Positions 1 through 64,000 of a DNA stretch of 64,000 nt are shown piece by piece. Source of the DNA: Massilia mucilaginosa (GTDB lineage Bacteria; Pseudomonadota; Gammaproteobacteria; Burkholderiales; Burkholderiaceae_D); the NCBI RefSeq assembly GCF_011682145.1, contig NZ_WHJH01000036.1, positions 1 to 64,000 of the forward strand. Reading direction: 5' to 3'. The notes under the pieces are model-generated. The model was given only the letters and a program-made list of their open reading frames with translations, had not been told where the DNA came from and did no database searches. The number at the start of each line of letters is the position of its first letter. Within the stretch, counting starts at the first letter, position 1. A program made the position numbers and the translations under genes.

Positions 1-100
1 ACATTTCTGCGTCATCCGTTCTTGCCTCGATACCCTGCGAAAACAGGGCCACAACATGCTCGCAGTGCTACAGCGCGCATTTGTCGGCGCGCCTATCCCA

Positions 101-472
101 TCAGTTGCATAGCGGCTGAATAGTTACGTTATACCAAGGTCCCAGACGAGCTTCGTAGTACGACACACCGCCGTCCACCGTCTTCAGGCTGAACCCGAAA
201 ACAAGCCCGGTGAAATAGCGCATGCTGCCATCCTTGCGCACCAGCTGGACGCACAGCATCTTTCCCTGCACGCTTTTGAGAGGGATATTCGGTTCGTCCG
301 ACAGCAGCTCGACAATGTAGTCGAATGGCCGGGACAATCCTTCCGATGCCTCGATCGCGTTGACCAGCAACTGCGCCGCCGGTCCGTCGTCGTGCGGAAA
401 CGAGAGCCGCAGCAGGCGGTCGTGCTGGCGATCGCTGATGAGGTCGCGCAGGGTGTTCGGCGCTTCGCTCAT
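101..472 (-). pseudogene. VgrG (type VI secretion spike) N-terminal remnant
   Basis: This 123-residue frame resembles the opening of a VgrG, the tip protein of the type VI secretion spike. Residues 20-110 follow the usual order: a phrase LSRPFDYIVELLSD, a strand around GKMLCVQL, then RYFTGLVFGF and a Y-E-A-R-L-G-P-W stretch. The match ends abruptly at LGPW (about residue 112). Functional VgrGs continue there for 500 or more residues, but here ten unrelated residues and a stop follow. The ATG at 472 heads the conserved part. No other T6SS gene is visible within the window, so I infer a truncated remnant, perhaps the edge of a VgrG/effector island lying to the left. The family call is by recognition only. 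Confidence 0.65.
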
Positions 473-880
473 GCCGGCGTCCTCCCCTGCGTCAGCTCAT
501 GGAGCGGGCTACGACAGGGAGCAATGATGATGGCGGCTGACATGAGTATCCCGAAAATGTGAACGATTGGCGATTGCTGATGTCTGACTTTAGTCTTCGC
601 ATTTCATCGTTCAGATGATCGAGCGCAACGTTTCTATATGGAATTTAAATTGCGCCTGCCGTACTTGCCAGCGGGACTCAAACAGGAGGGGGTTCGTGCG
701 ATAAATACGACAAACAGAAGGCGCGCCAAGCTTGGCGATGACACGCTTGGGGATGAAGTAAAGCGAACAACAGTGAGGAATGGTGAACGGAAAATAGTGC
801 GTGCCAGCGTTGAGTGATGCAAACGGTCTCACAGCACGCACCGGCGCTTGCTGCACCGGCGCGCACTGATGGTCAATGCC
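473..880. other. intergenic gap, no convincing gene
   Basis: About 400 bases between the VgrG remnant and the DUF4142 gene. Short open frames exist on the minus strand (one spans 611-856), but they have no good ribosome site and no recognisable protein. I see no RNA gene. It may be debris of the same decayed region. Confidence 0.4.
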
Positions 881-1621
881 TTAGCGCTTGCCCGCGTTCT
901 GCTCGTTCGCCGCGCCCACCACCGGCGGCTTGACGCCAGCGGCCGGGGCCGGTGTTTTGGCGCCGACCTTGGCTGCGCCATGCCCCGCGCCGTGGGCTGC
1001 ACCGGCTGGCGACGTGTGATCATTCGCTTCGCCCGTCACCAGGGCTTTGCTGCCTTTGGCGCCGCCCTTGGCGCCGGCGAGGTCGCTGGCGCTGTGCAGG
1101 TGCTGTTCGACCGTGGGCAGCATTTTGGCGGCCAGGGCTTTGACATCCGGATCCTTGGCCTGGGCTTCGAATTTTTTCAGCGCCGCATGTACGGCCTTGT
1201 GGTCGCCCACGCCGGCCTGGGCCATGTAGGCCTTGTCGAAGGCATCGCCCTTCAGCTTGGCCAGCTTGGCCGCCATCGCCTTGTGCTTGCTGTCGAGTTC
1301 GGTTGGGAGCGTGACGCCTTTGGTTTGCGCCAGTTGCGTCACATCGTTCAGCGCCTTGGTGTGGTCGTCAATCATTTGCTGGCCGAAGCTGATCACTTGC
1401 GCATTCTGGCTGTTGGACAGCGCCAGCTTGCCTGCTTCGATTTCAGCCATGTTGGCACGTGCCATGTCGGCCACGATTTTCTGGTCCGCCTTGTTCAGCG
1501 CGCTCGCTGCGGGGGTGTTCATGGTCGCCGCACCCGTCTGGGCGTAGCTGCTTACCGGCATGGCGAACGCGGTGGCAACGGCGGCGCCCAGTACACATTT
1601 GATCAACGTCGTTTTCAGCAT
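881..1621 (-). CDS. exported DUF4142 protein
   Basis: The product is 246 residues with a clear signal peptide (MLKTTLIK, a hydrophobic core, cleavage near SSYAQ). Residues 45-190 are Ala/Lys-rich helices typical of DUF4142, a ferritin-like four-helix family found in periplasmic proteins of proteobacteria. Its function is unknown, although some members are linked to stress survival. The last 50 residues are a low-complexity tail rich in Ala, Gly, Pro and His. The start at 1621 is chosen over upstream in-frame codons because GAGGAG lies directly before it and the signal peptide begins there. It is transcribed alone. Confidence 0.85.
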   Translation of the reverse strand: MLKTTLIKCVLGAAVATAFAMPVSSYAQTGAATMNTPAASALNKADQKIVADMARANMAEIEAGKLALSNSQNAQVISFGQQMIDDHTKALNDVTQLAQTKGVTLPTELDSKHKAMAAKLAKLKGDAFDKAYMAQAGVGDHKAVHAALKKFEAQAKDPDVKALAAKMLPTVEQHLHSASDLAGAKGGAKGSKALVTGEANDHTSPAGAAHGAGHGAAKVGAKTPAPAAGVKPPVVGAANEQNAGKR

Positions 1622-1874
1622 GGGATCTCCTCGAATAGATATAGTGTCATTGAAACAATAACGCTGTGAAGCCAGTCTAGCCGTGTAGGCGTTTTCCGAG
1701 CGCTCGGTAGCCAACACGCAAGCTTACTTTCTGGCTGGCGATGAATCGCAGCGAGCGCTATGTTCGCAAGGGGACAAACGCAGAGACGACGAAGAGATGA
1801 ACAGCGAGAATGGGATGAGAGACGGTGCGCGCTGGCGGTGATGAAAGGTCTGCGCTGCCGCGCGCGGGTGACAA

Positions 1875-1913
1875 GCCGGCCGGCCCGCCGTGGCGGCAAG
1901 CCGGCCGTTTTTT
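1875..1913. terminator. GC-rich hairpin near the end of the receiver gene
   Basis: GCCGGC at 1875-1880 pairs with GCCGGC at 1900-1905, with additional CCGCC/GGCGG pairing inside. A run of six T follows on the plus strand. On the minus strand, where the receiver gene ends at 1921, the hairpin is preceded by six A rather than followed by T. It could act as a weak or reverse-facing terminator. Confidence 0.35.
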
Positions 1914-1920
1914 GGCAGCC

Positions 1921-2725
1921 TCAGATCCCGACCACGCTCTGGATGCAGGAATACAGCGTTTCCCATTTGAAGGGTTTGAAAATGTAGGCATCGGCACCGG
2001 CCTTTAAGCCTTTCATGACCTGGTCGTCGGAGACTTCCGAGGTCACCATCACCACCGGCGCCTTGGCCCAGCCCTCGTTGCGGCGGATCGCGGCCAGCAG
2101 GTCGAAGCCATCCTTGCCCGGAAGACCGGGCAAGACGATGTCGAGCAGCACCAGATCGGGCGCCATCGCGGTTTGCACCACCGCCAGCGCATCGTTCATG
2201 TTGCCGGCCGCGTGCACGGTAAAGCCCTTCTCGCTCAGCAGCACCACCAGCAGTTCCGCCAGTTCCTCATCGTCTTCGACCACCAGGGCGGTCAGCGCAT
2301 GTTTGCTTTCGCCTAATTGCGCCTTGTTCCCGTACGAATAGAAGCCGGTATTTTTCAACTCGGCCGCGCCGCGCCTGGGCCCAGTCTTCCACGCTTTCTT
2401 GCGGGCTCAGCTCGGTCACTTCGAGGGTCGGCAGGGTTTCCGAAAAGTCGAACCCGTCATCGTGCAAGGCCACCTGCTGCCGGGCCGCGGGCAGGGTTTG
2501 CTGAGAGCCGCCGAACACGCGCACCAGGCACTGCCTGGTGCGCGCGTCGAGTTCGCTGACGAGCTTGTCGAGCGGCATCCCGCCGAGCGCGAGAAAATCG
2601 CGCACGCTCGAGCGTCCGTTAATCATCGATAGCACGCGGGCCGGATCGCGGGACAGATTCTTGCACCCGTTTTTCAGCTCCGTCATGCCTTTGGAAGTCT
2701 TGCTGTAAATCGTCGATGTATCCAT
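1921..2725 (-). pseudogene. response regulator, frameshifted (N-terminal region plus receiver domain)
   Basis: Two overlapping frames make up one broken gene. The upstream frame (start 2725) gives about 120 residues of an N-terminal region opening MDTSTIYSKTSKGM and ending VEDWAQAR. The downstream frame (to 1921) gives AELKNTGFYSYGNK and then a full receiver domain, with VVEDD as the acidic pocket, LLDIVLPG as the phosphoacceptor strand and FKPF near the end. Removing one G from the GC-rich stretch at about 2362-2376 joins them as WAQARAAELKNTG, so I infer a single-base insertion. A TTG within the second frame could in principle restart translation of a receiver-only protein of 145 residues. 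It is the last gene of a kinase-receiver-Hpt-receiver group. Confidence 0.75.
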
Positions 2726-2764
2726 GATGTCCCGGTCCTGGTCCTGTTACCGCCTGATCTGTCT

Positions 2765-3106
2765 TTACGATGCCGGCGCAGGCGGCGTCATTTGCACAAG
2801 GGCTGCCAGAGCGGCGCCGATGTCATTCAGATTTTCAATGCTGCAATCGTTTTGGGCAAGCACCGTTTTGATTTTTTCTTCGATGCGGCGCGCCGCCAGA
2901 CCCATGTGGGGCGCGCCGAAGGTGCCGGCCGCGCCGCCCAGCGAGTGTAACAAGCGGTACAGTTCCTGCCAGTGCGCGCTGTCGGTCGCATCGTTCCGGC
3001 ATAGCGCATAGGCGGCATGCATCTGCTCGAAACGGGCCGGCAGGCGCGTGCGGAATCCCTGCGCCAGCAAGGCCAGCTTCGCTTGCAGGTCGCCTGGCGT
3101 GCTCAT
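2765..3106 (-). CDS. Hpt (histidine phosphotransfer) domain protein
   Basis: A 113-residue protein, the size of a single Hpt module, which relays phosphate between a kinase and a receiver. The phosphorylatable histidine lies in YRLLHSLGGAAGTFGA, the Hpt signature, with Gly where many members have Lys. Flanking helices (LLAQGFRTRLPARFEQMHAAY and RRIEEKIKTVL) fit the four-helix bundle. The ATG at 3106 overlaps the stop of the upstream receiver gene by four bases, implying translational coupling. It is the only gene of the four-gene phosphorelay with an undisturbed frame, so it has probably lost its partners. Confidence 0.8.
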   Translation of the reverse strand: MSTPGDLQAKLALLAQGFRTRLPARFEQMHAAYALCRNDATDSAHWQELYRLLHSLGGAAGTFGAPHMGLAARRIEEKIKTVLAQNDCSIENLNDIGAALAALVQMTPPAPAS

Positions 3107-3489
3107 GCCATGGCCTCGTCCCACAATGCGCGCACCTGCACCGGCAACTGCATCGGATCGAACGGCTTGGCGATCACGCCGATGGCGCCCAGCGAGCGGT
3201 AATGCGCCACTTCGCTGGCCTACACCTTGGCGGTCATGAAAATCACCGGGGTGGTGCCGGTATTGGGCAGCTTGCGCAATTCGGCCAGGGTCGTCGGGCC
3301 ATCCATCCCCGGCATCATGACGTCGAGCAGGAGCAGGTCCGGCTTGCATTCGGCGGCCGCCAGCAGCGCTTCGCGCCCGGAGCCGCAGGTGCGCAAGGTG
3401 AAGCCGCCGACCATTTCGAGCGCCATCCGTGCCACGGTCTGGATATCGGCATCGTCTTCGACGTACAGGACAAGGGAGAGGTCGGTCAT
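3103..3489 (-). pseudogene. single-domain response regulator interrupted by an in-frame TAG
   Basis: The reading frame encodes a typical 128-residue stand-alone receiver: LYVEDDADIQ (acidic pocket), LLLLDVMMPGMDG (phosphoacceptor Asp), FMTAK (conserved Thr and Lys) and VIAKPFDPMQL (final Lys-Pro-Phe). A TAG codon at 3220-3222 falls directly after FMTAKV. The rest (ASEVAHYRSLGAIGV onwards) continues in the same frame to a TGA that overlaps the Hpt start. A single C-to-T change from CAG (Gln) explains the stop. The truncated product would lack the last helix and strand and should not fold. The start at 3489 overlaps the kinase stop by four bases. Confidence 0.85.
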
Positions 3490-5416
3490 GAAAGGGGCGT
3501 CCTGGAAGAAGGCGCTGATGGCGCCGGCGCCGCGAGCGGCAGTTCAAAGAAAAATTCGGTGCGCACGCCGCATTCGCTGACGAAACCGATGGGCCCGCGG
3601 TGCCGTTCGATGATCGCCTTCGAGATATTCAGACCGAGGCCGGTGCCGCCTTTCGGGCGGCTGTCCGAGCCATCGGCCTGGGCGAATTTCTGGAAAATGC
3701 GGTCGCGGAACTCAAGCGGAATACCCGGGCCATGATCGGTGACCGACAGGCGCGCATGGCCCGGCAGGCGCAGCAAGCGCACCCCGACCACGCCGCCGGC
3801 CGGCGCGAATTTGGCGGCATTCGAGAGCAGGTTGACGATCACCTGGATCAGCCGGTCGGAATCGGCGGCGATCATCAATTCGCCGTTTTCCGAGCGCAAA
3901 TCGAAACTGACGCGGAAGGGCGAGGCAAAGGCGTGGGTGGCGGCGATGGCTTGCTCGACCAGCGGCAGCAAGGGTTGCAGCACCGGCTCGAAACGCATGT
4001 TCCCGGATTCGATTTTCTCGACATCGAGAATGTCGTTAATCAGGCGCACCAGGCGGTCGCAATTCTTGCTGGCGATATCGAGCAGCACCTTGGCGCGCAC
4101 CGGGATCTCGCCGGCCGCGCCGCCCGCCAGCAGTCCGAGCGAGCCTTTGATGGAGGTCATCGGGGTTCTCAGTTCATGCGAGACGGTGGAAATGAATTCA
4201 TTTTTCATGCTTTCCATTTTCTTGCGTTCGCTGATGTCCTGCGCAATGCCGACGAAGCCGGACAGCGCATGTTCGTCATCCCAGACGGCGGAAATCGACA
4301 GCAGCACCGGCAGGCGGCTGCCATCCTTGCGGATATACGTCCATTCCGCTTCATCGGGAATGCGCTCGCGCGCCTTGGCAATGAACATCTCGGGGCCGGG
4401 GCGGATCGGGCGCCCCAGTTCGAGGGAGAGCGCATGCACGCGCGCTTCCAGTTCGGCCGGGTCGTGCAGCACCAGCAGCGAGGCCTGGGTGCGCATCTCG
4501 GCTTCGGAATAGCCGAGCATGCGCTGGGCGCCGTCGTTGAACATGATGACCTGGCCATGCGCATTGACGTAAATGATGGCGTAGTTATTGCTGTTCAAGA
4601 TCGCCTGCTGCAGGCTGAGCGTTTCCGCCAGGCGCCGGTTCAGGCGTTTCATTTCATCGGCATTGCGGCGGCGCGGTAATGGCGCGCGATCAGCATGCTC
4701 AATGGCTTGCCGATAATCTGGTGCGGCCGGTAAGCGAACAGGCGCTGCGCCTCGGGATTGAAGGTTTCGACCAGGCCGTGATCGTCGATGGTGATGATGG
4801 CGTCGCCCGCGTTTTCCACGATGGCCTGCAGGCGCGCTTCCTTTTCGCGGCTGATCCGGGTGGCCTGCGTGATGGTGTAGACATTCAGTTCGAGTTCGGC
4901 CCATTGCGCCAGGTCGCACAGGGTGGCCAGATCGTCGTCGGAAAAGCTGCGCGGCACGCGGTCGATCAGGCACAGGGTGCCGACCAGCGCGCCGGTATCG
5001 GCGCGCAGGGGAATGCCGGCATAAAAGCGGATATGCGGCGCACCGAGCACCAGCGGATTGTCGGCAAAGCGCGGGTCGGCGGCCGCGTCGGGAATAATGA
5101 AGGGAAATTCGCACAGGATCGCGTGGCCGCAGAACGAGATATTGCGCGGCGTTTGCGGCGCATCGAGACCGATCCGAGATTTGAACCACTGGCGCTCGCT
5201 GTCGACCAGGGTGACCAGGGCGATCGGGCAGTCGAATGCGCGCTGCGCGGTGCGCGTGATGCGGTCGAAGCGCTCCTCGGGGAGCGCATCGAGGATATTC
5301 AGGCCGCACAGCGCAGCCATGCGCGCGCTTTCATCGGCGCGGACTGGGGCATCAAGCAAGATAATGGTTTCCAGGTATGGCGCCGGCCCCCGGACAATCC
5401 AGCCAAGGGCGTTCAA
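3486..5416 (-). pseudogene. GAF-PAS-PAS hybrid sensor histidine kinase, frameshifted
   Basis: The first frame (about 4649-5416) carries a GAF domain (from ADESARMAAL to LCLIDRVPRSF) and a PAS domain (AIVENAGDAIITIDDHGLVE). The second frame continues with another PAS (AIIYVNAHGQVIMFN), a PAC segment ending IAQDISERKK, the H-box (FISTVSHELRTPMTSIKGSL), the N-box (LIQVIVNLLSNAAKF), DHGPGIP and GGTGLGLNISK. The frames meet near 4662-4676: one stops after RHYRAAAMPMK, while the other reads NADEMKRLNRRL. A one-base loss in the GCC/GCG run joins them. No transmembrane segment is seen, so this was a cytoplasmic sensor. The start is uncertain; TTG at 5416 is the first candidate. As read, no functional kinase can be made. 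Confidence 0.82.
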
Positions 5417-5673
5417 TACACGTCTGGCGCAGTCCCGCCGCTATCTTCCGCTTACGATTCCGATAGCTATCGGTAACAATGAAATATACCTGATTCTCTT
5501 GGTCCATGGTGTCGCTTACACCCGCCCGTACCGGCACCCGCCCGCCTTGCCCGGACCCTGTGTTGTGTTTCCGTCAGGAAGTTATATATTAGGGAATGCT
5601 GATGGGTTTACTATATTATCGCCACTGACCGCACCTGCCGGCCCTGACAAAAACGACGACTCGAAGGAATCAC

Positions 5674-6261
5674 ATGAACATCACCTCCAAAGCATTGCTG
5701 TTGGCTTCATGCCTGTTTGGTGCGGCATTGCTGCAAGGCTGCGGCGGCACCAGGATCAAGGCGTCTTCGACCAGTAATCCGCCGCCATCCGAAGCGTTTT
5801 CGGCATTCGCCCGGATCGAGGTGCGGCCGGTGCTGTTCGGACCCGATGTCAAGCCCGATCCGGATGGCCTGCACAAGATCGAAGCGAATATTCAAAAGGA
5901 CTTGTCGGCGTCGCTGCTGGAGTGGAACGCGCGCAAGGCCAACGGCCGCACCCTGGTGATCCAGCCGGTCATCGAGCAGATGAGCTTCAAGCGCGGCGCC
6001 AAGCGCTTTTTCCTGGGGCCGCTGGCGGGCAGTTCCGGCGTGCTGCTGCGCCTGAACATTACCGACAACAAGGGCCGCACGGTCGCCAATCCCGAATTCT
6101 TCCAGCGCGCCAGCGCCATGGCGGCCGGCTTTGCCTTGGGCGTGCACGACAACCTGATGCTGACCCGCGTGGCCAACCTCGCCAGCGGCTATGTGATCAA
6201 CAATTACAGCCGTGCCGAAGGCGGCGCCACCGGCGCCGACGACAAGGCCGTCGCGCAGTAG
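5674..6261 (+). CDS. outer-membrane-type lipoprotein, DUF4410-like
   Basis: A 195-residue protein with a lipoprotein signal peptide (MNITSKALLLASCLFGAALLQGC; lipobox LLQGC). The mature part has LVIQPVIEQMSFKRGAKRFF, a Gly-rich FLGPLAGSSGVLLRL strand, and LMLTRVANLASGYVINNY near the end. This order resembles DUF4410, a family of small lipoproteins of unknown function. GAAGGA lies eight bases before the ATG. It stands alone and is followed by a clear terminator. The family assignment is tentative; lipoprotein status is firm. Confidence 0.7.
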   Translation: MNITSKALLLASCLFGAALLQGCGGTRIKASSTSNPPPSEAFSAFARIEVRPVLFGPDVKPDPDGLHKIEANIQKDLSASLLEWNARKANGRTLVIQPVIEQMSFKRGAKRFFLGPLAGSSGVLLRLNITDNKGRTVANPEFFQRASAMAAGFALGVHDNLMLTRVANLASGYVINNYSRAEGGATGADDKAVAQ

Positions 6262-6284
6262 GCGGCAGCTTGTCAAGCCGGCAC

Positions 6285-6314
6285 AAGCGGCCCCGCGAGG
6301 GCCGCTTTTCTTTG
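6285..6314 (+). terminator. rho-independent terminator after the lipoprotein gene
   Basis: AAGCGGCCC pairs with GGGCCGCTT around a CGCGA loop and is followed by TTCTTT. It lies 24 bases past the stop codon and separates the lipoprotein transcript from the tRNA. Confidence 0.8.
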
Positions 6315-6385
6315 GCTGCAGGACAAACAGTTTGTTTGATCCAGTCGGCACAGCGGGGAACGGCGCGGGTGGACACTAGCTTCAT

Positions 6386-6459
6386 GGCGGAGTAGCAAAA
6401 TGGCAATGCACCAGTCTGCAACGCTGGGGAAGCCGGTTCGATTCCGGCATCCGCCTCCA
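6386..6459 (+). tRNA. tRNA-Cys (GCA)
   Basis: The 74 bases fold as a cloverleaf. The anticodon stem CCAGT/GCTGG encloses the loop CTGCAAC with anticodon GCA. The T-arm is GCCGG-TTCGATT-CCGGC, the variable loop is four bases, and CCA is encoded at the 3' end. Acceptor pairs 1-72 to 6-67 are good, but G7 faces A66, a mismatch. The short variable loop and A-rich D-loop match bacterial tRNA-Cys. It stands alone and may be a cotranscript leader of the next gene, 36 bases downstream. Confidence 0.9.
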
Positions 6460-6494
6460 CCTTCCAGCACGATCCGGCGAAAAGGACTTTGTTG

Positions 6495-7643
6495 ATGAAC
6501 CGATCCAGGCCCCCCCACCCACTTCTGCCGGCCGCGCTGCTTGCCGGCCTGGCCCTGCCGCTGGCCGCGTCCGCCGCCCCGGCCGCGGCGCCCGTCCCCA
6601 CCAGTTACAACTACTACGTCGCGAGCAACGGCTCCGATGCCAATCCCGGCACCGCGGCCCAGCCTTTCGAAACCATCGTGCGCGCCTCCAGGGTGGCCCT
6701 GCCCGGCACCACCGTGCACGTGGCGCCGGGCCTGTACTCGGGCGGCTTTCGCACCACCATGAGCGGCAGCGCGGGACGGCGCATTGCGTACGTCTCCACC
6801 GTTCGCGGCGGCGCCCGCCTGGTGCCGCCGCGCGGTTCGCTGACCAAGATGGCGTGGGAAAACCGCGGCAACTTCGTCGACATCGTCGGCTTCCAGATCG
6901 ACGGACGCAACGCCCACGGCGGCGTGCGCTGGACCTACGGCATCTACAGCGCCGGTTCGGACTCGCAGATCCGCAACAACCACGTGCACCATGTCGGCCA
7001 GGACGTGCCCTGCACCAGCGCCGGCGCCGCCGGGATCAGCGTCGACAGCTACTACAAGGGCCACCTGGGCACGGTCAGCGGCAACCTGGTGCACGATATC
7101 GGCCCCACCGACTGCCGTTTTGTGCAGGGCATCAACATGAGCACCACCGGCAGCGTCACCAACAATGTGCTGTACGCCATCGGCGGCGCGGCCATCCAGA
7201 TGTGGCACGACGCCACCAGCGTCGTCGTCAGCCACAACACCATCGCGCGCTCGATGACCGGGATCCTGGTCGGCGGCGGCGACCCCTACTACATCAAGGG
7301 GCCGAACGATTTCACCAACGTCCACAACAACATTGTCTACGACAACAAATACGGCATTTCGGAACAGGGATCGACCGGCCCCAACAACAGCTACCGCAAC
7401 AACCTGGTGTATCTGAACGCCGCCGCCGACTGGCAGTTGAACAATGGCCTCAAGCATCTCGGCACGGTGGCGCAAGCGCCCCAGTTCATGCGCTACGGCA
7501 AAGGTGGACTGCCCGACTTCCGCCTGCGCGCCGGCTCGCCCGGGGTCGGCCACGGCACCAGCGAACATGCGGCCGCGGCCGACATCGCCGGCAAGCCGCG
7601 CGCCAGGAACGGCGCTATCGATATCGGGGCTTTCCAACGCTAG
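6495..7643 (+). CDS. secreted right-handed parallel beta-helix protein
   Basis: A 382-residue protein with a Sec signal peptide (cleavage near ASAAPA). The mature start YYVASNGSDANPGTAAQPFE is the DUF1565-like opening shared by secreted beta-helix polysaccharide lyases and related proteins. From about residue 140, repeated N-rich rungs follow (IRNNHVHHVG, VSGNLVHDIG, VTNNVLYAIG, VSHNTIARS, VHNNIVYDN, YRNNLVYLN), as in a right-handed beta-helix. The C-terminus ends with RNGAIDIGAFQR, common in this group. Substrate is unknown; a cell-wall or algal polysaccharide is plausible given the neighbouring amylase. ATG at 6495 is preferred to two TTG codons just before it because AAAGGA lies upstream. 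Confidence 0.85.
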   Translation: MNRSRPPHPLLPAALLAGLALPLAASAAPAAAPVPTSYNYYVASNGSDANPGTAAQPFETIVRASRVALPGTTVHVAPGLYSGGFRTTMSGSAGRRIAYVSTVRGGARLVPPRGSLTKMAWENRGNFVDIVGFQIDGRNAHGGVRWTYGIYSAGSDSQIRNNHVHHVGQDVPCTSAGAAGISVDSYYKGHLGTVSGNLVHDIGPTDCRFVQGINMSTTGSVTNNVLYAIGGAAIQMWHDATSVVVSHNTIARSMTGILVGGGDPYYIKGPNDFTNVHNNIVYDNKYGISEQGSTGPNNSYRNNLVYLNAAADWQLNNGLKHLGTVAQAPQFMRYGKGGLPDFRLRAGSPGVGHGTSEHAAAADIAGKPRARNGAIDIGAFQR

Positions 7644-7677
7644 CGAGCGCGCCACAAATCCATGTACGGCGTGGCGC

Positions 7678-7707
7678 AAGCCGGGGATGAGTCCCCGGCT
7701 TTTTTGT
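7678..7707 (+). terminator. rho-independent terminator after the beta-helix gene
   Basis: AAGCCGGGGA and TCCCCGGCTT form a ten-pair stem with a TGAG loop, followed by TTTTTG and further T. A strong, canonical terminator. Confidence 0.92.
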
Positions 7708-7727
7708 TTTTGAAAGTGATGTGCTGA

Positions 7728-7742
7728 TGTAGATTTGCTACA
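7728..7742. promoter_or_regulatory. palindrome TGTAG-N5-CTACA, upstream copy
   Basis: A perfect 5-bp inverted repeat with a five-base spacer (TGTAGATTTGCTACA). A longer version of the same motif occurs 94 bp downstream, centre to centre. The two lie upstream of the amylase gene and look like operator sites for a dimeric regulator. Confidence 0.5.
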
Positions 7743-7820
7743 CAAAATCACGAATTCATTCAAAAACCGCCGTGAATCGCCAAGCAAATGAAACATCTCA
7801 TCGATTGCAGTTTACCTTCA

Positions 7821-7837
7821 ATGTAGTTGTGCTACAT
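7821..7837. promoter_or_regulatory. palindrome ATGTAG-N5-CTACAT, downstream copy
   Basis: A perfect 6-bp inverted repeat with a five-base spacer, sharing the core and the spacing of the copy at 7728-7742. It lies 175 bases before the amylase ATG, in an AT-rich stretch suited to a promoter. Proposed role: amylase operator. The regulator is not in the window. Confidence 0.5.
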
Positions 7838-8011
7838 TTTCAATTGAGAGATCAAGCGGGCAAAGCCCGCCGCCTGCTGACGGCGCCCACCCGGCGCCGC
7901 ATCGCCGTCCTCGTTTCAAACGGCCGTATCCCATGCAAGGAGACAGATGGGTACGCATACCGTCGCTGTAGCTGTTGTGCATTCCACGACCAAAAACCAT
8001 AAGGAAGCAAC

Positions 8012-9898
8012 ATGACATCACCTCGCATATCCCCGCTGGTCCGCTCCCTCATCGCCGCCGGCATCCTGTGCGGCGCAGCCGTCGGCCAGGCCGGCGCGGC
8101 CGTTTTCAACGCCCCGGACACCTCGGTTCAAATGTTCCGCTGGAAATGGAATGACATTGCCCGGGAGTGCAGCAACTGGCTCGGCCCGCAGGGCTATGGC
8201 GCGGTCCAGGTATCGCCCCCGCAGGCGTCGGCCAGCCTCGGCACGTGGTGGGATATCTACCAGCCCGTCAACTTCACTTCGCTGAACAGCAATATGGGCA
8301 CCGAAGCCGAATTCCAATCCATGATCAACAGCTGCCACGCCGCCAAAGTGCGGGTGTATGCGGACGTGGTGGTGAACCACATGGCGGCCGGCGCCGGCAG
8401 CGCCACCAATGGCTCGGTGTGGAGCGCGACGTCGCTGACGTACCCCAACTTCAGCGGCCAGGATTTCCATCCCGCCTGCGACATCCAGGGCGGCGACTAC
8501 GGCGCGCCGGGCAACCGCAACAGCGTCACCAGTTGCCGCCTGAGCGGCCTGCCCGACCTCAAGACGGAGAGCAGCTACGTGCAGGGCCAGGTGCGTACCT
8601 TCTTCAACAAACTGGTGGCGATGGGCGTCGATGGACTGCGCGTCGACGCCGCCAAGCACATGGCGCCGGGCGACATCGGCGCCATCCTGGCCGGCACCCA
8701 GCGCACCACCACCTCGGGCGAAGCACTGTGGCTGACGCAGGAGGTCATCCCCGACAGCAACGTGGTGCGCTCGGGCTACTTCGGCAATGGCACGCTGAAC
8801 GAATTCCAGTACGCGTACGCCCTGAAGGCGGTGTTCCGCAACGAAAATGGCGCCAGCCTGGCGCAGATCCGCAACCTCATGGGCACGCCCGGCAACTGGG
8901 GTGGAAGCTGGGGATTTGTGCCGAGCGACAAGGCGACCGTGTTCGTCAACAACTGGGACACCGAACGCAACGGCAGTTCTCTGGTCGCCAGCAACGATGT
9001 AGCGGGGCAGCCCAACGATACCCAAGGCAGCAAGCGCTATGACCTGGCGAATATTTTCATGCTGGCATGGCCGTACGGACACGCGCAAGTGCATTCGGGC
9101 TTTCGCTTCAACAGCTACGACCAGGGACCGCCGGGAGCGAGCCCGTTCGATGCCAACGGCAATCCGCTGATCAACCAGTCGTGGGATTTCATCCACCGCT
9201 GGTCGGATATATCCAATATGGTCGGTTTCCGGGCGACCACGAGCGGGCAAGGCGTCGACCATTTTGTCAACGGCACGCCGAACCAGATTGCCTTCGCGCG
9301 CGGCAGCAAAGGGTTTGTCGCGATCAACAATGATGGCGCAGCGTGGAATGCGTCCCTGCAGACGCTACTGCCCGTCGGCACCTACTGCAACGTCGTGACA
9401 GGCAAGCTCAATGCCGCGCAGACAGCGTGCAGCGGCGACAGCGTGACGGTAGGCAGCAACGGTATCGTCACTGTGAGTATCGCGGGCAATGGCGGCGCCA
9501 GTGTGCCGGCCCTGGCCCTGCATGTGAACCAGAAAGTGGGCGGCGGCGGCACCACGCCGCCGGCCTGCGTCACGGTGGCGGTGACCTTCCGCGTGGCCAA
9601 CGCCAATACCGTGCCCGGACAGAACCTGCATGTGACGGGCAACCGCAACGAACTCGGCAACTGGAGCGCGACCAACGGCAACCAGCTGGCGATTGTCGGC
9701 ACGGGCGCGAATGCGGCATGGGCGCGCACGATCATGCTGCCGCCATCGAGCGCGATCGAGTACAAGTTCCTCAAGCACGGCACGCTGGCCGACGTGTGGG
9801 AACGCAAGCAAGCGAGCGCCAGCGGCAATCGCCAGGCGACTACCCCGGCGTGCGGTGCGGCGGCGCTGGTGCTCGATGCCGGGAGTTTTGCGTTTTAA
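8012..9898 (+). CDS. secreted alpha-amylase (GH13) with C-terminal CBM20
   Basis: The 628-residue protein hydrolyses internal alpha-1,4 bonds of starch. A signal peptide ends near GQAGAA (residue 30). The GH13 barrel shows the four conserved regions: DVVVNH (118-123), GLRVDAAKH (208-216, nucleophile D212), QEVIP (acid/base E244) and FVNNWD (D316). The layout, starting directly with VQMFRWKWNDIARECSNWL, is that of animal/Streptomyces-type amylases. After a GGGG-TTPP linker, residues 525-628 are a CBM20 starch-binding domain (VTFRVANANTV, GNRNELGNW, EYKFLK, WERK). AAGGAAG precedes the ATG. It is monocistronic. Two palindromes upstream (7728, 7821) suggest substrate control. The 7644-8011 gap also holds small hairpins in the leader but no gene. 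Confidence 0.96.
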   Translation: MTSPRISPLVRSLIAAGILCGAAVGQAGAAVFNAPDTSVQMFRWKWNDIARECSNWLGPQGYGAVQVSPPQASASLGTWWDIYQPVNFTSLNSNMGTEAEFQSMINSCHAAKVRVYADVVVNHMAAGAGSATNGSVWSATSLTYPNFSGQDFHPACDIQGGDYGAPGNRNSVTSCRLSGLPDLKTESSYVQGQVRTFFNKLVAMGVDGLRVDAAKHMAPGDIGAILAGTQRTTTSGEALWLTQEVIPDSNVVRSGYFGNGTLNEFQYAYALKAVFRNENGASLAQIRNLMGTPGNWGGSWGFVPSDKATVFVNNWDTERNGSSLVASNDVAGQPNDTQGSKRYDLANIFMLAWPYGHAQVHSGFRFNSYDQGPPGASPFDANGNPLINQSWDFIHRWSDISNMVGFRATTSGQGVDHFVNGTPNQIAFARGSKGFVAINNDGAAWNASLQTLLPVGTYCNVVTGKLNAAQTACSGDSVTVGSNGIVTVSIAGNGGASVPALALHVNQKVGGGGTTPPACVTVAVTFRVANANTVPGQNLHVTGNRNELGNWSATNGNQLAIVGTGANAAWARTIMLPPSSAIEYKFLKHGTLADVWERKQASASGNRQATTPACGAAALVLDAGSFAF

Positions 9899-10020
9899 AA
9901 GCCCGAGCTAAGGCAAGGAGGGCGCGAGGGCAATCCGTACGGCAACAGGGCGAGGGGAAACAGTAGTAGTCTGTAGAATCGGCCCACGCCTCTCCCCTCA
10001 CATGCGCGCCGAAGCTCCCC

Positions 10021-11325
10021 ATGACAACTATCCACTGGTTCATCCTGATCGGCTGCCTGATGCTGGCGCGGGGCCTGATGGCCACCAGCATCGCGCGCCT
10101 GCCGTTCACCTCGGCGATCGTCTACCTGGGCGTCGGGCTGGTTCTGGGGCCGATGGTGCTGGGCATCTTTTCCTTCAGTCCGGTCGAGCAGTCGCACCTG
10201 CTCGAAACCCTCACCGAAATCGCCGTGCTGGTGTCGCTGTTCTCGGCCGGGGTCAAGATGCCGGTGCCGATCTCGCGCCAGCGCTGGATGCCGGCCTTCC
10301 GCCTGGCCTGGGTCTCGATGAGCCTGACAGTCGGCCTGATCGCCGCCTTCTGCTACACCGTATTGAACTTGCCGCTGGGCGCCGGCGTGCTGCTCGGCGC
10401 CATCCTCGCCCCCACCGACCCGGTGCTGGCGACCGACGTCCAGGTGCGCCATCCGGACGACCGCGACAGGCTGCGCTTCACCCTCACCAGCGAAGCGGGC
10501 ATGAATGACGGCTCGGCCTTTCCGTTCGTGATGCTGGGCCTGGGATTGCTCGGCGCCCATGAACTGGGCGACTTCGGCTGGCGCTGGGTGCTGGTCGACG
10601 TGCTCTGGGCCACCCTGGCCGCGATCGCCATCGGCACCCTGGGCGGGGCGGCGCTGGGCCGCATCGGATGGATGCTGCGCGGCAAAGACCCGAAGCACGA
10701 AGTGCTCGACGACCTGGTCGGCCTGGGCCTGATCGCGGTGGTCTACGGCCTGAGCGTGGTGCTGGTGGCCTGGGGCTTCCTGGCCGTGTTCTTCGCCGGC
10801 GTGGCCTTGCGCCAGACCGAACTGGTGTTGTCGGGCGCCCACAAGGACCGCCAGGGCTTGCTGGTGGCCGAAAAAGCCAGCGACGACCCGGGCGCCGAAG
10901 CGCCGCCGGTCGAGGTGCCGCTGACCGTCAGCGCCGAATCGCTGGTGTTCAAGGAGCACCTGGAGCGCCTGTCGGAACTGACCCTGGTGCTGCTGCTGGG
11001 CGGCATGGTGTCGATGCACGACTGGAACTGGCGCAGCGTCGGCACGGCCGTATTCCTGTTCGCCGTGGCAAGACCATTGAGCGTGATGATCGGCCTGGCC
11101 GGCTCGGACAGCTCAATGCGCATCCGCGGCATCACCGCCTGGTTCGGCGTGCGCGGCATCGGCTCGCTGTATTACCTGATGTACGCCCTCAACCATGGTC
11201 TGCCGGCCTCGCTCTCGCGCGAGCTGATCCAGATTACGGTGGTCGTCATCATGCTCTCGATCCTGGTGCACGGCACCAGCGTCAAGCCGCTGCTCGAGCG
11301 CTTCTGGAAGCGCAAGCGGGGGTAA
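10021..11325 (+). CDS. cation:proton antiporter, CPA1 (NhaP-like) family
   Basis: A 434-residue polytopic membrane protein with about 12 hydrophobic segments. The signature ion-binding regions of CPA1 Na+(K+)/H+ antiporters are visible: APTDPVLATDVQV (about 125-140) and SEAGMNDGSAFPF (about 157-170), each with essential Asp. A charged cytoplasmic insert (EKASDDPGAEAPPVEV) splits the membrane domain near residue 290, and the C-terminus is short (ERFWKRKRG), so no regulatory TrkA domain is present. It exchanges monovalent cations for protons across the inner membrane. The substrate cation cannot be read from the sequence. It stands alone. Confidence 0.9.
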   Translation: MTTIHWFILIGCLMLARGLMATSIARLPFTSAIVYLGVGLVLGPMVLGIFSFSPVEQSHLLETLTEIAVLVSLFSAGVKMPVPISRQRWMPAFRLAWVSMSLTVGLIAAFCYTVLNLPLGAGVLLGAILAPTDPVLATDVQVRHPDDRDRLRFTLTSEAGMNDGSAFPFVMLGLGLLGAHELGDFGWRWVLVDVLWATLAAIAIGTLGGAALGRIGWMLRGKDPKHEVLDDLVGLGLIAVVYGLSVVLVAWGFLAVFFAGVALRQTELVLSGAHKDRQGLLVAEKASDDPGAEAPPVEVPLTVSAESLVFKEHLERLSELTLVLLLGGMVSMHDWNWRSVGTAVFLFAVARPLSVMIGLAGSDSSMRIRGITAWFGVRGIGSLYYLMYALNHGLPASLSRELIQITVVVIMLSILVHGTSVKPLLERFWKRKRG

Positions 11326-11416
11326 GGCCAGCCCATGCGCCAGGCCAAACCGGGCCGGCGCGCCCGGCCTACAATCGAACTCCTCCGTAGTATTTTTTCA
11401 CGAGGCGGCGACGGTC

Positions 11417-12115
11417 ATGGCTACTTTACCCAGTGCATCTTTAGCGTGGCTGGCCGCCATGCTCACCCTTTCCTGCGGCGCCGCGATGGCGCAGCCGCGC
11501 TTCGCCGACGACCTGGCCCGCTTCGGCATCGCCGACAGCGCCTGGCTGAGCGAGCCGCCGCGCTACTACACCGGCGCGGCCACCCGCATCACCCGGCCGG
11601 CCGCAGTCGGACTCGGACGCGACCTGCGCCTGTCCACCGGCGCCTGGTGGGGCATGGCCAACGGCAACGACAGCAGCTACGCGGTGGGCGGCCTGGCCGT
11701 CATGCTCGGGGCCGACGCAGCCTCGGCCGCGCCGCTCGACATGGCCCGCCTGCTGGCGCGCGACGCCCTGGACACGCCCCGGGCGCCGTTCGCTTCCTCA
11801 TCGCTCCCATCGTCCGCGTCCTGCATGGTGCCGTGGCTGCAATGCGCCGCGTTCGGCAGCCTGGAAGCGCGCATGCGCGAACAACATGCCTTCCTGAACG
11901 GCCGCCACGCCGGCGACGACGCCATGGCGGGCCGGCGCAATATCGTACGCGCCCTGAGCGCCGGCATGCGCTTCCATTTTCCTTACACGCGCACCGCGCA
12001 GCACGGCCCCTGGTTCCTGCAACTGCGCGTGTCGCGCCGTTCGTCGGAGTTCAAAAGCACGCTGCCCAGGCCGCGCCGCGCGGGCGTTTCGTTGACCATG
12101 GGCACCGAGTTCTGA
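11417..12115 (+). CDS. hypothetical exported protein
   Basis: A 232-residue protein that I do not recognise. It begins with a plausible signal peptide (hydrophobic residues 8-24, cleavage near AMAQP). Residues 55-100 contain RITRPAAVGLGRDLRLSTG and GGLAVMLGAD, and the end (WFLQLRVSRRSSEFKSTLP...GVSLTMGTEF) alternates hydrophobic and polar residues and finishes in Phe, as small outer-membrane beta-barrels do. The N-proximal and terminal strands suggest an outer-membrane protein, but the middle (100-190) is helical and low in strands. TCACGAGG lies before the ATG. Function unknown. Confidence 0.65.
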   Translation: MATLPSASLAWLAAMLTLSCGAAMAQPRFADDLARFGIADSAWLSEPPRYYTGAATRITRPAAVGLGRDLRLSTGAWWGMANGNDSSYAVGGLAVMLGADAASAAPLDMARLLARDALDTPRAPFASSSLPSSASCMVPWLQCAAFGSLEARMREQHAFLNGRHAGDDAMAGRRNIVRALSAGMRFHFPYTRTAQHGPWFLQLRVSRRSSEFKSTLPRPRRAGVSLTMGTEF

Positions 12116-12152
12116 TCTATACTTGCTGGCATTACTCCACAGGGAAGCGATC

Positions 12153-12593
12153 ATGCGCAGGTTCGCGATTGTACTGACGCCGTTGCTGCTGGCCGGCTGC
12201 ATCAAGGGCTCGGCCACCTACTACATTACCGAGAGCAGCAACGAGCACGTGATCACCGTGCGCGCCGAGCAGGAATATTTCTGGAACAAGGAAATGACGC
12301 TCACGCTGGTGACCTCGCACATGCCGGAATGCCAGCGCGCGTTTCCGATGGAAAGCGTAGCGCTCGACGAGGTGTCGGTCGAACTGTTCTCGAACGGCGA
12401 CGATGTGTATTCGGTGCGCTCGAGCGGCGAATTGATCCAGATCGACACGCTCACCTGCACCCAGCTGGCCGAGCCGAAGCCGGCCGCGCTGGGGCAGCCG
12501 GTCGGCACCTTTTTCATCGATGAAAAAACAGTGACGTTCGAAAAGGCAGCCGCAGCGGCACCCGCGGCGCCTGCAAGCGCTGCGGGTGGCTGA
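12153..12593 (+). CDS. small lipoprotein of unknown function
   Basis: A 146-residue protein with a short lipoprotein signal (MRRFAIVLTPLLLAGC). The ATG at 12153 follows AGGGAAG. The mature part is charged and has a two-Cys arrangement (MPECQRAF and LTCTQL), possibly a disulfide. It ends in an Ala/Pro-rich tail. I recognise no family. It is convergent with the transposase-like gene, whose end lies five bases away. Confidence 0.7.
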   Translation: MRRFAIVLTPLLLAGCIKGSATYYITESSNEHVITVRAEQEYFWNKEMTLTLVTSHMPECQRAFPMESVALDEVSVELFSNGDDVYSVRSSGELIQIDTLTCTQLAEPKPAALGQPVGTFFIDEKTVTFEKAAAAAPAAPASAAGG

Positions 12594-12598
12594 GCCAG

Positions 12599-12922
12599 CT
12601 AGCGGCGCCCCAGTACCTTGTGCAGGGCCGCGACGGTGGCCGGGCGGCCGACCTGCTCCAGCGCAAGCTCCAGCAACATCGGTTCGCCGGGCCGCACCGA
12701 GGTCCACTGGGTAAAGTATTCATGCACCGTGCGCCAGGGCGGGAAGCCCTGCGGCACGCCGCGCCAGGCGCTGCCGGTTTCCAGCAAGTACAGCACGGCG
12801 CAAAACACATCGTACAGATCGTGCTTGCGCGGACGCGTCTTGCGCCGCGCCGCTTCCAGCATGCCGCGTACTTCTTCAAACTCTTCGCGCGAAACGTCGC
12901 TCGCGAACTCGGGTCGTGCCAT
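12599..12922 (-). CDS. stand-alone transposase N-terminal domain (DUF4096/IS5-type)
   Basis: The 107 residues match the N-terminal domain of IS4/IS5-family transposases (DUF4096): a helical start, then KHDLYDVFCAVLYLLETGSAWRGVPQGFPPW and a V-H-E-Y-F-T-Q-W helix. The catalytic DDE domain is absent; the gene stops at about the usual boundary. It has its own GAGGTG ribosome site and a clean frame. I see no inverted terminal repeats or target duplications around it. It may be an IS remnant or a retained DNA-binding protein. Activity as a transposase is excluded on its own. Confidence 0.75.
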   Translation of the reverse strand: MARPEFASDVSREEFEEVRGMLEAARRKTRPRKHDLYDVFCAVLYLLETGSAWRGVPQGFPPWRTVHEYFTQWTSVRPGEPMLLELALEQVGRPATVAALHKVLGRR

Positions 12923-12977
12923 CGTCTTTCACCTCAAATAGCGTTTGAGGGTCTGATCTGGAACAGGTTCCCCAAAT

Positions 12978-14369
12978 TTATCGCTTGACGTGCGCCGACA
13001 AGGATATTTTTAACGCTTCGACTTGCTCGCTGGCACCATTCCAGCCGATCAGCTTGTTCAACATGCGGTTGAGCTGGGTGCCGTTGCGGCGACAGTTGGC
13101 GTCAAGCATGCCGTCCAGCTCGGGCAGCAGCGCGGCGCAAGCTGCCCCGATGCGGGCCGCGTCGGCCGCTGTGGCATCGAGCAGCGCCAGCAGGAAGGTG
13201 GCGCCCCATTGCAGGCGCGTGGCGGGGCCGCTGCTTTGTTCCCAGGCACGCTGGTACCAGTCGAGCATGGCTGCGGTGTCGCCGCGTTTTTTGGCGATGC
13301 CCGCCAGGTTGTGCATGAAGTAGAACGGTGCATGCGAACTGGCCAGGGCCGCGTGCAGGACCGCGTCGGCGTCCTCCAGCAGGCCGGCGTCGACCAGCAT
13401 GCCGGCGCCGGTGTTGAGCACCTGATGGCGCAGCGCGGGTTCCTGCGCGGCCGCCAGTGCGGTGCCGACGCGCGCGCGCAGCGACGCTTCCAGCCCGGCA
13501 ACAGGGCTGCCGAGGCGCGCCATGCGCACCCGTACGCGCAAGGCGGACAGCCGATCGTCCGGACTCAGGGCGTCGGATGATTCCAGCTGCGTCAGCGCGT
13601 CCGCCCATGCCGCCGTCAATGCCAGGCGCGGCGCCGACTGCGGCGCCGTCAGCGCGCGCACCAGGTCGACCGCGTAGCCGGTCACCAGGTCGGCCTGCGC
13701 CAGCACCGTCTGCGGATCGGCCAGCGTGCGCAGCAGCATGGCGGTGGCCTCGTGCGGGTCCGGCGCGGCCTTGGCCGACAGCGCCGCGTGCAGCGCGTGC
13801 CAGGCCAGGCGCAGTGCCGACACGGGCTCGTCGCAGGCCGCGCGCAAGATGGCCAGCGTGGCGGCCAGGTCGCGGCCGGCCAGCAGCTGGCCTTCGTCGG
13901 TATCCCAGGAATAGCACGCCAGCAGGCGCCATTCGTCGGCCGACAGGGCGCGCTGGCCCGACAAGGCAGCCTGCAGCGATTGCGACGCGGTGAACGGTGC
14001 CGCCAGCGCCAGTTGCAGCAGGTGAAGAAAGCGCGGCCCCGTCAGTTCGCACGGCAGGCGCGTGATTTCGGCGCCGTCGGGGCGGTACAGCACCAGGGTC
14101 GGGTAGCTGCGCAGTTGCAGGCGATCGGCGCCGCGCTGCGCGCCCGGCGCATCGCCATCGATGTGCAGCGGCACGAAAGAAGGCGCCAGCGTGGCAAAGC
14201 CTGGCTGCGACAAGAGCGCCGCCTTGAGCCGGTTGCAGGGTGGACACCACACTGCGCCCCAGTACAGGAACACCGGCCTGGCCGTGGCGCGGGCCTGGGC
14301 AAAAGCGGCGTCGGCATCGTGATGCCAGCCGATGACGGTGGTTGTCTGCGCGTTAGCGTCGTTCGCCAT
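12978..14369 (-). CDS. thioredoxin-domain protein with long alpha-helical C-terminal region
   Basis: A 463-residue protein. Residues 12-125 are a thioredoxin-like domain with active site WCPPCN, a cis-Pro loop (RSYPTLVLYRPDG) and the preceding strand ARPVFLYWGAVW. Residues 130-460 are Ala/Leu-rich helices resembling tandem repeats (for example LLEDADAVLHAALASSHAPFY and DTAAMLDWYQRAWEQ), likely a TPR-like scaffold. No signal peptide is evident once the start at 14369 (MANDANAQTT) is used, so it probably acts in the cytoplasm as a reductase or chaperone-like protein. It is divergent from the AsmA gene across 110 bases. Confidence 0.85.
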   Translation of the reverse strand: MANDANAQTTTVIGWHHDADAAFAQARATARPVFLYWGAVWCPPCNRLKAALLSQPGFATLAPSFVPLHIDGDAPGAQRGADRLQLRSYPTLVLYRPDGAEITRLPCELTGPRFLHLLQLALAAPFTASQSLQAALSGQRALSADEWRLLACYSWDTDEGQLLAGRDLAATLAILRAACDEPVSALRLAWHALHAALSAKAAPDPHEATAMLLRTLADPQTVLAQADLVTGYAVDLVRALTAPQSAPRLALTAAWADALTQLESSDALSPDDRLSALRVRVRMARLGSPVAGLEASLRARVGTALAAAQEPALRHQVLNTGAGMLVDAGLLEDADAVLHAALASSHAPFYFMHNLAGIAKKRGDTAAMLDWYQRAWEQSSGPATRLQWGATFLLALLDATAADAARIGAACAALLPELDGMLDANCRRNGTQLNRMLNKLIGWNGASEQVEALKISLSAHVKR

Positions 14370-14479
14370 ATTCCGCTTCCGGGAGTGTTGAAAATGGCGA
14401 GAGTATATCGAAAACAGGGGCATGCCATCGGGCTTGCCCGGTGCTACACTCGACGCCTCTCCAGCCTCCGAGTTTCGTC

Positions 14480-16348
14480 ATGCAAGCACGCATCAGGTTC
14501 GCCGTCATCGCGCTGGGCGCCACCGTGCTGGTGCTGGGCAGCGCCCTGGGCATCGTGGCGGCCCGCTTCGACCCGAACGCCTACAAGAGCGCCATCGTGG
14601 AGCGGGTGCACGAAAAGACCCGGCGCACGCTGACCATCGGCGGCGATATCACACTGGCGCTGTACCCGCGCCTGGGCGTGAACTTGGGCAAGGCCAGCCT
14701 GTCGGAACTGGGCGGCAAGGGCGAATTCGCCGCGCTCGACAGCGTGCGCCTGTCGTTCGCGCTGGTGCCGCTGCTGCTGCGCCAGGAAGTCGTGGTCGAC
14801 CGCATCGAACTGCGCGGCATGCGCGCCACCATGGTGCGCCAGATCGATGGCAGCATGAACATCGACGATCTGACCGCCGCGCGCGTGAAACATCCCGGCC
14901 AGCAGGCGGACGCCGCCGGCAATGCAGGCGCCGGCCCGGCCAAGGTCCGCTTCGCGGTCGACAGCATCCGGGTCGACAACGCCCACCTGCGCTTCGACGA
15001 CCGCAAGGCCGGGCGCATCGTTGACATTGCGCGTCTGAACATCGATTCCGGGCCGATCGCGCACGGGGTACCGAGCCGGGTCGCGCTGTCGGCCAATATT
15101 GGCGTCGACCAGCCGGCGCTCAACACCGTGCTCATTTTCGAGAGCGGCTTTTCGCTCGACCGCGACACGCGCCGGGTGGCGATGACGGAGCTCGACGCCA
15201 ATCTCGACCTGTCGAGCCGGGCCGGTATCGAGTCGCGCGCCAAATTGAAAGGCAGTATCGAGATCGATTTCGGCAAGGAAGCGATTGTCGCCGCGCTCAA
15301 AGGCAAGATCGACGACAGCAGCGTGAGCGGCAAAGGCGCGCTGCGCGGCGGCCTGCTGCAACTCGACATCGATATCGACCGGGTGGACCTGGCACGCTAC
15401 CGCGCGCGCACGGTGCCGGCGGCTGTGGAGGCGGCCTCGGCTACCGCGCCGGCTACCGCGTCGGCTACCGCGCCGGCTACCGCGTCGGACCAGCCCATCG
15501 ACCTGTCGGCGCTGGCCCGGCTGCGCGCCAGCGGCACCTTGCAAGTGGGCGAGCTGAGCGTGGGCGGCGTGCGCGCCGCGAACGTGCACGCGGTGTTGCT
15601 GGCCGGCGCCGGCAAGACCACCATCAAGCCGCTCTCGGCCACGCTGTACGGCGGCAACGGCAATGGATCGCTGAGCATCGACTTCACGGACGATGCCAGC
15701 GCGCCGCGCATGGCGCTGGTGCAAGACTTGCGCGGCATCTCGCTCGGCCCCCTGTTGCTCGATGCCACCGGCAAGACACCGCTGACCGGGCGCGGCGATG
15801 TCCAGCTCGACCTGCACACGCGTGGCGCCGGCACCACCGCCCTGCGCCAAGCGCTGGGAGGCACGGCGGCGCTGCGCCTGCGCGACGGCGTCATCGCCGG
15901 CATCGACCTGGGCCGGCTGGTGCGCGAGGCCAGGGCCGCCGCCGGCGTGGGCAGCGACGCGGAATCGACCGGTTTCAGCGAACTGGGCGCGAGTTTCCGG
16001 ATCGAGCGCGGCGTTGCCCACAACACGGATTTGTCGGCGAGCACGGCGCTGCTGCGCATCGGCGGCGAAGGCCGGCTCGACCTCGCGCACGACACCATCG
16101 ACTACCGCTTGCGTTGCACCGTGGTGCCGAGCCTGACGGGGCAGGATGGTCCCGCCATTGGTACGCTGGACGGGCTGACGGTACCGGTCGCGCTCACCGG
16201 CCCGCTGACGCAAATGACGTGGCAGGTCGATGTGGCCGCGCTGGGCAGCGAAGCGGCGCACAAGATGGGTGCGCGCATCCCGGCTGGCGGCAAGGAAAAA
16301 CTGAAAGACCGCGTCAAGGACGCGCTCGGCGGGCTGTTTCCGCATTGA
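14480..16348 (+). CDS. AsmA family protein
   Basis: A 622-residue protein with one N-terminal membrane anchor (IRFAVIALGATVLVLGSALGIVAA) and the AsmA opening (FDPNAYKSAIVERVHEKTRRTLTIGGDITLALYPRLGVNLG). AsmA/DUF748-type proteins form long beta-groove bridges that help move phospholipid to the outer membrane. The C-terminal AsmA_2 region (about 400-600) includes GRGDVQLDLHTRG and LRDGVIAGIDLGRLVREARAA. Between them, residues 320-336 are an Ala/Thr/Ser/Pro spacer written by a 24-bp tandem repeat. Start ATG 14480 is used rather than an upstream codon because the anchor begins there. Confidence 0.88.
   Translation: MQARIRFAVIALGATVLVLGSALGIVAARFDPNAYKSAIVERVHEKTRRTLTIGGDITLALYPRLGVNLGKASLSELGGKGEFAALDSVRLSFALVPLLLRQEVVVDRIELRGMRATMVRQIDGSMNIDDLTAARVKHPGQQADAAGNAGAGPAKVRFAVDSIRVDNAHLRFDDRKAGRIVDIARLNIDSGPIAHGVPSRVALSANIGVDQPALNTVLIFESGFSLDRDTRRVAMTELDANLDLSSRAGIESRAKLKGSIEIDFGKEAIVAALKGKIDDSSVSGKGALRGGLLQLDIDIDRVDLARYRARTVPAAVEAASATAPATASATAPATASDQPIDLSALARLRASGTLQVGELSVGGVRAANVHAVLLAGAGKTTIKPLSATLYGGNGNGSLSIDFTDDASAPRMALVQDLRGISLGPLLLDATGKTPLTGRGDVQLDLHTRGAGTTALRQALGGTAALRLRDGVIAGIDLGRLVREARAAAGVGSDAESTGFSELGASFRIERGVAHNTDLSASTALLRIGGEGRLDLAHDTIDYRLRCTVVPSLTGQDGPAIGTLDGLTVPVALTGPLTQMTWQVDVAALGSEAAHKMGARIPAGGKEKLKDRVKDALGGLFPH
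15439..15486 (+). repeat. two tandem 24-bp units (four 12-bp half-units) inside the AsmA gene
   Basis: The unit GGCTACCGCGCCGGCTACCG plus CGTC occurs twice without change. Each half is GGCTACCGCGYC. It codes a TAPATAS-type linker in frame. Copy-number changes would keep the frame. Confidence 0.9.
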
Positions 16349-16462
16349 TCGTGGCGGGCGCACCACGGCGCCTCCTTTTGTTGAGCAAACCTGTGCCGCA
16401 CAGGCCGGCTTTGGGCTAGCGTCGGACATGGCAAACCCCTTGCAAACTCATCGGGAGGATCT

Positions 16463-17281
16463 ATGTTCGGCAGCACAGTCCTTGAAGTGGCGATTGGCCT
16501 GACCTTTTGCTACGCGACAGTGGCATTGATTGTCAGCACGGTGCAGGAAGCGCTGGCTTCGGCGCTCAAGATGCGCGCACGCGGGCTGCTCGAAGGCATC
16601 AAGAGCATGCTCAACGATCCGGATTTCACCGCGTTGGCGCGCACCCTGTACGCGCACGCGCTGGTCAATCCGCACGGCAATCCGGCCCAGCCTGGGCAGG
16701 AACACATCGGCGCCAAGCCCTCGTATATCAAGCCCGAGCATTTCGCGATTGCGCTGATCGACGCGGTGCAGTCGATTCCGGGCGACTACGACCAGCTCGG
16801 GCGCGACATCGACGCCCTTCCCGACCCGCAGATCAAGCGTGCGCTGCAGAGCATCTACCAGCGCGCCGGGGGCGACATGGCGCGTTTTCAAGCCTCGGTG
16901 GAAGGCTGGTTCGACAGTGCGATGGAACGTGTGTCGGGCGTCTACAAACGGCGCTCAATGCTGATCAGCGTGCTGCTGTCGCTGCTGCTGGCGGCGCTGT
17001 TCAATATCGACAGCATCCACCTGTTCCGTACCTTGTGGGCGCATCCCTCGCTGGCGGCGCAGATCGGCGCGGCGCCGGCCACGCTGAACCCGCAGGCGCT
17101 GCAGATGCTGTGGACCTTGCCGATTGGCTGGGAACAATTTCCGCCGGCCCTGGACCGGCACTTCGCCCTCAGTATCGCCGGCTGGGCGCTGACCGCCTCG
17201 ACGGCGCTGTTCGGCGCCCCCTTCTGGTTCGACCTGATGAAGCGCACGGTGCAGATACGCGGTACCGGGCCCAAGCCATAG
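16463..17281 (+). CDS. conserved membrane protein of unknown function
   Basis: A 272-residue protein preceded by GGGAGG. Hydrophobic segments lie at about 5-25, 165-185 and 230-252. Between the first two is a soluble part with ALASALKMRARGLLEGIKSMLNDPDF and YQRAGGDMARFQASVEGWFDSAMERVSGVYKRR, a pattern I have seen in uncharacterised proteobacterial membrane proteins, where the Gly-Trp-Phe-Asp motif is conserved. No catalytic motif is evident. It ends 15 bases before a palindromic repeat element. Confidence 0.7.
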   Translation: MFGSTVLEVAIGLTFCYATVALIVSTVQEALASALKMRARGLLEGIKSMLNDPDFTALARTLYAHALVNPHGNPAQPGQEHIGAKPSYIKPEHFAIALIDAVQSIPGDYDQLGRDIDALPDPQIKRALQSIYQRAGGDMARFQASVEGWFDSAMERVSGVYKRRSMLISVLLSLLLAALFNIDSIHLFRTLWAHPSLAAQIGAAPATLNPQALQMLWTLPIGWEQFPPALDRHFALSIAGWALTASTALFGAPFWFDLMKRTVQIRGTGPKP

Positions 17282-17296
17282 GGCCGGTGTCCAACG

Positions 17297-17397
17297 CTGG
17301 TGTCAGGTCTGACATTCGGACACGGAGTCATCTGTAAAAACCGGAGCAACAGGTTTGCAATGTTCAGCTCGTGTCCGAAAGTCAGACCTGACACCAG
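17297..17397. repeat. REPIN/MITE-like element A1 (27-bp terminal inverted repeats)
   Basis: The 101-bp element is bounded by 27-bp inverted repeats (17297-17323 and 17371-17397) with one mismatch. Each arm itself contains the palindrome TGTCAGGTCTGACA. The interior carries CTGTAAAAA. A partial extra arm follows at 17403-17420. The same arms, with a different interior, occur at 55231-55346. Confidence 0.85.
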
Positions 17398-17441
17398 ATT
17401 AATGTCAGACCTGACACCAGATTGACAGCCAGGATGGTGGC

Positions 17442-18254
17442 TCAGGTCGGGCGGTGGGCATCGACCAGGATGGTGGAGACGGAGAAGTGCGGCACGCGTT
17501 CGGGCCATTCGTCATGCGGCCCGAACCAGCGCGCTTCGATGATTTCGCTCGGGTCGACCCGGATTTCGCCGTCGAGATAATCGGCGGTGAAGGCAATCAT
17601 CAGGGAGTGCGGAAATGGCCACGATTGGCTTGAGAAATATTGCAGGTTGTGGACCCGCAAGCCGACCTCTTCGAACACCTCGCGGTGCACCGCTTCTTCC
17701 ACCGATTCGCCCGCTTCAAGGAAACCCGCCAGCGGCGTGAAGCGCTTGGCGGCGGACGCTGCGTGCAGCGCCAGCAAGACATGGTCGCCCTTGCGGATGA
17801 GCACCATCATCGCCGGCGAAATGCGCGGATACGCCATCATCCCGCAAGCGCTGCACACATAGCAGCGCTCGCCCGCTTTGAGCTGCATCGGCTGGGCGCA
17901 GGCGCCGCAGAAACGGTGCGTGCGCGCCCATTCGGCAATCTGGCTGGCACGGCCGGCCACACTGAGCAGGTCCTCGTCGAACGCGCCGAACAGGGAGCGC
18001 ATGCTGCGCCAGGCGTAACCCGGCAAGGCCAGCTCGTCATTGTCGCGCCAGAAAGTCTGGCAATATCGCTCGCCCAACAGGCCAACCGGATGCGGCGTGC
18101 CTGCGATCTCCAGCCGGACCAGCTCTTGTGCGGAAGGAAGCGCCAGCTCGCCCTCGCGCAGCAGCAGGCGGCTGCCGTGGAACACAAACGTGACCGGATC
18201 AGGATGGGATTGCGCCGTAATCAGCGGCGTAAACGATGAGGGCATTTGAAGCAT
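17442..18254 (-). CDS. nudC: NADH/NAD+ pyrophosphatase (Nudix), RNA deNADding type
   Basis: The 270-residue enzyme splits NAD(H) to NMN(H) and AMP and removes NAD caps from RNA in the cytoplasm. A four-Cys zinc ribbon (FCGAC...YVCSACG) lies at about 112-132. The Nudix box reads GFLEAGESVEEAVHREVFEEVG, and the NudC-specific SQSWPFPHSLM follows, distinguishing it from other Nudix hydrolases. Length agrees with E. coli NudC (257). Start 18254 (MLQMPSSF) is chosen over an upstream in-frame ATG because the conserved N-terminal domain begins there; ATG at 18245 is equally possible. Divergent from the GT9 gene. Confidence 0.93.
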   Translation of the reverse strand: MLQMPSSFTPLITAQSHPDPVTFVFHGSRLLLREGELALPSAQELVRLEIAGTPHPVGLLGERYCQTFWRDNDELALPGYAWRSMRSLFGAFDEDLLSVAGRASQIAEWARTHRFCGACAQPMQLKAGERCYVCSACGMMAYPRISPAMMVLIRKGDHVLLALHAASAAKRFTPLAGFLEAGESVEEAVHREVFEEVGLRVHNLQYFSSQSWPFPHSLMIAFTADYLDGEIRVDPSEIIEARWFGPHDEWPERVPHFSVSTILVDAHRPT

Positions 18255-18470
18255 GCGGCCAACCTTGTGGATGTTGTGGATTGCAGGCAGCATACCGCAT
18301 TTTTTAGAGCACAGATTACGCGGCCATGGTAATGCCACGCGCACCAGATGCGATCTGCATCAAGCCGCTGCGCGCCGCAGTGAACGCAAGCGATAGCGCT
18401 GTGTCATATCCATACCATCAGCGCTGCCGCGCAACGGCGGCACAGATGTTCACATGAATGACATCGACCC

Positions 18471-19472
18471 ATGACCTCTTCCTGGCTGAATCAGCACGAC
18501 AGCACCACCGTGGTCATTTTCCGCGCGCTCCAGCTTGGCGATATGCTGTGCGCGGTGCCGGCCCTGCGCGCCTTGCGCGCAGCCATGCCTCGGGCGCGTA
18601 TCAGCCTGGTGGGTTTGCCCTGGGCGGACCAGTTCGCCCACCGGTTCAGGCGCTATATCGACGAGTTCATTGTCTTTCCCGGTCACGCAGCGTTTCCCGA
18701 ACAAGCGGTCAGGCCTGAGCTGCTGCCTGATTTTTACGCGGGCATGCGCGCGCGCCGCTTCGACATGGCGCTGCAGATGCATGGCAACGGCCAGCACAGC
18801 AACGCCGTGGTGCGGGCGTTCGGCGCGCGCGCGATGGCGGGCTTCGGCCCCGGTCCCGGCGGCAAAAATGACTATCTGATTCCCTTTCCGGACACCGGCG
18901 CGGAACCGCTGCGGCTGCTGGCGCTGACCAGCGGGCTCGGTGCGCCGGCCTGTGGTCCGCAACTCGAATTTCCGATCACCGAGGCGGACGAGCGGGAGCT
19001 GGCAGCGAGCGGCGTGACGCGCGGATTGGCGCCGGGCAGCTACGTGTGCATTCATCCCGGCGCGCGCGCGGCCGACAAGTGCTGGCCGGCCGCACGGTTT
19101 GCGGCGGTGGCGGACCAGCTTGCGATCCGGCCGAGGCTCACAACGGTGCTGACCGGTTCGCCCGCCGAGGCGCCGCTGACGGCGGCCGTGGGGCGTCTGA
19201 TGCGGCGGCCACCGGTCGATGCCGCCGGGCCGCTGTCGATCGGCGCCATGGCGGCCTTGATGAGCCGTGCGCGCCTGCTGATTTGCAACGACACGGGTGT
19301 GTCCCACATTGCCGCCGGGCTCGGACTGCGCAGCGTGGTTATCTTCAGCAAGGCCGATATCCGCCGCTGGGCGCCGCTCGACCAGCAATTGCACCGCTGC
19401 CTGTGGGACCCGTTCGGCGAGCAGGCGAAGAGCGTGATCGATCAGGCGAGGGCCTTGCTGATGTTGCGGTAA
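18471..19472 (+). CDS. glycosyltransferase family 9 (heptosyltransferase-like)
   Basis: A 333-residue GT9 protein of the type that adds heptose or similar sugars to the LPS core at the inner face of the membrane. The opening VVIFRALQLGDMLCAVPALRAL is the GT9 acceptor-side signature. Near residue 197, CIHPGARAADKCWPAARFAAVAD is the donor-binding P-G-A motif, and ICNDTGVSHIAAGLGL (about 270-285) is the conserved D-T-G-H loop. It is convergent with a second GT9 (ends 128 bases apart), suggesting one surface-glycan locus. It may act on glycans other than LPS. Confidence 0.88.
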   Translation: MTSSWLNQHDSTTVVIFRALQLGDMLCAVPALRALRAAMPRARISLVGLPWADQFAHRFRRYIDEFIVFPGHAAFPEQAVRPELLPDFYAGMRARRFDMALQMHGNGQHSNAVVRAFGARAMAGFGPGPGGKNDYLIPFPDTGAEPLRLLALTSGLGAPACGPQLEFPITEADERELAASGVTRGLAPGSYVCIHPGARAADKCWPAARFAAVADQLAIRPRLTTVLTGSPAEAPLTAAVGRLMRRPPVDAAGPLSIGAMAALMSRARLLICNDTGVSHIAAGLGLRSVVIFSKADIRRWAPLDQQLHRCLWDPFGEQAKSVIDQARALLMLR

Positions 19473-19600
19473 GCGAAGACAGACGGGAGCGCATCCGCAT
19501 GGAGTGCGATGGGACGTCGATCAGCTTCGCCTGTTGTCGTCACGGGCGTCATTCCTGCCACCACCCAAGTCGCTCCTGCGGCAATACGCGTCCACATCCC

Positions 19601-20689
19601 TTACGCTGCAAGATCCATGCGTCCTCCTTCACGCAGCAACTCCAGCGCCAGCGCATTGACCTCTTCCTGCGGCACCTCGTCGACAAAGCTGGCGTCGTGC
19701 GCACAGCGCGTCTTGATGTTCGCTTCTCCGCAGACCGGACAATGCACACGCAGCGACACCACCGCCCGATGTCCCTCCTGCCTGAGCGGCCCCGATTCGA
19801 TCAGGTTGGTCAGCCAGTAAATGCCGACGGCAGGCGTGCCGAGCGCCAGCGCAAGGTGCAGCGGGCCGGTATCGTTCGATACCACCAGCGCACTGCGCGC
19901 CAGAATCCCGCACAGCGCAGCGAGCGAGGCCTTGCCGCTCAGATCGATCACCGGATGACGCATCGCCGCAATGAGCTCGCGCACCAGCGCTCCCTCCTCG
20001 GCACTGCCGTTGACCGCCACCAGCGCCCCTTGCCCCGCCAGCAGATCGCCGAGCGCCGCGAAACGCCGCACCGGCCAGCGCCGCCGAGGGTCGGTCGCGC
20101 CCGGCTGCAACAAGACCAGCGGCCGCTCGCTCTCAGGCGGCAGCAAGCGCGCCGCCTGCGCCAGATCGTCGCGGGTCGCGTGCAGCTCGCGCCGCATCGG
20201 CCATGCCGACGCACCGGCCAGGGCCGCCACTTCCAGCAATTGCAAGCGCCGGTTGACCAGGCCCTCGTGGCGGACATTGCGCTCCAGCGGCTCGGCGTCG
20301 CGGGCGCACATGCCCACCGTCAGGCGGGCGCCGAGACGGCGCACAAAAGGGTTGGCGTGGCGTCCGCCTCCGAACAACTGCAGCGCCAGATCGATGTTGG
20401 CTGCGCGCAGCTGGTCGACAAAGGCCTCGACGGCGCGCGGATCGGCATCTCCCTGCATGCCCATGCCGGGAGTGGGCGGCATGACCGCCACCGCATCGAC
20501 CGGCCCCGCGCGCCCGTCCAGAAACGCCGCATGCCACGCAAGACCGATGTACACCAGGCGTGCCGCCGGATAGCACTGCTTGAGCGCATGCAAGGCCGGC
20601 AGGCAAAACACAAAGTCGCCCAGCGCGTTCGGCCGCAGCACGGCAATGGTGCGCACGTCGGCCAGCGGCGCGCGTTCCGCGCCGATCAC
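19601..20689 (-). CDS. glycosyltransferase family 9
   Basis: A 362-residue GT9 protein. IAVLRPNALGDFVFCLPALHALK at residues 14-36 is the family opening. LLQPGATDPRRRWPVRRFAALGD (about 190-212) is the donor motif, and VVSNDTGPLHLALALGTPAVGIY (about 265-287) the conserved D-T-G-H loop. Cysteines near the end (CPVCGEANIKTRC) could bind a metal. The ATG overlaps the stop of the upstream GT2 gene by four bases, so these are one operon with GT2 and DUF4254. Likely role: transfer of an unidentified sugar in surface-polysaccharide assembly. Confidence 0.88.
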   Translation of the reverse strand: MIGAERAPLADVRTIAVLRPNALGDFVFCLPALHALKQCYPAARLVYIGLAWHAAFLDGRAGPVDAVAVMPPTPGMGMQGDADPRAVEAFVDQLRAANIDLALQLFGGGRHANPFVRRLGARLTVGMCARDAEPLERNVRHEGLVNRRLQLLEVAALAGASAWPMRRELHATRDDLAQAARLLPPESERPLVLLQPGATDPRRRWPVRRFAALGDLLAGQGALVAVNGSAEEGALVRELIAAMRHPVIDLSGKASLAALCGILARSALVVSNDTGPLHLALALGTPAVGIYWLTNLIESGPLRQEGHRAVVSLRVHCPVCGEANIKTRCAHDASFVDEVPQEEVNALALELLREGGRMDLAA

Positions 20690-21492
20690 AGCAGCACCCT
20701 TGGTGCGTCGACCCGGCGCGACGTCACCGTGGTCGGCAATTCCATATGATAGGCGCCCGATGGAATGATGCCGCAGCCGCCCGAGCGCGCCATCACGCGC
20801 AGTTGTGCCAGCACATCTTCGCCGCAGTGTTCCGCCGGCAGCGCGTTCCAGAAATCGAAGCCGCCCGCCGCCCGCAATTTATCCGTATCGAACAGAACGC
20901 AACCGCCGATCCACGCGACCCGGTAGGCGCGCGTGGCATCGCGTCCGATGTCCAGCCGCCGCTGCACATGGAACAGATTGGCCGCGCTGTGCAGGTGATG
21001 CCGCTCCCACGCGCTGCCGCCAGGCGCCACGACTTCCGGCTCGACCTGTCCATCCCAGAAGTCGATGGCTTGCTGATGCGGGCGGAAGTCATCCGCATGG
21101 CTGAGCCCGTGCAGGGCGCTGCCGACGAAGCCGCAGCGCTGTTGCCGCATGGTGCGCGCCATGCGTTCGACCAGGTCGCTTTCGATGATGACGTCGTCGT
21201 CGAGAAACAGGCAGCAAGGCGCCCTTGCCTGCGCCAGCAAGAAGGCGCGCTGCTCGGCCATGCCGCGCCGCGGCAGGTGGCGCAGCAGGTCGACGCGCAG
21301 TCCTTGCGCCGCCAGGTAGCGCAGCACGGCGCGCACCTCGCCGCTGGCGGCGGCGCCCTCGCCATCGGACTGGTCGGACACCACGATGCGCAAATGGCGC
21401 TGCGTCTGCGCCCCCAGCGCCGTCAGGGTCACCGCCAGCGCCGCCGCGCGATTGCAGGTCGGTATCAGCACGTCGATGGTGGCGTCGTTCAT
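20686..21492 (-). CDS. glycosyltransferase family 2
   Basis: A 268-residue GT-A fold enzyme. IDVLIPTCNRAAALAVTLTAL opens the nucleotide-sugar domain. CLFLDDDVIIESDLVERM carries the D-D-D metal site. WIGGCVLFDTDKLRAAGGFDF, with H-C-G-E-D-V after it, is the acceptor/catalytic region of inverting GT2 enzymes. Start ATG 21492 is used because the conserved part begins three residues later and it overlaps the DUF4254 stop by four bases. Sugar and acceptor unknown. Confidence 0.88.
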   Translation of the reverse strand: MNDATIDVLIPTCNRAAALAVTLTALGAQTQRHLRIVVSDQSDGEGAAASGEVRAVLRYLAAQGLRVDLLRHLPRRGMAEQRAFLLAQARAPCCLFLDDDVIIESDLVERMARTMRQQRCGFVGSALHGLSHADDFRPHQQAIDFWDGQVEPEVVAPGGSAWERHHLHSAANLFHVQRRLDIGRDATRAYRVAWIGGCVLFDTDKLRAAGGFDFWNALPAEHCGEDVLAQLRVMARSGGCGIIPSGAYHMELPTTVTSRRVDAPRVLL

Positions 21493-22106
21493 GGCGCCGC
21501 CCCGCTGCGCTGCTGCGCGGGCGCCGCGCCGTACAGCCAGGGGTTGAGCGCGGGATCGTTGTACATCTTGAACTGGCGGTAGACCTTGAAGTAGGCATAC
21601 CCGGTGGCGGCTTCGAACAGCAGGCGATCGAGACAGCACGCCAGGTCATGCCGCTGCGCCACCAGCCGATGCAGCCTGGCCGTGCATGTGGCCACATGCA
21701 CGGCGCCCGCTTCGCTGCGCCGTGTCTGCGCGTGCATATGAAAAATCTTCAGCGCGAGGATGGACAGCCGGTCGATCATGGCGCCCGCCGTCTCGCTGCT
21801 CAGGCGCGCATCGGCGTGCAGCTCGATGCCGCCTAGCTGCGCAAGCAAGGCTTCGTCGATGAATTCGACCGCGTCGTTGCGCAACTGGTTGTGCTGGTCG
21901 ATCAGGCGCTTGCTGGCGGCAATGGCGGCGCTGCCGGCATCGGTGCGGCGGGCGCGGTCTTCTTCATCCCACAGCAGGCAGTTGTGCCGGTGATTGGACT
22001 CGATCCAGCGCCACAAGGGGCTGTGGGCCGGCACCGGCAGGCCGGCGTCTCCCAGCCTGGCATCGTGCCACTGCAACAACGAGACGGCGTCGACGTCCTT
22101 GAGCAT
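21489..22106 (-). CDS. DUF4254 protein of a glycosyltransferase operon
   Basis: A 205-residue mostly helical protein. The segments WIESNHRHNCLLWDEEDRARR and IDRLSILALKIFHMHAQTRR are the hallmarks of DUF4254, a family of unknown biochemical role repeatedly found beside glycosyltransferase genes. It is the first gene of a tightly overlapping operon (DUF4254-GT2-GT9). ATG 22106 (MLKDVDAVSL) follows an AAGGAGA site, so it is preferred to an upstream in-frame start. Confidence 0.85.
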   Translation of the reverse strand: MLKDVDAVSLLQWHDARLGDAGLPVPAHSPLWRWIESNHRHNCLLWDEEDRARRTDAGSAAIAASKRLIDQHNQLRNDAVEFIDEALLAQLGGIELHADARLSSETAGAMIDRLSILALKIFHMHAQTRRSEAGAVHVATCTARLHRLVAQRHDLACCLDRLLFEAATGYAYFKVYRQFKMYNDPALNPWLYGAAPAQQRSGAAP

Positions 22107-22263
22107 CGCAACTCTCCTTGGGGAAACCTCCGGATGCCAGCGCAACCGTATGTAGCTTGGAGCGGTGCGGCACGCGCAAAGTTCCCCGCGCAGCTTGAAT
22201 CGTCGTCAATGTCTGCTTCAAATGCCTGCTGCACGCCGGCCGGCCCAGGTTCACCCCGATTTG

Positions 22264-23490
22264 TCAGCCTTGCTGGGCCGGCTGCGCGACCGCATGGCGC
22301 GACAGCGAGCGCTCCAGTTCGGCCATGCCGGCCGGAAGGTCGAGGCTGGCGCCGCCGGCCTGCATGCTGGAACCGAAGGCGTGCAGGGTGCGGAACAGGT
22401 TATGCGCGCGGCTCTGCTCGCCCATCTGGCCGATGCGCAGGATGTTCAGGCCGAAGGCGCCGGAAATTTCCACCTTGTGCACGCGCGACATGTGCGCCCG
22501 CACCACATCGGACGAGACGTGAGCCGGTGTGACGATGCCGATCACCGAATTGAGCCGGTGCTGCTTGGGCACCAGCAAGTCCAGCCCGAGCGCTTCGATG
22601 CCGGCCTGCAGCGCTTCCGAGCATTGCTGGTGGCGCGCAAAGCGGCGCGGCAAGGTTTCGGCGCACACCAGGCGCAGCGCTTCGTGCAGCGCCAGGATGC
22701 CGGACACGGGCGCGGTGTAGTGATACGACTTCTGGTTCCAGAACTGGTCGGCCAGCTGGGCGTCGAGGCACCAGTGAAACGGCTGGTGGCTGCGCGTGGC
22801 GATCTTTTTGGCCCAGGCATGTTCCGAGAACGCCAGCAGCGATACGCCCGGAATCGAGGACAGCCCTTTCTGCCCGCCGGTAATGACGGCGTCGACTTGC
22901 CAGGCATCCATGTCGAGCGCCATGGTGCTGAGCGTGCAGACGGCGTCGACGATCACCAGGCAGCCGTGCCCGTGCGCCATGCGGGCGATGCTGCCCAGGC
23001 TGTGATTGCAGACCGTGTTCGAGGTCTCGCCCTGCACCAGGGTAATGGCCGCATAGCCGCCCTTGGCCAGTGCGCGCTGCACCAGCTCGACGCTGGCGCT
23101 TTCGTTGTTGTCGATGTGCAGCAGGGTCGGCTCGCCGCGCACGCGGCTGACCATCTCGGCCATGCGCTTGCTGAAGTAGCCGTTGCAGATGCATAAAACC
23201 TTGTCGCCCGGATGGACCAGGTTGGCGATCGCCATTTCCATCGCCGCCGAGCCCGGCCCGCCGACGCCCATCACGTGCGAGGAACTGGTCTGGAACACGT
23301 AGCGCCCCATCTCCTTCACCTGCGCGATGACCTGGTTCATGGTGTCGCCGAGGTGGTTGATGACGATCGAATTGGCGGCGGCCACGGCGGGCGGAATCGG
23401 TACCGGGCCCGCGCCCATCATCAGCAAGGGTTCATCCGGCAGGATGTGTTCGAGCGGGACTATGTCGGGAACGCGGATTGCCTCAACCAT
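22264..23490 (-). CDS. class V PLP aminotransferase (alanine-glyoxylate/serine-pyruvate type)
   Basis: A 408-residue fold-type I PLP enzyme. Motifs: LLMMGAGPVPIPPAV at the start, GVGGPGSAAMEMAIANL for phosphate binding, VDAVCTLSTMALDMDAW with the PLP-ring Asp, and ITGGQKGLSSIPG with the Schiff-base Lys. These fit the AGXT-like branch that moves amino groups between alanine, serine or aspartate and glyoxylate or pyruvate. ATG 23490 follows GGAGTT. It is divergent from a flavin monooxygenase across 780 bases; a joint pathway is possible but not shown. Confidence 0.87.
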   Translation of the reverse strand: MVEAIRVPDIVPLEHILPDEPLLMMGAGPVPIPPAVAAANSIVINHLGDTMNQVIAQVKEMGRYVFQTSSSHVMGVGGPGSAAMEMAIANLVHPGDKVLCICNGYFSKRMAEMVSRVRGEPTLLHIDNNESASVELVQRALAKGGYAAITLVQGETSNTVCNHSLGSIARMAHGHGCLVIVDAVCTLSTMALDMDAWQVDAVITGGQKGLSSIPGVSLLAFSEHAWAKKIATRSHQPFHWCLDAQLADQFWNQKSYHYTAPVSGILALHEALRLVCAETLPRRFARHQQCSEALQAGIEALGLDLLVPKQHRLNSVIGIVTPAHVSSDVVRAHMSRVHKVEISGAFGLNILRIGQMGEQSRAHNLFRTLHAFGSSMQAGGASLDLPAGMAELERSLSRHAVAQPAQQG

Positions 23491-24270
23491 GCGGTAACTC
23501 CTCAAAGTGTGTGTAACGGATCATTCATCATAGCCTGCAATCGATTAACAAGTTTCCGGCGGGGATTTTTGGCGCTGGAAGCGGGCGCCGCACTGTCCGT
23601 TTTATGCAAACCGGATCATTTTTCCTTCTCCCATATGATTCAGATCAATAGTTTGCCGAATATGCGTAAAGACAACCATTAAATGTGTCTTTTGGCATAG
23701 CGCTCCCGTTTTTTCATGACGCTCCGGATTATTTAATCGGAATCAGCACAATAAACAGGCACAGGATTATGACGCGCGAATGACAAATATGGTCTTTTTG
23801 CCATAACAATTAATGTTCAATTAATTAATCGCGCATCCTTCCGAGCTCTGCAACTACGGGCCTGCGCCGCTTCCCGCCGATGTGCGAATTTTCAACATCT
23901 CAATTGGCGCAACAACAACAGCCAGAAATAGAAGCAAAAACCAAAATCGTTTAAATTCAATCACTTATCGCACTTTCTTATGCGACACAAATTGTCATCG
24001 CTAATACCTTCGCAATATTGATTGACACTCCGATGGCAAATCGTTTTTAATCGCCCCGACGAAATAACAATATTTCGTAAAAATGCCGGATCCGGCATTA
24101 ACAACGCATTCCCGGCATGCGCAAACCGCATGCCGCTTTCATTGATCCGTCCTGCGAGTGATGAATACGATGTCGATAATTCGATCTGTTGATGAGTCCC
24201 GATCCGGGCAATTGTCTTTGCCACATTGTGACGCGGCGCCGCCGGCCGGGCGGCGCGCGGGGATGCGCCG
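23491..24270. other. 780-base AT-rich intergenic region with palindromes
   Basis: Far richer in A and T than its surroundings and lacking any credible open frame. It must hold the divergent promoters of the aminotransferase and monooxygenase genes. Two strong inverted repeats are listed separately (24082-24099 and 24114-24134). A small RNA cannot be excluded, but I see no terminator-like hairpin to delimit one. Confidence 0.6.
24082..24134. promoter_or_regulatory. two inverted repeats upstream of the monooxygenase gene
   Basis: AATGCCGGATCCGGCATT (24082-24099) is a perfect 18-bp palindrome. Fourteen bases on, GGCATGCG-CAAAC-CGCATGCC (24114-24134) is a perfect 8-bp inverted repeat. Both carry a GGCAT half-site, so they may be related operators. 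They lie 137-189 bases before the monooxygenase start. Confidence 0.5.
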
Positions 24271-25623
24271 ATGAGCGCCGCCCTGCCCACTTTTGCCGAC
24301 CTGGCCGCGCGCGTGGCCAGCGGCGTGATGAGCCGGCCGCGCATCGCCATCATCGGCGCCGGCAGCAGCGGCATGGCGGCCGCCGCCGAGATGCTGCAGC
24401 GCGGCCTTGACCCGGTGCTGTTCGAAGCGCGTTCCGAACCGGGCGGGCTGTGGGGCAAGGCCCCGCTGTCGACGCTGTATCCGGACCTGGGCCGCAGCGC
24501 CGCAGCACAACTGGCGCTGTCGCACCCGAGCGCCGGCAGCTGGGCCGCGTACACCGAGCAATGCCTCGACACCATCAAGCGCCAGGGCCTGGCCTCGCGC
24601 ATCTTCACCTCGACCAAGGTGCTGTGCGTGACGCCCTCGCTGCATGACGCCGGGGCCGACCTGCTGATCGCCAGCGCCGACCAGGCCGCCGCGCCCCTGC
24701 TGCGCCACTTCGAACACGTGGTGTATGCGGGCGGGCTGTACCACACGCCGCAGTTGCCCGTGATTGCCGGCGCGGCCCACTTTGCCGGGCGCATCCTCCA
24801 TTCGTCCGACGTGCGCGACCTGAGCCGCTTCGCCGGCCAGCGCGTGCTCATCGTCGGCCTGGGCAATGCCGCGATGGCGTGCGCGGCAAAACTGTTTCCG
24901 GTGGCGCAGCAACTGGTGCTGTCGGGCCGCAGTCCCACCTGGCTGGTGCCGCGCCTGATCCACGGCAGCCCGATCGACGCCGCCATGCGCGCGCTGAAGG
25001 AAACCTTCCGCCACAGCTACCAGGCGCGGCTGTGGGATGCCTGCCGCGAACACGGCGCCATCGGCCATGCGGTCGACCCGTCCAGCCACGAAATCGACGT
25101 CGGGCGCCAGCGCATCACCGTCAGCGACAGCATGCTGGGACCGATGCGCAGCGGCATGGTTCCCTTGCGCCCCGCGCTCGCGCACGTCGACCAGCGCAGC
25201 GCCTGTTTCGCCGACGGCAGCAGTTGCGAGGCCGACGTGATCGTCTGCTGCACCGGCTACCAGAGCCAGGCCATCCTGGCCGAAGGCAGCGAGCAGCCGC
25301 AGCAGCTGGTCGGCAACGTGCTGCACGCGCGCTATCCCGGCCTGTGGTTCACCGGCGCGCCGGCGCTGTGGGGCAGCCCGGCCCCGATCGCCAAAAAACA
25401 GGGCCGCCTGATCGCCCATGCCATCGCCATGGGCTGGCGCCGCGACGAGCTGGCCCAGGCCGTGCGGCCCTACGTCAACTACGACAAGGCGGCCACGCGC
25501 CTGCCGTTCGGCTTCGAGGCGGCCGACTTCAGCGGCTACGCGCACATGGTCGACCAGGCCAGCGCCGACCCCAGCGGCGAGTACGCGCCGCTGGCGGGCG
25601 ATCCGGTCGACTACGCCGGATAG
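24271..25623 (+). CDS. flavin-containing monooxygenase-like oxidoreductase
   Basis: A 450-residue flavoprotein. The FAD-binding Rossmann motif IAIIGAGSSGMAAAAEML lies at about 25-42, with FEARSEPGGLWG following, as in FMO/Trk-type enzymes. A second nucleotide motif VLIVGLGNAAMACAAKL (about 193-209) should bind NADPH. DVIVCCTGYQSQ is the conserved C-terminal strand. Such enzymes oxygenate N, S or carbonyl carbon of small substrates. The canonical FxGxxxHxxxF fingerprint of FMOs is weakened: here HFAGRILHSSDV keeps F-x-G and H. ATG 24328 (MSRPR) is an alternative start. The substrate is unknown. Confidence 0.85.
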   Translation: MSAALPTFADLAARVASGVMSRPRIAIIGAGSSGMAAAAEMLQRGLDPVLFEARSEPGGLWGKAPLSTLYPDLGRSAAAQLALSHPSAGSWAAYTEQCLDTIKRQGLASRIFTSTKVLCVTPSLHDAGADLLIASADQAAAPLLRHFEHVVYAGGLYHTPQLPVIAGAAHFAGRILHSSDVRDLSRFAGQRVLIVGLGNAAMACAAKLFPVAQQLVLSGRSPTWLVPRLIHGSPIDAAMRALKETFRHSYQARLWDACREHGAIGHAVDPSSHEIDVGRQRITVSDSMLGPMRSGMVPLRPALAHVDQRSACFADGSSCEADVIVCCTGYQSQAILAEGSEQPQQLVGNVLHARYPGLWFTGAPALWGSPAPIAKKQGRLIAHAIAMGWRRDELAQAVRPYVNYDKAATRLPFGFEAADFSGYAHMVDQASADPSGEYAPLAGDPVDYAG

Positions 25624-25821
25624 TGCCACGGGGAGCGCCGCGCATCGGCACGGATGCGCGGCGCGCGCAAGTCATGCCCGATGCGTACGGCATTGTGAAA
25701 TCAAGGGTTTTTTTGCGGCGAGTGAAGTTACAATTCCGCCTTGTCAAATGATCGCCAGCACGGTCATGCAAGATGGCCGGCCCGCGCGTTCAGCGCCCGG
25801 CCACACTCCCGGAAAAATCCT

Positions 25822-28800
25822 ATGCCTGCACAGTACGTCAACACGCTGCGATATTGGTTCGATGTCGAAGCACTCATGTATCCGGATATTCCCAAGGCAG
25901 GCAAGCGGCCCGCGCTGTTCAAGCGCTACGACGAGCCGCTGCCGTGGCTGCCCGCGCCGCGCGGCACCCTGGGCGCCGATGCCGTGCACGGCCAGCACAA
26001 GTATTTCGTCTGGTTCGGCCTGGTCGAAAAGAGCGTGCTGGAAGCCGAACTGGCCGAGATGTTTCCGCTGGACCCGAATGCCGACACCTTCGGCGGCAAC
26101 CACCAGCGTCCGGCCAGGGGCAACACCTTCCTTTGCGCTATCGAAATCGGCTCGGATGGCCGGCCCGACGTCGACACCCTGCAGTTGGGCGCATTCGCGG
26201 TCGCCTTTGCGGAAAAGAAAAACAAGACCACGATCGGTTACAGCAGCACCCTGTCCGGCCTGCAAAACAAACTGCACGAACTGGCCATGGGCAACCACGA
26301 CATCGCCGACGCCGCCTGGTTCGACCAGGTCACCGGGTATCTCATCACCGAGCTGGACTGGCAACCGCGCAGCCTGCTGGCGCGTGCGCAACTGTGCGCG
26401 CACGAAGTCGCGCTGATCGACCGGCGCGGCAAGAAGTTCGCGCGCGAACCGGAGATGGACCCGATCAACTCCTTTTACCTCGACGACCTCGAGCGCATGC
26501 GCCAGGACGCCGAAACCGGTCCCGGCTCGCCCCAGATCCAGGCTTACCTCGACGGCCACGAGCGCAGCGCCGCGCGGCGCGACATCACGCGCCCGGGTTC
26601 GGTCAACGCCGCGCTCGCCCCGCGCCGCTTGCCAAACGGACGCTGGCCGAGCGCCTTCCCGCTGTTCCTGATGCAGCAGGTGGCCGTCAACATCGGCCTG
26701 GAAACCCTGGCCGCGGGCGGCATCTTTTCGGTCAACGGCCCGCCCGGCACCGGCAAGACCACCCTGCTGATGGACGTGATCGCCGCCCGCGTGGTCGAGC
26801 GCGCCAAAATCCTGGCCGAGTTCGCTAATCCGGAAGCGGCGTTTGCGCGCAGCCCGCACCAGATCACGTATCCGGCCAACAGCAATGGCGTGTCGCTCAA
26901 GGGCAACTGCTACCACCTCGACGAACGCCTGCTCGACAGCGGCATCGTGGTTGCCAGCGCCAACAACAAGGCGGTCGAAAACATCACGCTCGACCTGCCC
27001 AATATCAAGAAAGTCGCGCCGCAGCCGCTGCTGTTCAACGGCGAACCGTTCGACTACTTTGGCGCCAGCGCCGAATCGATCCTCAACGAAGAAAAGAAGA
27101 AAATGCCGGGCGAGGCGGACCAGGCCGACAGCGAGGCCAGCGCAGAAGACAAGGACGATGACGAGCACGGCAAGATCCGTTGCTGGGGCCTGATCTCGGT
27201 CCCGCTCGGCAAAAAAGCCAACCGCAGCCTGGTCGCCAACCGCCTCGGCTTTTTCAAGGAGCTGGGACTGGCCAAACAGCTGGCCGGCGCCGGCGCCGCG
27301 CTCAACTGGGAAACGGCGCGCGCGCACTTCAACAGCGCCGTGGCCAGGGTCGAAGCGATGCAGGCCGCCATCCTCGAATACGACAACGCGCTGCCGCAAC
27401 GCAAGGCGGCCGACGCCCTGTGCGCCGCCGCCGATGCCGCCGCCGACCTGGCCGGCCAGCGCAACGCGCAAGCGAGCGCCGCGCTGGCCGCGCTCGACAC
27501 GCAATCGTCCGGCAACGCGGCCGCCATCGCCGTCAACCTGCGCGAGCGCGAGCTGCACGCGGCCGAATGGCCGGCCTGGCGCCAGTTGCTGGCGCGCTTC
27601 TTGCGCAAGGCACGCTACGCCGGCTTCGTGGCGCGCCAGCAGGCCCTGTCGGACGAGTACGACCACCTGCGCAGCGAACGCGCGCGCCTGGCACTGACGC
27701 GCCTTGAAGCGAGCACCAGCGCCAGCAACTGCGCCGCCCACTGGCAGGCGGCCCAGCTCGACGCCAGCGCCCGCGCGCAGGCGCTGCACACGCTTGCCGA
27801 ACGCGTGGACGCGCTCGCGGCCAGCCTGGGCGAAGCCGCGTTCGACCCGGCCGCGTTCGCCGCGCTGCCGGTCGAACAACAGCAGAAGACCCTCCCGCGC
27901 AGCAACCCCGACTACCATGCCGCGCGGGCCGACGTGTTCATCGCCGCGATGCACCTGCACAAGGCCTTCCTCAAGCACGCCGGCAAGCCGTTCGAGACCA
28001 ACTTCCGCCTGGCCCTGTCCATGCTGGCGCAGGAAGGCCACATCCAGCCGCATTTGCCGGCCATGGCGCGCCATCTGTGGGCCAGCTTCTTCCTGGCGGT
28101 GCCGGTGGTGTCGAGCACGTTCGCCTCGGTGTCGCGCTGCTTCGCCGACCTGGGCGAAGGAGACATCGGCCTGCTGCTGGTGGACGAAGCCGGGCAGGCG
28201 GTGCCATCGCACGCGCTGGGCGCCATCTGGCGTTCGAAACGCGCGCTGATCGTGGGCGACCCGCTGCAGGTCGAACCGGTGCTCACGATGGACCCGAAGC
28301 TCGACGCCGGCATCCTCGCGTACCACGACGCGCCGCAAGAGCACCGGCTGACGGCGTACTCGGCGCAGCACCTGGCCGACCGCGGCAACCGCTTCGGCGC
28401 CAACGTGGTGCAGTACGACGGCAGCGACCTGTGGGTGGGCGCGCCGCTGCGCGTGCACCGGCGCTGCGCCGACCCGATGTTTTCGCTGTCGAACCAGATT
28501 GCCTACAACGCCAAGATGGTCTACGGCCCGGCGCGCGCCGAGGAAGAACAGGCCAGCGCCAGCCGGCCGCTGCTCGGACCGTCGTGCTGGCACGACATCG
28601 GCGCGGGCGAGTTCGACGAGCACTACAACGAACGCGAAGGTGCGCTCGCGGCCGACATGGTGGTGCGCTACGCCAGCGAAGGCTGGGTTGGCAAAGCGCA
28701 CGGCTTGCCGGAACTGTTCCTGATCACCCCGTTCAAATCGGTGGCGCAGGGGCTGGCCGGTTTGCTCAAGGCGCGGGTGGACGAATGGGCCGGCGCGGCC

Positions 28801-29061
28801 AGCGACGAGGCTGTGGCCGCATGGCTGCAAGGGCACGTCGGCACGCTACACACCTTCCAGGGCAAGGAATGCGAGACGGTGCTGCTGGTCCTCGGCGGCA
28901 AGAGCGACGGCGCGCGCCAGTGGGCGGCGGGGCGGCCCAACATCATCAACGTCGCCGCCACGCGCGCCAGGCGGCGCCTGTACGTGATCGGCAACCGCCA
29001 GCAATGGTCGCGCACCCCGTTCGGCAGCAAACTCGCCGACGCCCTCCCCGCCATTTCCTAA
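25822..29061 (+). CDS. large superfamily 1 (UPF1-like) helicase/ATPase
   Basis: A 1079-residue protein. Residues 1-290 are an uncharacterised N-terminal region (YVNTLRYWFDVEALMYPDIP). The motor has Walker A GPPGTGKT (306-313), motif Ia VVASANNKAVENI, Walker B LLLVDEAGQA (about 785-794), motif III IVGDPLQVEPV (about 811-821), motif V TLHTFQGKECETV (about 1007-1019) and motif VI NVAATRARRRLYVIGNR. Between Ia and II lie about 400 residues with long Ala/Arg/Gln-rich helices, likely a coiled coil. It is an SF1B-type nucleic-acid helicase. There is no nuclease domain in the protein. Start 25822 (MPAQYVNTL) is preferred to a non-conserved upstream frame. Monocistronic, followed by repeats. Confidence 0.86.
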   Translation: MPAQYVNTLRYWFDVEALMYPDIPKAGKRPALFKRYDEPLPWLPAPRGTLGADAVHGQHKYFVWFGLVEKSVLEAELAEMFPLDPNADTFGGNHQRPARGNTFLCAIEIGSDGRPDVDTLQLGAFAVAFAEKKNKTTIGYSSTLSGLQNKLHELAMGNHDIADAAWFDQVTGYLITELDWQPRSLLARAQLCAHEVALIDRRGKKFAREPEMDPINSFYLDDLERMRQDAETGPGSPQIQAYLDGHERSAARRDITRPGSVNAALAPRRLPNGRWPSAFPLFLMQQVAVNIGLETLAAGGIFSVNGPPGTGKTTLLMDVIAARVVERAKILAEFANPEAAFARSPHQITYPANSNGVSLKGNCYHLDERLLDSGIVVASANNKAVENITLDLPNIKKVAPQPLLFNGEPFDYFGASAESILNEEKKKMPGEADQADSEASAEDKDDDEHGKIRCWGLISVPLGKKANRSLVANRLGFFKELGLAKQLAGAGAALNWETARAHFNSAVARVEAMQAAILEYDNALPQRKAADALCAAADAAADLAGQRNAQASAALAALDTQSSGNAAAIAVNLRERELHAAEWPAWRQLLARFLRKARYAGFVARQQALSDEYDHLRSERARLALTRLEASTSASNCAAHWQAAQLDASARAQALHTLAERVDALAASLGEAAFDPAAFAALPVEQQQKTLPRSNPDYHAARADVFIAAMHLHKAFLKHAGKPFETNFRLALSMLAQEGHIQPHLPAMARHLWASFFLAVPVVSSTFASVSRCFADLGEGDIGLLLVDEAGQAVPSHALGAIWRSKRALIVGDPLQVEPVLTMDPKLDAGILAYHDAPQEHRLTAYSAQHLADRGNRFGANVVQYDGSDLWVGAPLRVHRRCADPMFSLSNQIAYNAKMVYGPARAEEEQASASRPLLGPSCWHDIGAGEFDEHYNEREGALAADMVVRYASEGWVGKAHGLPELFLITPFKSVAQGLAGLLKARVDEWAGAASDEAVAAWLQGHVGTLHTFQGKECETVLLVLGGKSDGARQWAAGRPNIINVAATRARRRLYVIGNRQQWSRTPFGSKLADALPAIS

Positions 29062-29079
29062 CAGTGTAGGACGGCCCCC

Positions 29080-29288
29080 CAACCGGGGTCAGAGCTCTGA
29101 CTCGAAACATATTCCCCGGCGCACAACCGGGGTCAGAGCTCTGACTCGAAACATTTTTCTTGCACCACCGGCGTCGGCCCCCGATTCGTCACGTTTTCTG
29201 TGCCGCAAACGCGCTTGGGGGTCACGCAAGCGTTTTGTCGTTCTTACTGGAATTTTGTTTCTAATTAAAGCTCTGACCCCGGTTGTAG
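29080..29288. repeat. repeat family B (GGGGTCAGAGCTCTGACTC) with inverted far end
   Basis: Two near-identical direct copies of a roughly 33-base unit begin at about 29080 and 29123, each with CCGGGGTCAGAGCTCTGAC followed by TCGAAACAT. An inverted copy (AGCTCTGACCCCGGTTG) closes the element at about 29270-29287, and its inner neighbour (GGAATTTTGTTTC) mirrors the GAAACATATTCC of the left arm. The element fills the 29062-29418 gap; no gene is seen there. Confidence 0.8.
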
Positions 29289-29418
29289 GGGGATGCTGAG
29301 TGGCGGGTCGGGGGATTCGCAACCCGAGGTTCGGAATCTGCGAACCCGGCGCCAGTTTATCTGAGGCGATGTCTGGGGGACACTGATGCTTCTCTCATCA
29401 CTGTTTCCAAGGGTTTCA

Positions 29419-29952
29419 ATGAAAACGCTCCTGATCATCGATATGCAAAACGCCTGGCTGGCCGACCCTGCCAGTCCCTGTACCGACACCGATGGCGTGG
29501 TCCAGCGCATCAATCACGCCGCCAGGCACATCCGTGCGCAGGGCGGCAAGGTGATCTTCGTCCAGCATGCGAATGCGGATGTCCCGATCGGCTCGGCCGC
29601 GTGGCAAGTCATCCCGGCGCTGGAACAGGCCGCCACCGACAGCACCGTGCACAAGCTGGCCGCCGATGCCTTCGCCGCGACCGATCTGGCGGCCCAGCTG
29701 GCAGCGAGCGCAAGCTCGACCTTGTATGTCAGCGGCTTCGCCAGCGAGTTCTGCGTCGATAGCGCCGTGCGCGCGGCCGCCTCGCGCGGCCTGCAGGTGG
29801 TGGCCCTGTCCGACGCGCATACCACCGCCGACCGCCCGCACATGGATGCGCCGGCCATCATCGCGCACCACAACTGGGTCTGGGCAGGGCTGCCGCCCCC
29901 CGCCGGCAGCACCCTGGCGGTGCGCACGACGGCGCAGGCGTTCCCGGACTAA
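29419..29952 (+). CDS. isochorismatase-family cysteine hydrolase
   Basis: A 177-residue single-domain protein. LLIIDMQNAWL carries the catalytic Asp, TVHKLAADAF the catalytic Lys, and VSGFASEFCVDSAVRAAASRG the nucleophilic Cys preceded by the family's cis-peptide region. These form the Asp-Lys-Cys triad of isochorismatase, nicotinamidase and amide-hydrolase relatives. The exact substrate cannot be read; nicotinamidases need a metal site that I do not clearly see. ATG 29419 (MKTLLIID) is chosen over an upstream frame. Its stop lies just before a convergent DUF2306 gene. Confidence 0.88.
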   Translation: MKTLLIIDMQNAWLADPASPCTDTDGVVQRINHAARHIRAQGGKVIFVQHANADVPIGSAAWQVIPALEQAATDSTVHKLAADAFAATDLAAQLAASASSTLYVSGFASEFCVDSAVRAAASRGLQVVALSDAHTTADRPHMDAPAIIAHHNWVWAGLPPPAGSTLAVRTTAQAFPD

Positions 29953-29960
29953 ACCGGCGG

Positions 29961-30815
29961 TCACAGATGCGGTAGCCACAGGATCATCGTCGCCGCAGCC
30001 ACGCCGGCCGCCGTCGCCACGCTCAGCACCAGCATGGCGGCGGCCATCATGATGCGCGCCTTTCCCTGGCCGCTCGCCTGCACGCGCGCAAACAGTTCCA
30101 GCAGCGCCAGCGGCAGCAGGTACTGGGCAAACGACAGGAAACTCAGGAACGGCCCCTGGAAGGTCACCGGATCGAACCCGGCCGGCCCGCGGTTGGCGAC
30201 GATCCATGCCATCAGGCCGATCCGGAAGAACCACACGCCGCTGACCGCAAGGTACAGGCGCAGCGCCCAGCGCCGGTGCTGCGCGATGCGGCCGGCGCGC
30301 GCATGATGGACGGCATATGCCGCGCACACGACGATCAGCACGGCGTTGCCGCTGATGCCCACGTGCTGCGCCAGGCCGCCCACCGCGCCGCGAAACCACA
30401 CCATGTACAGGCCGATCAGGCTGGACGCCACCGCCAGCAGCACATACACGCGCCCGTTCCAGCGGTGAAACGCGGGCGCCAGCCGCCGCAGCGGCGCCAG
30501 CAGCTGGAGCGCGCCGCCGACGGTGATCACCACCGCCGCCAGCAGATGCAGGCCGATGGCGGCATTGCCGGCCGTGTCGCCAGCGATATACCCGCGCGGC
30601 ATCACCTTGTTCCATTGCGCCAGGTCGCCTTGCGCCAGCGCGCCGCCGTAGAAGGCGGCGACATACCAGGCAAACAGCAGTTGCCCGGCCACGGCCACGG
30701 CGAACCACAGGCGCGCCGACCACGCCAGGGCGCGTGCGCCGGTGTCGCTCGGCGCGGGCGTGCCCGTATCAGCCGATGCCGTGGGCGGCCGCTGTGCGGC
30801 AGTTTGCAAGATCAT
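29961..30815 (-). CDS. DUF2306 membrane protein
   Basis: A 284-residue polytopic membrane protein preceded by AAAGGAG. Seven or so hydrophobic segments follow a Pro/Thr-rich start. Conserved-looking motifs are HLLAAVVITVGGALQLL, FHRWNGRVYVLLA and HRRWALRLYLAVSGVWFFRIG, with paired His that suggest haem or metal binding, as in DUF2306 (predicted membrane redox-like) proteins. It is divergent from the LytS-type kinase (142 bases apart), so it may be a target of that pair. Function unknown. Confidence 0.85.
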   Translation of the reverse strand: MILQTAAQRPPTASADTGTPAPSDTGARALAWSARLWFAVAVAGQLLFAWYVAAFYGGALAQGDLAQWNKVMPRGYIAGDTAGNAAIGLHLLAAVVITVGGALQLLAPLRRLAPAFHRWNGRVYVLLAVASSLIGLYMVWFRGAVGGLAQHVGISGNAVLIVVCAAYAVHHARAGRIAQHRRWALRLYLAVSGVWFFRIGLMAWIVANRGPAGFDPVTFQGPFLSFLSFAQYLLPLALLELFARVQASGQGKARIMMAAAMLVLSVATAAGVAAATMILWLPHL

Positions 30816-30956
30816 GGGAGGCTCCTTTTGGTGTGATGGTCTTTGCATGCACAGTAGAAGGAAGCGGCCGCGCTGGCGAGCATGCGCGGCGAACGGCGCG
30901 ACGGGCGGCGGTTTTCCGGGCTTGAACGACGGTCGCCGAACGGTTATCGTGGCGGG

Positions 30957-32000
30957 ATGACCAATCCACCGCTCCGCGCCGCGTCCGCGCGCCATCCGGC
31001 CCTGCCGACCCCGCGCCAATGGCTGGTGGTGCTGCTCATCACGCTTCAGCTGTCGTGGGTGCTGGCGGCCTTGTCGTCCGGCCCGTTCCTGTCGGTGCTG
31101 TTGCGCATCGGGTTCATCGGCGTGCTCTTGCTGCTCACTTACACCGCGAGCGGCACCCTGCGCCGGCGCTGGCTGCGGCTGCTGGCGGTGGTGCTGATGG
31201 CGCCGCTGGCCACGCTGGCGATTTTCCTGCTGACCGAGCCGGTTCCGGCCAAGCGCGCGCTGGTGTACGGTTACATCATGCTGGCCATCCTGTCGAGCGT
31301 CATCGGCACGCTGGCGACGCTGGTGGCGCTGCGCCTCGAACGCAAGGCGCACGAGCGCGCCTTGCGCCTGCGACAAGAACGCGAGCGCGATACGCTCGAA
31401 CGCGAACTGACGGCCGCGCGCCTGCGCCTGCTGCAGGCGCAGATCGAGCCGCACTTCCTGTTCAATACACTGGCCAATATCGCGGCGCTGGTGGAGACCG
31501 GGTCGGACAACGCCGGCCCGGTGCTGCGCCACCTGATCGCCTATCTCAAGGCCGCCATGCCGCGCCTGAACGACGCCGACGCGACCCTCGACACCGAACT
31601 GCAACTGGTGCGCGCCTACCTGGAGCTGATGCACATGCGCATGCCCGACCGCTTGCAGTTCAGCGTGCGGGTGGCGCCGGAACTGCACGGCCTGCCGTTT
31701 CCGGCGATGGCCCTGCTGACCCTGGTGGAAAACGCGGTGCGGCACGGTATCGATCCGAGCCTTGAGGGCGGGCGCATCGAGGTTGGCGGCCAGGCCGATG
31801 CCGCCAGCGGGCGCGTCAGCCTGTGGGTCGGCGATAGCGGACAGGGGATGTCGGAATCGGCCCAGCCGGGCACCGGGCTGGCCAATGTGCGCACGCGCCT
31901 GCAAGCGTTCTACGGTCCCGGCGCGCGCCTCGATCTGCATGAAGAAACGCCGCATGGCGTCCACGTCGAACTGACTTTTACGCCACGGAGCGCCGCATGA
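30957..32000 (+). CDS. LytS-type sensor histidine kinase
   Basis: A 347-residue membrane kinase. Four hydrophobic segments (about 22-40, 48-63, 73-92, 101-125) form the sensor, followed by a basic coiled coil (LERKAHERALRLRQERERDTLE). The His_kinase domain has the phosphoacceptor H166 in LQAQIEPHFLFNTLANI and an ATP-binding half with LTLVENAVRHGI, DSGQGM and GTGLANVRTRLQ. It should phosphorylate the overlapping LytTR regulator (ATGA overlap). ATG 30957 (MTNPPLRAAS) is chosen over a GC-rich extension. The ligand is unknown. Confidence 0.92.
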   Translation: MTNPPLRAASARHPALPTPRQWLVVLLITLQLSWVLAALSSGPFLSVLLRIGFIGVLLLLTYTASGTLRRRWLRLLAVVLMAPLATLAIFLLTEPVPAKRALVYGYIMLAILSSVIGTLATLVALRLERKAHERALRLRQERERDTLERELTAARLRLLQAQIEPHFLFNTLANIAALVETGSDNAGPVLRHLIAYLKAAMPRLNDADATLDTELQLVRAYLELMHMRMPDRLQFSVRVAPELHGLPFPAMALLTLVENAVRHGIDPSLEGGRIEVGGQADAASGRVSLWVGDSGQGMSESAQPGTGLANVRTRLQAFYGPGARLDLHEETPHGVHVELTFTPRSAA

Positions 32001-32773
32001 GCCACCCCACCGCCCTGATCGCCGACGACGAACCGCTGCTGCGCGAGCACCTGCGCGCGCAGCTGGCGCGGCTGTGGCCGCAACTGGAGATCGTGGCGGA
32101 CGCGCGCAACGGCGCCGAGGCGGTCGAGCTGTTCGACCAGCATCGGCCGGCGATCGTGTTCCTGGATGTGCACATGCCGGGGCTGAACGGGATCGAGGCG
32201 GCGCGCTCGCTGGCGCGGCGCGCGCAGATCGTGTTCGTGACCGCCTACGAGCAGTACGCGGTGCAGGCGTTCGAGCAGGGCGCCATCGATTACCTGGTCA
32301 AGCCGGTCGATGCGGCGCGCCTGGCCGACACGGTGCAGCGCTTGCAGGCGCGGCTGGACAAAGCGCCCGCCGCCGGCGCCGGCGCCGCCTTCGACGCGCT
32401 GCTCGAACGCATGGCCGGCGAACTGCGCCAGCGTGGCGCGGCGCGCACCTGGCTGCAATGGATCAGGGCCTCGGTCGGCAGCCGCGTGCGCCTGATCCCG
32501 GTCGAGCAGGTGCTCTTCATGCGGGCGGAGGGCAAGTACACCTCGGTGGTGTGGATGGATGGCGCGGCGCTGATCCGCAAGAGCATCCGCGAACTGGGCG
32601 ATGAACTCGATCCTGACTGCTTCGTGCAGATCCACCGTTCGGTGATCGTCAATCTGCATTACGTGAGCGACGTGGTGCGCGGGGTGAACGAGACCGCCGA
32701 TGTGCACCTGCGCGGGCGCACCGAGGTGCTGCCGGTCAGCCGCAGCTATCTGCATCATTTTCGGCAGATGTAG
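31997..32773 (+). CDS. LytTR-family response regulator
   Basis: A 258-residue regulator. The receiver (1-120) has ALIADDEPLLREHL, phosphoacceptor D57 in IVFLDVHMPGLNG, FVTAYEQYAVQAF and YLVKPVD. The C-terminal LytTR DNA-binding domain (about 155-258) shows RVRLIPVEQVLFMRAEGKYTSV and FVQIHRSVIVNLHYV. It partners with the kinase whose stop overlaps its ATG. LytTR proteins bind direct repeats near promoters. The adjacent divergent DUF2306 gene is a natural candidate target. Confidence 0.94.
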   Translation: MSHPTALIADDEPLLREHLRAQLARLWPQLEIVADARNGAEAVELFDQHRPAIVFLDVHMPGLNGIEAARSLARRAQIVFVTAYEQYAVQAFEQGAIDYLVKPVDAARLADTVQRLQARLDKAPAAGAGAAFDALLERMAGELRQRGAARTWLQWIRASVGSRVRLIPVEQVLFMRAEGKYTSVVWMDGAALIRKSIRELGDELDPDCFVQIHRSVIVNLHYVSDVVRGVNETADVHLRGRTEVLPVSRSYLHHFRQM

Positions 32774-32811
32774 CGCGGCTGCCGAAACGGCCAGGCGTAG
32801 CGCGCGCAAAT

Positions 32812-34086
32812 TCACCCGGCCAGGCGGAATGCGCAGGCCATGTCGTTTTGCTCGCGATCCGGGAGCTTGAGCGCCGTTGCCACTTTGCGCCACTGGCCAA
32901 CCACGCAGATACAGCGCCGGATGATCGTCTGCGCCTGGTCCTCGCTCACGCGAAAGTAAGGCGCTACCGAGACCACCAGGTCAAGGTCGAGCGCATTGTC
33001 GTGCTCGCTGATGTTCAGTTTCAGTGCCGACGATTCCGGTACCGGATTCATGTCGTACGCTGGCGACAAGCGCCAGCCACGCCCTGGTTCAAGTAGAAAT
33101 CCGTGATTGCGCAAATGATCGTCCGTGTTCGATACAAGTACGTTAAACAGGATCCTGGTCCACAACTCGCGCAGGTCGACGTTGGTCCGGGCTCCATGGT
33201 CAATTAGGACCCGCGCCAGATCCAGGTAGCTGACACCGGTGTCGGCGTCATCACCGTCGTGGTGGCCGGTCAGCGTCATGGCGGAAGCGAAATGCAGACG
33301 GCGCCCGTCGACAGTGCGGTCGAAGCGCTTGACGAGAAAGGTGTGGTACGGGCTGGCGAACTGCCGTGCCAGGCTGTCCGGCACGGCAAGACCGCACTGT
33401 CTTGCGAGCGTTTGCGCCACCAGCTCCCATGCGCCGACATTGCGCTCATCCTGCAGGCTGGGGAATTTGGCGATCCACAGCCTGCCGTCGGGGTCCACCA
33501 CGCTGGCCTTGGGCCGGGCGCCGCCCAGCGAGCCACCTGGAGCAATCAACATGTTTAACCAGTGCGCTCCGGCGCGAGCGGTATTGTCCCGGTCGCGCTC
33601 GAGCGCCGCGACGGCCGCTTCCAGTTCGCGCAGCTTGACGAAGGGCGGCGCGGCCAATTCCGACCTGCTGTCGAGAAAGTCGCCCAGGTCGCCGACGCGA
33701 AACCGCAGCGCCCCGATACGATATTGATCATGCACGCCGAGCAGATAATCCGATTCCAGCAGACGGCGGCGCGGGTCGGCCATGCCAGCGCGCTGCTCGC
33801 GCTCCAGGCGGCGCCGCATCAACATGCGCCCCCAGCGGTCGGGGCTGGCATCGGCGAACAAGCCAAATAGCTTGCCCTGAGCTGGATGTTGCCGGCCAGG
33901 GTAATACGCCAAGCGAGGATCCAGGGATACACCAGCGATCTGCGAATGGCTTAGTGCGCTTGGATCGAACTCGAACTCGAAAACTTCTTTTCCGGCTCCC
34001 AGGTGCGCGTGCAGGGTGCCTACATTGCTTGGGCCGGCAAGACCTTCCCAATCGGCATACACGGCGATGCTCCTGGTCACGGTCAA
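32812..34086 (-). CDS. hipA: HipA-type serine/threonine kinase toxin
   Basis: A 424-residue HipA, a kinase toxin that in E. coli phosphorylates glutamyl-tRNA synthetase and induces dormancy. The N1 domain includes GTLHAHLGAGKEVFEFEF. GGSLGGARPKASVV (185-197) is the nucleotide loop with autophosphorylatable S186. RILFNVLVSNTDDHLRNHGF carries the catalytic D322/D323 and N327, and SPAYDMNPVP (D345) is the metal-binding motif. All key residues are present, so it should be active. The ATG overlaps the hipB stop by four bases. The target in this organism is not certain. Confidence 0.92.
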   Translation of the reverse strand: MTVTRSIAVYADWEGLAGPSNVGTLHAHLGAGKEVFEFEFDPSALSHSQIAGVSLDPRLAYYPGRQHPAQGKLFGLFADASPDRWGRMLMRRRLEREQRAGMADPRRRLLESDYLLGVHDQYRIGALRFRVGDLGDFLDSRSELAAPPFVKLRELEAAVAALERDRDNTARAGAHWLNMLIAPGGSLGGARPKASVVDPDGRLWIAKFPSLQDERNVGAWELVAQTLARQCGLAVPDSLARQFASPYHTFLVKRFDRTVDGRRLHFASAMTLTGHHDGDDADTGVSYLDLARVLIDHGARTNVDLRELWTRILFNVLVSNTDDHLRNHGFLLEPGRGWRLSPAYDMNPVPESSALKLNISEHDNALDLDLVVSVAPYFRVSEDQAQTIIRRCICVVGQWRKVATALKLPDREQNDMACAFRLAG

Positions 34087-34613
34087 CGCCCCTTCTTGAC
34101 GGCCTGGCTATCCGGCGTGATCAGCTCCGCAAGCACTTCCGCACTGGAAAAGCCACCTTCTTCGATCCAGTTGCCGCCGGACGCCGGCGCCGGCGCGTGC
34201 GGCAAAGGCACATCTGCTTGCGGTACTGCATTCCTTATCTGTTTTCGTGGTGACGGCTCGGGAACTTTTTTCATCCGCTTGCCGGATGCATCGTGCAGTA
34301 ATTGATCGACGCTTCGGCGCACCTTCGCATGCAGCCGCGCATCTTGAAGGTCTCTGCCCGCCTCATCCGCATTGGCAAGCAGGGTAAAGTCATTCTCGAG
34401 GCCAAGGATTTGCATGACCGCGAGGTAAGCACCGATGGTCACGCCCGCGCCGCCGCGCTCGACCGCGCGCAGCGTCATCGGCGCCATTCCCGCACGTTGC
34501 GCCACTTGCTTGGCGGTGAGCTTGCGGCGCTGGCGGGCCAGGCGCAAGCGTTCACCGAAGTCATGCAGCAGCGCATCGGTGGTGGGCAGTAAGGGGGAGA
34601 TTGTCTTGGCCAT
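34083..34613 (-). CDS. hipB: HipB-type antitoxin, XRE helix-turn-helix
   Basis: A 176-residue antitoxin. The Cro/XRE domain (about 17-75) reads FGERLRLARQRRKLTAKQVAQRAGMAPMTLRAVERGG. It is twice the length of E. coli HipB (88): residues 85-176 are an extension with a charged region (VRRSVDQLLHDASGKRMKKV), a Pro/Ala linker and NWIEEGGFSSAEVLAELI. It should bind HipA, repress the operon, and may be cleared by proteolysis through the flexible tail. It is the first gene of the hipBA operon. Confidence 0.9.
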   Translation of the reverse strand: MAKTISPLLPTTDALLHDFGERLRLARQRRKLTAKQVAQRAGMAPMTLRAVERGGAGVTIGAYLAVMQILGLENDFTLLANADEAGRDLQDARLHAKVRRSVDQLLHDASGKRMKKVPEPSPRKQIRNAVPQADVPLPHAPAPASGGNWIEEGGFSSAEVLAELITPDSQAVKKGR

Positions 34614-34625
34614 GGCGCAGTGTAT

Positions 34626-34686
34626 AGAGCAGCTTAACTACCCTGCTGAAAATAGTAGCACAACAGCGACATTAAGTAGCAGTGCT
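34626..34686. promoter_or_regulatory. candidate hipBA operator region
   Basis: The 120 bases before hipB are AT-rich and contain an imperfect outer inverted repeat (GAGCAGCTTAACTAC at 34626 against GTAGCAGTGCTC ending 34686) and two direct GTAGCA copies (34654, 34675). This fits an autorepressed toxin-antitoxin promoter. Confidence 0.4.
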
Positions 34687-34738
34687 CTTATTTTAGATAA
34701 TTTTTAACTAAATGGCTAAAATAATGGCACTTTTACCG

Positions 34739-35101
34739 TCATGCCGGCGGCTGGCAAAAGCGGATGCGGTTGCCGAAAGGATCGCCGACCTGCATCACCC
34801 TGCCCCACGGCAAATCGTCCACGCCCGGACGCGCATAGGCGTCATTCTTCGCGATCAGTTCCTGGTGCAGGGTGTCGATATCGCTGACGTGCACGAAAAT
34901 GGTCGAGCCCGGCGTGGCGTCGCCATGGTGCCCGCTCAGGTGGATGACCAGATCGCCCCGCTTCACTTCCATATACAAGGGCATGCCCTCCTCGAAGCGG
35001 TGCTCCCATTCGCAGCTGAAGCCGAGGAAATCGAGGTAATGCTCGCGCGCTTTTTGCTCCGAGAAAATACGCAGGATGGGGATGGCCGGGGAAAACTGCA
35101 T
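34739..35101 (-). CDS. glyoxalase/bleomycin-resistance-like (VOC) protein
   Basis: A 120-residue VOC-fold protein. PAIPILRIFSEQKAREHYLDFLGFSCEWEHRF, GDLVIHLSGHHGDATPGSTIFVHVSDID and WGRVMQVGDPFGNRIRFCQPP follow the pattern of bleomycin-resistance-type proteins (the ending DPFGNRIRF is characteristic). These either sequester compounds or catalyse metal-dependent reactions; the substrate is unknown. It stands alone, downstream of hipB in the opposite sense. Confidence 0.88.
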   Translation of the reverse strand: MQFSPAIPILRIFSEQKAREHYLDFLGFSCEWEHRFEEGMPLYMEVKRGDLVIHLSGHHGDATPGSTIFVHVSDIDTLHQELIAKNDAYARPGVDDLPWGRVMQVGDPFGNRIRFCQPPA

Positions 35102-35155
35102 ACGTCGCTCCTGATGGGTCTGATCCGGCCAGACTGCGGCATGCGGCGCGCCTTG

Positions 35156-36475
35156 TCAAGGCAGCAGCGCTTCGAGCTCGTCCACCGCCTTGGGCACGCC
35201 GGCGCTCATCACTTCCCTGCCCGCCGGCGTCACCGCGACGTCGTCCTCGATCCGGATCCCGATGTGCCAGTACTGCTCCGGCACGCCCGGCGCCGGCCGG
35301 ATGTACAGGCCCGGTTCGACGGTGAGCGTCATGCCGGGGTGCAGGATGCGCCAGGCATCGCTGTCCGGCTCGCGGTAGCTGCCGACGTCATGCACGTCCA
35401 TGCCGAGCCAGTGGCTGGTTTTACACATGAAGAACTGGCGCCAGGCGCCGCTGTGAACGACGTCGTCCAGCGCGCCGACACAATCGGCCTGCAGCAGTCC
35501 GGTATCGAGCATGCCCTGGGCGAGGATGCGCAGCGCCGCCTCGTGCGGCGCCATGACGTGGGCGCCGGGGCGGACCGCGTCGATGGCGCCCAGTTGCGCG
35601 TCCAGCACGATCTGGTAGATGCGCCTTTGCGCCGGCGAAAACCGCCCGCTGACCGGGAAGGTGCGCGTGATGTCGGCTGCGTAGCTGTCCAGTTCGCAGC
35701 CGGCATCGATCAGCAGCAGTTCGCCCTGCTGCAAGCGGGTGCGGCCGGGATTGTGGTGCAGCACGCAGGCGTTCGCGCCCGCCGCCACGATCGACGGATA
35801 GGCCGGCGCGGCCGCGCCCTGGCGGTGGAATTCGTACAGCAGTTCGGCCTCGACCTGGTATTCGGCGAGACCCGCGCGGGCCGTGCGCATGGCGCGCAGA
35901 TGGGCCTCGGCCGAGACGGCGGCGGCGCGCCGCATGATGGCCAGTTCGCCGTCATCCTTGAACAGCCGCATCTCGTCGAGCAGCATGTGGACGTCGTGAA
36001 TGCGCGCCGGCGCGCGCACGCCCGCGCGGCCCGCCTTGCGCACGCCGCGCAGCCATCCGTGAAGGCGCTCGTCGAACGCGGCGTTGCGGCCCATGCCGGC
36101 GAACAGGGACGGCGCGCCGGCCAGCAGGGCCGGCATGTGCTCGTCGAGCGCGGCCACGGGAAACGCCTGGTCGAAGCCGAAATGCGCGCCGGCTTGTTGC
36201 GGGCCGCGGCGCGCGCCATGCCAGATCTCGAGCGCCGGATCGTGGTCGCGGCAAAACAGGATGGCGCGCGGCTGCGCTCCCGCCACCAGCACGATCAGCG
36301 CTTCCGGTTCGGTCACGCCGGACAGGTAATGGGCATAGCTGTCGTGCCGGAACGGATACTCGACATCGTTGTTGCGCATGACTTCGGGCGCGGTAGGAAT
36401 GACGGCGACGCCGCCGCCGTGCTGGTGCATCTGTGCGATCAGGCGCGCGCGCCGGGTGCGGTAGGGATGCATCAT
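35156..36475 (-). CDS. pepP: Xaa-Pro aminopeptidase (M24B)
   Basis: A 439-residue metallopeptidase that removes N-terminal residues before proline. The AMP_N domain (about 1-130) has MRNNDVEYPFRHDSYAHYLSG. The pita-bread catalytic domain contains all five metal ligands: Asp in LLIDAGCELD and ADITRTFPVSG, His in HWLGMDVHDVG, Glu in TLTVEPGLYI and Glu in GIRIEDDVAVT. Length matches E. coli PepP (441). Its ATG overlaps the stop of the EamA gene (ATGATG), so the two are coupled. Cytoplasmic and dimanganese-dependent in the family. Confidence 0.93.
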   Translation of the reverse strand: MMHPYRTRRARLIAQMHQHGGGVAVIPTAPEVMRNNDVEYPFRHDSYAHYLSGVTEPEALIVLVAGAQPRAILFCRDHDPALEIWHGARRGPQQAGAHFGFDQAFPVAALDEHMPALLAGAPSLFAGMGRNAAFDERLHGWLRGVRKAGRAGVRAPARIHDVHMLLDEMRLFKDDGELAIMRRAAAVSAEAHLRAMRTARAGLAEYQVEAELLYEFHRQGAAAPAYPSIVAAGANACVLHHNPGRTRLQQGELLLIDAGCELDSYAADITRTFPVSGRFSPAQRRIYQIVLDAQLGAIDAVRPGAHVMAPHEAALRILAQGMLDTGLLQADCVGALDDVVHSGAWRQFFMCKTSHWLGMDVHDVGSYREPDSDAWRILHPGMTLTVEPGLYIRPAPGVPEQYWHIGIRIEDDVAVTPAGREVMSAGVPKAVDELEALLP

Positions 36476-37347
36476 GCCCTCTTCATGGTTGGGAAGAACT
36501 GCCATTGCAGGTTGACGCCGAGCGTGGCGCAGGCGATCAGCGCAAAGCCGGCCAGTTGCAACGCGCCGATCGCGTGGCCGTAGACCAGGTAATCGACCAC
36601 CAGTGCCGAGGCCGGATACAAAAAGGTGAGCACGGCGATGGCGGCCGTCGGCATGCGCGGCGTGGCGCCGTACACCATCACATAGGCGAGCGCGGTCGGG
36701 ATCAGGCCCAGGCCGGCCAGCCAGCCCCACTGGGCAGCCTCGATGCCGCCCTCCGGCATGCTGAAAAACCCGGCCGTCAGCACGCTGCCGGTGAGGCAGT
36801 GGGTCAGGGCCGTGAGCTGGGGCGGCATGCTGCGGATGGCGCGCGTGGTGAGCGTGACGCCGGCATAGGCGATGGCGGCGCCGAGCGTGAAGGCGATGCC
36901 GGTCAGATACCCGGAATCGAGCGTCATGCCGCTTTTCAGTCCGCATGCCAGCACCAGGCCGGCGAATCCCACGCCAACCCAGCCGACGTTGTGGGCGCTC
37001 ACCCGTTCCTTGAGCAGGAGAGAACCGAAGATCAGCACCAGGAATGGCTGCACGTGGTACACGATGGTGGTCATGGAAATGCCGATGCGGGCGATGGCTT
37101 CGAAGAACATGACCCAGTTCAGGCACATCAGGATGCCGCTGCCGAGCGCGAGTCCGAGCTTGTTGAGCGAGACGTTCTGTTTCGTGAGCAAGCCTTTGTA
37201 AGCGCAGTACGCTAGCAGGATGGCGGCTCCGAATGCGCAGCGGAAAAACACGGTCATGACCGGCGTTAACCCGGCCTCGTGAAAGAAAATACCGAGCGTG
37301 CCAATCATGATCATGGCGGCGGCGAACGAGACGGCGGGATTGGACAT
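36472..37347 (-). CDS. EamA/DMT-family transporter
   Basis: A 291-residue protein with ten predicted transmembrane segments arranged as two EamA repeats (the second starts near GYLTGIAFTLGAAIAYAGVTL). Family members export amino acids or other metabolites. Gene order (LysR divergent, transporter, PepP) suggests it handles an amino acid or peptide product and is controlled by the adjacent LysR protein through the inverted repeat at 37396-37421. The substrate is inferred only weakly. Confidence 0.88.
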   Translation of the reverse strand: MSNPAVSFAAAMIMIGTLGIFFHEAGLTPVMTVFFRCAFGAAILLAYCAYKGLLTKQNVSLNKLGLALGSGILMCLNWVMFFEAIARIGISMTTIVYHVQPFLVLIFGSLLLKERVSAHNVGWVGVGFAGLVLACGLKSGMTLDSGYLTGIAFTLGAAIAYAGVTLTTRAIRSMPPQLTALTHCLTGSVLTAGFFSMPEGGIEAAQWGWLAGLGLIPTALAYVMVYGATPRMPTAAIAVLTFLYPASALVVDYLVYGHAIGALQLAGFALIACATLGVNLQWQFFPTMKRA

Positions 37348-37395
37348 GCATGCTCTCCTGTGCGTGGTTTCGGGCTATCATCGGACAGCGCCACA

Positions 37396-37421
37396 CATCA
37401 AACAAGCTGATTTATTTGATG
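37396..37421. promoter_or_regulatory. LysR-type operator between eamA and lysR genes
   Basis: CATCAAA-N12-TTTGATG is a perfect 7-bp inverted repeat spaced like LysR-type recognition sites. It lies 24 bases before the lysR ATG and 49 bases upstream of the divergent transporter. It probably controls both. Confidence 0.7.
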
Positions 37422-37444
37422 AAATCCATTCGAAAATCGAAACC

Positions 37445-38311
37445 ATGACCCCAGACCTGAACCTGCACCAGCTGCGTACCTTCGTGGCCGCGTCCGACAG
37501 CATGAGCTTCATTGGCGCGGCCGATACCGTGCACCGTTCGCAGGCGGCGGTGAGCATGCAGATCATGAAGCTCGAAGCCACGGTCGGCCAGGCCCTGTTT
37601 GCGCGCCACACGCGGCGCATCGAACTGACGGCGGCGGGCGAGCGCTTGCTGCCTTACGCGCGCCAGATGCTGGCGCTCGAAGCGCAGGCGCTGGCCGCGC
37701 TGCGCACGCAGGAAGTGGTCGGGCGCGTGGTGCTCGGCGCGCCGGACGACTACGTGGCATCGCTGCTGCCGCCGGTGCTGGAACGCTTCACCAAGCTGTT
37801 CGCCAATGTCGAGATCGAGCTGGTGTGCCTGCAAAGCACGCTGCTCAGGCCGCTGCTGCAAAAGGGCCAGATCGACCTGGCGCTGATGACGCGCGCCGAG
37901 GAACTGGAAGGGACCCTGATCCGGCGTGAGGAGATGGTCTGGGTCGGCTCGCAACGCCATGCGGTGTGGAAAAAATCGCCCCTGCCGGTGGCGCTGTTCG
38001 ACAAGGGCTGCATGGCGCGCGAGCACACCCTGGCGGCGCTGGAAAAGAGCGGCAGGCCGTATGGCGCCAGTTACAGCAGCCCGAGCCTGCTGGGCATCGT
38101 GGCGATGGTCGATGCGGGCCTGGCGGTGGCGGCGCTGGCCGAGTGCAGCATCCCGCCGCACCTGGTGCGCCTGGGCGACGCCGAAGGCTTGCCGCCGCTC
38201 GCGCCGCTCGAGTTGGTGCTGCTGCGCGGCCGCGGCAGCAATACCCCGGCGGTGGCGTGCCTGGCGGGCGAAATCATGGCGGCTTTGCGCCCCTTGCGCA
38301 CGGTGGCGTGA
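37445..38311 (+). CDS. LysR-family transcriptional regulator
   Basis: A 288-residue regulator. The helix-turn-helix (residues 5-65) reads LHQLRTFVAASDSMSFIGAA and SQAAVSMQIMKLEATVGQALFARHTRRIELT. The effector domain (90-285) opens VVLGAPDDYVASLLPPVLERF. ATG 37445 is used because the HTH begins six residues later. Divergent from the EamA-pepP operon and separated from it by the inverted repeat, so it is the presumed regulator of that operon. The inducer is unknown. Confidence 0.92.
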   Translation: MTPDLNLHQLRTFVAASDSMSFIGAADTVHRSQAAVSMQIMKLEATVGQALFARHTRRIELTAAGERLLPYARQMLALEAQALAALRTQEVVGRVVLGAPDDYVASLLPPVLERFTKLFANVEIELVCLQSTLLRPLLQKGQIDLALMTRAEELEGTLIRREEMVWVGSQRHAVWKKSPLPVALFDKGCMAREHTLAALEKSGRPYGASYSSPSLLGIVAMVDAGLAVAALAECSIPPHLVRLGDAEGLPPLAPLELVLLRGRGSNTPAVACLAGEIMAALRPLRTVA

Positions 38312-38420
38312 TTTCGGGCAAGGACCGGCGCTAATGAAGAAAATAGTCGCTCGTTTTAATTAGTGGGCCTACTATTAAGGCGGCTTAACTAAGCAAGGCA
38401 GCTTAACCAAGGCCTTTACC

Positions 38421-38843
38421 GTGCTGATGAACATGCCTATCGCGGCGAACCGGGCTGGCAGATTCGTGTCCTCGGTTGCCTTGGGGGAACCGGTGAATGC
38501 GTTTGTTCCCGCACCGCTGCCGCCCGATCCCGCGCTTGATTTTTCCGCTTCCCTGATCGGCAAGTTGAGCGATGCCGACCGCGCCATCGGGCGTCTTGAC
38601 GGCATCGCCATGATGTTGCCGGAACCGGGGCTTTTTCAGAAGCAGCCATGTGTGACAGCCAGGCAGCTGACCACCATGACAGGCCTGAGTACACCGACCG
38701 TCAACAACGTCCTCCATGCATTGGAACTGCTTGGGATTGTCAGGGAGATTAGCGGGAACTCGCGTTCGCGCGTCTACTGTTACCAGGCATTCCTGGGTCT
38801 CTTGGGGGGCGGAATGCAGAATGCGCGCAGCGCCGGCGCATAA
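38421..38843 (+). pseudogene. Fic-family protein with internal deletion of the Fic core
   Basis: The 140-residue frame joins two ends of a Fic protein (about 370 residues in full). Residues 7-70 match the Fic N-terminal region (NRAGRFVSS, AFVPAPLPPDPALDF, LSDADRAIGRLDGIA, LPEPGLF). From residue 74 the text jumps to the C-terminal winged-helix part (VTARQLTTMTGLSTPTVNNVLHALELLGIV, then RVYCYQAFLGLL). The catalytic core with HPFxxGNGR and the inhibitory segment is missing, so AMP transfer is impossible. The frame is preserved at the junction. A product that binds DNA could still be made. The start could also be ATG at 38427 or 38433. Confidence 0.75.
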
Positions 38844-38894
38844 ACGCCCACGATTGAATGCCGCCAGCGTTGATGGACCCGGCCGCCCCGGTCG

Positions 38895-38926
38895 AAAAAA
38901 AGCCAGCCCCGAAGGCTGGCTTTTTT
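38895..38926. terminator. bidirectional rho-independent terminator
   Basis: AAAAAAGCCAGC and GCTGGCTTTTTT are perfectly complementary around the loop CCCGAAG. It has T runs on both strands, so it can end the Fic remnant transcript (plus) and the DUF3592-like gene (minus). Confidence 0.93.
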
Positions 38927-38963
38927 GCTGGCGGCAGCCGACAGGCGCCGCCGCGGGTGCGCA

Positions 38964-39416
38964 TCAGCGGCGCAGCGACGGGAATTTCCAGAGCAGTACC
39001 AGGGTACCGATAAACGCCATGAACAGGCCGATGCCGGCCCCGGCCAGTACCGCGCTCATGATGCCTTCCTTGGGATCGCGCGTGTCGAATTCGGCCTTGA
39101 AAATGCTATCGTCCGGCTTGCCGGTGGCAAAGGCAATCTGCACCGGCGAGGCCGCCATTTTCTCGGCTTCCTCGACCGTATCGAACCAATCCGTGTCTTT
39201 CTTGAAGGTGGCGCCATCGACCGCGTAGGTGTAGTTCACCTGGAAGGTCTCGCGGCTCTTCTTGGTTCTCTTGGTGATGCCTTCCGGCGTGGCCAGCACG
39301 AAGACCGGCGACTTGGCGATGGCGTTATGGGTATCGATTTTCTTGATGTTCACCCAGGTGCAAAAGGCAAAGGCCAGTGCAAAGAGAACGAGGAAGGTAA
39401 GGAAGGGTTTCTTCAT
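38964..39416 (-). CDS. DUF3592-like small membrane protein
   Basis: A 150-residue protein with hydrophobic segments at both ends (about 5-22 and 118-142) and a soluble middle. The middle has VNYTYAVDGATFKKDTDWF and PVQIAFATGKPDDSIF, resembling DUF3592, a family of small membrane proteins with an external beta-rich domain. Function unknown. It is transcribed toward the bidirectional terminator. Confidence 0.7.
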   Translation of the reverse strand: MKKPFLTFLVLFALAFAFCTWVNIKKIDTHNAIAKSPVFVLATPEGITKRTKKSRETFQVNYTYAVDGATFKKDTDWFDTVEEAEKMAASPVQIAFATGKPDDSIFKAEFDTRDPKEGIMSAVLAGAGIGLFMAFIGTLVLLWKFPSLRR

Positions 39417-39724
39417 GATGACTCACGGATATTGTGTAGTTAAAAACGCAACAAGTATCCCATATCGCTCGTCAATACACCCGCTAATTATTGCAATTTT
39501 GCGATTCTTGTTTCATTATTGCAACGTAGCTTGTTTACCCACTATCGTACTTTCATCGCTCTTCTGCGCCTAAGACGCCATGAACTACGGCGCTCCGCAC
39601 CGGCACCCTGGAATGTTTATCGAGTGCCGCCAGCGTGGCACCGTTGTAAATCGCTTTGTCCACGGCGAACCAGCGCATGCCGCCAATGGCAAGATTGTGA
39701 GGGCCATGACGGCTTGCAGGCGCC
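39417..39724. other. gap with possible gene debris
   Basis: About 300 bases. The first half is AT-rich and probably holds the promoter of the DUF3592-like gene. The second half has protein-like wording on the minus strand (MRWFAVDKAIYNGATLAALD) but no start, ribosome site or recognised family. I treat it as unexplained, perhaps a decayed gene end. Confidence 0.35.
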
Positions 39725-40414
39725 TCAGGCCGCGTCCGGGTCGAAGTAGCGCCGCGGCAAACCACTGCGCCCGGGAAAGAACTTGAAATAGGGCCGCGCC
39801 TGGTCGATGGTGAGCGCGACCGAGGGATGGCCCATCAGGCGTTCGACATACGCCGCCAGGCGCCCATGCTGCGGCGCCAGCGGCACGTAGGCCATGGCAT
39901 AGAACAAGGCCGGCGCGGCGGCGCAGTCGGCCATGCTGAAGGCGTCGGCGGCGACCCAGGTGCGGCCTTCAAGCTGGCGTTCGATGAACGCGTAGGCCGA
40001 CGCCAGGCCGGCGCGCGCCTGGGCCACGGCGCGTGCGTCGCGCTCGCCCTCCGGGCGCAGCAGGTCGGCGGTCAGCGCCTGCATTGGCGTCATCACGTAC
40101 AGGTCGAACAGGCGGTCCCACAAGCGCACCTCGAGCGCGGCCTCGGGCGCATCGGGAATGAGCGTGCGGCCCGCGCCGGCATGGTGGCGCTGCAGATACT
40201 CGATGATGATGCTCGTTTCGGGCACCGCATGCTGGCCGTCCATCAGGAGCGGCATCTTGCCGGTCGGGCACAGCGCCAGGTGCGCGGCGCGCTCGCCGGA
40301 GTCGCCCAGGTTGAGCAGCTTTTTGTCCACGGCGATGCCCAACACGTCGAGCGCGATCAAGACCTTGTGGCAGCAGGAAGACAGCGGATGGTAGTGCAGG
40401 GTGAGCGCATGCAT
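39725..40414 (-). CDS. glutathione S-transferase family protein
   Basis: A 229-residue protein. The thioredoxin-like N-domain (1-80) has LTLHYHPLSSCCHKVLIALDVLG and the glutathione-binding VPETSIIIEYLQ (P-E-T-S). The helical C-domain spans 90-225, with WVAADAFSMADCAAAPALFYA, the conserved Asp motif. GSTs conjugate glutathione to electrophiles in the cytoplasm; a Ser/Cys in HPLSSCC is the likely catalytic residue. ATG 40414 is chosen because the fold starts there. Confidence 0.9.
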   Translation of the reverse strand: MHALTLHYHPLSSCCHKVLIALDVLGIAVDKKLLNLGDSGERAAHLALCPTGKMPLLMDGQHAVPETSIIIEYLQRHHAGAGRTLIPDAPEAALEVRLWDRLFDLYVMTPMQALTADLLRPEGERDARAVAQARAGLASAYAFIERQLEGRTWVAADAFSMADCAAAPALFYAMAYVPLAPQHGRLAAYVERLMGHPSVALTIDQARPYFKFFPGRSGLPRRYFDPDAA

Positions 40415-40661
40415 GGGATGGCCTGTGCGTTTTCCGAAGTTGGAAATGATGTGCCGGATGACGCGCAGTGTCAACATCGGCTCGGGCCGGATCGCCACCA
40501 CATGTTCCAACTGCGCCCAGAACTTGTCGACAATAATCGCGTTGAGCGCATGTTCGGGACAGGGCGGCAGTGCTGACAGTTAACCGGGGACCGGCTATCC
40601 ACAGTTCCCATCAACATCGTCGGCTTACTTGCCGGAGCTGCCGGCGTGACATACCCGCCAT

Positions 40662-41192
40662 TCAAGCTGCGCTCGCCAGATAGCCGCGGCCCGTGGCCGA
40701 TACGCGCAATGACTGCCAGGTCATCAGCTGGCCTGCCAGGCGGCCCAGGAAATAGCCGTTAAAGACGCCGAACAAGGCGCACACCAAGGCCGGCAACAGT
40801 GCATTGTGGCTGGCGCCAGGAGACACGGCCAGCGTCACGGCCGTAAGGTACTTGGTGAAGAAAATCGCCATCATCATTGCCAGCGGCACTGCGCTGCCAT
40901 GGACGCGCATGCTGCCGGGCGTGGCGCCAGCGCTGGCCCCCGCGCTGCTGAACTTCCAAACAAGCAACATCACCGCCACCATGGCGCCCGCCCAGGCGCC
41001 CAACGGGAGCAAGGCGGCACCGAACTTTGCCGCGATGTCCTGCAGCGACAGTGCCAGCATGATGGCGGGAATGATAAACAGCTTGCGGATCGCCATCTCG
41101 CGATCGCGCATGGCAACGACGCCACGATAAACCAGCAAGGCCAAAATTGCCCAAACGTAGAGTGGGGTGTGGGTCAGGATCTGGATCAGCAT
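40662..41192 (-). CDS. DUF6622-like membrane protein
   Basis: A 176-residue protein with four to five membrane segments. MLIQILTHTPLYVWAILALLVYRG at the start is characteristic of a small membrane family (DUF6622) common in betaproteobacteria. ATG 41192 begins that segment, while upstream codons add only polar residues. Function unknown. It is followed by 245 bases without a gene before the GST. Confidence 0.78.
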   Translation of the reverse strand: MLIQILTHTPLYVWAILALLVYRGVVAMRDREMAIRKLFIIPAIMLALSLQDIAAKFGAALLPLGAWAGAMVAVMLLVWKFSSAGASAGATPGSMRVHGSAVPLAMMMAIFFTKYLTAVTLAVSPGASHNALLPALVCALFGVFNGYFLGRLAGQLMTWQSLRVSATGRGYLASAA

Positions 41193-41370
41193 GACGGGCT
41201 CCGCAAAGTTGGTTAAGTTGGCACCACTTTGCCGGGAACAGGAGCGCGCAGGGATGCTATGCGACGAATCGATCGATACAGGCGCGAGATGCAGCCTGGC
41301 GGCGCCAAATGCGCAGCAGCGCAATCCCGATGCCAGGGGCGAGCGTCGCCGGCGGCAACCGCCCGCCCAT

Positions 41371-41404
41371 AAAAAACCTCTAACGTTAATTAGTTACAGG
41401 GGCT
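41371..41404 (-). terminator. terminator after ssb
   Basis: On the minus strand CCTGTAAC and GTTAGAGG form a stem with one mismatch around TAATTAAC, followed by six T. It lies 27 bases past the ssb stop. Confidence 0.75.
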
Positions 41405-41430
41405 TTTTACAGAGAGGACGTTGGCCGGTC

Positions 41431-41937
41431 TTAGAACGGGATGTCGTCATCCATATCCGAGAAATTCGGCGCCGGCTTCGGTGCCGGACGAGCCGCTGGC
41501 GCAGGTGGCGCCGGGCGCTGTGGCGCCGGACGGCTCTGCTGCGGCTGCGAATCGTAGCCGCCGCCATCGTCCATGCCACCGCCGGCGTCGCCGCCCATGC
41601 CCTGGCGTCCGCCCAGCATCTGCATCTGTTCCGCGACGATTTCGGTCGCGTACTTCTCGACGCCATCCTTGTCGGTGTATTTACGGGTCTGCAGGCGGCC
41701 TTCGACGTAGACCGAGGAACCCTTTTTCAGGTACTGGCCGACGATTTCGGCAAGGCGGCCGAAGAACGAGATGCGGTGCCATTCGGTCAGCTCTTTTTGC
41801 TCGCCGGTGTTGCGGTCCTTCGACTTGTACGAGGTCGCGACGGCGATGTTGGCGATGGCGTCACCGCTGGGCATGTAGCGGATTTCCGGATCGCGCCCCA
41901 AGTTGCCGACGATGATGACTTTATTGACTGATGCCAT
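41431..41937 (-). CDS. ssb: single-stranded DNA-binding protein
   Basis: A 168-residue SSB. The OB fold (1-110) begins [25 protein letters not shown] and includes [24 protein letters not shown] and [11 protein letters not shown] Gly/Pro/Gln-rich linker follows, and the C-terminal partner-binding tip is MDDDIPF, complete. It coats ssDNA in replication, repair and recombination. It shares a LexA box with uvrA (divergent), as in E. coli. Confidence 0.97.
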
Positions 41938-42154
41938 GTATTACTCCTGTTGAACTGCTGCGGCGTGCGTCCCGCGGCGCGATGATTTTTTGCCAGACGA
42001 GGATTATATGCCAGCCGGGATGCCAAATGTATCTATCCCGCGCCGGCACCCGCCCCGTCCAGCCGTCCGGCCCCACAAACTGTCAAGTCAGACAACAAAA
42101 CCGGCGCGGAGTTCAGCCCTTGTCGACTCGTCATGCGTTTGCTGGCGGCATGAA

Positions 42155-42174
42155 TACTGGTATTATATACAGTA
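42155..42174. promoter_or_regulatory. LexA (SOS) box shared by ssb and uvrA
   Basis: TACTGGTATTATATACAGTA is CTG-N10-CAG, one base different from the palindromic E. coli consensus arms. It sits 142 bases before the uvrA ATG and 218 bases before ssb in the 378-base divergent region. The region has no other gene. Confidence 0.88.
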
Positions 42175-42315
42175 GAAACACCGTAAAAAGCTGCAAAATC
42201 CCTGAGCAAGATCAATACGCCCCTGGCGCAACTGCGGACGCGGCAATCGTCCCCGCAGACGTCGCTTTCGAAACACGGCTATAGTATGAGCTGACCCGTT
42301 TAAGGCAAACAACAC

Positions 42316-45162
42316 ATGGAACAGATCCGCATTCGCGGCGCACGTACGCACAACCTGAAGAACATCAATCTCGACCTGCCACGCAACAAGCTGATTGTGA
42401 TCACCGGCCTGTCCGGCTCCGGCAAGTCGTCGCTGGCGTTCGACACCTTGTACGCCGAAGGGCAGCGCCGCTATGTCGAATCGCTGTCGGCCTACGCGCG
42501 CCAGTTCCTGCAGTTGATGGAAAAGCCCGATGTCGATCTGATCGAAGGCCTGTCGCCGGCCATCTCGATCGAGCAGAAGGCCACGTCGCACAATCCGCGC
42601 TCCACCGTCGGCACGGTCACCGAAATCCACGATTACCTGCGCCTCTTGTACGCGCGCGTTGGCACGCCTTACTGCATCAACCACCCGGACCACGCGCTGG
42701 CCGCGCAGACGGTGTCGCAGATGGTCGACGCGGTGCTGGCCATGCCCGAAGAGTCCAAGCTGATGATCCTGGCGCCCGTGGTGGCCAACCGCAAGGGCGA
42801 GCACAGCGACCTGTTCGAATCGATGCAGGCGCAGGGCTTCGTGCGTTTCCGCATCCAGAGCGGCACCCACGACGCCAAAATTTACGAGATCGACGACCTG
42901 CCCAAGCTGAAAAAAACCGAGAAGCACACCATCGACGTGGTCATCGACCGGGTCAAGGTAAACGCCGAAATCAAGCAGCGCGTGGCCGAAAGCTTCGAGA
43001 CCGCGCTGCGCCTGGCCGACGGGCGCGCCGTGGTGCTCGATATGGAGAACGGGGCCGAACACGTCTACTCCAACAAGTTCGCCTGCAACACCTGCGGCTA
43101 CTCGCTGCAAGAGTTGGAGCCGCGCCTGTTCTCGTTCAATAATCCGATGGGCGCCTGCCCCGAATGCGACGGCCTCGGTCACATCGAATTTTTCGACCCG
43201 CGCCGCATCGTCGCCTTCCCCAACCTGTCGCTGGCCTCGGGCGCGGTGAAGGGCTGGGACCGGCGCAACCAGTTTTACTTCCAGATGCTGTCGAACCTGG
43301 CGGCGCACTACGAATTCGATATCGACATGCCGTTCGAGCAGCTCGACCTGGCGTCGCAGCAGGCGGTGTTGTACGGCTCCGGCAAGACCTCGATCCCGTT
43401 CACCTACGTGAACGAGCGCGGTCGCACGGTCATCCGCGAGCACACTTTTGAGGGCGTGGTCACCAACCTGCAGCGGCGCTACCGCGAAACCGACTCGATG
43501 GCCGTCAAGGAGGAGCTGGCGAAGTTCATCAACGAGAAGCAGTGCCCGTCGTGCGAAGGCGCGCGCCTGCGCGTGGAAGCGCGCTACGTCAAGGTCGGCA
43601 CCGGCAAGCAGCAGCGCGCCATCTACGAGGTCGCGCGCAAACCCTTGCGCGAATGCCTGGACTTCTTCGAGAAGCTGACCCTCAAGGGCGCCAAGAAAGA
43701 GATCGCCGACCGCGTGGTCAAGGAGATCGTCTCGCGCCTCAAGTTCCTCAACAACGTGGGCCTCGATTACCTGTCGCTCGACCGCAGCGCCGATACACTC
43801 TCGGGCGGCGAGGCGCAGCGCATCCGCCTGGCCTCGCAGATCGGTTCGGGCCTGACCGGCGTGATGTACGTGCTCGACGAACCGTCGATCGGCCTGCACC
43901 AGCGCGACAACGACCGCCTGATCGAAACGCTCAAGCACCTGCGCGACATCGGCAACAGCGTGCTGGTCGTCGAGCATGACGAGGACGCGATCCGCACCGC
44001 CGACTACATCGTCGACATGGGGCCGGGCGCCGGCGTGCATGGCGGCGAGATCATCGCCGAAGGCACGCTCAAGGACATCCTCAAGAACAAAAAATCGCTG
44101 ACCGCGCGCTACCTGAATGGCTCGCTCAAGATCGCGGTGCCGAAGAAGCGCCACGAAGCGGACAAAAACAAGCAGGTGGTGATCACCGGCGCGACCGGCA
44201 ACAACCTGAAAAAGGTCACGCTCAAGCTGCCGGTCGGCCTGATGACCTGCGTGACCGGCGTTTCCGGTTCGGGCAAGTCGACGCTGGTGAACGACACCTT
44301 GTACCCGGCCCTGTCGCGCCACCTGTACGGCTCGCAGACGGAACCGGCGCCGCACGATGCGATCAGCGGCCTGGAACACTTCGACAAGGTCATCTCGGTC
44401 GACCAGGCACCGATCGGGCGTACCCCGCGCTCGAACCCGGCCACCTACACCGGCTTGTTCACGCCGATTCGCGACCTGTTCTCGGGCGTACCGGCGGCCA
44501 AGGAGCGCGGCTACAGCGCCGGGCGCTTCTCGTTCAACGTCAAGGGCGGGCGCTGCGAAGCGTGCCAGGGCGATGGCGTGATCAAGGTCGAGATGCACTT
44601 CCTGCCGGACGTGTACGTGCCGTGCGACGTCTGCCACGGCAAGCGCTACAACCGCGAAACGCTGGAAGTGCAGTACAAGGGCAAGAACATCAACGAAGTG
44701 CTGGGCATGACGGTGGAAGAGGCGCACGAATTCTTCAAGCCGGTGCCGCTGATCGCGCGCAAGCTGCAAACCCTGCTCGACGTCGGCCTCGGCTACATCC
44801 GCCTCGGCCAGAGCGCGACCACCCTGTCGGGCGGCGAGGCGCAGCGCGTCAAACTGTCGCTGGAACTGTCCAAGCGCGACACCGGGCGCACCCTGTACAT
44901 CCTGGACGAGCCGACCACCGGCCTGCACTTCCACGATATCGACCTGCTGCTCAAGGTGATCCACCGCCTGCGCGACCAGGGCAACACCCTGGTCATCATC
45001 GAACACAATCTCGATGTGATCAAGACCGCCGACTGGATCGTCGACCTGGGGCCGGAAGGCGGCGCGGGCGGCGGCAAGATCATCGCCGCCGGCACGCCGG
45101 AAGACGTGGCGGCCAATCCGGAGAGCGTGACCGGCAAATATCTGGTGCCGCTGCTGGCGTAA
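42316..45162 (+). CDS. uvrA: excinuclease ABC subunit A
   Basis: A 948-residue UvrA (E. coli: 940), the damage-recognition ATPase of nucleotide excision repair. It has two ABC modules: Walker [10 protein letters not shown] near residue 31 and GVSGSGKST near 650. Two zinc modules are CNTCGYSL...CPECDGLG and CEACQGDG...CDVCHGKR. Two signatures [16 protein letters not shown] and [16 protein letters not shown] are seen, with D-E-P Walker B motifs ([20 protein letters not shown]). The ATG at 42316 begins [16 protein letters not shown]. It is under the LexA box, with a small P-loop gene right behind it. Confidence 0.98.
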
Positions 45163-45172
45163 AGGAGCTGCG

Positions 45173-45658
45173 ATGCGCGTTCTGATCATGGGCAATTCGG
45201 GATCGGGCAAGTCGTCGCACGCGCGGCAGCTGGCCGCGCAGCACCAGTTGACGCACCTCGATCTCGACACCATTTTCTGGGCGCCGGGCGAGGTGGCGGT
45301 GGCGCGGCCGGCCTATGAAGTGCTGGCCGACCTGTACGCCTTCGTGCGCAGCTATCCCGACTGGGTGGTGGAGGGCTGCTACGGAGACCTGATCGAAAAG
45401 GCGCTGCCGTTCTGCACGCAGCTGGTGTTCATCAATCCTGGCAAGGATGCCTGCATGGCCAACAACGCCCAGCGGCCGTGGGAGCCGCACAAGTACGCGT
45501 CCAAGGAAGAACAGGACAGCATGCTGCCCTACCTGATGAAATGGGTGGGCGAGTACGACGTGCGCGACGACACCTGCTCGTACGCTTTTCATCGCCGCGT
45601 GTACGACGCCTTCCCGGGCGCCAAGCGCGAAGAAGAGCGATCCTCCCACGGCGCCTGA
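45173..45658 (+). CDS. P-loop NTPase, adenylate/shikimate-kinase-like
   Basis: A 161-residue protein starting ten bases after uvrA. MRVLIMGNSGSGKSSHARQLA is a Walker A loop; LDLDTIFWAPG and YPDWVVEGCYGDL resemble the topology-like DNA/shikimate-kinase group (FlaR-type), which usually has a Trp/Arg lid. It may be cotranscribed with uvrA. The substrate is unknown. The C-terminus is charged and lacks a distinct domain. Confidence 0.78.
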   Translation: MRVLIMGNSGSGKSSHARQLAAQHQLTHLDLDTIFWAPGEVAVARPAYEVLADLYAFVRSYPDWVVEGCYGDLIEKALPFCTQLVFINPGKDACMANNAQRPWEPHKYASKEEQDSMLPYLMKWVGEYDVRDDTCSYAFHRRVYDAFPGAKREEERSSHGA

Positions 45659-45795
45659 TTCGCTGCGCATGGCCCGGGCTGCGCCGTTCGCCGGCACGCT
45701 CCTTTCCCCTTGGCATTAGCACCCTGAGATTGAGCCGCGATAAATCCCCCGCCGGTCCCCAACCCTAAGCTGGAGGCTGCTTCGAAACGGGGGAA

Positions 45796-47532
45796 ATGAT
45801 GAACGCACAGTCTTATGCCGACAAGGCAGCGGCGCTTGCCGCCCAACGCTATCGCCTCAAGTCACCGATGACGATCGACAGCCAGCAGCTGGCGCAGCCG
45901 GCATCTTGCGCGCCGCTGCACTGCTTCACGGTGGTCGACGCGGCCGACGCCAACGGGCGCGCATACACGGTCATGTTCGACCAGCACGGCGTGGAGCTGA
46001 ACGGCGCGGCGGACCGCGCGCCCGAGCTGCGCCGCCTGTTCGAGCGCGCCCGCAGCGTGCTGCACACGGCCGACGCGGTCCCGCTGGCGCCGGTCACGAT
46101 CAATCCGGCCAGCAATGTGCTTACGCTCGATCCGGGCCAGGTCCTCGATGAAACCATCACCGTCACGATCCCGAAAAGCGCGGCGGCGGTCAAGGCCGAT
46201 GTGTATTTCCTGGCCGACAGCACGGGCTCGATGGGCGCCATCCTCGGCGCCGTCCAGGCCGGCAGCGCGAACGTGCTGGCGGCCCTCAACGGGCTCGGCG
46301 TGGGCCTCGCCTACGGGGTCGGCAACTACAAGGATTTCGGCTCGGGCGACCCGTACGGCTTCCAGCACCAGCTCAGTCCGACCAATGCCGCGCCGGCCGT
46401 CAGCGCCGCGCTCAACGCCTGGTCGGCCAGCGGCGGCGCTGACGGCCCCGAGGCCGCCCTGTTCGCGCTCGACCGCCTGGCCGAAGCACCCGGCGGCGCC
46501 ATCGGCTGGCGCGCCGGCAGCAAGCGCATCATCGTCTGGTTCGGCGACGCGCCCAGCCACGACCCGATCTGCGGCGCGGTGTCGGGCGCACCGGCCGCCG
46601 TCACCGAGGCCAGCGCCACCGCGAAACTGGTGGCCGAGGACATCACGGTGCTGGCCATTTCCACCGCCAACCCGGGCCTGGACGGCGACCCCACCGCCGG
46701 CGCCGTCAACTACGTGGCGCAGTGCGGCGCGCCCGGCGGCACGCCCGGCCAGGCCACCCGCATCAGCGGCGCCACCGGCGGCGCGCTTGCCATCGGCATC
46801 AACGCGGGCACCATCGTCGACACCATCATCGACCTGGTCACGGGGGCGGTCGGCACGATCCAGAACGTCAAGCTGGTGCCGTCGGCCAGCGTGGCGCCGT
46901 TCGTCACGTCGATCGTGCCGGCCGGCGGCTACGGTCCGCTGGCCGGCGACCAGGAGCACGTGCTGACCTTCCGCGTGCGCTTCACCGGCCTTGCCTGCGC
47001 CGCCGAAGACCAGGTGATCACCGGCACGCTCGACGTACTCGCCGACAGCAGCATCGTAGCCAGCAAAAAGGTGCAGATCACCGTGCCGGCCTGCGCCGTC
47101 ACCTATGCGGTCAAGTTCCTCTGCGGCGTGCAGCCGGACTGCGGCTGCGAGTGCGTGCCGGTGCAGGCGGGCGCGTACGCCACCGAGATCAACATCCACA
47201 ACTATTCGCTCAAGCCGGTCGTGCTGCGCAAGCGCTTCGTGCCGCTGGTGCTGGCCGGGGCCCCGGCCGGGCGCGAACCGCGCGCGGCCGCTCCGCGCGC
47301 CGAGGAACGCATGCAGTTGCCGGCCCAGGCGGCCACGATGGATGACTGCTGCCGCATCATGGAGCGCCTGCTCGGCGCGGCGCCGGCGGGCACCACGCCG
47401 CTGACCATCGGCATCCTGGAGATCACCGCCAGCGCCGCCGTCGCGGTCACCGCGGTCTACACCACCAGCGCCACGCAAGCCGGCGGCGGGGTGTCGATCC
47501 GCGTCGAACAGATCACGCCAAGCCGTCATTGA
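45796..47532 (+). CDS. von Willebrand factor A protein with Cys-rich C-terminal domain
   Basis: A 578-residue protein of unknown function. Residues 1-120 are an uncharacterised N-terminal region with no signal peptide. The vWA domain (about 135-355) has the MIDAS motif DSTGSM (D141, T143, S145), the GADGPEAALFALDRL loop and IIVWFGDAPSHDP. A beta-rich stretch (360-435) follows. Residues 437-578 form a domain (YAVKFLCGVQPDCGCEC, then ATEINIHN, LVLAGA, ATMDDCCR, LTIGILEI) repeated almost exactly in the next protein. GGGGGAA precedes two adjacent ATGs. Eleven bases separate it from the protease-vWA gene, so they form one operon. Confidence 0.85.
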   Translation: MMNAQSYADKAAALAAQRYRLKSPMTIDSQQLAQPASCAPLHCFTVVDAADANGRAYTVMFDQHGVELNGAADRAPELRRLFERARSVLHTADAVPLAPVTINPASNVLTLDPGQVLDETITVTIPKSAAAVKADVYFLADSTGSMGAILGAVQAGSANVLAALNGLGVGLAYGVGNYKDFGSGDPYGFQHQLSPTNAAPAVSAALNAWSASGGADGPEAALFALDRLAEAPGGAIGWRAGSKRIIVWFGDAPSHDPICGAVSGAPAAVTEASATAKLVAEDITVLAISTANPGLDGDPTAGAVNYVAQCGAPGGTPGQATRISGATGGALAIGINAGTIVDTIIDLVTGAVGTIQNVKLVPSASVAPFVTSIVPAGGYGPLAGDQEHVLTFRVRFTGLACAAEDQVITGTLDVLADSSIVASKKVQITVPACAVTYAVKFLCGVQPDCGCECVPVQAGAYATEINIHNYSLKPVVLRKRFVPLVLAGAPAGREPRAAAPRAEERMQLPAQAATMDDCCRIMERLLGAAPAGTTPLTIGILEITASAAVAVTAVYTTSATQAGGGVSIRVEQITPSRH

Positions 47533-47543
47533 GGAGAAGCAGC

Positions 47544-50500
47544 ATGTCCCACATTACAGGAACCATACAAGTCCTCGGCGCGCCGCTGGTGGTCGGGCCG
47601 GGCCTGACGGTGTTCAACCCGCCGGCCTCGCCGCAGCCGGGCGGCACCAAGCTGCTGATGCTGCATTTCCAGAACCTGGCCTTCGCGCCGGGTGACCGCT
47701 TGCAGGTCAACCTGGGCTACGACGTCGACACCTTCACGGCCGCCGACGGCCCCGCTTTCTGGACGCGGCCGATCAATGTCTACGCCTTTCCGGCCGGCGT
47801 GCAGATCACCTACATCGCCGCCGGTGCGCCCACCGGCAGCGTGCAGCTGGACCAGTACGGGCGCGGCGAGCGCCACATCGGCGAAGCGCCGGTGCATATC
47901 AGCTTTTCCAATAGCGACCCGTTCTACCAGGGGCCGTCGTATGAAGAGCCGGACTACGATCCCTTCTGGTATTGCAGCGAGCCGCCAAATTGGGAAAACG
48001 CTTCCTGCGCCACGCCGCCGGCCGACGTGCGCGCGCGCGTCGCCCGCAGCGCCGGCATGATCGTGTCGGTGCACGGCGCGCATCTGTCGACCTGCTCGGT
48101 CACCCTGGTCGACGGCGACAAGATCATCACCGCCGGCCATTGCCACACGCCGGCCGAAGCGCTCAGCAGCTCGGTGACGTTCGACTACCGCACCGAATGC
48201 GGCGGCGCCCGCCCGCCCGGCTACAACCCGCGCTTCTACAAGGTCAAGGCGGTGCTGGCGCACCGTTGGGACGGCAGCGACGACTACAGCCTGCTGCAGC
48301 TGGCCGAAGCCCCGCCCGGCGTGCCGTCGCTGCAAATGCGGCACGACCTGCCGCTGCCGAGCGAGCAGGTGTTCGGCGTGCACCACCCGAACGGCGCGGT
48401 CAAGAAACTGTCGCTGCCGCACGCGCAGGGCTTTGCCGGCGTCGAGGGCAGCGGCGCCTTTGCCATTACGGTGCCGACCACCTTCGACGTGACGGGCGGC
48501 AGTTCAGGCTCCGGCCTGTTCGACCTGGCCGGCCGCATCACCGGCGTGCTGTCGAAGGGCGACCCATGCCACGGCGGGCGCCTCGGCTATTTTCCCAGCG
48601 CGACCATCCTGCAGCGGATCGTGCCGACGCCGCCGCCGCCCATCACGCGCGACGTCATGCTGGTGTTCGACCGCTCGGGCAGCATGGCGCTGGACGACGG
48701 CAGCGGGCGCGCCAAGATCGAGTCCGCGCGCGACGCCCTGTCGCTGTTCGTGCAACTGGTCCGCAGCGGCACCGGCAACCGCCTCGGCCTGGTCTCGTTC
48801 AGCAGCGCGGCCAGCGCCCCGGTCGACTTTGCGCTCGCCCCCGTGACCGACGCCGCCAAGAACGCCCTGGTCGGGCCGCCGCCTTACATCGGCGGCAGGC
48901 TGCCCACGCTCACCCCCGGCGGCAATACCTCGATCGGCGCCGGCCTCGATGCCGCGCGCGCGCAGCTGGCCGCCGCCCCGGGCGCCAATCCGCGCGCCAT
49001 CCTCCTGATGACGGACGGCCTGCAAAACACCGCGCCGTCGATCGCCAGCATCGAGCCGGCCCTGGCCGGGATCACCGTGCACGCGATCGGCTTCGGTGCC
49101 GAGTCGAGCCTGGATGGCACCCTGCTCAGCGCCGTGGCCACGGCGCACGACGGCCTGTACACGCGGGCCGGCGGCGCCCTGGCGCTGGAAAAATTCTACG
49201 CCACCGCGTTCGGGAACATCTTCGAGACCGGCATCCTGCTCGACCCGGAATTCGACCTGGGGGCCGCGCAACAAGCCGGCACCCCGGTGCCGTTCCGCGT
49301 CTGCGGCGAGGACGCCATCACCGCCATCGCCGGCTGGGACAACAGCGGCGCCACCCTGCAGGTGGAGGTGACCACCCCCAGTGGCGCCGTGCTGACGGCG
49401 GCGGTGCCCGGCGTGGCCGGCGAGAGCGGACGCACCTGGGCCTTCCTGCGCATCGCGCTGCCGATCGGCGGCGAACGCGATGGCCTGTGGCACATCAACG
49501 TGGTGCGCCCGCGCGCGATCCCGATCCCGCTGGCGCGCCAGGGGTGGCCGGCGCTGCGCTACTTCGTCAACGTCATTCCCAGCGGGGGCGCGCGCATGAG
49601 CCGTACGCGCGAACCGGTGTGGCAGTACACCGGCGACGAGATCAACCCGATGGTGCTGGTGCGCCATGAAGACGGCGGCTGGCCGCGCAATATGCAGGCG
49701 AGGCTGACCGTCACGCGGCCCGATACGGGTGTCGGCAACCTGCTCAGCGAGACCGGGCTGGGCGCGCCCGGCAACGTTGGCGGCGACCTGATCCCGCCGC
49801 GCCACGCCACCCTGCAGGCGCTGGAGAAAGCGCGCGGCCGGCCGGTGGTGGGCTACGTCCAGACCGAACTGGCACTCTCCGGCGACTCTTTCAACACCCG
49901 CGGCAGCTTCGAGGAAACCGCCACCGTCGGCCGCCGCCTGGCGGACTTCCTGACGGTCGAAGGCAACTACACCTTCCACGCCAGGGCCACCTACGGCGAC
50001 GAGTGCACCGGCATGCGCGAGCTGACCTGGTCGGTGCATGTCGAGATCGGCATCGACGGCGGCCAGACCGACGCCACCATCACCGACCTGCCGCCGCGTC
50101 CGGACGGCGGAGCATGCTACCGGATGCGCTTCACGCCGCGCGACAAATACGGCAACCGGCTCGGGCCGGGGCGCGCCGACGGCTTCAGCGTGGAGGCCCA
50201 GCCGGGCAGCACGCCAATGGGAGCGGTGCTCGACGCCGGCGACGGCAGCTACCAGGTCGACGTCTGCACCGAGCCGGGTTCGCTGGAGCCGCCGCGCATC
50301 GGCCTGGCGCAGCCGGGCCGCCCGGCCGCCGTGGTCGCGCCGGCCGGGTTCACGCTGTACGCCTACAGCGTCAAATTCCTGTGCGGCGAGCAGGAAGACG
50401 GCTGCTGCGAGTGCGCCCCGGTGCGGCCGGGCCGCTATTCGACGGAGATCAATATCCACAACGGGTACGACAAGCCGGCACCGCTGCTCAAGCGCGTCAT

Positions 50501-50792
50501 TCCGCTGGTGCTGGCGGGGGCGGTGCTGGGGCGCGAGCCGCACTTTGCGCCGGCCACCACGCTGGAGACGCTGCTGCTGCCGGCGCACAACGCGACGATG
50601 GACGACTGCTGCCGCCTGGCCACGCTGCTGCTGGGCGCGGCACCGGCCGGGCCGCTGCCGCTCACGGTGGGGATACTGGAGATCATCAGCACGGTGGAGC
50701 TGAGCGTGACGGCGGTCTACACGGCGGGCGACGTCCGGCATGCGCCGTCGATCGATGTGCAGCAGATCACGTCCAGGGTGCTCAAGCTGTAG
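47544..50792 (+). CDS. trypsin-like protease fused to a vWA domain
   Basis: A 1082-residue multidomain protein; no family member of this architecture is known to me. Residues 1-165 are an unrecognised beta-rich region with no signal peptide. A chymotrypsin-fold protease (165-355) has H199 in IITAGHC, an Asp in GSDDYSLLQL (D246 or D247) and S321 in GGSSGSGLFD. After a PPPP linker comes a vWA domain (370-555) with MIDAS D376-x-S378-x-S380 (DRSGSM). A beta-sandwich region (560-720), an Ig/filamin-like stretch near 850-930 (CYRMRFTPRDKYGNRL, DGSYQVDV) and the shared Cys-rich domain (941-1082: YSVKFLCGEQEDGCCEC, STEINIHN, ATMDDCCR) follow. ATG 47544 follows GAGGAGAAG. Role unknown. Confidence 0.88.
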   Translation: MSHITGTIQVLGAPLVVGPGLTVFNPPASPQPGGTKLLMLHFQNLAFAPGDRLQVNLGYDVDTFTAADGPAFWTRPINVYAFPAGVQITYIAAGAPTGSVQLDQYGRGERHIGEAPVHISFSNSDPFYQGPSYEEPDYDPFWYCSEPPNWENASCATPPADVRARVARSAGMIVSVHGAHLSTCSVTLVDGDKIITAGHCHTPAEALSSSVTFDYRTECGGARPPGYNPRFYKVKAVLAHRWDGSDDYSLLQLAEAPPGVPSLQMRHDLPLPSEQVFGVHHPNGAVKKLSLPHAQGFAGVEGSGAFAITVPTTFDVTGGSSGSGLFDLAGRITGVLSKGDPCHGGRLGYFPSATILQRIVPTPPPPITRDVMLVFDRSGSMALDDGSGRAKIESARDALSLFVQLVRSGTGNRLGLVSFSSAASAPVDFALAPVTDAAKNALVGPPPYIGGRLPTLTPGGNTSIGAGLDAARAQLAAAPGANPRAILLMTDGLQNTAPSIASIEPALAGITVHAIGFGAESSLDGTLLSAVATAHDGLYTRAGGALALEKFYATAFGNIFETGILLDPEFDLGAAQQAGTPVPFRVCGEDAITAIAGWDNSGATLQVEVTTPSGAVLTAAVPGVAGESGRTWAFLRIALPIGGERDGLWHINVVRPRAIPIPLARQGWPALRYFVNVIPSGGARMSRTREPVWQYTGDEINPMVLVRHEDGGWPRNMQARLTVTRPDTGVGNLLSETGLGAPGNVGGDLIPPRHATLQALEKARGRPVVGYVQTELALSGDSFNTRGSFEETATVGRRLADFLTVEGNYTFHARATYGDECTGMRELTWSVHVEIGIDGGQTDATITDLPPRPDGGACYRMRFTPRDKYGNRLGPGRADGFSVEAQPGSTPMGAVLDAGDGSYQVDVCTEPGSLEPPRIGLAQPGRPAAVVAPAGFTLYAYSVKFLCGEQEDGCCECAPVRPGRYSTEINIHNGYDKPAPLLKRVIPLVLAGAVLGREPHFAPATTLETLLLPAHNATMDDCCRLATLLLGAAPAGPLPLTVGILEIISTVELSVTAVYTAGDVRHAPSIDVQQITSRVLKL

Positions 50793-50859
50793 GCGAGCCA
50801 TGCAGAAGCGGCACAGTTCATATCCGCACGCGCCGTCTTTTGTTCCTGGCAGGCCGGGA

Positions 50860-52236
50860 TCACGGCGCGCCAGCGCTCCAGCCGCCGCCGAGCGCGCGGT
50901 ACAGCGCCACCATATTGTTCACCTGGTTCTGGCGCAGCGTCACCGCGTTAAGCTCGACCTGGTACAGGTTGCGCTGCGCATCGAGCACTTCCAGATACGA
51001 GGCATAGCCGGCCTGATAGCGGTCCCTGGCAAAGTCCAGCGTGCGCGTGAGGATGTCGCGGCGCTTTTGCGCGTGTTCCATCTGGGTTTGCAGGCGCGTC
51101 ACGCCAGCGAAGGCGTTTTCGACTTCGCCAAAGGCCGTCAGCACCACGCCGCGGTAGGCAAACGCCGCCTGGTCGCGCTGCGCGGTGGCGGCATCGACCT
51201 GCGCGCTCAAGCGCCCGGCGGAGAAGACCGGCGCCAGCACGCTGGCGCCCAGGGTCCACAAGGTCACGGGATCGTAATCGCGCCCGTTGGTCAACAGGCT
51301 GCCGAACTTGGCGCTGATGGTCACATGCGGCAAAAAATCGGCGCGCCGCAGCGCCAGGTTGGCATCGCTCGCGGCCAGCAGCAACTGACCCTGGGCGATG
51401 TCGGGCCGGCGCGCCAGCAGACTTGATGGTATCGACGCCGGCGCCGGCAACAGCGGCAAGTCCTGGAAGCGGCGTTCGCGCGGCACCGCGCCGGGCAGCT
51501 CGCCCGTGAGCACGCGCAGCGCGTTCTCCTGGCGGCGGATGGCCAGTTCCAGTTCGGGAATCGCCTGCAGCACCGTTTCGTTTTCGTTTTGCGCCTGGCT
51601 CAGTTGCAGCTGCGAGGTGTAGCCCACGCGCGCCTGGTCGGACGCGAGGCGCAGCGCTTCGGCGCGCGAGGCCGCCGTCCCTTTGGTGATCCGCAGCTGG
51701 GCGTCCAGCGCCAGCAAACCCACGTAGGCCTGCGCCGTGCTGGCCGCCACCGACAGCGCCACGCCATCGCGTTCGGCCTGGCTGGCCTGGTACTGCAGCG
51801 AGGCCGCGCGCGACTGCTGGCGCAGGCGGCCGAACAGGTCGAGCTCCCAGCTGGCCTGCAGTTCCGGTTGCAGCGAGCGCGAATTGACCAGTGCCGCGCC
51901 GGCCGGCGCGCGCGCCGACGCCGCGCCCAGCACCGCATTCACGGCCGGCAGCGCCGCCGAATCGGCCACGGTCACGAGCGCGCGCGCCTGATCGACGCGG
52001 GCCACGGCGGCGAGCACGCTGGTGTTGTGCGCCAGCGCCGCTTCCACCAGCGCGGTGAGGGCAGGATCGCCGAAGGCGCGCCACCACTGCGGATCGACCG
52101 CGGCTGGTCCGGCCGGGCCGTCGCGCCAGGCATCGGGAAGCGTCACTGTCGAGAGCGGCGGCGCGGGACGCGGCGCCGGCATGCAGGCAGTCAGGCCGCA
52201 GGCCACGCCCGCGGCAAGGAAGACGCGGCGCCTCAC
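50860..52236 (-). CDS. outer-membrane efflux factor (NodT/OprM type)
   Basis: A 458-residue OMF, the trimeric outer-membrane channel of a tripartite pump. The lipoprotein-type start has GLTACM. Two OEP repeats include PELQASWELDLFGRLRQQSRA and LLARRPDIAQGQLLLAASDANLALRRADFLP, with the R-R-P-D motif and the second tunnel helix (RDRYQAGYASYLEVLDAQRNLY). The ATG overlaps the HlyD stop by four bases. It is the last gene of the MFS-HlyD-OMF operon. Confidence 0.93.
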   Translation of the reverse strand: MRRRVFLAAGVACGLTACMPAPRPAPPLSTVTLPDAWRDGPAGPAAVDPQWWRAFGDPALTALVEAALAHNTSVLAAVARVDQARALVTVADSAALPAVNAVLGAASARAPAGAALVNSRSLQPELQASWELDLFGRLRQQSRAASLQYQASQAERDGVALSVAASTAQAYVGLLALDAQLRITKGTAASRAEALRLASDQARVGYTSQLQLSQAQNENETVLQAIPELELAIRRQENALRVLTGELPGAVPRERRFQDLPLLPAPASIPSSLLARRPDIAQGQLLLAASDANLALRRADFLPHVTISAKFGSLLTNGRDYDPVTLWTLGASVLAPVFSAGRLSAQVDAATAQRDQAAFAYRGVVLTAFGEVENAFAGVTRLQTQMEHAQKRRDILTRTLDFARDRYQAGYASYLEVLDAQRNLYQVELNAVTLRQNQVNNMVALYRALGGGWSAGAP

Positions 52237-53423
52237 GGCTGCTGCTCCGCCGCGCCGACGGTATCGACCTTGACGATCACCGACATGCCGGGCCGCAGGC
52301 GCTTGGCCAGCTCCTGGTTCGCATCGATGGCGATGCGCACCGGCAGGCGCTGGACTACCTTGGTGAAGTTGCCGCTGGCGTTATCGGCGCGCAGCACGGA
52401 AAATTCGGAACCGGTGGCCGGCGCGATCTGTTCGATATGACCGCTCAAGACAGCGCCGTTGAAAGCATCCACCGTGAACGTGGCGCGCTGGCCGATGCGC
52501 ATTTTCCAGGTCTGGTTTTCCTTGAAGTTCGCCACGATCCACATGGTGTCGGGAACCAGGAACAACAGCTGCGAGCCGGCCGTGACGTACTGGCCGAGGC
52601 GCACCGACGCTTCGCTCACCTGGCCGTCGCGCGGGGCCATGACCACCGTATTCGACAAATCGATTTTGGCCAGCGCCAGCTGCGCTTCGGCCGTCTTGAC
52701 CTGGGCTTCCAGGCCGCCGCGCGAGACTGTCGTAGCCTTGACGGTTTCTTCGGCGATTGCGATATCGGCCTTGGCCTTGAGGACATTGGCGCCGGCCAGC
52801 TGGGTCGTCATGCGCACGCGGTCGCGCTCATTGAGCGACACCGATCCCTTGGCCGCCAGTTCCTCGACCCGTCCCAGTTCGGCCGCTGCGCGATTGCGCT
52901 CGGCCTGCACCGCCACCAGGGTAGCGCGCGCGGCGCCGCCACGGGCGCGGTTCTGGGCCTGGGTCTGGGTGAAGTTATCGAGTGCGGCAATGGCGCCGTC
53001 GCGCTGGGCCTCGGCCTGCTGCACGCGCGCCTTGTAGATGCGGTCGTCGATGCGCAACAACGGCTGGCCCGCTTTGACGAACTGGAAATCCTTTACCAGC
53101 ACTTCGGCCACGTAGCCATTGACCTGCGGCGCGAGCACCGTGATCTGGCCGCGCACGTAGCCGTTGTCGGTCTGGACCAGGGTGCTGTTGAAGGGACCGA
53201 GGCGCCAGGCCCACATGATCAGCACGATGCCGGCCAGGGCCACGACGGCCATCAGCACCACGGTCCACAGCTTGGGCTTGATGTACTTGGGCGGTGGTTC
53301 GGGAGCCACCGGCACGGCGGCCGGCGGGATCGGGGCGGCGGTGTTGCTGGAGTCGCCCGGCACCGGTGGATTGGCCTCGTCGGCCGTGGGTTCGCTGCGC
53401 GAAGGAGGAAGTGGAGTGCTCAT
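52233..53423 (-). CDS. HlyD/EmrA-family membrane fusion protein
   Basis: A 396-residue adaptor. A cytoplasmic Pro-rich N-terminus precedes one membrane anchor (LWTVVLMAVVALAGIVLIMWAW). The biotinyl-lipoyl half-domains are VLAPQVNGYVAEVLVKD and VVMAPRDGQVSEASVRLGQYV, flanking a long coiled coil (about 125-230). The pattern is that of EmrA, which links an inner-membrane MFS pump to an OMF channel. Start 53423 is supported by the position two bases after the MFS stop. Confidence 0.93.
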   Translation of the reverse strand: MSTPLPPSRSEPTADEANPPVPGDSSNTAAPIPPAAVPVAPEPPPKYIKPKLWTVVLMAVVALAGIVLIMWAWRLGPFNSTLVQTDNGYVRGQITVLAPQVNGYVAEVLVKDFQFVKAGQPLLRIDDRIYKARVQQAEAQRDGAIAALDNFTQTQAQNRARGGAARATLVAVQAERNRAAAELGRVEELAAKGSVSLNERDRVRMTTQLAGANVLKAKADIAIAEETVKATTVSRGGLEAQVKTAEAQLALAKIDLSNTVVMAPRDGQVSEASVRLGQYVTAGSQLLFLVPDTMWIVANFKENQTWKMRIGQRATFTVDAFNGAVLSGHIEQIAPATGSEFSVLRADNASGNFTKVVQRLPVRIAIDANQELAKRLRPGMSVIVKVDTVGAAEQQP

Positions 53424-53425
53424 AT

Positions 53426-55090
53426 TTATCTGGCAGGGGCCTGGTTGAGTAAGGCTGCGGCTTCGCGCTTTTGCCGGCGCGCGAGGCGCACGGCGACAAA
53501 CAGCGACCAGCCGAGGAACAGGATGGCGATCACGCCGCTCAGGGCGAAGACATCGTTGAAGGCGAGGACGTTGGCCTCGCGCCGGCTGATTTGCGCCAGC
53601 TGGCCCACGCCCTGGGCGGCGCGCAGGGCCGGGTCGGTGTTGACGCCCTGGTAGACCTGCTGCTGCAGGCGCAGGCGCTGCGCGACGACCGGGTCGGCCG
53701 GGTTGAGCTGGGCGTTGATCCCGGTCGAATGCACATGCTCGCGGTGCAGCTGGTAGGTACTGAGCGCGGCGGCGCCGGTAAAGCCGCCCAGGCTTTGCGT
53801 CATCGCCAGCATGACGACAAAGGTGACCACGTGGTCGGCGCCGAATTTGAGGGCCTGCATGATGCCGATCATGATCATCGGCCCCATGAACATGCCCGCG
53901 CCCAGCGCCACCAGGAACTGGCTCACAAAAAAGTCGTGCGGGCGATCGAGGCTGGTGCGGCCGTAATCGAGCCAGGCGGCCACGCCGAACAGCAGGATCG
54001 AGAACAGGATTTGCGGGATCACGGTTTTCGGGCTGAAGGTGATCGAACTGGCGACCATGCCGCAGATGGTCCCCGCCAGAATGACCGCGAACAGCGGCTG
54101 CATCTGGTCCGGCCCCATGCCGAGGGTACGCAGCAGGCCGACCGCGCCGTAGGTTTGTTCGGACGTCAAAAAGCGGATCAGGAAGGCGCCGATCATGAAG
54201 CGGATGGTGGGCCCCATCATCAGCCAGCGCGTCTGGATCAGCGGGTTGGCGCGGTGGTGTTCGATGAACAGCGCGATCGTGAGCAGCAGCACGGCGGCGA
54301 TCAGCAGGTAGGCCAGCCAGGGCGTGTCGAACCACCAGCGCGTGAAGCCCTGGGCCAGCACCGCGACGATCATGGCGACCGCCGGAGCGACCAGCGCGAA
54401 GGTGAGAAAGTCGAGCGGCTCGATCACCTTGATGTGGATCCCCGGCGGCAGCTTGAGCACCACCACCGCGGCCAGCGAACAGAGGGCCAGGCCGGCTTCG
54501 AACAGGTACAGGTTGTGCCACTGGCCCATGTCGAGCAGGGCCGGCGACATCAGCCAGGCCAGCGGCGTGGCGATCTGCGCGATGCCCACCCCGAGCACCA
54601 GCATCTTGCCGGTGTATTTTTTGGGCGCGGCCTGCAGCATGTAGAGCATGGCCAGGGTGCTGGTGGTGGCGGCGGCCAGGCCGCTGGCGGCGCGCACCAG
54701 GATCGCCATCTCGAAGCCGCCGACCAGCAGGTGCAGCAGGGTGACGAAGGCGTACAGCGACAGGCCGATCTCGGCGAACAGGCGCAGGCCGTACTGCTGG
54801 CGGAACTTGAACACCATCAGGTTCGAGGTGACGTTGACCATGATGTAGGCGGCCGGCAGCCAGGCCGCTTCGGCAGGAGTCAGGCCCAGAGTGCCCTGGA
54901 TGGCGGGCAAATTGGCCGACACCAGCGCATTGCCCAAGCCGCCAGTAATGCCGACCAGTAGCGCCACGCAGGCGTAGGCAAAGCGGATATGGGGCGGATG
55001 CCAGGGCATCGACGCCGAACCCGGCATGGTGGGTTTTTCGTGCTCTTCCCAGGCGGGAGTTGGTTTCAGGTAATGGGGCGCTGCTGCCAT
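53426..55090 (-). CDS. DHA2-type MFS drug exporter (EmrB-like)
   Basis: A 554-residue transporter with 14 predicted membrane segments (DHA2 subfamily). LPAIQGTLGLTPAEAAWLPAAYIM holds the DHA antiporter motif (usually LPxIxxxLGxSxxxxxWVxTxYxL), and an Arg-containing RAASGLAAA follows. The N-terminal start at 55090 (MAAAPHYL) is chosen because upstream in-frame codons lie in repeat DNA. It exports hydrophobic or toxic compounds with the HlyD and OMF partners encoded after it. The first gene of the operon; no regulator is adjacent. Confidence 0.9.
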   Translation of the reverse strand: MAAAPHYLKPTPAWEEHEKPTMPGSASMPWHPPHIRFAYACVALLVGITGGLGNALVSANLPAIQGTLGLTPAEAAWLPAAYIMVNVTSNLMVFKFRQQYGLRLFAEIGLSLYAFVTLLHLLVGGFEMAILVRAASGLAAATTSTLAMLYMLQAAPKKYTGKMLVLGVGIAQIATPLAWLMSPALLDMGQWHNLYLFEAGLALCSLAAVVVLKLPPGIHIKVIEPLDFLTFALVAPAVAMIVAVLAQGFTRWWFDTPWLAYLLIAAVLLLTIALFIEHHRANPLIQTRWLMMGPTIRFMIGAFLIRFLTSEQTYGAVGLLRTLGMGPDQMQPLFAVILAGTICGMVASSITFSPKTVIPQILFSILLFGVAAWLDYGRTSLDRPHDFFVSQFLVALGAGMFMGPMIMIGIMQALKFGADHVVTFVVMLAMTQSLGGFTGAAALSTYQLHREHVHSTGINAQLNPADPVVAQRLRLQQQVYQGVNTDPALRAAQGVGQLAQISRREANVLAFNDVFALSGVIAILFLGWSLFVAVRLARRQKREAAALLNQAPAR

Positions 55091-55230
55091 GCTGGCGGAC
55101 TCCGGGCGACGGGCCGGCGATGTCGAGCGCATCGGCTTTGGGATTGATAATGGGAAAATTATAAGATAAATTGCACGCAACCGTAGTGCACCGGCAGTCA
55201 AGCGTGCGGCCCCGCTTGCTATCCCCCCAA

Positions 55231-55346
55231 CTGGTGTCAGGTCTGACATTCGGACCCGGCCAGGAACGGCACGAATTGTGCTGTAAAAAGACGGCATCGC
55301 CTGGCGAATAGCCGAGGCCGTGTCCGAATGTCAGACCTGACACCAG
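55231..55346. repeat. REPIN/MITE-like element A2
   Basis: A 116-bp element with the same 27-bp arms as the copy at 17297-17397 (one mismatch between arms) but a different interior, which also contains CTGTAAAAA. It lies between the MFS gene and the pckG terminator; it is read by chance in frame with the transporter's upstream codons. Confidence 0.85.
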
Positions 55347-55366
55347 AAGGAGACACCAGAAGGACG

Positions 55367-55396
55367 AAAAAAAAGCGCGTCCGGAGACGCGCTTTT
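55367..55396 (-). terminator. pckG terminator
   Basis: GCGCGTC and GACGCGC pair around CGGA; the minus strand reads the stem followed by eight T. It lies 19 bases past the pckG stop. Confidence 0.92.
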
Positions 55397-55414
55397 CCAT
55401 CCGGTCTTGGCCGG

Positions 55415-57280
55415 TTATGCAGCCAGGCGCTTCTCGAGCGTGGCTTTGGTCTCCACCAATTCTTGCGGCAGGTGATAGGCCAGCTTCTCGAACAGCTCGT
55501 TGTGCAGCTTGAGTTCTTCGTTGAAGGCGTCCTTGTCGATCGAGGTGATGGTGTCGAACTGCGCTTGCGTGAAGTCGATGCCGTCCCAGTTCAGGTCGCC
55601 GAACTCCGGCGTGGTGCCGAACACGTTCTCGGTGCCGCCCGCTTTGCCTTCGATGCGTTCCAGCATCCACTTGAGCACGCGCATGTTGTCGCCGAAGCCA
55701 GGCCAGACGAACTTGCCTTCAGCATCGGTACGGAACCAGTTCACACAGTAGATCTTCGGCAGCGCGGCCGGGTTCATGGCTTCGATCTTCTTGCCCATGT
55801 TGAGCCAGTGCTGGAAGTAGTCGCTCATGTTGTAGCCGATGAACGGCAGCATCGCGAACGGGTCGCGGCGCACGATGCCCATCTGGCCGGCAGCGGCAGC
55901 GGTGGTCTCGGAACCCATGGTCGCGGCCATGTAGACGCCTTCGACCCAGTTGCGCGCTTCGGTTACCAGCGGCACGGTGGTGGAACGGCGGCCGCCGAAG
56001 ATGAAGGCCGAAATCGGCACGCCCGCAGGGTCGTCCCAGGCCGCATCGATGACCGGGTTCTGGGTCGCGGCAACCGTGAAGCGCGCGTTCGGGTGCGCGG
56101 CCTTGGTGCCGGACGCCGGGGTCCAGTCCTTGCCCTGCCAGTCGATCAGGTGCGACGGCGCTTCCTTGGTCAGGCCTTCCCACCAGACGTCGCCATCGTC
56201 GGTCAGCGCGACGTTGGTGAAGATGGTGTTCTCGGTCATCGAGGCCATGCAGTTCGAGTTGGTGCGGGTGTTGGTGCCCGGCGCCACGCCGAAGTAGCCG
56301 GCTTCCGGATTGATCGCGTACAGGCGGCCATCGGCGCCCGGCTTGATCCAGGCGATGTCGTCGCCGATGGTGGTCACTTTCCAGCCGCCGAAGCTGCTTG
56401 GCGGAATCAGCATGGCGAAGTTGGTCTTGCCGCAAGCCGATGGGAAGGCGGCCGCGACGTAGTGTTTCTTGCCTTCGGGCGATTCGACGCCGAGGATCAG
56501 CATGTGTTCGGCCAGCCAGCCGGTGCCGCCGGCCTGGGCTTCCTGGTGGCCCATGTTCGAGGCGATGCGCAGCGCGAAGCACTTCTTGCCCAGCAGCGCG
56601 TTGCCGCCGTAGCCGGAACCGTAGGACCAGATTTCGCGGGTCTCAGGGTAGTGAACGATGTATTTGGTCGGGTTGCACGGCCATGCCACGTCTTTCTGGC
56701 CGGCGGCCAGCGGTGCGCCGACGGTGTGCACGCAGGGGACGAATTCGCCGTCCGCGCCCAGCACGTCGTACACAGCCTTGCCCATGCGCGTCATGATGCG
56801 CATGTTGACCGCCACGTACGGCGAGTCGGACAGCTCGACGCCGATGTGGGCGATCGGCGAACCCAGCGGGCCCATCGAGAACGGCACCACGTACAGGGTG
56901 CGGCCGGCCATGCAGCCGTCGAACAGGCCGTTCAGGGTGGTGCGCATTTCCGCAGGGGCCATCCAGTTGTTGGTCGGGCCGGCCTGCTCTTTGGTGGCCG
57001 AGCAGATGTAGGTGCGGTCTTCCACGCGCGCCACGTCGGTCGGATCCGAACATGCCAGATAGGAATTCGGGCGCTTTTCAGGGTTCAGCTTTTTCATCGT
57101 GCCGGCGGCCACCATCTCGGCGCACAGGCGGTCGTACTCGTCTTGCGAGCCGTCGCACCAGACGATGCGGGCCGGCTTCGTCAGGGCAGCAATTTCACTG
57201 ACCCAATTGATAAGCTTTTGATGTTTGATGTAAGCTGGGACGTTCAGTGTAGCAACGCCACCCATAACGGGCTGATTCAT
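55415..57280 (-). CDS. pckG: GTP-dependent phosphoenolpyruvate carboxykinase
   Basis: The 621-residue enzyme converts oxaloacetate to PEP using GTP, the entry step of gluconeogenesis. The GTP-type signature is [13 protein letters not shown], with the hyper-reactive Cys in the P-loop. Other catalytic parts include [20 protein letters not shown] (metal and kinase-2 motif), [15 protein letters not shown] and [20 protein letters not shown]. It is not the ATP-dependent type. Start ATG 57280 follows TGGAGGT. Monocistronic with its own terminator. The 57281-57661 gap holds AT-rich promoter DNA for both neighbours. Confidence 0.97.
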
Positions 57281-57661
57281 AGTACCTCCAATGCCAATAA
57301 GAATTCTTTCTTGTCCCGGCACGGCAGGATCGTCGTCAGCGTTTCAGCTTGCGCTCAAGAATCCATTCCCTAAGAAAGGTTCGGCGATACGGCGGTCATG
57401 TCGACAACCTCGATAACGGCGAGGCTGGTGGAACGGTAGTGCGGGGACTTGCGGGGGGCAGGAAACAGTGCCGCAAACCGCGGTCCAAGGACGCGAGCAA
57501 ATCCCGAAATTAGGGGGCGATTGTACACCCGCTATTACTGCTTTTAAATGCTAAAAGGTCAAAAATGTAGGAATAATAGTTGAGCAATGTAGTAGGCTAT
57601 TTCGAATATTCCGTATCCTGTTATTTACCTACGAAGATTTATTTAACTTCTGCCATCTCCC

Positions 57662-58696
57662 ATGAAAATAGCTATTCTTGATGATTTCCAGGACTCGGTC
57701 CGCCAGCTCGACTGCTTCAAGCTGCTCGATGGTCACGATGTCAAAATATTTAACAGTTCGGCGCGCGGCGCGGGGCAATTGGGCATCCGCCTGGCGCCGT
57801 TCGAGGCGCTGGTGCTGATCCGCGAACGCACGGCGTTTCCGGCGGGACTGCTGGAAAAACTGCCGAATCTCAAACTCATTTCGCAGACCGGCAAGCTGGC
57901 CGGGCATGTGGACGTGGCCGCCGCCACCGCGCGCGGCGTGGCGATTGCCGAAGGCGTCGGCTCGCCGGTGGCGCCGGCCGAGCTGACCTGGGCGCTGATC
58001 ATGGCGGCCAGCCGCAAGATCGTGCCTTACGCGAATCATCTCAAGGACGGGCTGTGGCAGACGGCCTCGGTCAATCCACTACTAAACGGCCTCGGGCGTA
58101 CGCTCAAGGGCCGCACGCTGGCCATCTGGAGCTACGGCAAAATCGGGCGCATGATCGCGGGCTACGGCAAGGCCTTCGGCATGCAGGTGCTGGTCTGGGG
58201 TGGCGAGGCCAGCCGTGCAGCGGCGGTGGCCGATGGGTTCGAGGCGGCCCCCACGCGCGAAGCGTTCTTCGAACGCGCCGATGTGCTGACTCTGCATCTG
58301 CGGCTGGCGGAAGGCACCCGCGGCATCGTCACGGCCGAGGACCTGGCGCGCATGAAGCCGGATGCGCTGTTCGTCAACACCAGCCGCGCCGAGCTGGTGG
58401 CAAGCGACGCGCTGGAAGCGGCCCTGCGGCTGGGGCGGCCGGGCAATGCGGCCATCGACGTGTTCACCAGCGAGCCGCTGGCGCCGGACGCGCCGCTGCT
58501 GCACATTCCGACCGTGCTGGCGACGCCGCATATCGGGTATGTGGAGAAGGATAGCTACGAATTGTATTTCCGGGCCGCGTTCGACAACGTGCTGAACTTT
58601 GCGAACGGCGCCCCATCTAACATTCTGAACCCGGAAGCGTTGCCAAGGGGTCAGACCCCGGTTTTTCAAGGGGTCAGACCCCGGTTTTTCCGTTAG
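57662..58696 (+). CDS. D-2-hydroxyacid dehydrogenase, NAD-dependent
   Basis: A 344-residue oxidoreductase. The NAD-binding domain has LKGRTLAIWSYGKIGRMIAGYGKAFGM (the usual GxGxxG is SYGKIG here). Catalytic Arg lies in VNTSRAELV, Glu in VFTSEPL and His in ATPHIGYVEKDSYE. It oxidises or reduces a small 2-hydroxyacid; the substrate is not readable. The last 16 or so codons (from LPRGQTPV) are read from repeat DNA, and the native end was probably near NPEAL, so the tail is new. ATG 57662 is the natural start. Confidence 0.9.
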   Translation: MKIAILDDFQDSVRQLDCFKLLDGHDVKIFNSSARGAGQLGIRLAPFEALVLIRERTAFPAGLLEKLPNLKLISQTGKLAGHVDVAAATARGVAIAEGVGSPVAPAELTWALIMAASRKIVPYANHLKDGLWQTASVNPLLNGLGRTLKGRTLAIWSYGKIGRMIAGYGKAFGMQVLVWGGEASRAAAVADGFEAAPTREAFFERADVLTLHLRLAEGTRGIVTAEDLARMKPDALFVNTSRAELVASDALEAALRLGRPGNAAIDVFTSEPLAPDAPLLHIPTVLATPHIGYVEKDSYELYFRAAFDNVLNFANGAPSNILNPEALPRGQTPVFQGVRPRFFR

Positions 58697-58754
58697 GGGT
58701 CTGACCCCGGTGCCACCGGTCTCGCCGAACGGAGGAGTCTGACCCCGGTGCCAC
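58645..58754. repeat. GGGGTCAGACCCC repeat cluster (family C)
   Basis: Two direct copies of AAGGGGTCAGACCCCGG followed by TTTTTC (58645-58667 and 58668-58690) precede two inverted copies with AGGGGTCTGACCCCGG or a close variant plus TGCCAC (58695-58716, 58734-58754). It covers the 3' end of the dehydrogenase gene. Confidence 0.9.
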
Positions 58755-58763
58755 TGCCGCGCG

Positions 58764-59528
58764 CTACGACGGCTCGCGCAGCCTGCGCTCGCCGGTAATA
58801 TCGATCGGCGGTGCCGGCATGACATGCGCGCGCGTCCACAGGCCGGCCCAGCCGGGCGGCCAGCCGAGTGCCGGTCCGTCGTAGACTGGCAGGCTGGCGC
58901 GCACCGGTATGACCGGCACGGGCGGGGCTTCCTGCAGGCTGCCCGTGTCGGAGCGCTCCATGTTCAGGCTGTACATATAGCCTGGCAGCAGGAGCTTGCA
59001 TGCGCCTTCGAACCACGCGGTGTGGTCTTCGTCGCGTCCGAGCGCCTGGGCCAGGCCTTGCGGGTCGAAGCGGGCCAGCGCGGTAACGAGTTCATCGGTG
59101 GTAGCGCCGGGGGAATCGCCCCAGCCCATCACCGGGTTGCCGTTGTAGTCGGCGCCGGAGCCGTACCAGCCCTCGCGCCAGGGGCGCTGCATCCAGTCGC
59201 GCTGGCCGGTGAACAAATGCCAGCGCCAGTGCAGGCCCGATGGCTTGGGCCAGGAGTAGAGATAGAGTTTTTCGTAGCCGGCCTGGTGCAGTGCGCGCAC
59301 CATCGCCATCAGGCGCGCGTGCGGCATGCGGTCGGGTGGAGCGCGCCGGAACAGGATCGCTTCGCCATCGGCGTGCTGCACGTCGTCGGTCGACAGGTTC
59401 AGGTCGAGCGTACGCGCTTCGCTGCCAAAGCGCGCGGAGATCCAGCCGGTCAGCAGGTTGACATGCGTGATGACACCATAGCCACGATGGCGATGGAAAA
59501 TGACGGTTCCTGGGGCAAGGGCTTTCAT
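58764..59528 (-). CDS. conserved hypothetical protein with KOW/CarD-like start
   Basis: A 254-residue protein. Residues 4-48 (GTVIFHRHRGYGVITHVNLLTGWISARFG) resemble a small beta-barrel such as KOW or CarD-type interaction domains. The middle is Trp- and Tyr-rich (KLYLYSWPKPSGLHWRWHLFTGQRDWM, WREGWYGSGADYNGNPVMGWG). No catalytic motif is recognised. The start ATG 59528 heads the conserved region. It is divergent from the asparaginase-like gene across 149 bases. Possible role as a transcription-associated protein, unproved. Confidence 0.7.
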   Translation of the reverse strand: MKALAPGTVIFHRHRGYGVITHVNLLTGWISARFGSEARTLDLNLSTDDVQHADGEAILFRRAPPDRMPHARLMAMVRALHQAGYEKLYLYSWPKPSGLHWRWHLFTGQRDWMQRPWREGWYGSGADYNGNPVMGWGDSPGATTDELVTALARFDPQGLAQALGRDEDHTAWFEGACKLLLPGYMYSLNMERSDTGSLQEAPPVPVIPVRASLPVYDGPALGWPPGWAGLWTRAHVMPAPPIDITGERRLREPS

Positions 59529-59677
59529 GGCTTTTTGAGGGACAAAAAATGAGTGGACTCATGCGCAGACAACGATTCTAACGCACTGGCAAGTTGCGCG
59601 TTTCGTTTGCGCGCTTCGACATCGCCGACGCTACACGTTATCATACGGCACCTTCTCTTTACGAATTCCAGATCACT

Positions 59678-60163
59678 ATGAGCTTGCGCATCATCGCCAC
59701 CGGCGGCACCTTCGATAAACATTATGATGAACTGACCGGTAAGCTCGGCTTTGCGGAAAGCCATCTGCCAGCGGTGCTGGCGCGTACGCGCATGACGGTT
59801 CCGGTTGAGCTGGAGCAGCTTCCCCTGCTCGACTCGCTCGACATGCAGGACGCCGACCGCGCGCGCGTGCTGGCCAGCTGCCAGGCGGCGCCCGAGAAGG
59901 CGATTGTGATCGTGCATGGCACCGATACGATGCCGGAAACGGCGGCCGTGCTCGGTGCTGCCGCGCTCGGCAAAAGCATTGTGTTGACTGGTGCAATGAT
60001 TCCGTACGAAATTGCGAATTCGGATGCGCTGTTCAACCTGGGCTGCGCCAGTGCCGCCGCGCAAATCTTGCCGCCGGGTGTGTATGTGGCGATGAACGGG
60101 CAGATTTTTACGTGGGATAACGTGACCAAGAATCGCGCGGCCGGGGTGTTTCAGCCCTTGTAA
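59678..60163 (+). CDS. short L-asparaginase-like protein (N-domain only)
   Basis: A 161-residue protein that corresponds to the N-terminal domain of asparaginases. It opens SLRIIATGGTFDKHYDE (the T-G-G-T-F nucleophile motif) and has IVIVHGTDTMPETA (the second Thr/Asp motif) and VLTGAMIPYEIANSDALFNLG. The C-terminal domain, needed for the tetrameric active site in normal (320-residue) enzymes, is absent. Stand-alone N-domain proteins of this size are known in proteobacteria, so it may be complete. The activity is uncertain. Confidence 0.8.
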   Translation: MSLRIIATGGTFDKHYDELTGKLGFAESHLPAVLARTRMTVPVELEQLPLLDSLDMQDADRARVLASCQAAPEKAIVIVHGTDTMPETAAVLGAAALGKSIVLTGAMIPYEIANSDALFNLGCASAAAQILPPGVYVAMNGQIFTWDNVTKNRAAGVFQPL

Positions 60164-60271
60164 AAAATTCGGCCGGGACCAGGCTGCCCGCGCGGGCAAT
60201 CTTTGGGTACCACCGCTACTTAAGCGAATACGTGCGCTACTTGCGCTACATACAGATCTGTCATTAGCAGA

Positions 60272-60366
60272 AATGACTGCCCGCGCAGGCGGGAATCCAA
60301 GCTCTTTCGCTTATCGGAGAGGCCTTGGATTCCCGCCAAGGGGGCCGCCGAGGCCGGGAATGACGG
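60272..60366. repeat. GCAGGCGGGAATCCA intergenic repeat (family D)
   Basis: GGCGGGAATCCAA (60288-60300) and TTGGATTCCCGCC (60325-60337) form a perfect 13-bp inverted repeat. The outer parts (AATGACTGCCCGCGC and CCGGGAATGACGG) also mirror each other loosely. It occupies the gap between the asparaginase-like gene and rdgC. Confidence 0.8.
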
Positions 60367-60447
60367 TCTTGAGTGTAGTGGCAACGGCGGATAGGTCGGC
60401 GGCATTTGAGCCAGGACGGGCCGCCAAGGCAGCCCGTCAAAACACCA

Positions 60448-61344
60448 TCACGCCTTCGCTTCCCCACCCAGCGCTTCCACCACTTCGCTCATCATCTTGG
60501 CCAGTTCGCCGGTCATGAGCATCATGTCGTTGTCGAAGCGCTCTTCATCGTTGCGCGTGCTGGTGTCGCTTTCCTTGATCACATCGAGCGGCTTGATGCC
60601 CTTGATCGCCAGCGACTCGGTCAGCACGAACGAAATCTTGTCATCCCACGTCATCGCCAGGCGCGTGCACTGCTTGCCTGCCGCGATGTGACGGCGGATA
60701 TCGTCCACTTCCAGCGCATGCTTGACGTAGCGTACCGCCGCCTTGCTCTCGCCAGTGGCGCGCAGTTCGGTATCCTGGTCGATCGTGAAGCCCACCGGCG
60801 CTTCGTCGGTTTCCAGCCAGGCCGTCATGACGGCCACCGGCGAGCGCTGCACGCGCAGGCTTTCCAGCGGCATGCGGTCGACCGCCTTGAGCAGCAGCTT
60901 GATGACTTCATCCGCCTTGGCCGGGCTGGCGGCGTCGACCACGAGCCAGCCGTTGACCGGATCGATCCAGGTGAAGGTATTGCTGCGGATGCTGAAAGCG
61001 CGCGGCAGCAATTCATCGGCCACCCGTTCCTTGAGTTCCTTCATGGCTTTCTTGCCCGGCGCGAAGCCCTGGGCTTCTTCCAGCTCGGCCGCCTTGGCCT
61101 TGGCCACCTGGTTGATCACCGACGATGGCAGCAGCTTCTTTTCGGTGCCCAGCAGGATCAGCATCTGCTTGTTGACGGTGTGAACCAGCATGCCGTTGTT
61201 GCGCGGCGAATCCCAGCCCTGGCGCAACAATTCGTTACTGGTGGCCGGAACAAAACTCATGGGCGCCAGCGCCGCTTCGAGTTGCTCAGGAGTGAATGCC
61301 CACGGTGCGGGAAGACGGTAAATCTGAAGATTCTTGAACCACAT
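60448..61344 (-). CDS. rdgC: recombination-associated protein RdgC
   Basis: A 298-residue RdgC (E. coli: 303), a ring-shaped DNA-binding protein that limits RecA activity. It opens [15 protein letters not shown], the family start. [32 protein letters not shown] and [28 protein letters not shown] are conserved. The C-terminal part includes [18 protein letters not shown]. It lies next to dinB, a repair context. No LexA box is seen before it. Confidence 0.95.
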
Positions 61345-61489
61345 TGTGCTTTACCTTGTTTGAGTCAGTATTTACAGCGGGGTGAAGCAGGAAGGCGCGC
61401 AAAGCCGCTTTCACTTCCTGCGTAACGGCCTGTTCATTGAGCGAATGGCGTCGACGTCAGCGCTGTCGAGCCGCCGTCGAACTTCAAAC

Positions 61490-61568
61490 CGTCGTTCCCG
61501 CGCAGGCGGGAATCCATAGCACCGCTGTGCAGAGGTGCCATGGCCCCCCCGCCTGCGCGGGGGCGACG
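61490..61568. repeat. CGCAGGCGGG inverted repeat (family D)
   Basis: The arm at 61490-61510 and the arm at 61548-61568 are 21-bp inverted repeats with two mismatches, carrying the CCCGCGCAGGCGGG core. Same family as the copy at 60272. The stem would have a 37-base loop. Confidence 0.8.
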
Positions 61569-61630
61569 ATGCTTTTTTGACAGGACTTGCGTCGTCCGCG
61601 ACAAATCATCTGTGCGAAGGGAACGACATT

Positions 61631-62704
61631 TTACACGTCCGCATCGGCGAACAGGCTTAACTGTTCGAGGTTTTCGGCCTCGCCCAGGCGTACCCCGACG
61701 CCCAGCAAGCGCACAGGCTGCTTGCCGCGCGCATAGCCGGTTTCCATCAGTTTGGCGTATTGCCCCACGTGTGGCGCGGTGCCAACACATTCCACGGTGG
61801 TCTGGTGAAAGTCGGAAAATTTGAGTTTCACGAACAGCTTTTGCACGCTTTTCCGGGCGCCGGCGCGGGCGATGCGCGCGTTCAGGTTGTCGAACAGTTC
61901 CGGCAGCAGGGCGATGCAGGCCGGCAGGTCGGGCACGTCCGGCGTGTAGGTTTCCTCCACGCTGACCGACTTGCGCTCGCGCTCGTTGCACACGGCGCGG
62001 TTGTCGATGCCACGGCACAAGTCATGCAGGCGGGTGCCGAAGCTGCCGAAGTGATGTTGCAGTTCGAGCATGGTCCAGTTGCGCAGGTCGGCGCAGGTGT
62101 GCGCGCCCAGGTTGTTGAGCTTGGCGGCGGTGACCTTGCCGACGCCGTGCAGTTTTTTGACCGGCAAGGCGGCCACGAAAGCGTCGACTTCGTCCGGACG
62201 CACCAGGCACAGGCCGTCGGGCTTGTTCCAGTCGCTGGCGATCTTGGCCACGAACTTGTTGGGGGCCACCCCGGCCGAGGCGGTGATGCCGACGGTCGCG
62301 AAGATGCGCTTGCGGATTTCCTGCGCGATCAAGGTGGCGCTGCCTTTGCAGTGGGGCGAGTCGGAGACGTCGAGATAGGCTTCGTCGAGCGAGAGCGGCT
62401 CGATCAGGTCGGTGTAGTCGCCGTAAATGGCCAGGATCTGGCGCGAGGCGATCCTGTATTTTTCCATGGCCGGTGGAATCACCACCAGCTCGGGGCACAG
62501 CTTGAGGGCCTGGGCGGTGGCCATGGCGGAATGGATGCCGTAGCGCCGTGCTTCATAGTTGCAGGTCGCCACTACCCCGCGCTGGCCCGGCTGGCCGCCA
62601 ACGGCCAGCGGCACCTCGCGCAGGGCGGGATTGTCGCGCATTTCGACGGCTGCGTAGAAGCAGTCGCAGTCGCAATGGATGATTTTTCGGGCTGGGGCGT
62701 TCAC
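61631..62704 (-). CDS. dinB: DNA polymerase IV (Y family)
   Basis: A 357-residue Y-family polymerase for translesion synthesis (E. coli DinB: 351). KIIHCDCDCFYAAVEMR holds the first catalytic Asp (D12), and LSLDEAYLDV the D107/E108 pair. LHGVGKVTAAKLNNLGAHT is the thumb/HhH motif. The end (LEQLSLFADADV) includes a QLSLF clamp-binding motif. The GTG at 62704 is chosen: an upstream open frame runs through the LexA box at 62734-62753, which must precede the gene. Confidence 0.94.
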   Translation of the reverse strand: MNAPARKIIHCDCDCFYAAVEMRDNPALREVPLAVGGQPGQRGVVATCNYEARRYGIHSAMATAQALKLCPELVVIPPAMEKYRIASRQILAIYGDYTDLIEPLSLDEAYLDVSDSPHCKGSATLIAQEIRKRIFATVGITASAGVAPNKFVAKIASDWNKPDGLCLVRPDEVDAFVAALPVKKLHGVGKVTAAKLNNLGAHTCADLRNWTMLELQHHFGSFGTRLHDLCRGIDNRAVCNERERKSVSVEETYTPDVPDLPACIALLPELFDNLNARIARAGARKSVQKLFVKLKFSDFHQTTVECVGTAPHVGQYAKLMETGYARGKQPVRLLGVGVRLGEAENLEQLSLFADADV

Positions 62705-62733
62705 GCGGGATGCTGTGCCCGGCTGGGGGCAAC

Positions 62734-62753
62734 TACTGTAATTGCATACAGTA
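62734..62753. promoter_or_regulatory. LexA (SOS) box of dinB
   Basis: TACTGTAATTGCATACAGTA, a perfect CTG-N10-CAG with symmetric TA flanks. It starts 30 bases before the GTG start of dinB, a position suited to blocking its promoter. Confidence 0.93.
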
Positions 62754-62792
62754 TTCACTGAAATGGGATTTGTTGCAAGTTGGAAGGCCTGG

Positions 62793-62819
62793 CTTGTCTC
62801 CACCGGTAGGGGAGACAAG
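62793..62819. repeat. 9-bp inverted repeat between dinB and the TetR gene
   Basis: CTTGTCTCC and GGAGACAAG are perfectly complementary around nine bases. It sits between the TetR stop (62827) and the dinB promoter and lacks a T run, so it may be a terminator stem or an operator. Confidence 0.4.
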
Positions 62820-62826
62820 GGAAAGC

Positions 62827-63516
62827 TCAGCTCAAATGGCTGCGGATCATCGCCAGCGTGCTATCGGCAAAATCATCCACATGCACCTTGGCCGCGCGGT
62901 ATTTCCAGCGCTTGATGTACCAGTCCTGGAACATCGCCACGATGTGCGCCGCCAGCAAGTCCGGCTTGCCGCCCGGAGCCGGCTTGAGCTGGCCGATCAT
63001 GTCCGCAATTTCAGCCTGAATCGACAGCTCCGAATTTTTCGCCATGCCGCGCTGCTCGAAACTGAGCACGCGCGAATCCATGTACACAAAGTAAAACCAC
63101 GGCTGCAGGATTTCGGACAGGTAAATCGTCGCCCGCACCAGCGATTCCAGCCTTTCCAGCGGCGCCTGCACGTGCAGGAACATGCGCGGCAACTCCTGGC
63201 TGGCATGCCGCACCACATCCTCGATCATTTCCGCCAGTTGATCCTTGCTGTCGATATAGCCGTACAGCCCGCCCATCGACAAACCGGTCTCGCGGCACAG
63301 GTCGCGCAAGCTCATTGCGCGAAAGCCGACTTCATTGGCCAGGCGAAAAGTGGCACCGAAGATTTTTTCCATGTTTTCCAGCGCCGGCTTGCGGCGCTTG
63401 ACGCCGATCCGCTCGGCGTGACGGTCGACAAGGTAGGCCCAGATGGTGTCGCCATTGAGCGGCGTCATCTTTTCAAACTGGGCGAAGTCGAAGCGGGTGG
63501 ACACCAGCGTTTCCAT
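62827..63516 (-). CDS. TetR/AcrR-family transcriptional regulator
   Basis: A 229-residue regulator. The helix-turn-helix region (about 40-90) reads ALENMEKIFGATFRLANEVGFRAMSLRDLCRETGLSMGGLYGYIDSK, the TetR signature. The C-terminal half is a ligand-binding helical domain (for example FVYMDSRVLSF and IVAMFQDWYIKRWKY). It is divergent from a secreted lipase gene; two palindromes in the 277-base gap (63524 and 63658) are its likely operators. The ligand may be a fatty-acid derivative, but this is a guess from context. Confidence 0.9.
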   Translation of the reverse strand: METLVSTRFDFAQFEKMTPLNGDTIWAYLVDRHAERIGVKRRKPALENMEKIFGATFRLANEVGFRAMSLRDLCRETGLSMGGLYGYIDSKDQLAEMIEDVVRHASQELPRMFLHVQAPLERLESLVRATIYLSEILQPWFYFVYMDSRVLSFEQRGMAKNSELSIQAEIADMIGQLKPAPGGKPDLLAAHIVAMFQDWYIKRWKYRAAKVHVDDFADSTLAMIRSHLS

Positions 63517-63523
63517 AGTTGCG

Positions 63524-63535
63524 TCTAGCGCTAGA
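63524..63535. promoter_or_regulatory. palindrome TCTAGCGCTAGA before the TetR gene
   Basis: A perfect 12-bp palindrome seven bases upstream of the TetR ATG. A natural autorepressor site. Confidence 0.5.
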
Positions 63536-63657
63536 GTTGGTTTCGGGAATGATTATAGCTCGTTAAAACCACAGATAAATTCAAACCACAAAACAAGGCC
63601 TCCGTATGCTGCACTGCGCGATGCTTTCCGCATACGCCAGTGCTACATTCAAAAAAC

Positions 63658-63667
63658 CGAGCGCTCG
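63658..63667. promoter_or_regulatory. palindrome CGAGCGCTCG between TetR and lipase genes
   Basis: A perfect 10-bp palindrome inside AACCGAGCGCTCGCTC, similar in style to many TetR-family operators. It lies 126 bases before the lipase start. Confidence 0.5.
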
Positions 63668-63673
63668 CTCTAA

Positions 63674-64000
<327 letters not shown>

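Follow-up and report, generated by a model that had tools for sequence, protein, structure and literature searches.

Adjacent Massilia genes encode an integrin-beta-like head and a trypsin-like protease that end in a shared C-terminal domain

In the window, the whole 64,000-nucleotide stretch of Massilia mucilaginosa DNA that was analysed, two adjacent genes encode an integrin-beta-like protein and a trypsin-like protease, and both products end in the same C-terminal domain (CTD). Our tentative reading is that the pair may act outside the cytoplasm, where the CTDs would couple a metal-dependent binding head to a serine protease. The features are as follows.

45796..47532, + strand: gene 1 (P0001, 578 aa), N-terminal domain, integrin-beta-type hybrid/betaI head and CTD
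45796..46071, + strand: gene 1 N-terminal domain, residues 1-92 (secondary structure of the model; the boundary is the start of the fold match at about residue 93)
46072..46185, + strand: gene 1 hybrid domain part 1, residues 93-130 (model; integrin beta-6 sequence alignment ahead of betaI)
46186..46854, + strand: gene 1 betaI (vWA) domain, residues 131-353 (Pfam, fold match, integrin beta-6 alignment)
46855..47094, + strand: gene 1 hybrid domain part 2, residues 354-433 (predicted model, fold match)
47095..47529, + strand: gene 1 CTD, residues 434-578 (mutual alignment with gene 2)
47533..47543, + strand: 11-base gap between the genes, with GGAG, the likely ribosome-binding site of gene 2
47544..50792, + strand: gene 2 (1082 aa from ATG), N-terminal domain, trypsin-like protease, vWA domain, further region and CTD
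47544..48038, + strand: gene 2 N-terminal domain, residues 1-165
48039..48629, + strand: gene 2 trypsin-like domain, residues 166-362, triad H199, D247, S321 (Pfam, alignment)
48651..49148, + strand: gene 2 vWA domain; D376, S378, S380, T462, D491 (MIDAS motif by eye)
49221..50363, + strand: gene 2 region 560-940, with no Pfam match, beta-rich by eye only
50364..50789, + strand: gene 2 CTD, residues 941-1082 (mutual alignment with gene 1)

The initial annotation had described two genes of 578 and 1082 residues lying eleven bases apart, and the coordinates give exactly this gap. The ATG start used for gene 2 (MSHITG) is common to all five aligned proteins, the window's included; the TTG start in the mechanical ORF list would make the protein 5 aa longer. 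Ten neighbours (39.7-58.7 kb) were scanned with Pfam: GST, DUF6622, SSB, UvrA, a small P-loop gene whose AAA_33 match is below cut-off, an outer-membrane efflux protein, HlyD, MFS, PEPCK and a 2-hydroxyacid dehydrogenase.

The head of gene 1 is of the integrin-beta headpiece type, by predicted fold and by sequence. Residues ~93-433 of the predicted model match an integrin beta headpiece, that is, a hybrid domain with betaI inserted in it (Foldseek 3.7e-14), and in a VIA-align comparison the 50 matches listed were all integrins (Z 17.7-20.6), the highest Z of 20.6 extending over 294 residues. The MIDAS residues D141, T143, S145, E219 and D251, plus D216, are intact and lie in columns invariant in 16/16 aligned proteins; Thr (T143) replaces the first Ser of DxSxS. 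Alignment with integrin beta-6 revealed the common stretches F-x-H-x-L-x-x-T and G-W-R, and the Sib profile PF24909 matches 14 of the 16 gene-1 proteins (E ≤ 0.01). Integrin_beta (PF00362) is present in 1 of 299 sampled Pseudomonadota genomes, which is that of the window. The smaller product had been annotated as a vWA protein; the vWA domain is indeed there, but it sits inside an integrin-type hybrid domain that had been missed, so that the label undersells the protein.

Gene 1 resembles the integrin beta headpiece (PF00362) in the insertion of betaI in the hybrid domain, in ~300 residues aligned in the predicted model and in the MIDAS residues, but it differs from an integrin beta chain elsewhere. 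Neither PSI nor I-EGF gave a Pfam match in a scan of the full-length protein, no tail was recognised, and no integrin alpha chain (beta-propeller) was found among the ten scanned neighbours. The ADMIDAS aspartates that follow DxSxS are also missing, Asp being present at position 147 in 0/16 gene-1 proteins and at 148 in 1/16. The head is flanked instead by the CTD and by another N-terminal domain, a helix followed by strands in the model, which occupies the place of the integrin PSI domain. Hydrophobicity in gene 1 peaks in a 19-residue stretch starting at residue 536 (1.89), within predicted CTD strands and 24 residues before the end of the protein; among its relatives this maximum varies in place and, as judged by hydropathy only, ranges in strength from 1.19 to 1.89.

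Integrin-beta-type vWA domains in bacteria and protists have precedents in cyanobacterial integrin-beta-chain-like proteins and the Dictyostelium Sib (PF24909) proteins. Our literature search on bacterial integrin-beta relatives returned a one-line mention, the line on the cyanobacterial proteins in a table of PMC2651865; in the available part of that source no CTD, protease neighbour or hybrid domain is mentioned. A search of titles and the starts of abstracts, aimed at the pair rather than at the nameless CTD, found nothing on it.

Gene 2 has domain matches over the Pfam cut-off to Trypsin_2 (3.2e-9) and VWA_2 (1e-10), the latter bearing out the vWA domain annotated in the 1082-residue protein; Trypsin was likewise over cut-off. 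A complete triad of H199, D246 or D247, and S321 had also been proposed. H199, D247 and S321 are invariant in 5/5 gene-2 proteins, whereas position 246 varies, which settles the triad Asp as D247; activity is predicted from these residues. Cys 184 and Cys 200 are sited like the Cys pair of secreted trypsins, and presumably occupy the position of their Cys42-Cys58 bridge. The protease resembles lysyl endopeptidase and other S1 trypsin-fold proteases in its triad and in a profile match to 9omd (2.6e-7), but unlike them it is embedded in a 1082-aa chain with an N-terminal domain, a vWA domain, a further region and the CTD. CLCA1, an animal metalloprotease-vWA protein, has the same order of enzyme and then vWA, and the gene 2 vWA domain matches 6pyo at 4.9e-5 alone and at 3.6e-6 with a profile; the gene 2 protease is, however, of a different class, and we know of no CTD in CLCA1. 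Among the scored candidates from 266 genomes of the class, none other matched the N-terminal domain of gene 2, and the N-terminal plus protease part used as query gave no further full match. An AlphaFold model of gene 2 built from five sequences had a mean pLDDT of 34.7, too poor for use.

The CTDs of the two genes are 58% identical over 138 aa (E 2e-42), a likeness that is not due to chance and that upholds the view that both products end in the same domain of ~140 residues. The possibility had been raised that this domain is a well-known secretion tag. No convincing Pfam match was obtained for the 34 members scanned, the best being at chance level (0.024), and NCBIfam gave no known tag within the two window proteins. 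The CTD is an undescribed, unnamed domain found in several phyla. It is rare, and its partners are an integrin-like head, a protease, other multi-domain proteins (one of which carries a CARDB domain) or none, the CTD standing alone. In a tree of CTDs, grouping by gene type is stronger than grouping by genome; the integrin type requires three label changes rather than one, and the protease type as a single group is weakly supported (49/16).

The adjacent pair recurs in other genomes, as had been supposed. At loci of the protease type, which a CTD search detects only where the protease itself carries the CTD, a CTD gene lies directly upstream in 6/6 cases and is integrin-like in 5/6; the gap is 9-61 bases in the five of six loci where it could be measured. 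The expectation that the two genes co-occur therefore held from the side of the protease but not from that of the integrin-like gene, which has no protease-type neighbour in 14/19 loci and so must have a function without it. In the sixth protease locus, that of Duganella sp. 1411 (L016), the gene upstream is a 144-aa CTD by itself, which groups among the integrin-type CTDs (support 95/92). That Duganella keeps only the CTD beside the protease points to the CTD as the part responsible for coupling. One of the six loci, in a Deltaproteobacteria MAG (L013), has the pair on a 5.4-kb contig that may be misbinned. Janthinobacterium sp. CG3, an environmental strain, is among the carriers. In Phycicoccus (L034) an EspC-like (type VII) gene lies upstream; inspection by eye revealed no such gene at the Kribbella and Cellulomonas loci.

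Because the contig scan required the exact peptides ATMDDCC or VKFLCG[VE]Q, these counts are minimum figures for the distribution and are biased towards the DDCC subgroup. In large genome samples not all first-look candidates of each genome were scored, and genes in relatives were called with a crude purpose-made caller. G212 and G639 are one genome, by coordinates. Alignment A2 omits L001, L004-L006 and L009 (window copies), L007 and L010 (L011 copies), L012_6 (run of N) and both L029 frames (frame break).

No CTD match was found in 16 congeners, eight of which have the upstream P-loop gene. In 4/6 congeners examined the site of the pair is occupied by a YhgA-like Transposase_31 gene or a relative of it. 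By plain Nei-Gojobori on one genome pair, dN/dS was 0.45 and 0.37 for the pair as against 0.12 for uvrA and 0.26 for the dehydrogenase. Site, divergence and tree together suggest that the pair spreads horizontally as a unit. Phage cargo was rejected: gene 1 has no match among phage records, and the viral contigs yielded a single pattern match but no CTD relative. Plasmid cargo was rejected likewise, the similarity of the plasmid records (one for gene 1, two for gene 2) being confined to the head or vWA region. A protein encoded on an Arthrobacter plasmid shares 28.8% identity with the head region of gene 1, has a signal-peptide-like start and falls below the Integrin_beta and Sib cut-offs.

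Cysteine content bears on where the proteins would act. Seven Cys are invariant in 16/16 gene-1 proteins, of which 12 have ten Cys and 14 an even total; the total is even in 5/5 gene-2 proteins. By hydropathy and charge, no classical signal peptide was recognised in either protein type. Gene-1 N termini are polar in 16/16 (12-residue hydropathy maxima 0.13-1.45), and gene-2 N termini, which lack a charged start in 5/5, reach 1.25-1.89 as compared with 2.13 and 2.34 in two signal-like controls. On a 15-residue measure, however, the window's gene 2 scores 1.85, close to the controls at 1.89 and 1.96, and it may therefore carry a signal.

We propose that the MIDAS metal of the gene 1 head would hold an acidic group of a ligand, and that gene 2 would contribute a serine protease of trypsin fold together with a vWA domain of its own. 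The Cys-containing CTDs, which we regard as the natural coupling part, would bind either each other or a shared partner, and in this way the head would bring the protease to its target; the vWA domains might also gate proteolysis.

A somewhat unlikely alternative is that the CTD serves in export or surface attachment and would send both proteins by the same non-classical route, or to the same surface, with no mutual complex, their adjacency arising from the shared route. Its occurrence on very different partners or alone would fit, as would a Chthoniobacterales MAG (L023) in which the type VI genes VipA, VipB and Hcp directly follow a CTD-only gene, and the presence of VipB in 5/6 protease-type genomes, the window's included and L013 the exception. 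VipB is present, however, in only 9 of the 26 CTD genomes searched, and in 0/9 that are actinobacterial, which rules out the CTD as a general type VI tag. Moreover, two distant CTD proteins start with signal-peptide-like sequences of their own, so that in these two the CTD does not act as the signal for export.

It is unlikely that the two are independent proteins with a duplicated CTD, in a recent operon with no joint function. Such independence would agree with the many loci that have gene 1 without gene 2 (14/19), but it does not account for the upstream CTD gene at every gene-2 locus, that of the Deltaproteobacteria MAG included, or for the CTD that Duganella retains alone; the failure of the N-terminal plus protease query to give another full match in the 266 genomes also speaks against it.

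Distinctly unlikely is an intracellular conflict or defence pair, in which the integrin-like protein would sense an invader component and unleash the protease, as in the trypsin-bearing vWA-MoxR conflict systems, where, in the part of PMC7159879 available, vWA and trypsin-like parts likewise occur together: patchy distribution, the Transposase_31 site, faster protein change than in the two conserved neighbours (uvrA and the dehydrogenase) and the lack of a recognised classical signal peptide favour it, but the ten scanned neighbours include no MoxR gene, in agreement with the initial annotation, neither protein of the pair gave a match in PADLOC (known anti-phage defence), the vWA of gene 1 is of integrin type, the pair has no NTPase or nucleic-acid part (the P-loop gene occurring in congeners that have no CTD), and the invariant Cys and trypsin-type Cys pair are more in keeping with an oxidising compartment.

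Integrin beta heads are mostly regarded as a eukaryotic adhesion module. The coupling of head and protease through the CTDs, which we prefer, makes the testable prediction that a single domain couples a binding head to a protease, and pull-down experiments could identify the partner of the CTD. With MIDAS and hybrid domain both intact, a bacterial head would make it possible to test directly, in the absence of an alpha chain, how ligand is bound through the metal and how the betaI-hybrid arrangement works. In a wider and rather unlikely form of the idea, some bacteria would carry a true integrin-type head, related by homology of fold and sequence to the beta headpiece of animal integrins, and use it as a receptor for metal-dependent adhesion; paired lineages would clip a protease onto it via the CTD to make a modular 'bind and cut' surface machine that is passed between bacteria as a unit. 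If bacteria do have such an adhesion head, it would serve as an outgroup, from prokaryotes, in tracing how the integrin head evolved.

The initial annotation had described two adjacent genes whose products end alike:

45796-47532, gene 1, vWA protein of 578 aa
47544-50792, gene 2, trypsin-like protease and vWA protein of 1082 aa, counted from ATG

This description was borne out by the coordinates, by the 11-base gap, which contains GGAG, and by alignment of the C-terminal domains (CTDs), which are 58% identical across 138 aa (E 2e-42). A CTD search of the window's genome returned genes 1 and 2 only. The pair has uvrA and a small P-loop gene at one flank and an efflux operon at the opposite flank. 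Scanning 45150-51050 for sigma-70-type sites revealed nothing promoter-like, a result of little weight in a GC-rich genome.

Gene 1 encodes an integrin-beta-head-like protein. It matched the Pfam family Integrin_beta above the cut-off (2.5e-7), as well as the Sib vWA model, and Integrin_beta was matched at E 0.01 or better by 16/16 gene-1 alignment members. Among 299 Pseudomonadota genomes sampled, only the window's own contained an Integrin_beta match, and none of 14 control genomes did. An AlphaFold model built from the 16 aligned sequences (mean pLDDT 78.9, pTM 0.52) was used in a Foldseek search, in which the best 50 matches were all integrin beta chains (top 3.7e-14). VIA-align superimposed the model on integrin alpha4beta7 with a Z of 20.6 over 294 residues; the model range, 92-429, spans strands ahead of the vWA domain, the vWA domain itself and the sandwich behind it. 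As modelled, this region is a predicted hybrid domain with betaI inserted. Independently of the structure match, the family sequence profile found integrin beta-6 at 2e-9, in an alignment that begins in the strands preceding betaI. Residues D141, T143, S145, D216, E219, G237, W238, R239 and D251 are invariant in all 16 proteins, whereas the ADMIDAS aspartates of integrin beta are not conserved in them. A plasmid protein of Arthrobacter agilis that begins with a signal-peptide-like stretch also has a region matching the gene-1 head (L078:5061-6425; L numbers denote loci in other genomes); this protein fell under the Integrin_beta and Sib cut-offs and gave no CTD match.

For gene 2, a catalytic triad of H199, D246 or D247, and S321 had been proposed. 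The protease triad proved to be H199, D247 and S321, all invariant in the five aligned gene-2 proteins; position 246 was not conserved. All five matched Trypsin_2, Trypsin, VWA and VWA_2 in Pfam, and the gene-2 profile found lysyl endopeptidase (9omd, 2.6e-7) and the CLCA1 vWA domain (6pyo, 3.6e-6). When a profile from the first ~360 residues was searched against 266 genomes of the class, 11 were matched; the window's gene alone matched end to end, the other matches began no earlier than profile position 195 and covered the protease part alone. Gene-2 residues 378-656 (vWA and the following stretch) have counterparts in an annotated tyrosinase from a Microvirga plasmid (L079:3861-6473) and in a Haloarcula plasmid protein that is tyrosinase-like by eye (L080:2615-5491), so the combination of an enzyme with this vWA stretch recurs.

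The CTD is rare. Among 34 members searched against Pfam, three gave one weak match each (best 0.024), taken as chance, and neither window protein's CTD matched NCBIfam. A scan of 84,980 species, one genome each, yielded 28 loci. The CTD was found in 3/245 genomes of the family and 3/398 of the phylum (both counts include the window's genome) and in 1/296, 3/199 and 1/194 genomes of three other phyla, each count including a known-carrier centre genome. An integrin-like head precedes it at 19 loci, window included (at L031:6700-8468, in an actinobacterial MAG, a frame break splits the gene; L033 ends at a contig edge), and a protease-vWA part at six: the window, two Janthinobacterium loci (L011, L012), a Deltaproteobacteria MAG (L013), L014 and Duganella sp. 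1411 (L016). It stands alone in Bradyrhizobium, Chitinophagaceae, Chthoniobacterales, Halanaerobiales and the same Duganella; distant members lie within larger proteins or after signal-peptide-like starts. Three cysteine columns are near-universal (32/34, 34/34 and 33/34). In a Chthoniobacterales MAG the type VI genes VipA, VipB and Hcp directly follow a CTD-only gene (L023:537-3567), and three CTD genes, one of them beginning with a signal-peptide-like stretch, occur in a Thermoanaerobaculum MAG (L075:1393-2067, L076:817-1992).

Co-occurrence of the two genes in other genomes held mainly from the protease side. At each of the six protease-type loci the immediate upstream neighbour is a same-strand CTD gene, with gaps of 11, 61, 9, 11 and 16 bases in five and an N run preventing measurement in L012; 14/19 integrin-like loci have no protease-type neighbour. 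CTD searches of 13 of these 14 genomes (L037's left out) found no protease-type gene elsewhere, although CTD-less protease genes would escape such a search; the genome of L022 has two additional CTD genes, neither of protease type. The upstream partner is integrin-like at 5/6 protease-type loci. The Duganella sp. 1411 locus instead has a bare 144-aa CTD in this position; it falls among integrin-type CTDs in the tree (support 95/92), suggesting loss of the head with retention of the CTD. This case, though one genome, is the strongest single argument for the proposed coupling through the CTDs. In three related genomes a small gene, its product similar in all three and coiled-coil-looking, follows a lone integrin-like gene (L008:941-1333, L015:8488-8859, L017:8525-8917). 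In Phycicoccus the integrin-like gene is preceded by an EspC-like (type VII) gene and the gene that follows the latter (L034:5168-6465); L035 and L036 have genes that look similar by eye.

An oxidising place of action is favoured by the seven cysteines invariant in 16/16 gene-1 proteins, the even cysteine totals (14/16 gene-1, 5/5 gene-2 proteins), a Cys184/Cys200 pair in the gene-2 protease and the signal-peptide-like stretches with which some relatives begin. Against it, none of the 16 gene-1 and five gene-2 proteins has a recognisable classical signal peptide. The frame of the window's gene 1 opens just nine codons ahead of its start and therefore conceals no signal peptide upstream; gene-2 N termini are moderately hydrophobic, near signal-like controls on one measure. 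We infer that the pair more likely acts outside the cytoplasm.

CTDs cluster by gene type: the tree requires four label changes, where shuffles average 13.9. Support for all protease-type CTDs as a single group is weak (49/16); another group, at 92/82, joins the Duganella CTD to the integrin types of the Deltaproteobacteria MAG and of Oxalobacteraceae. As in the window, the pair adjoins uvrA in both Janthinobacterium loci and, in L011, also pck; it is absent from this site in 6/6 congeners examined. Four of these carry a YhgA-like Transposase_31 gene (L090:3717-4745, the one Pfam-based assignment) or a relative (L091, L093, L094) there and a fifth a 39-aa remnant (L095), so that it has the look of a swap site. 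In a comparison of the window with L011, synonymous divergence is lower for the pair (0.27 and 0.28) than for uvrA (0.50) and a dehydrogenase (0.77), and dN/dS is higher, at 0.45 and 0.37 compared with 0.12 for uvrA and 0.26 for the dehydrogenase. Loss in many lineages is a possible alternative history; the site and divergence data fit a history in which genera exchanged the pair and its proteins changed fast. What the data show directly is the anatomy, conservation and adjacency of the two genes. The best reading of the pair is one in which the gene-1 head would bind in a metal-dependent manner and the CTDs would couple this binding head to the gene-2 serine protease.
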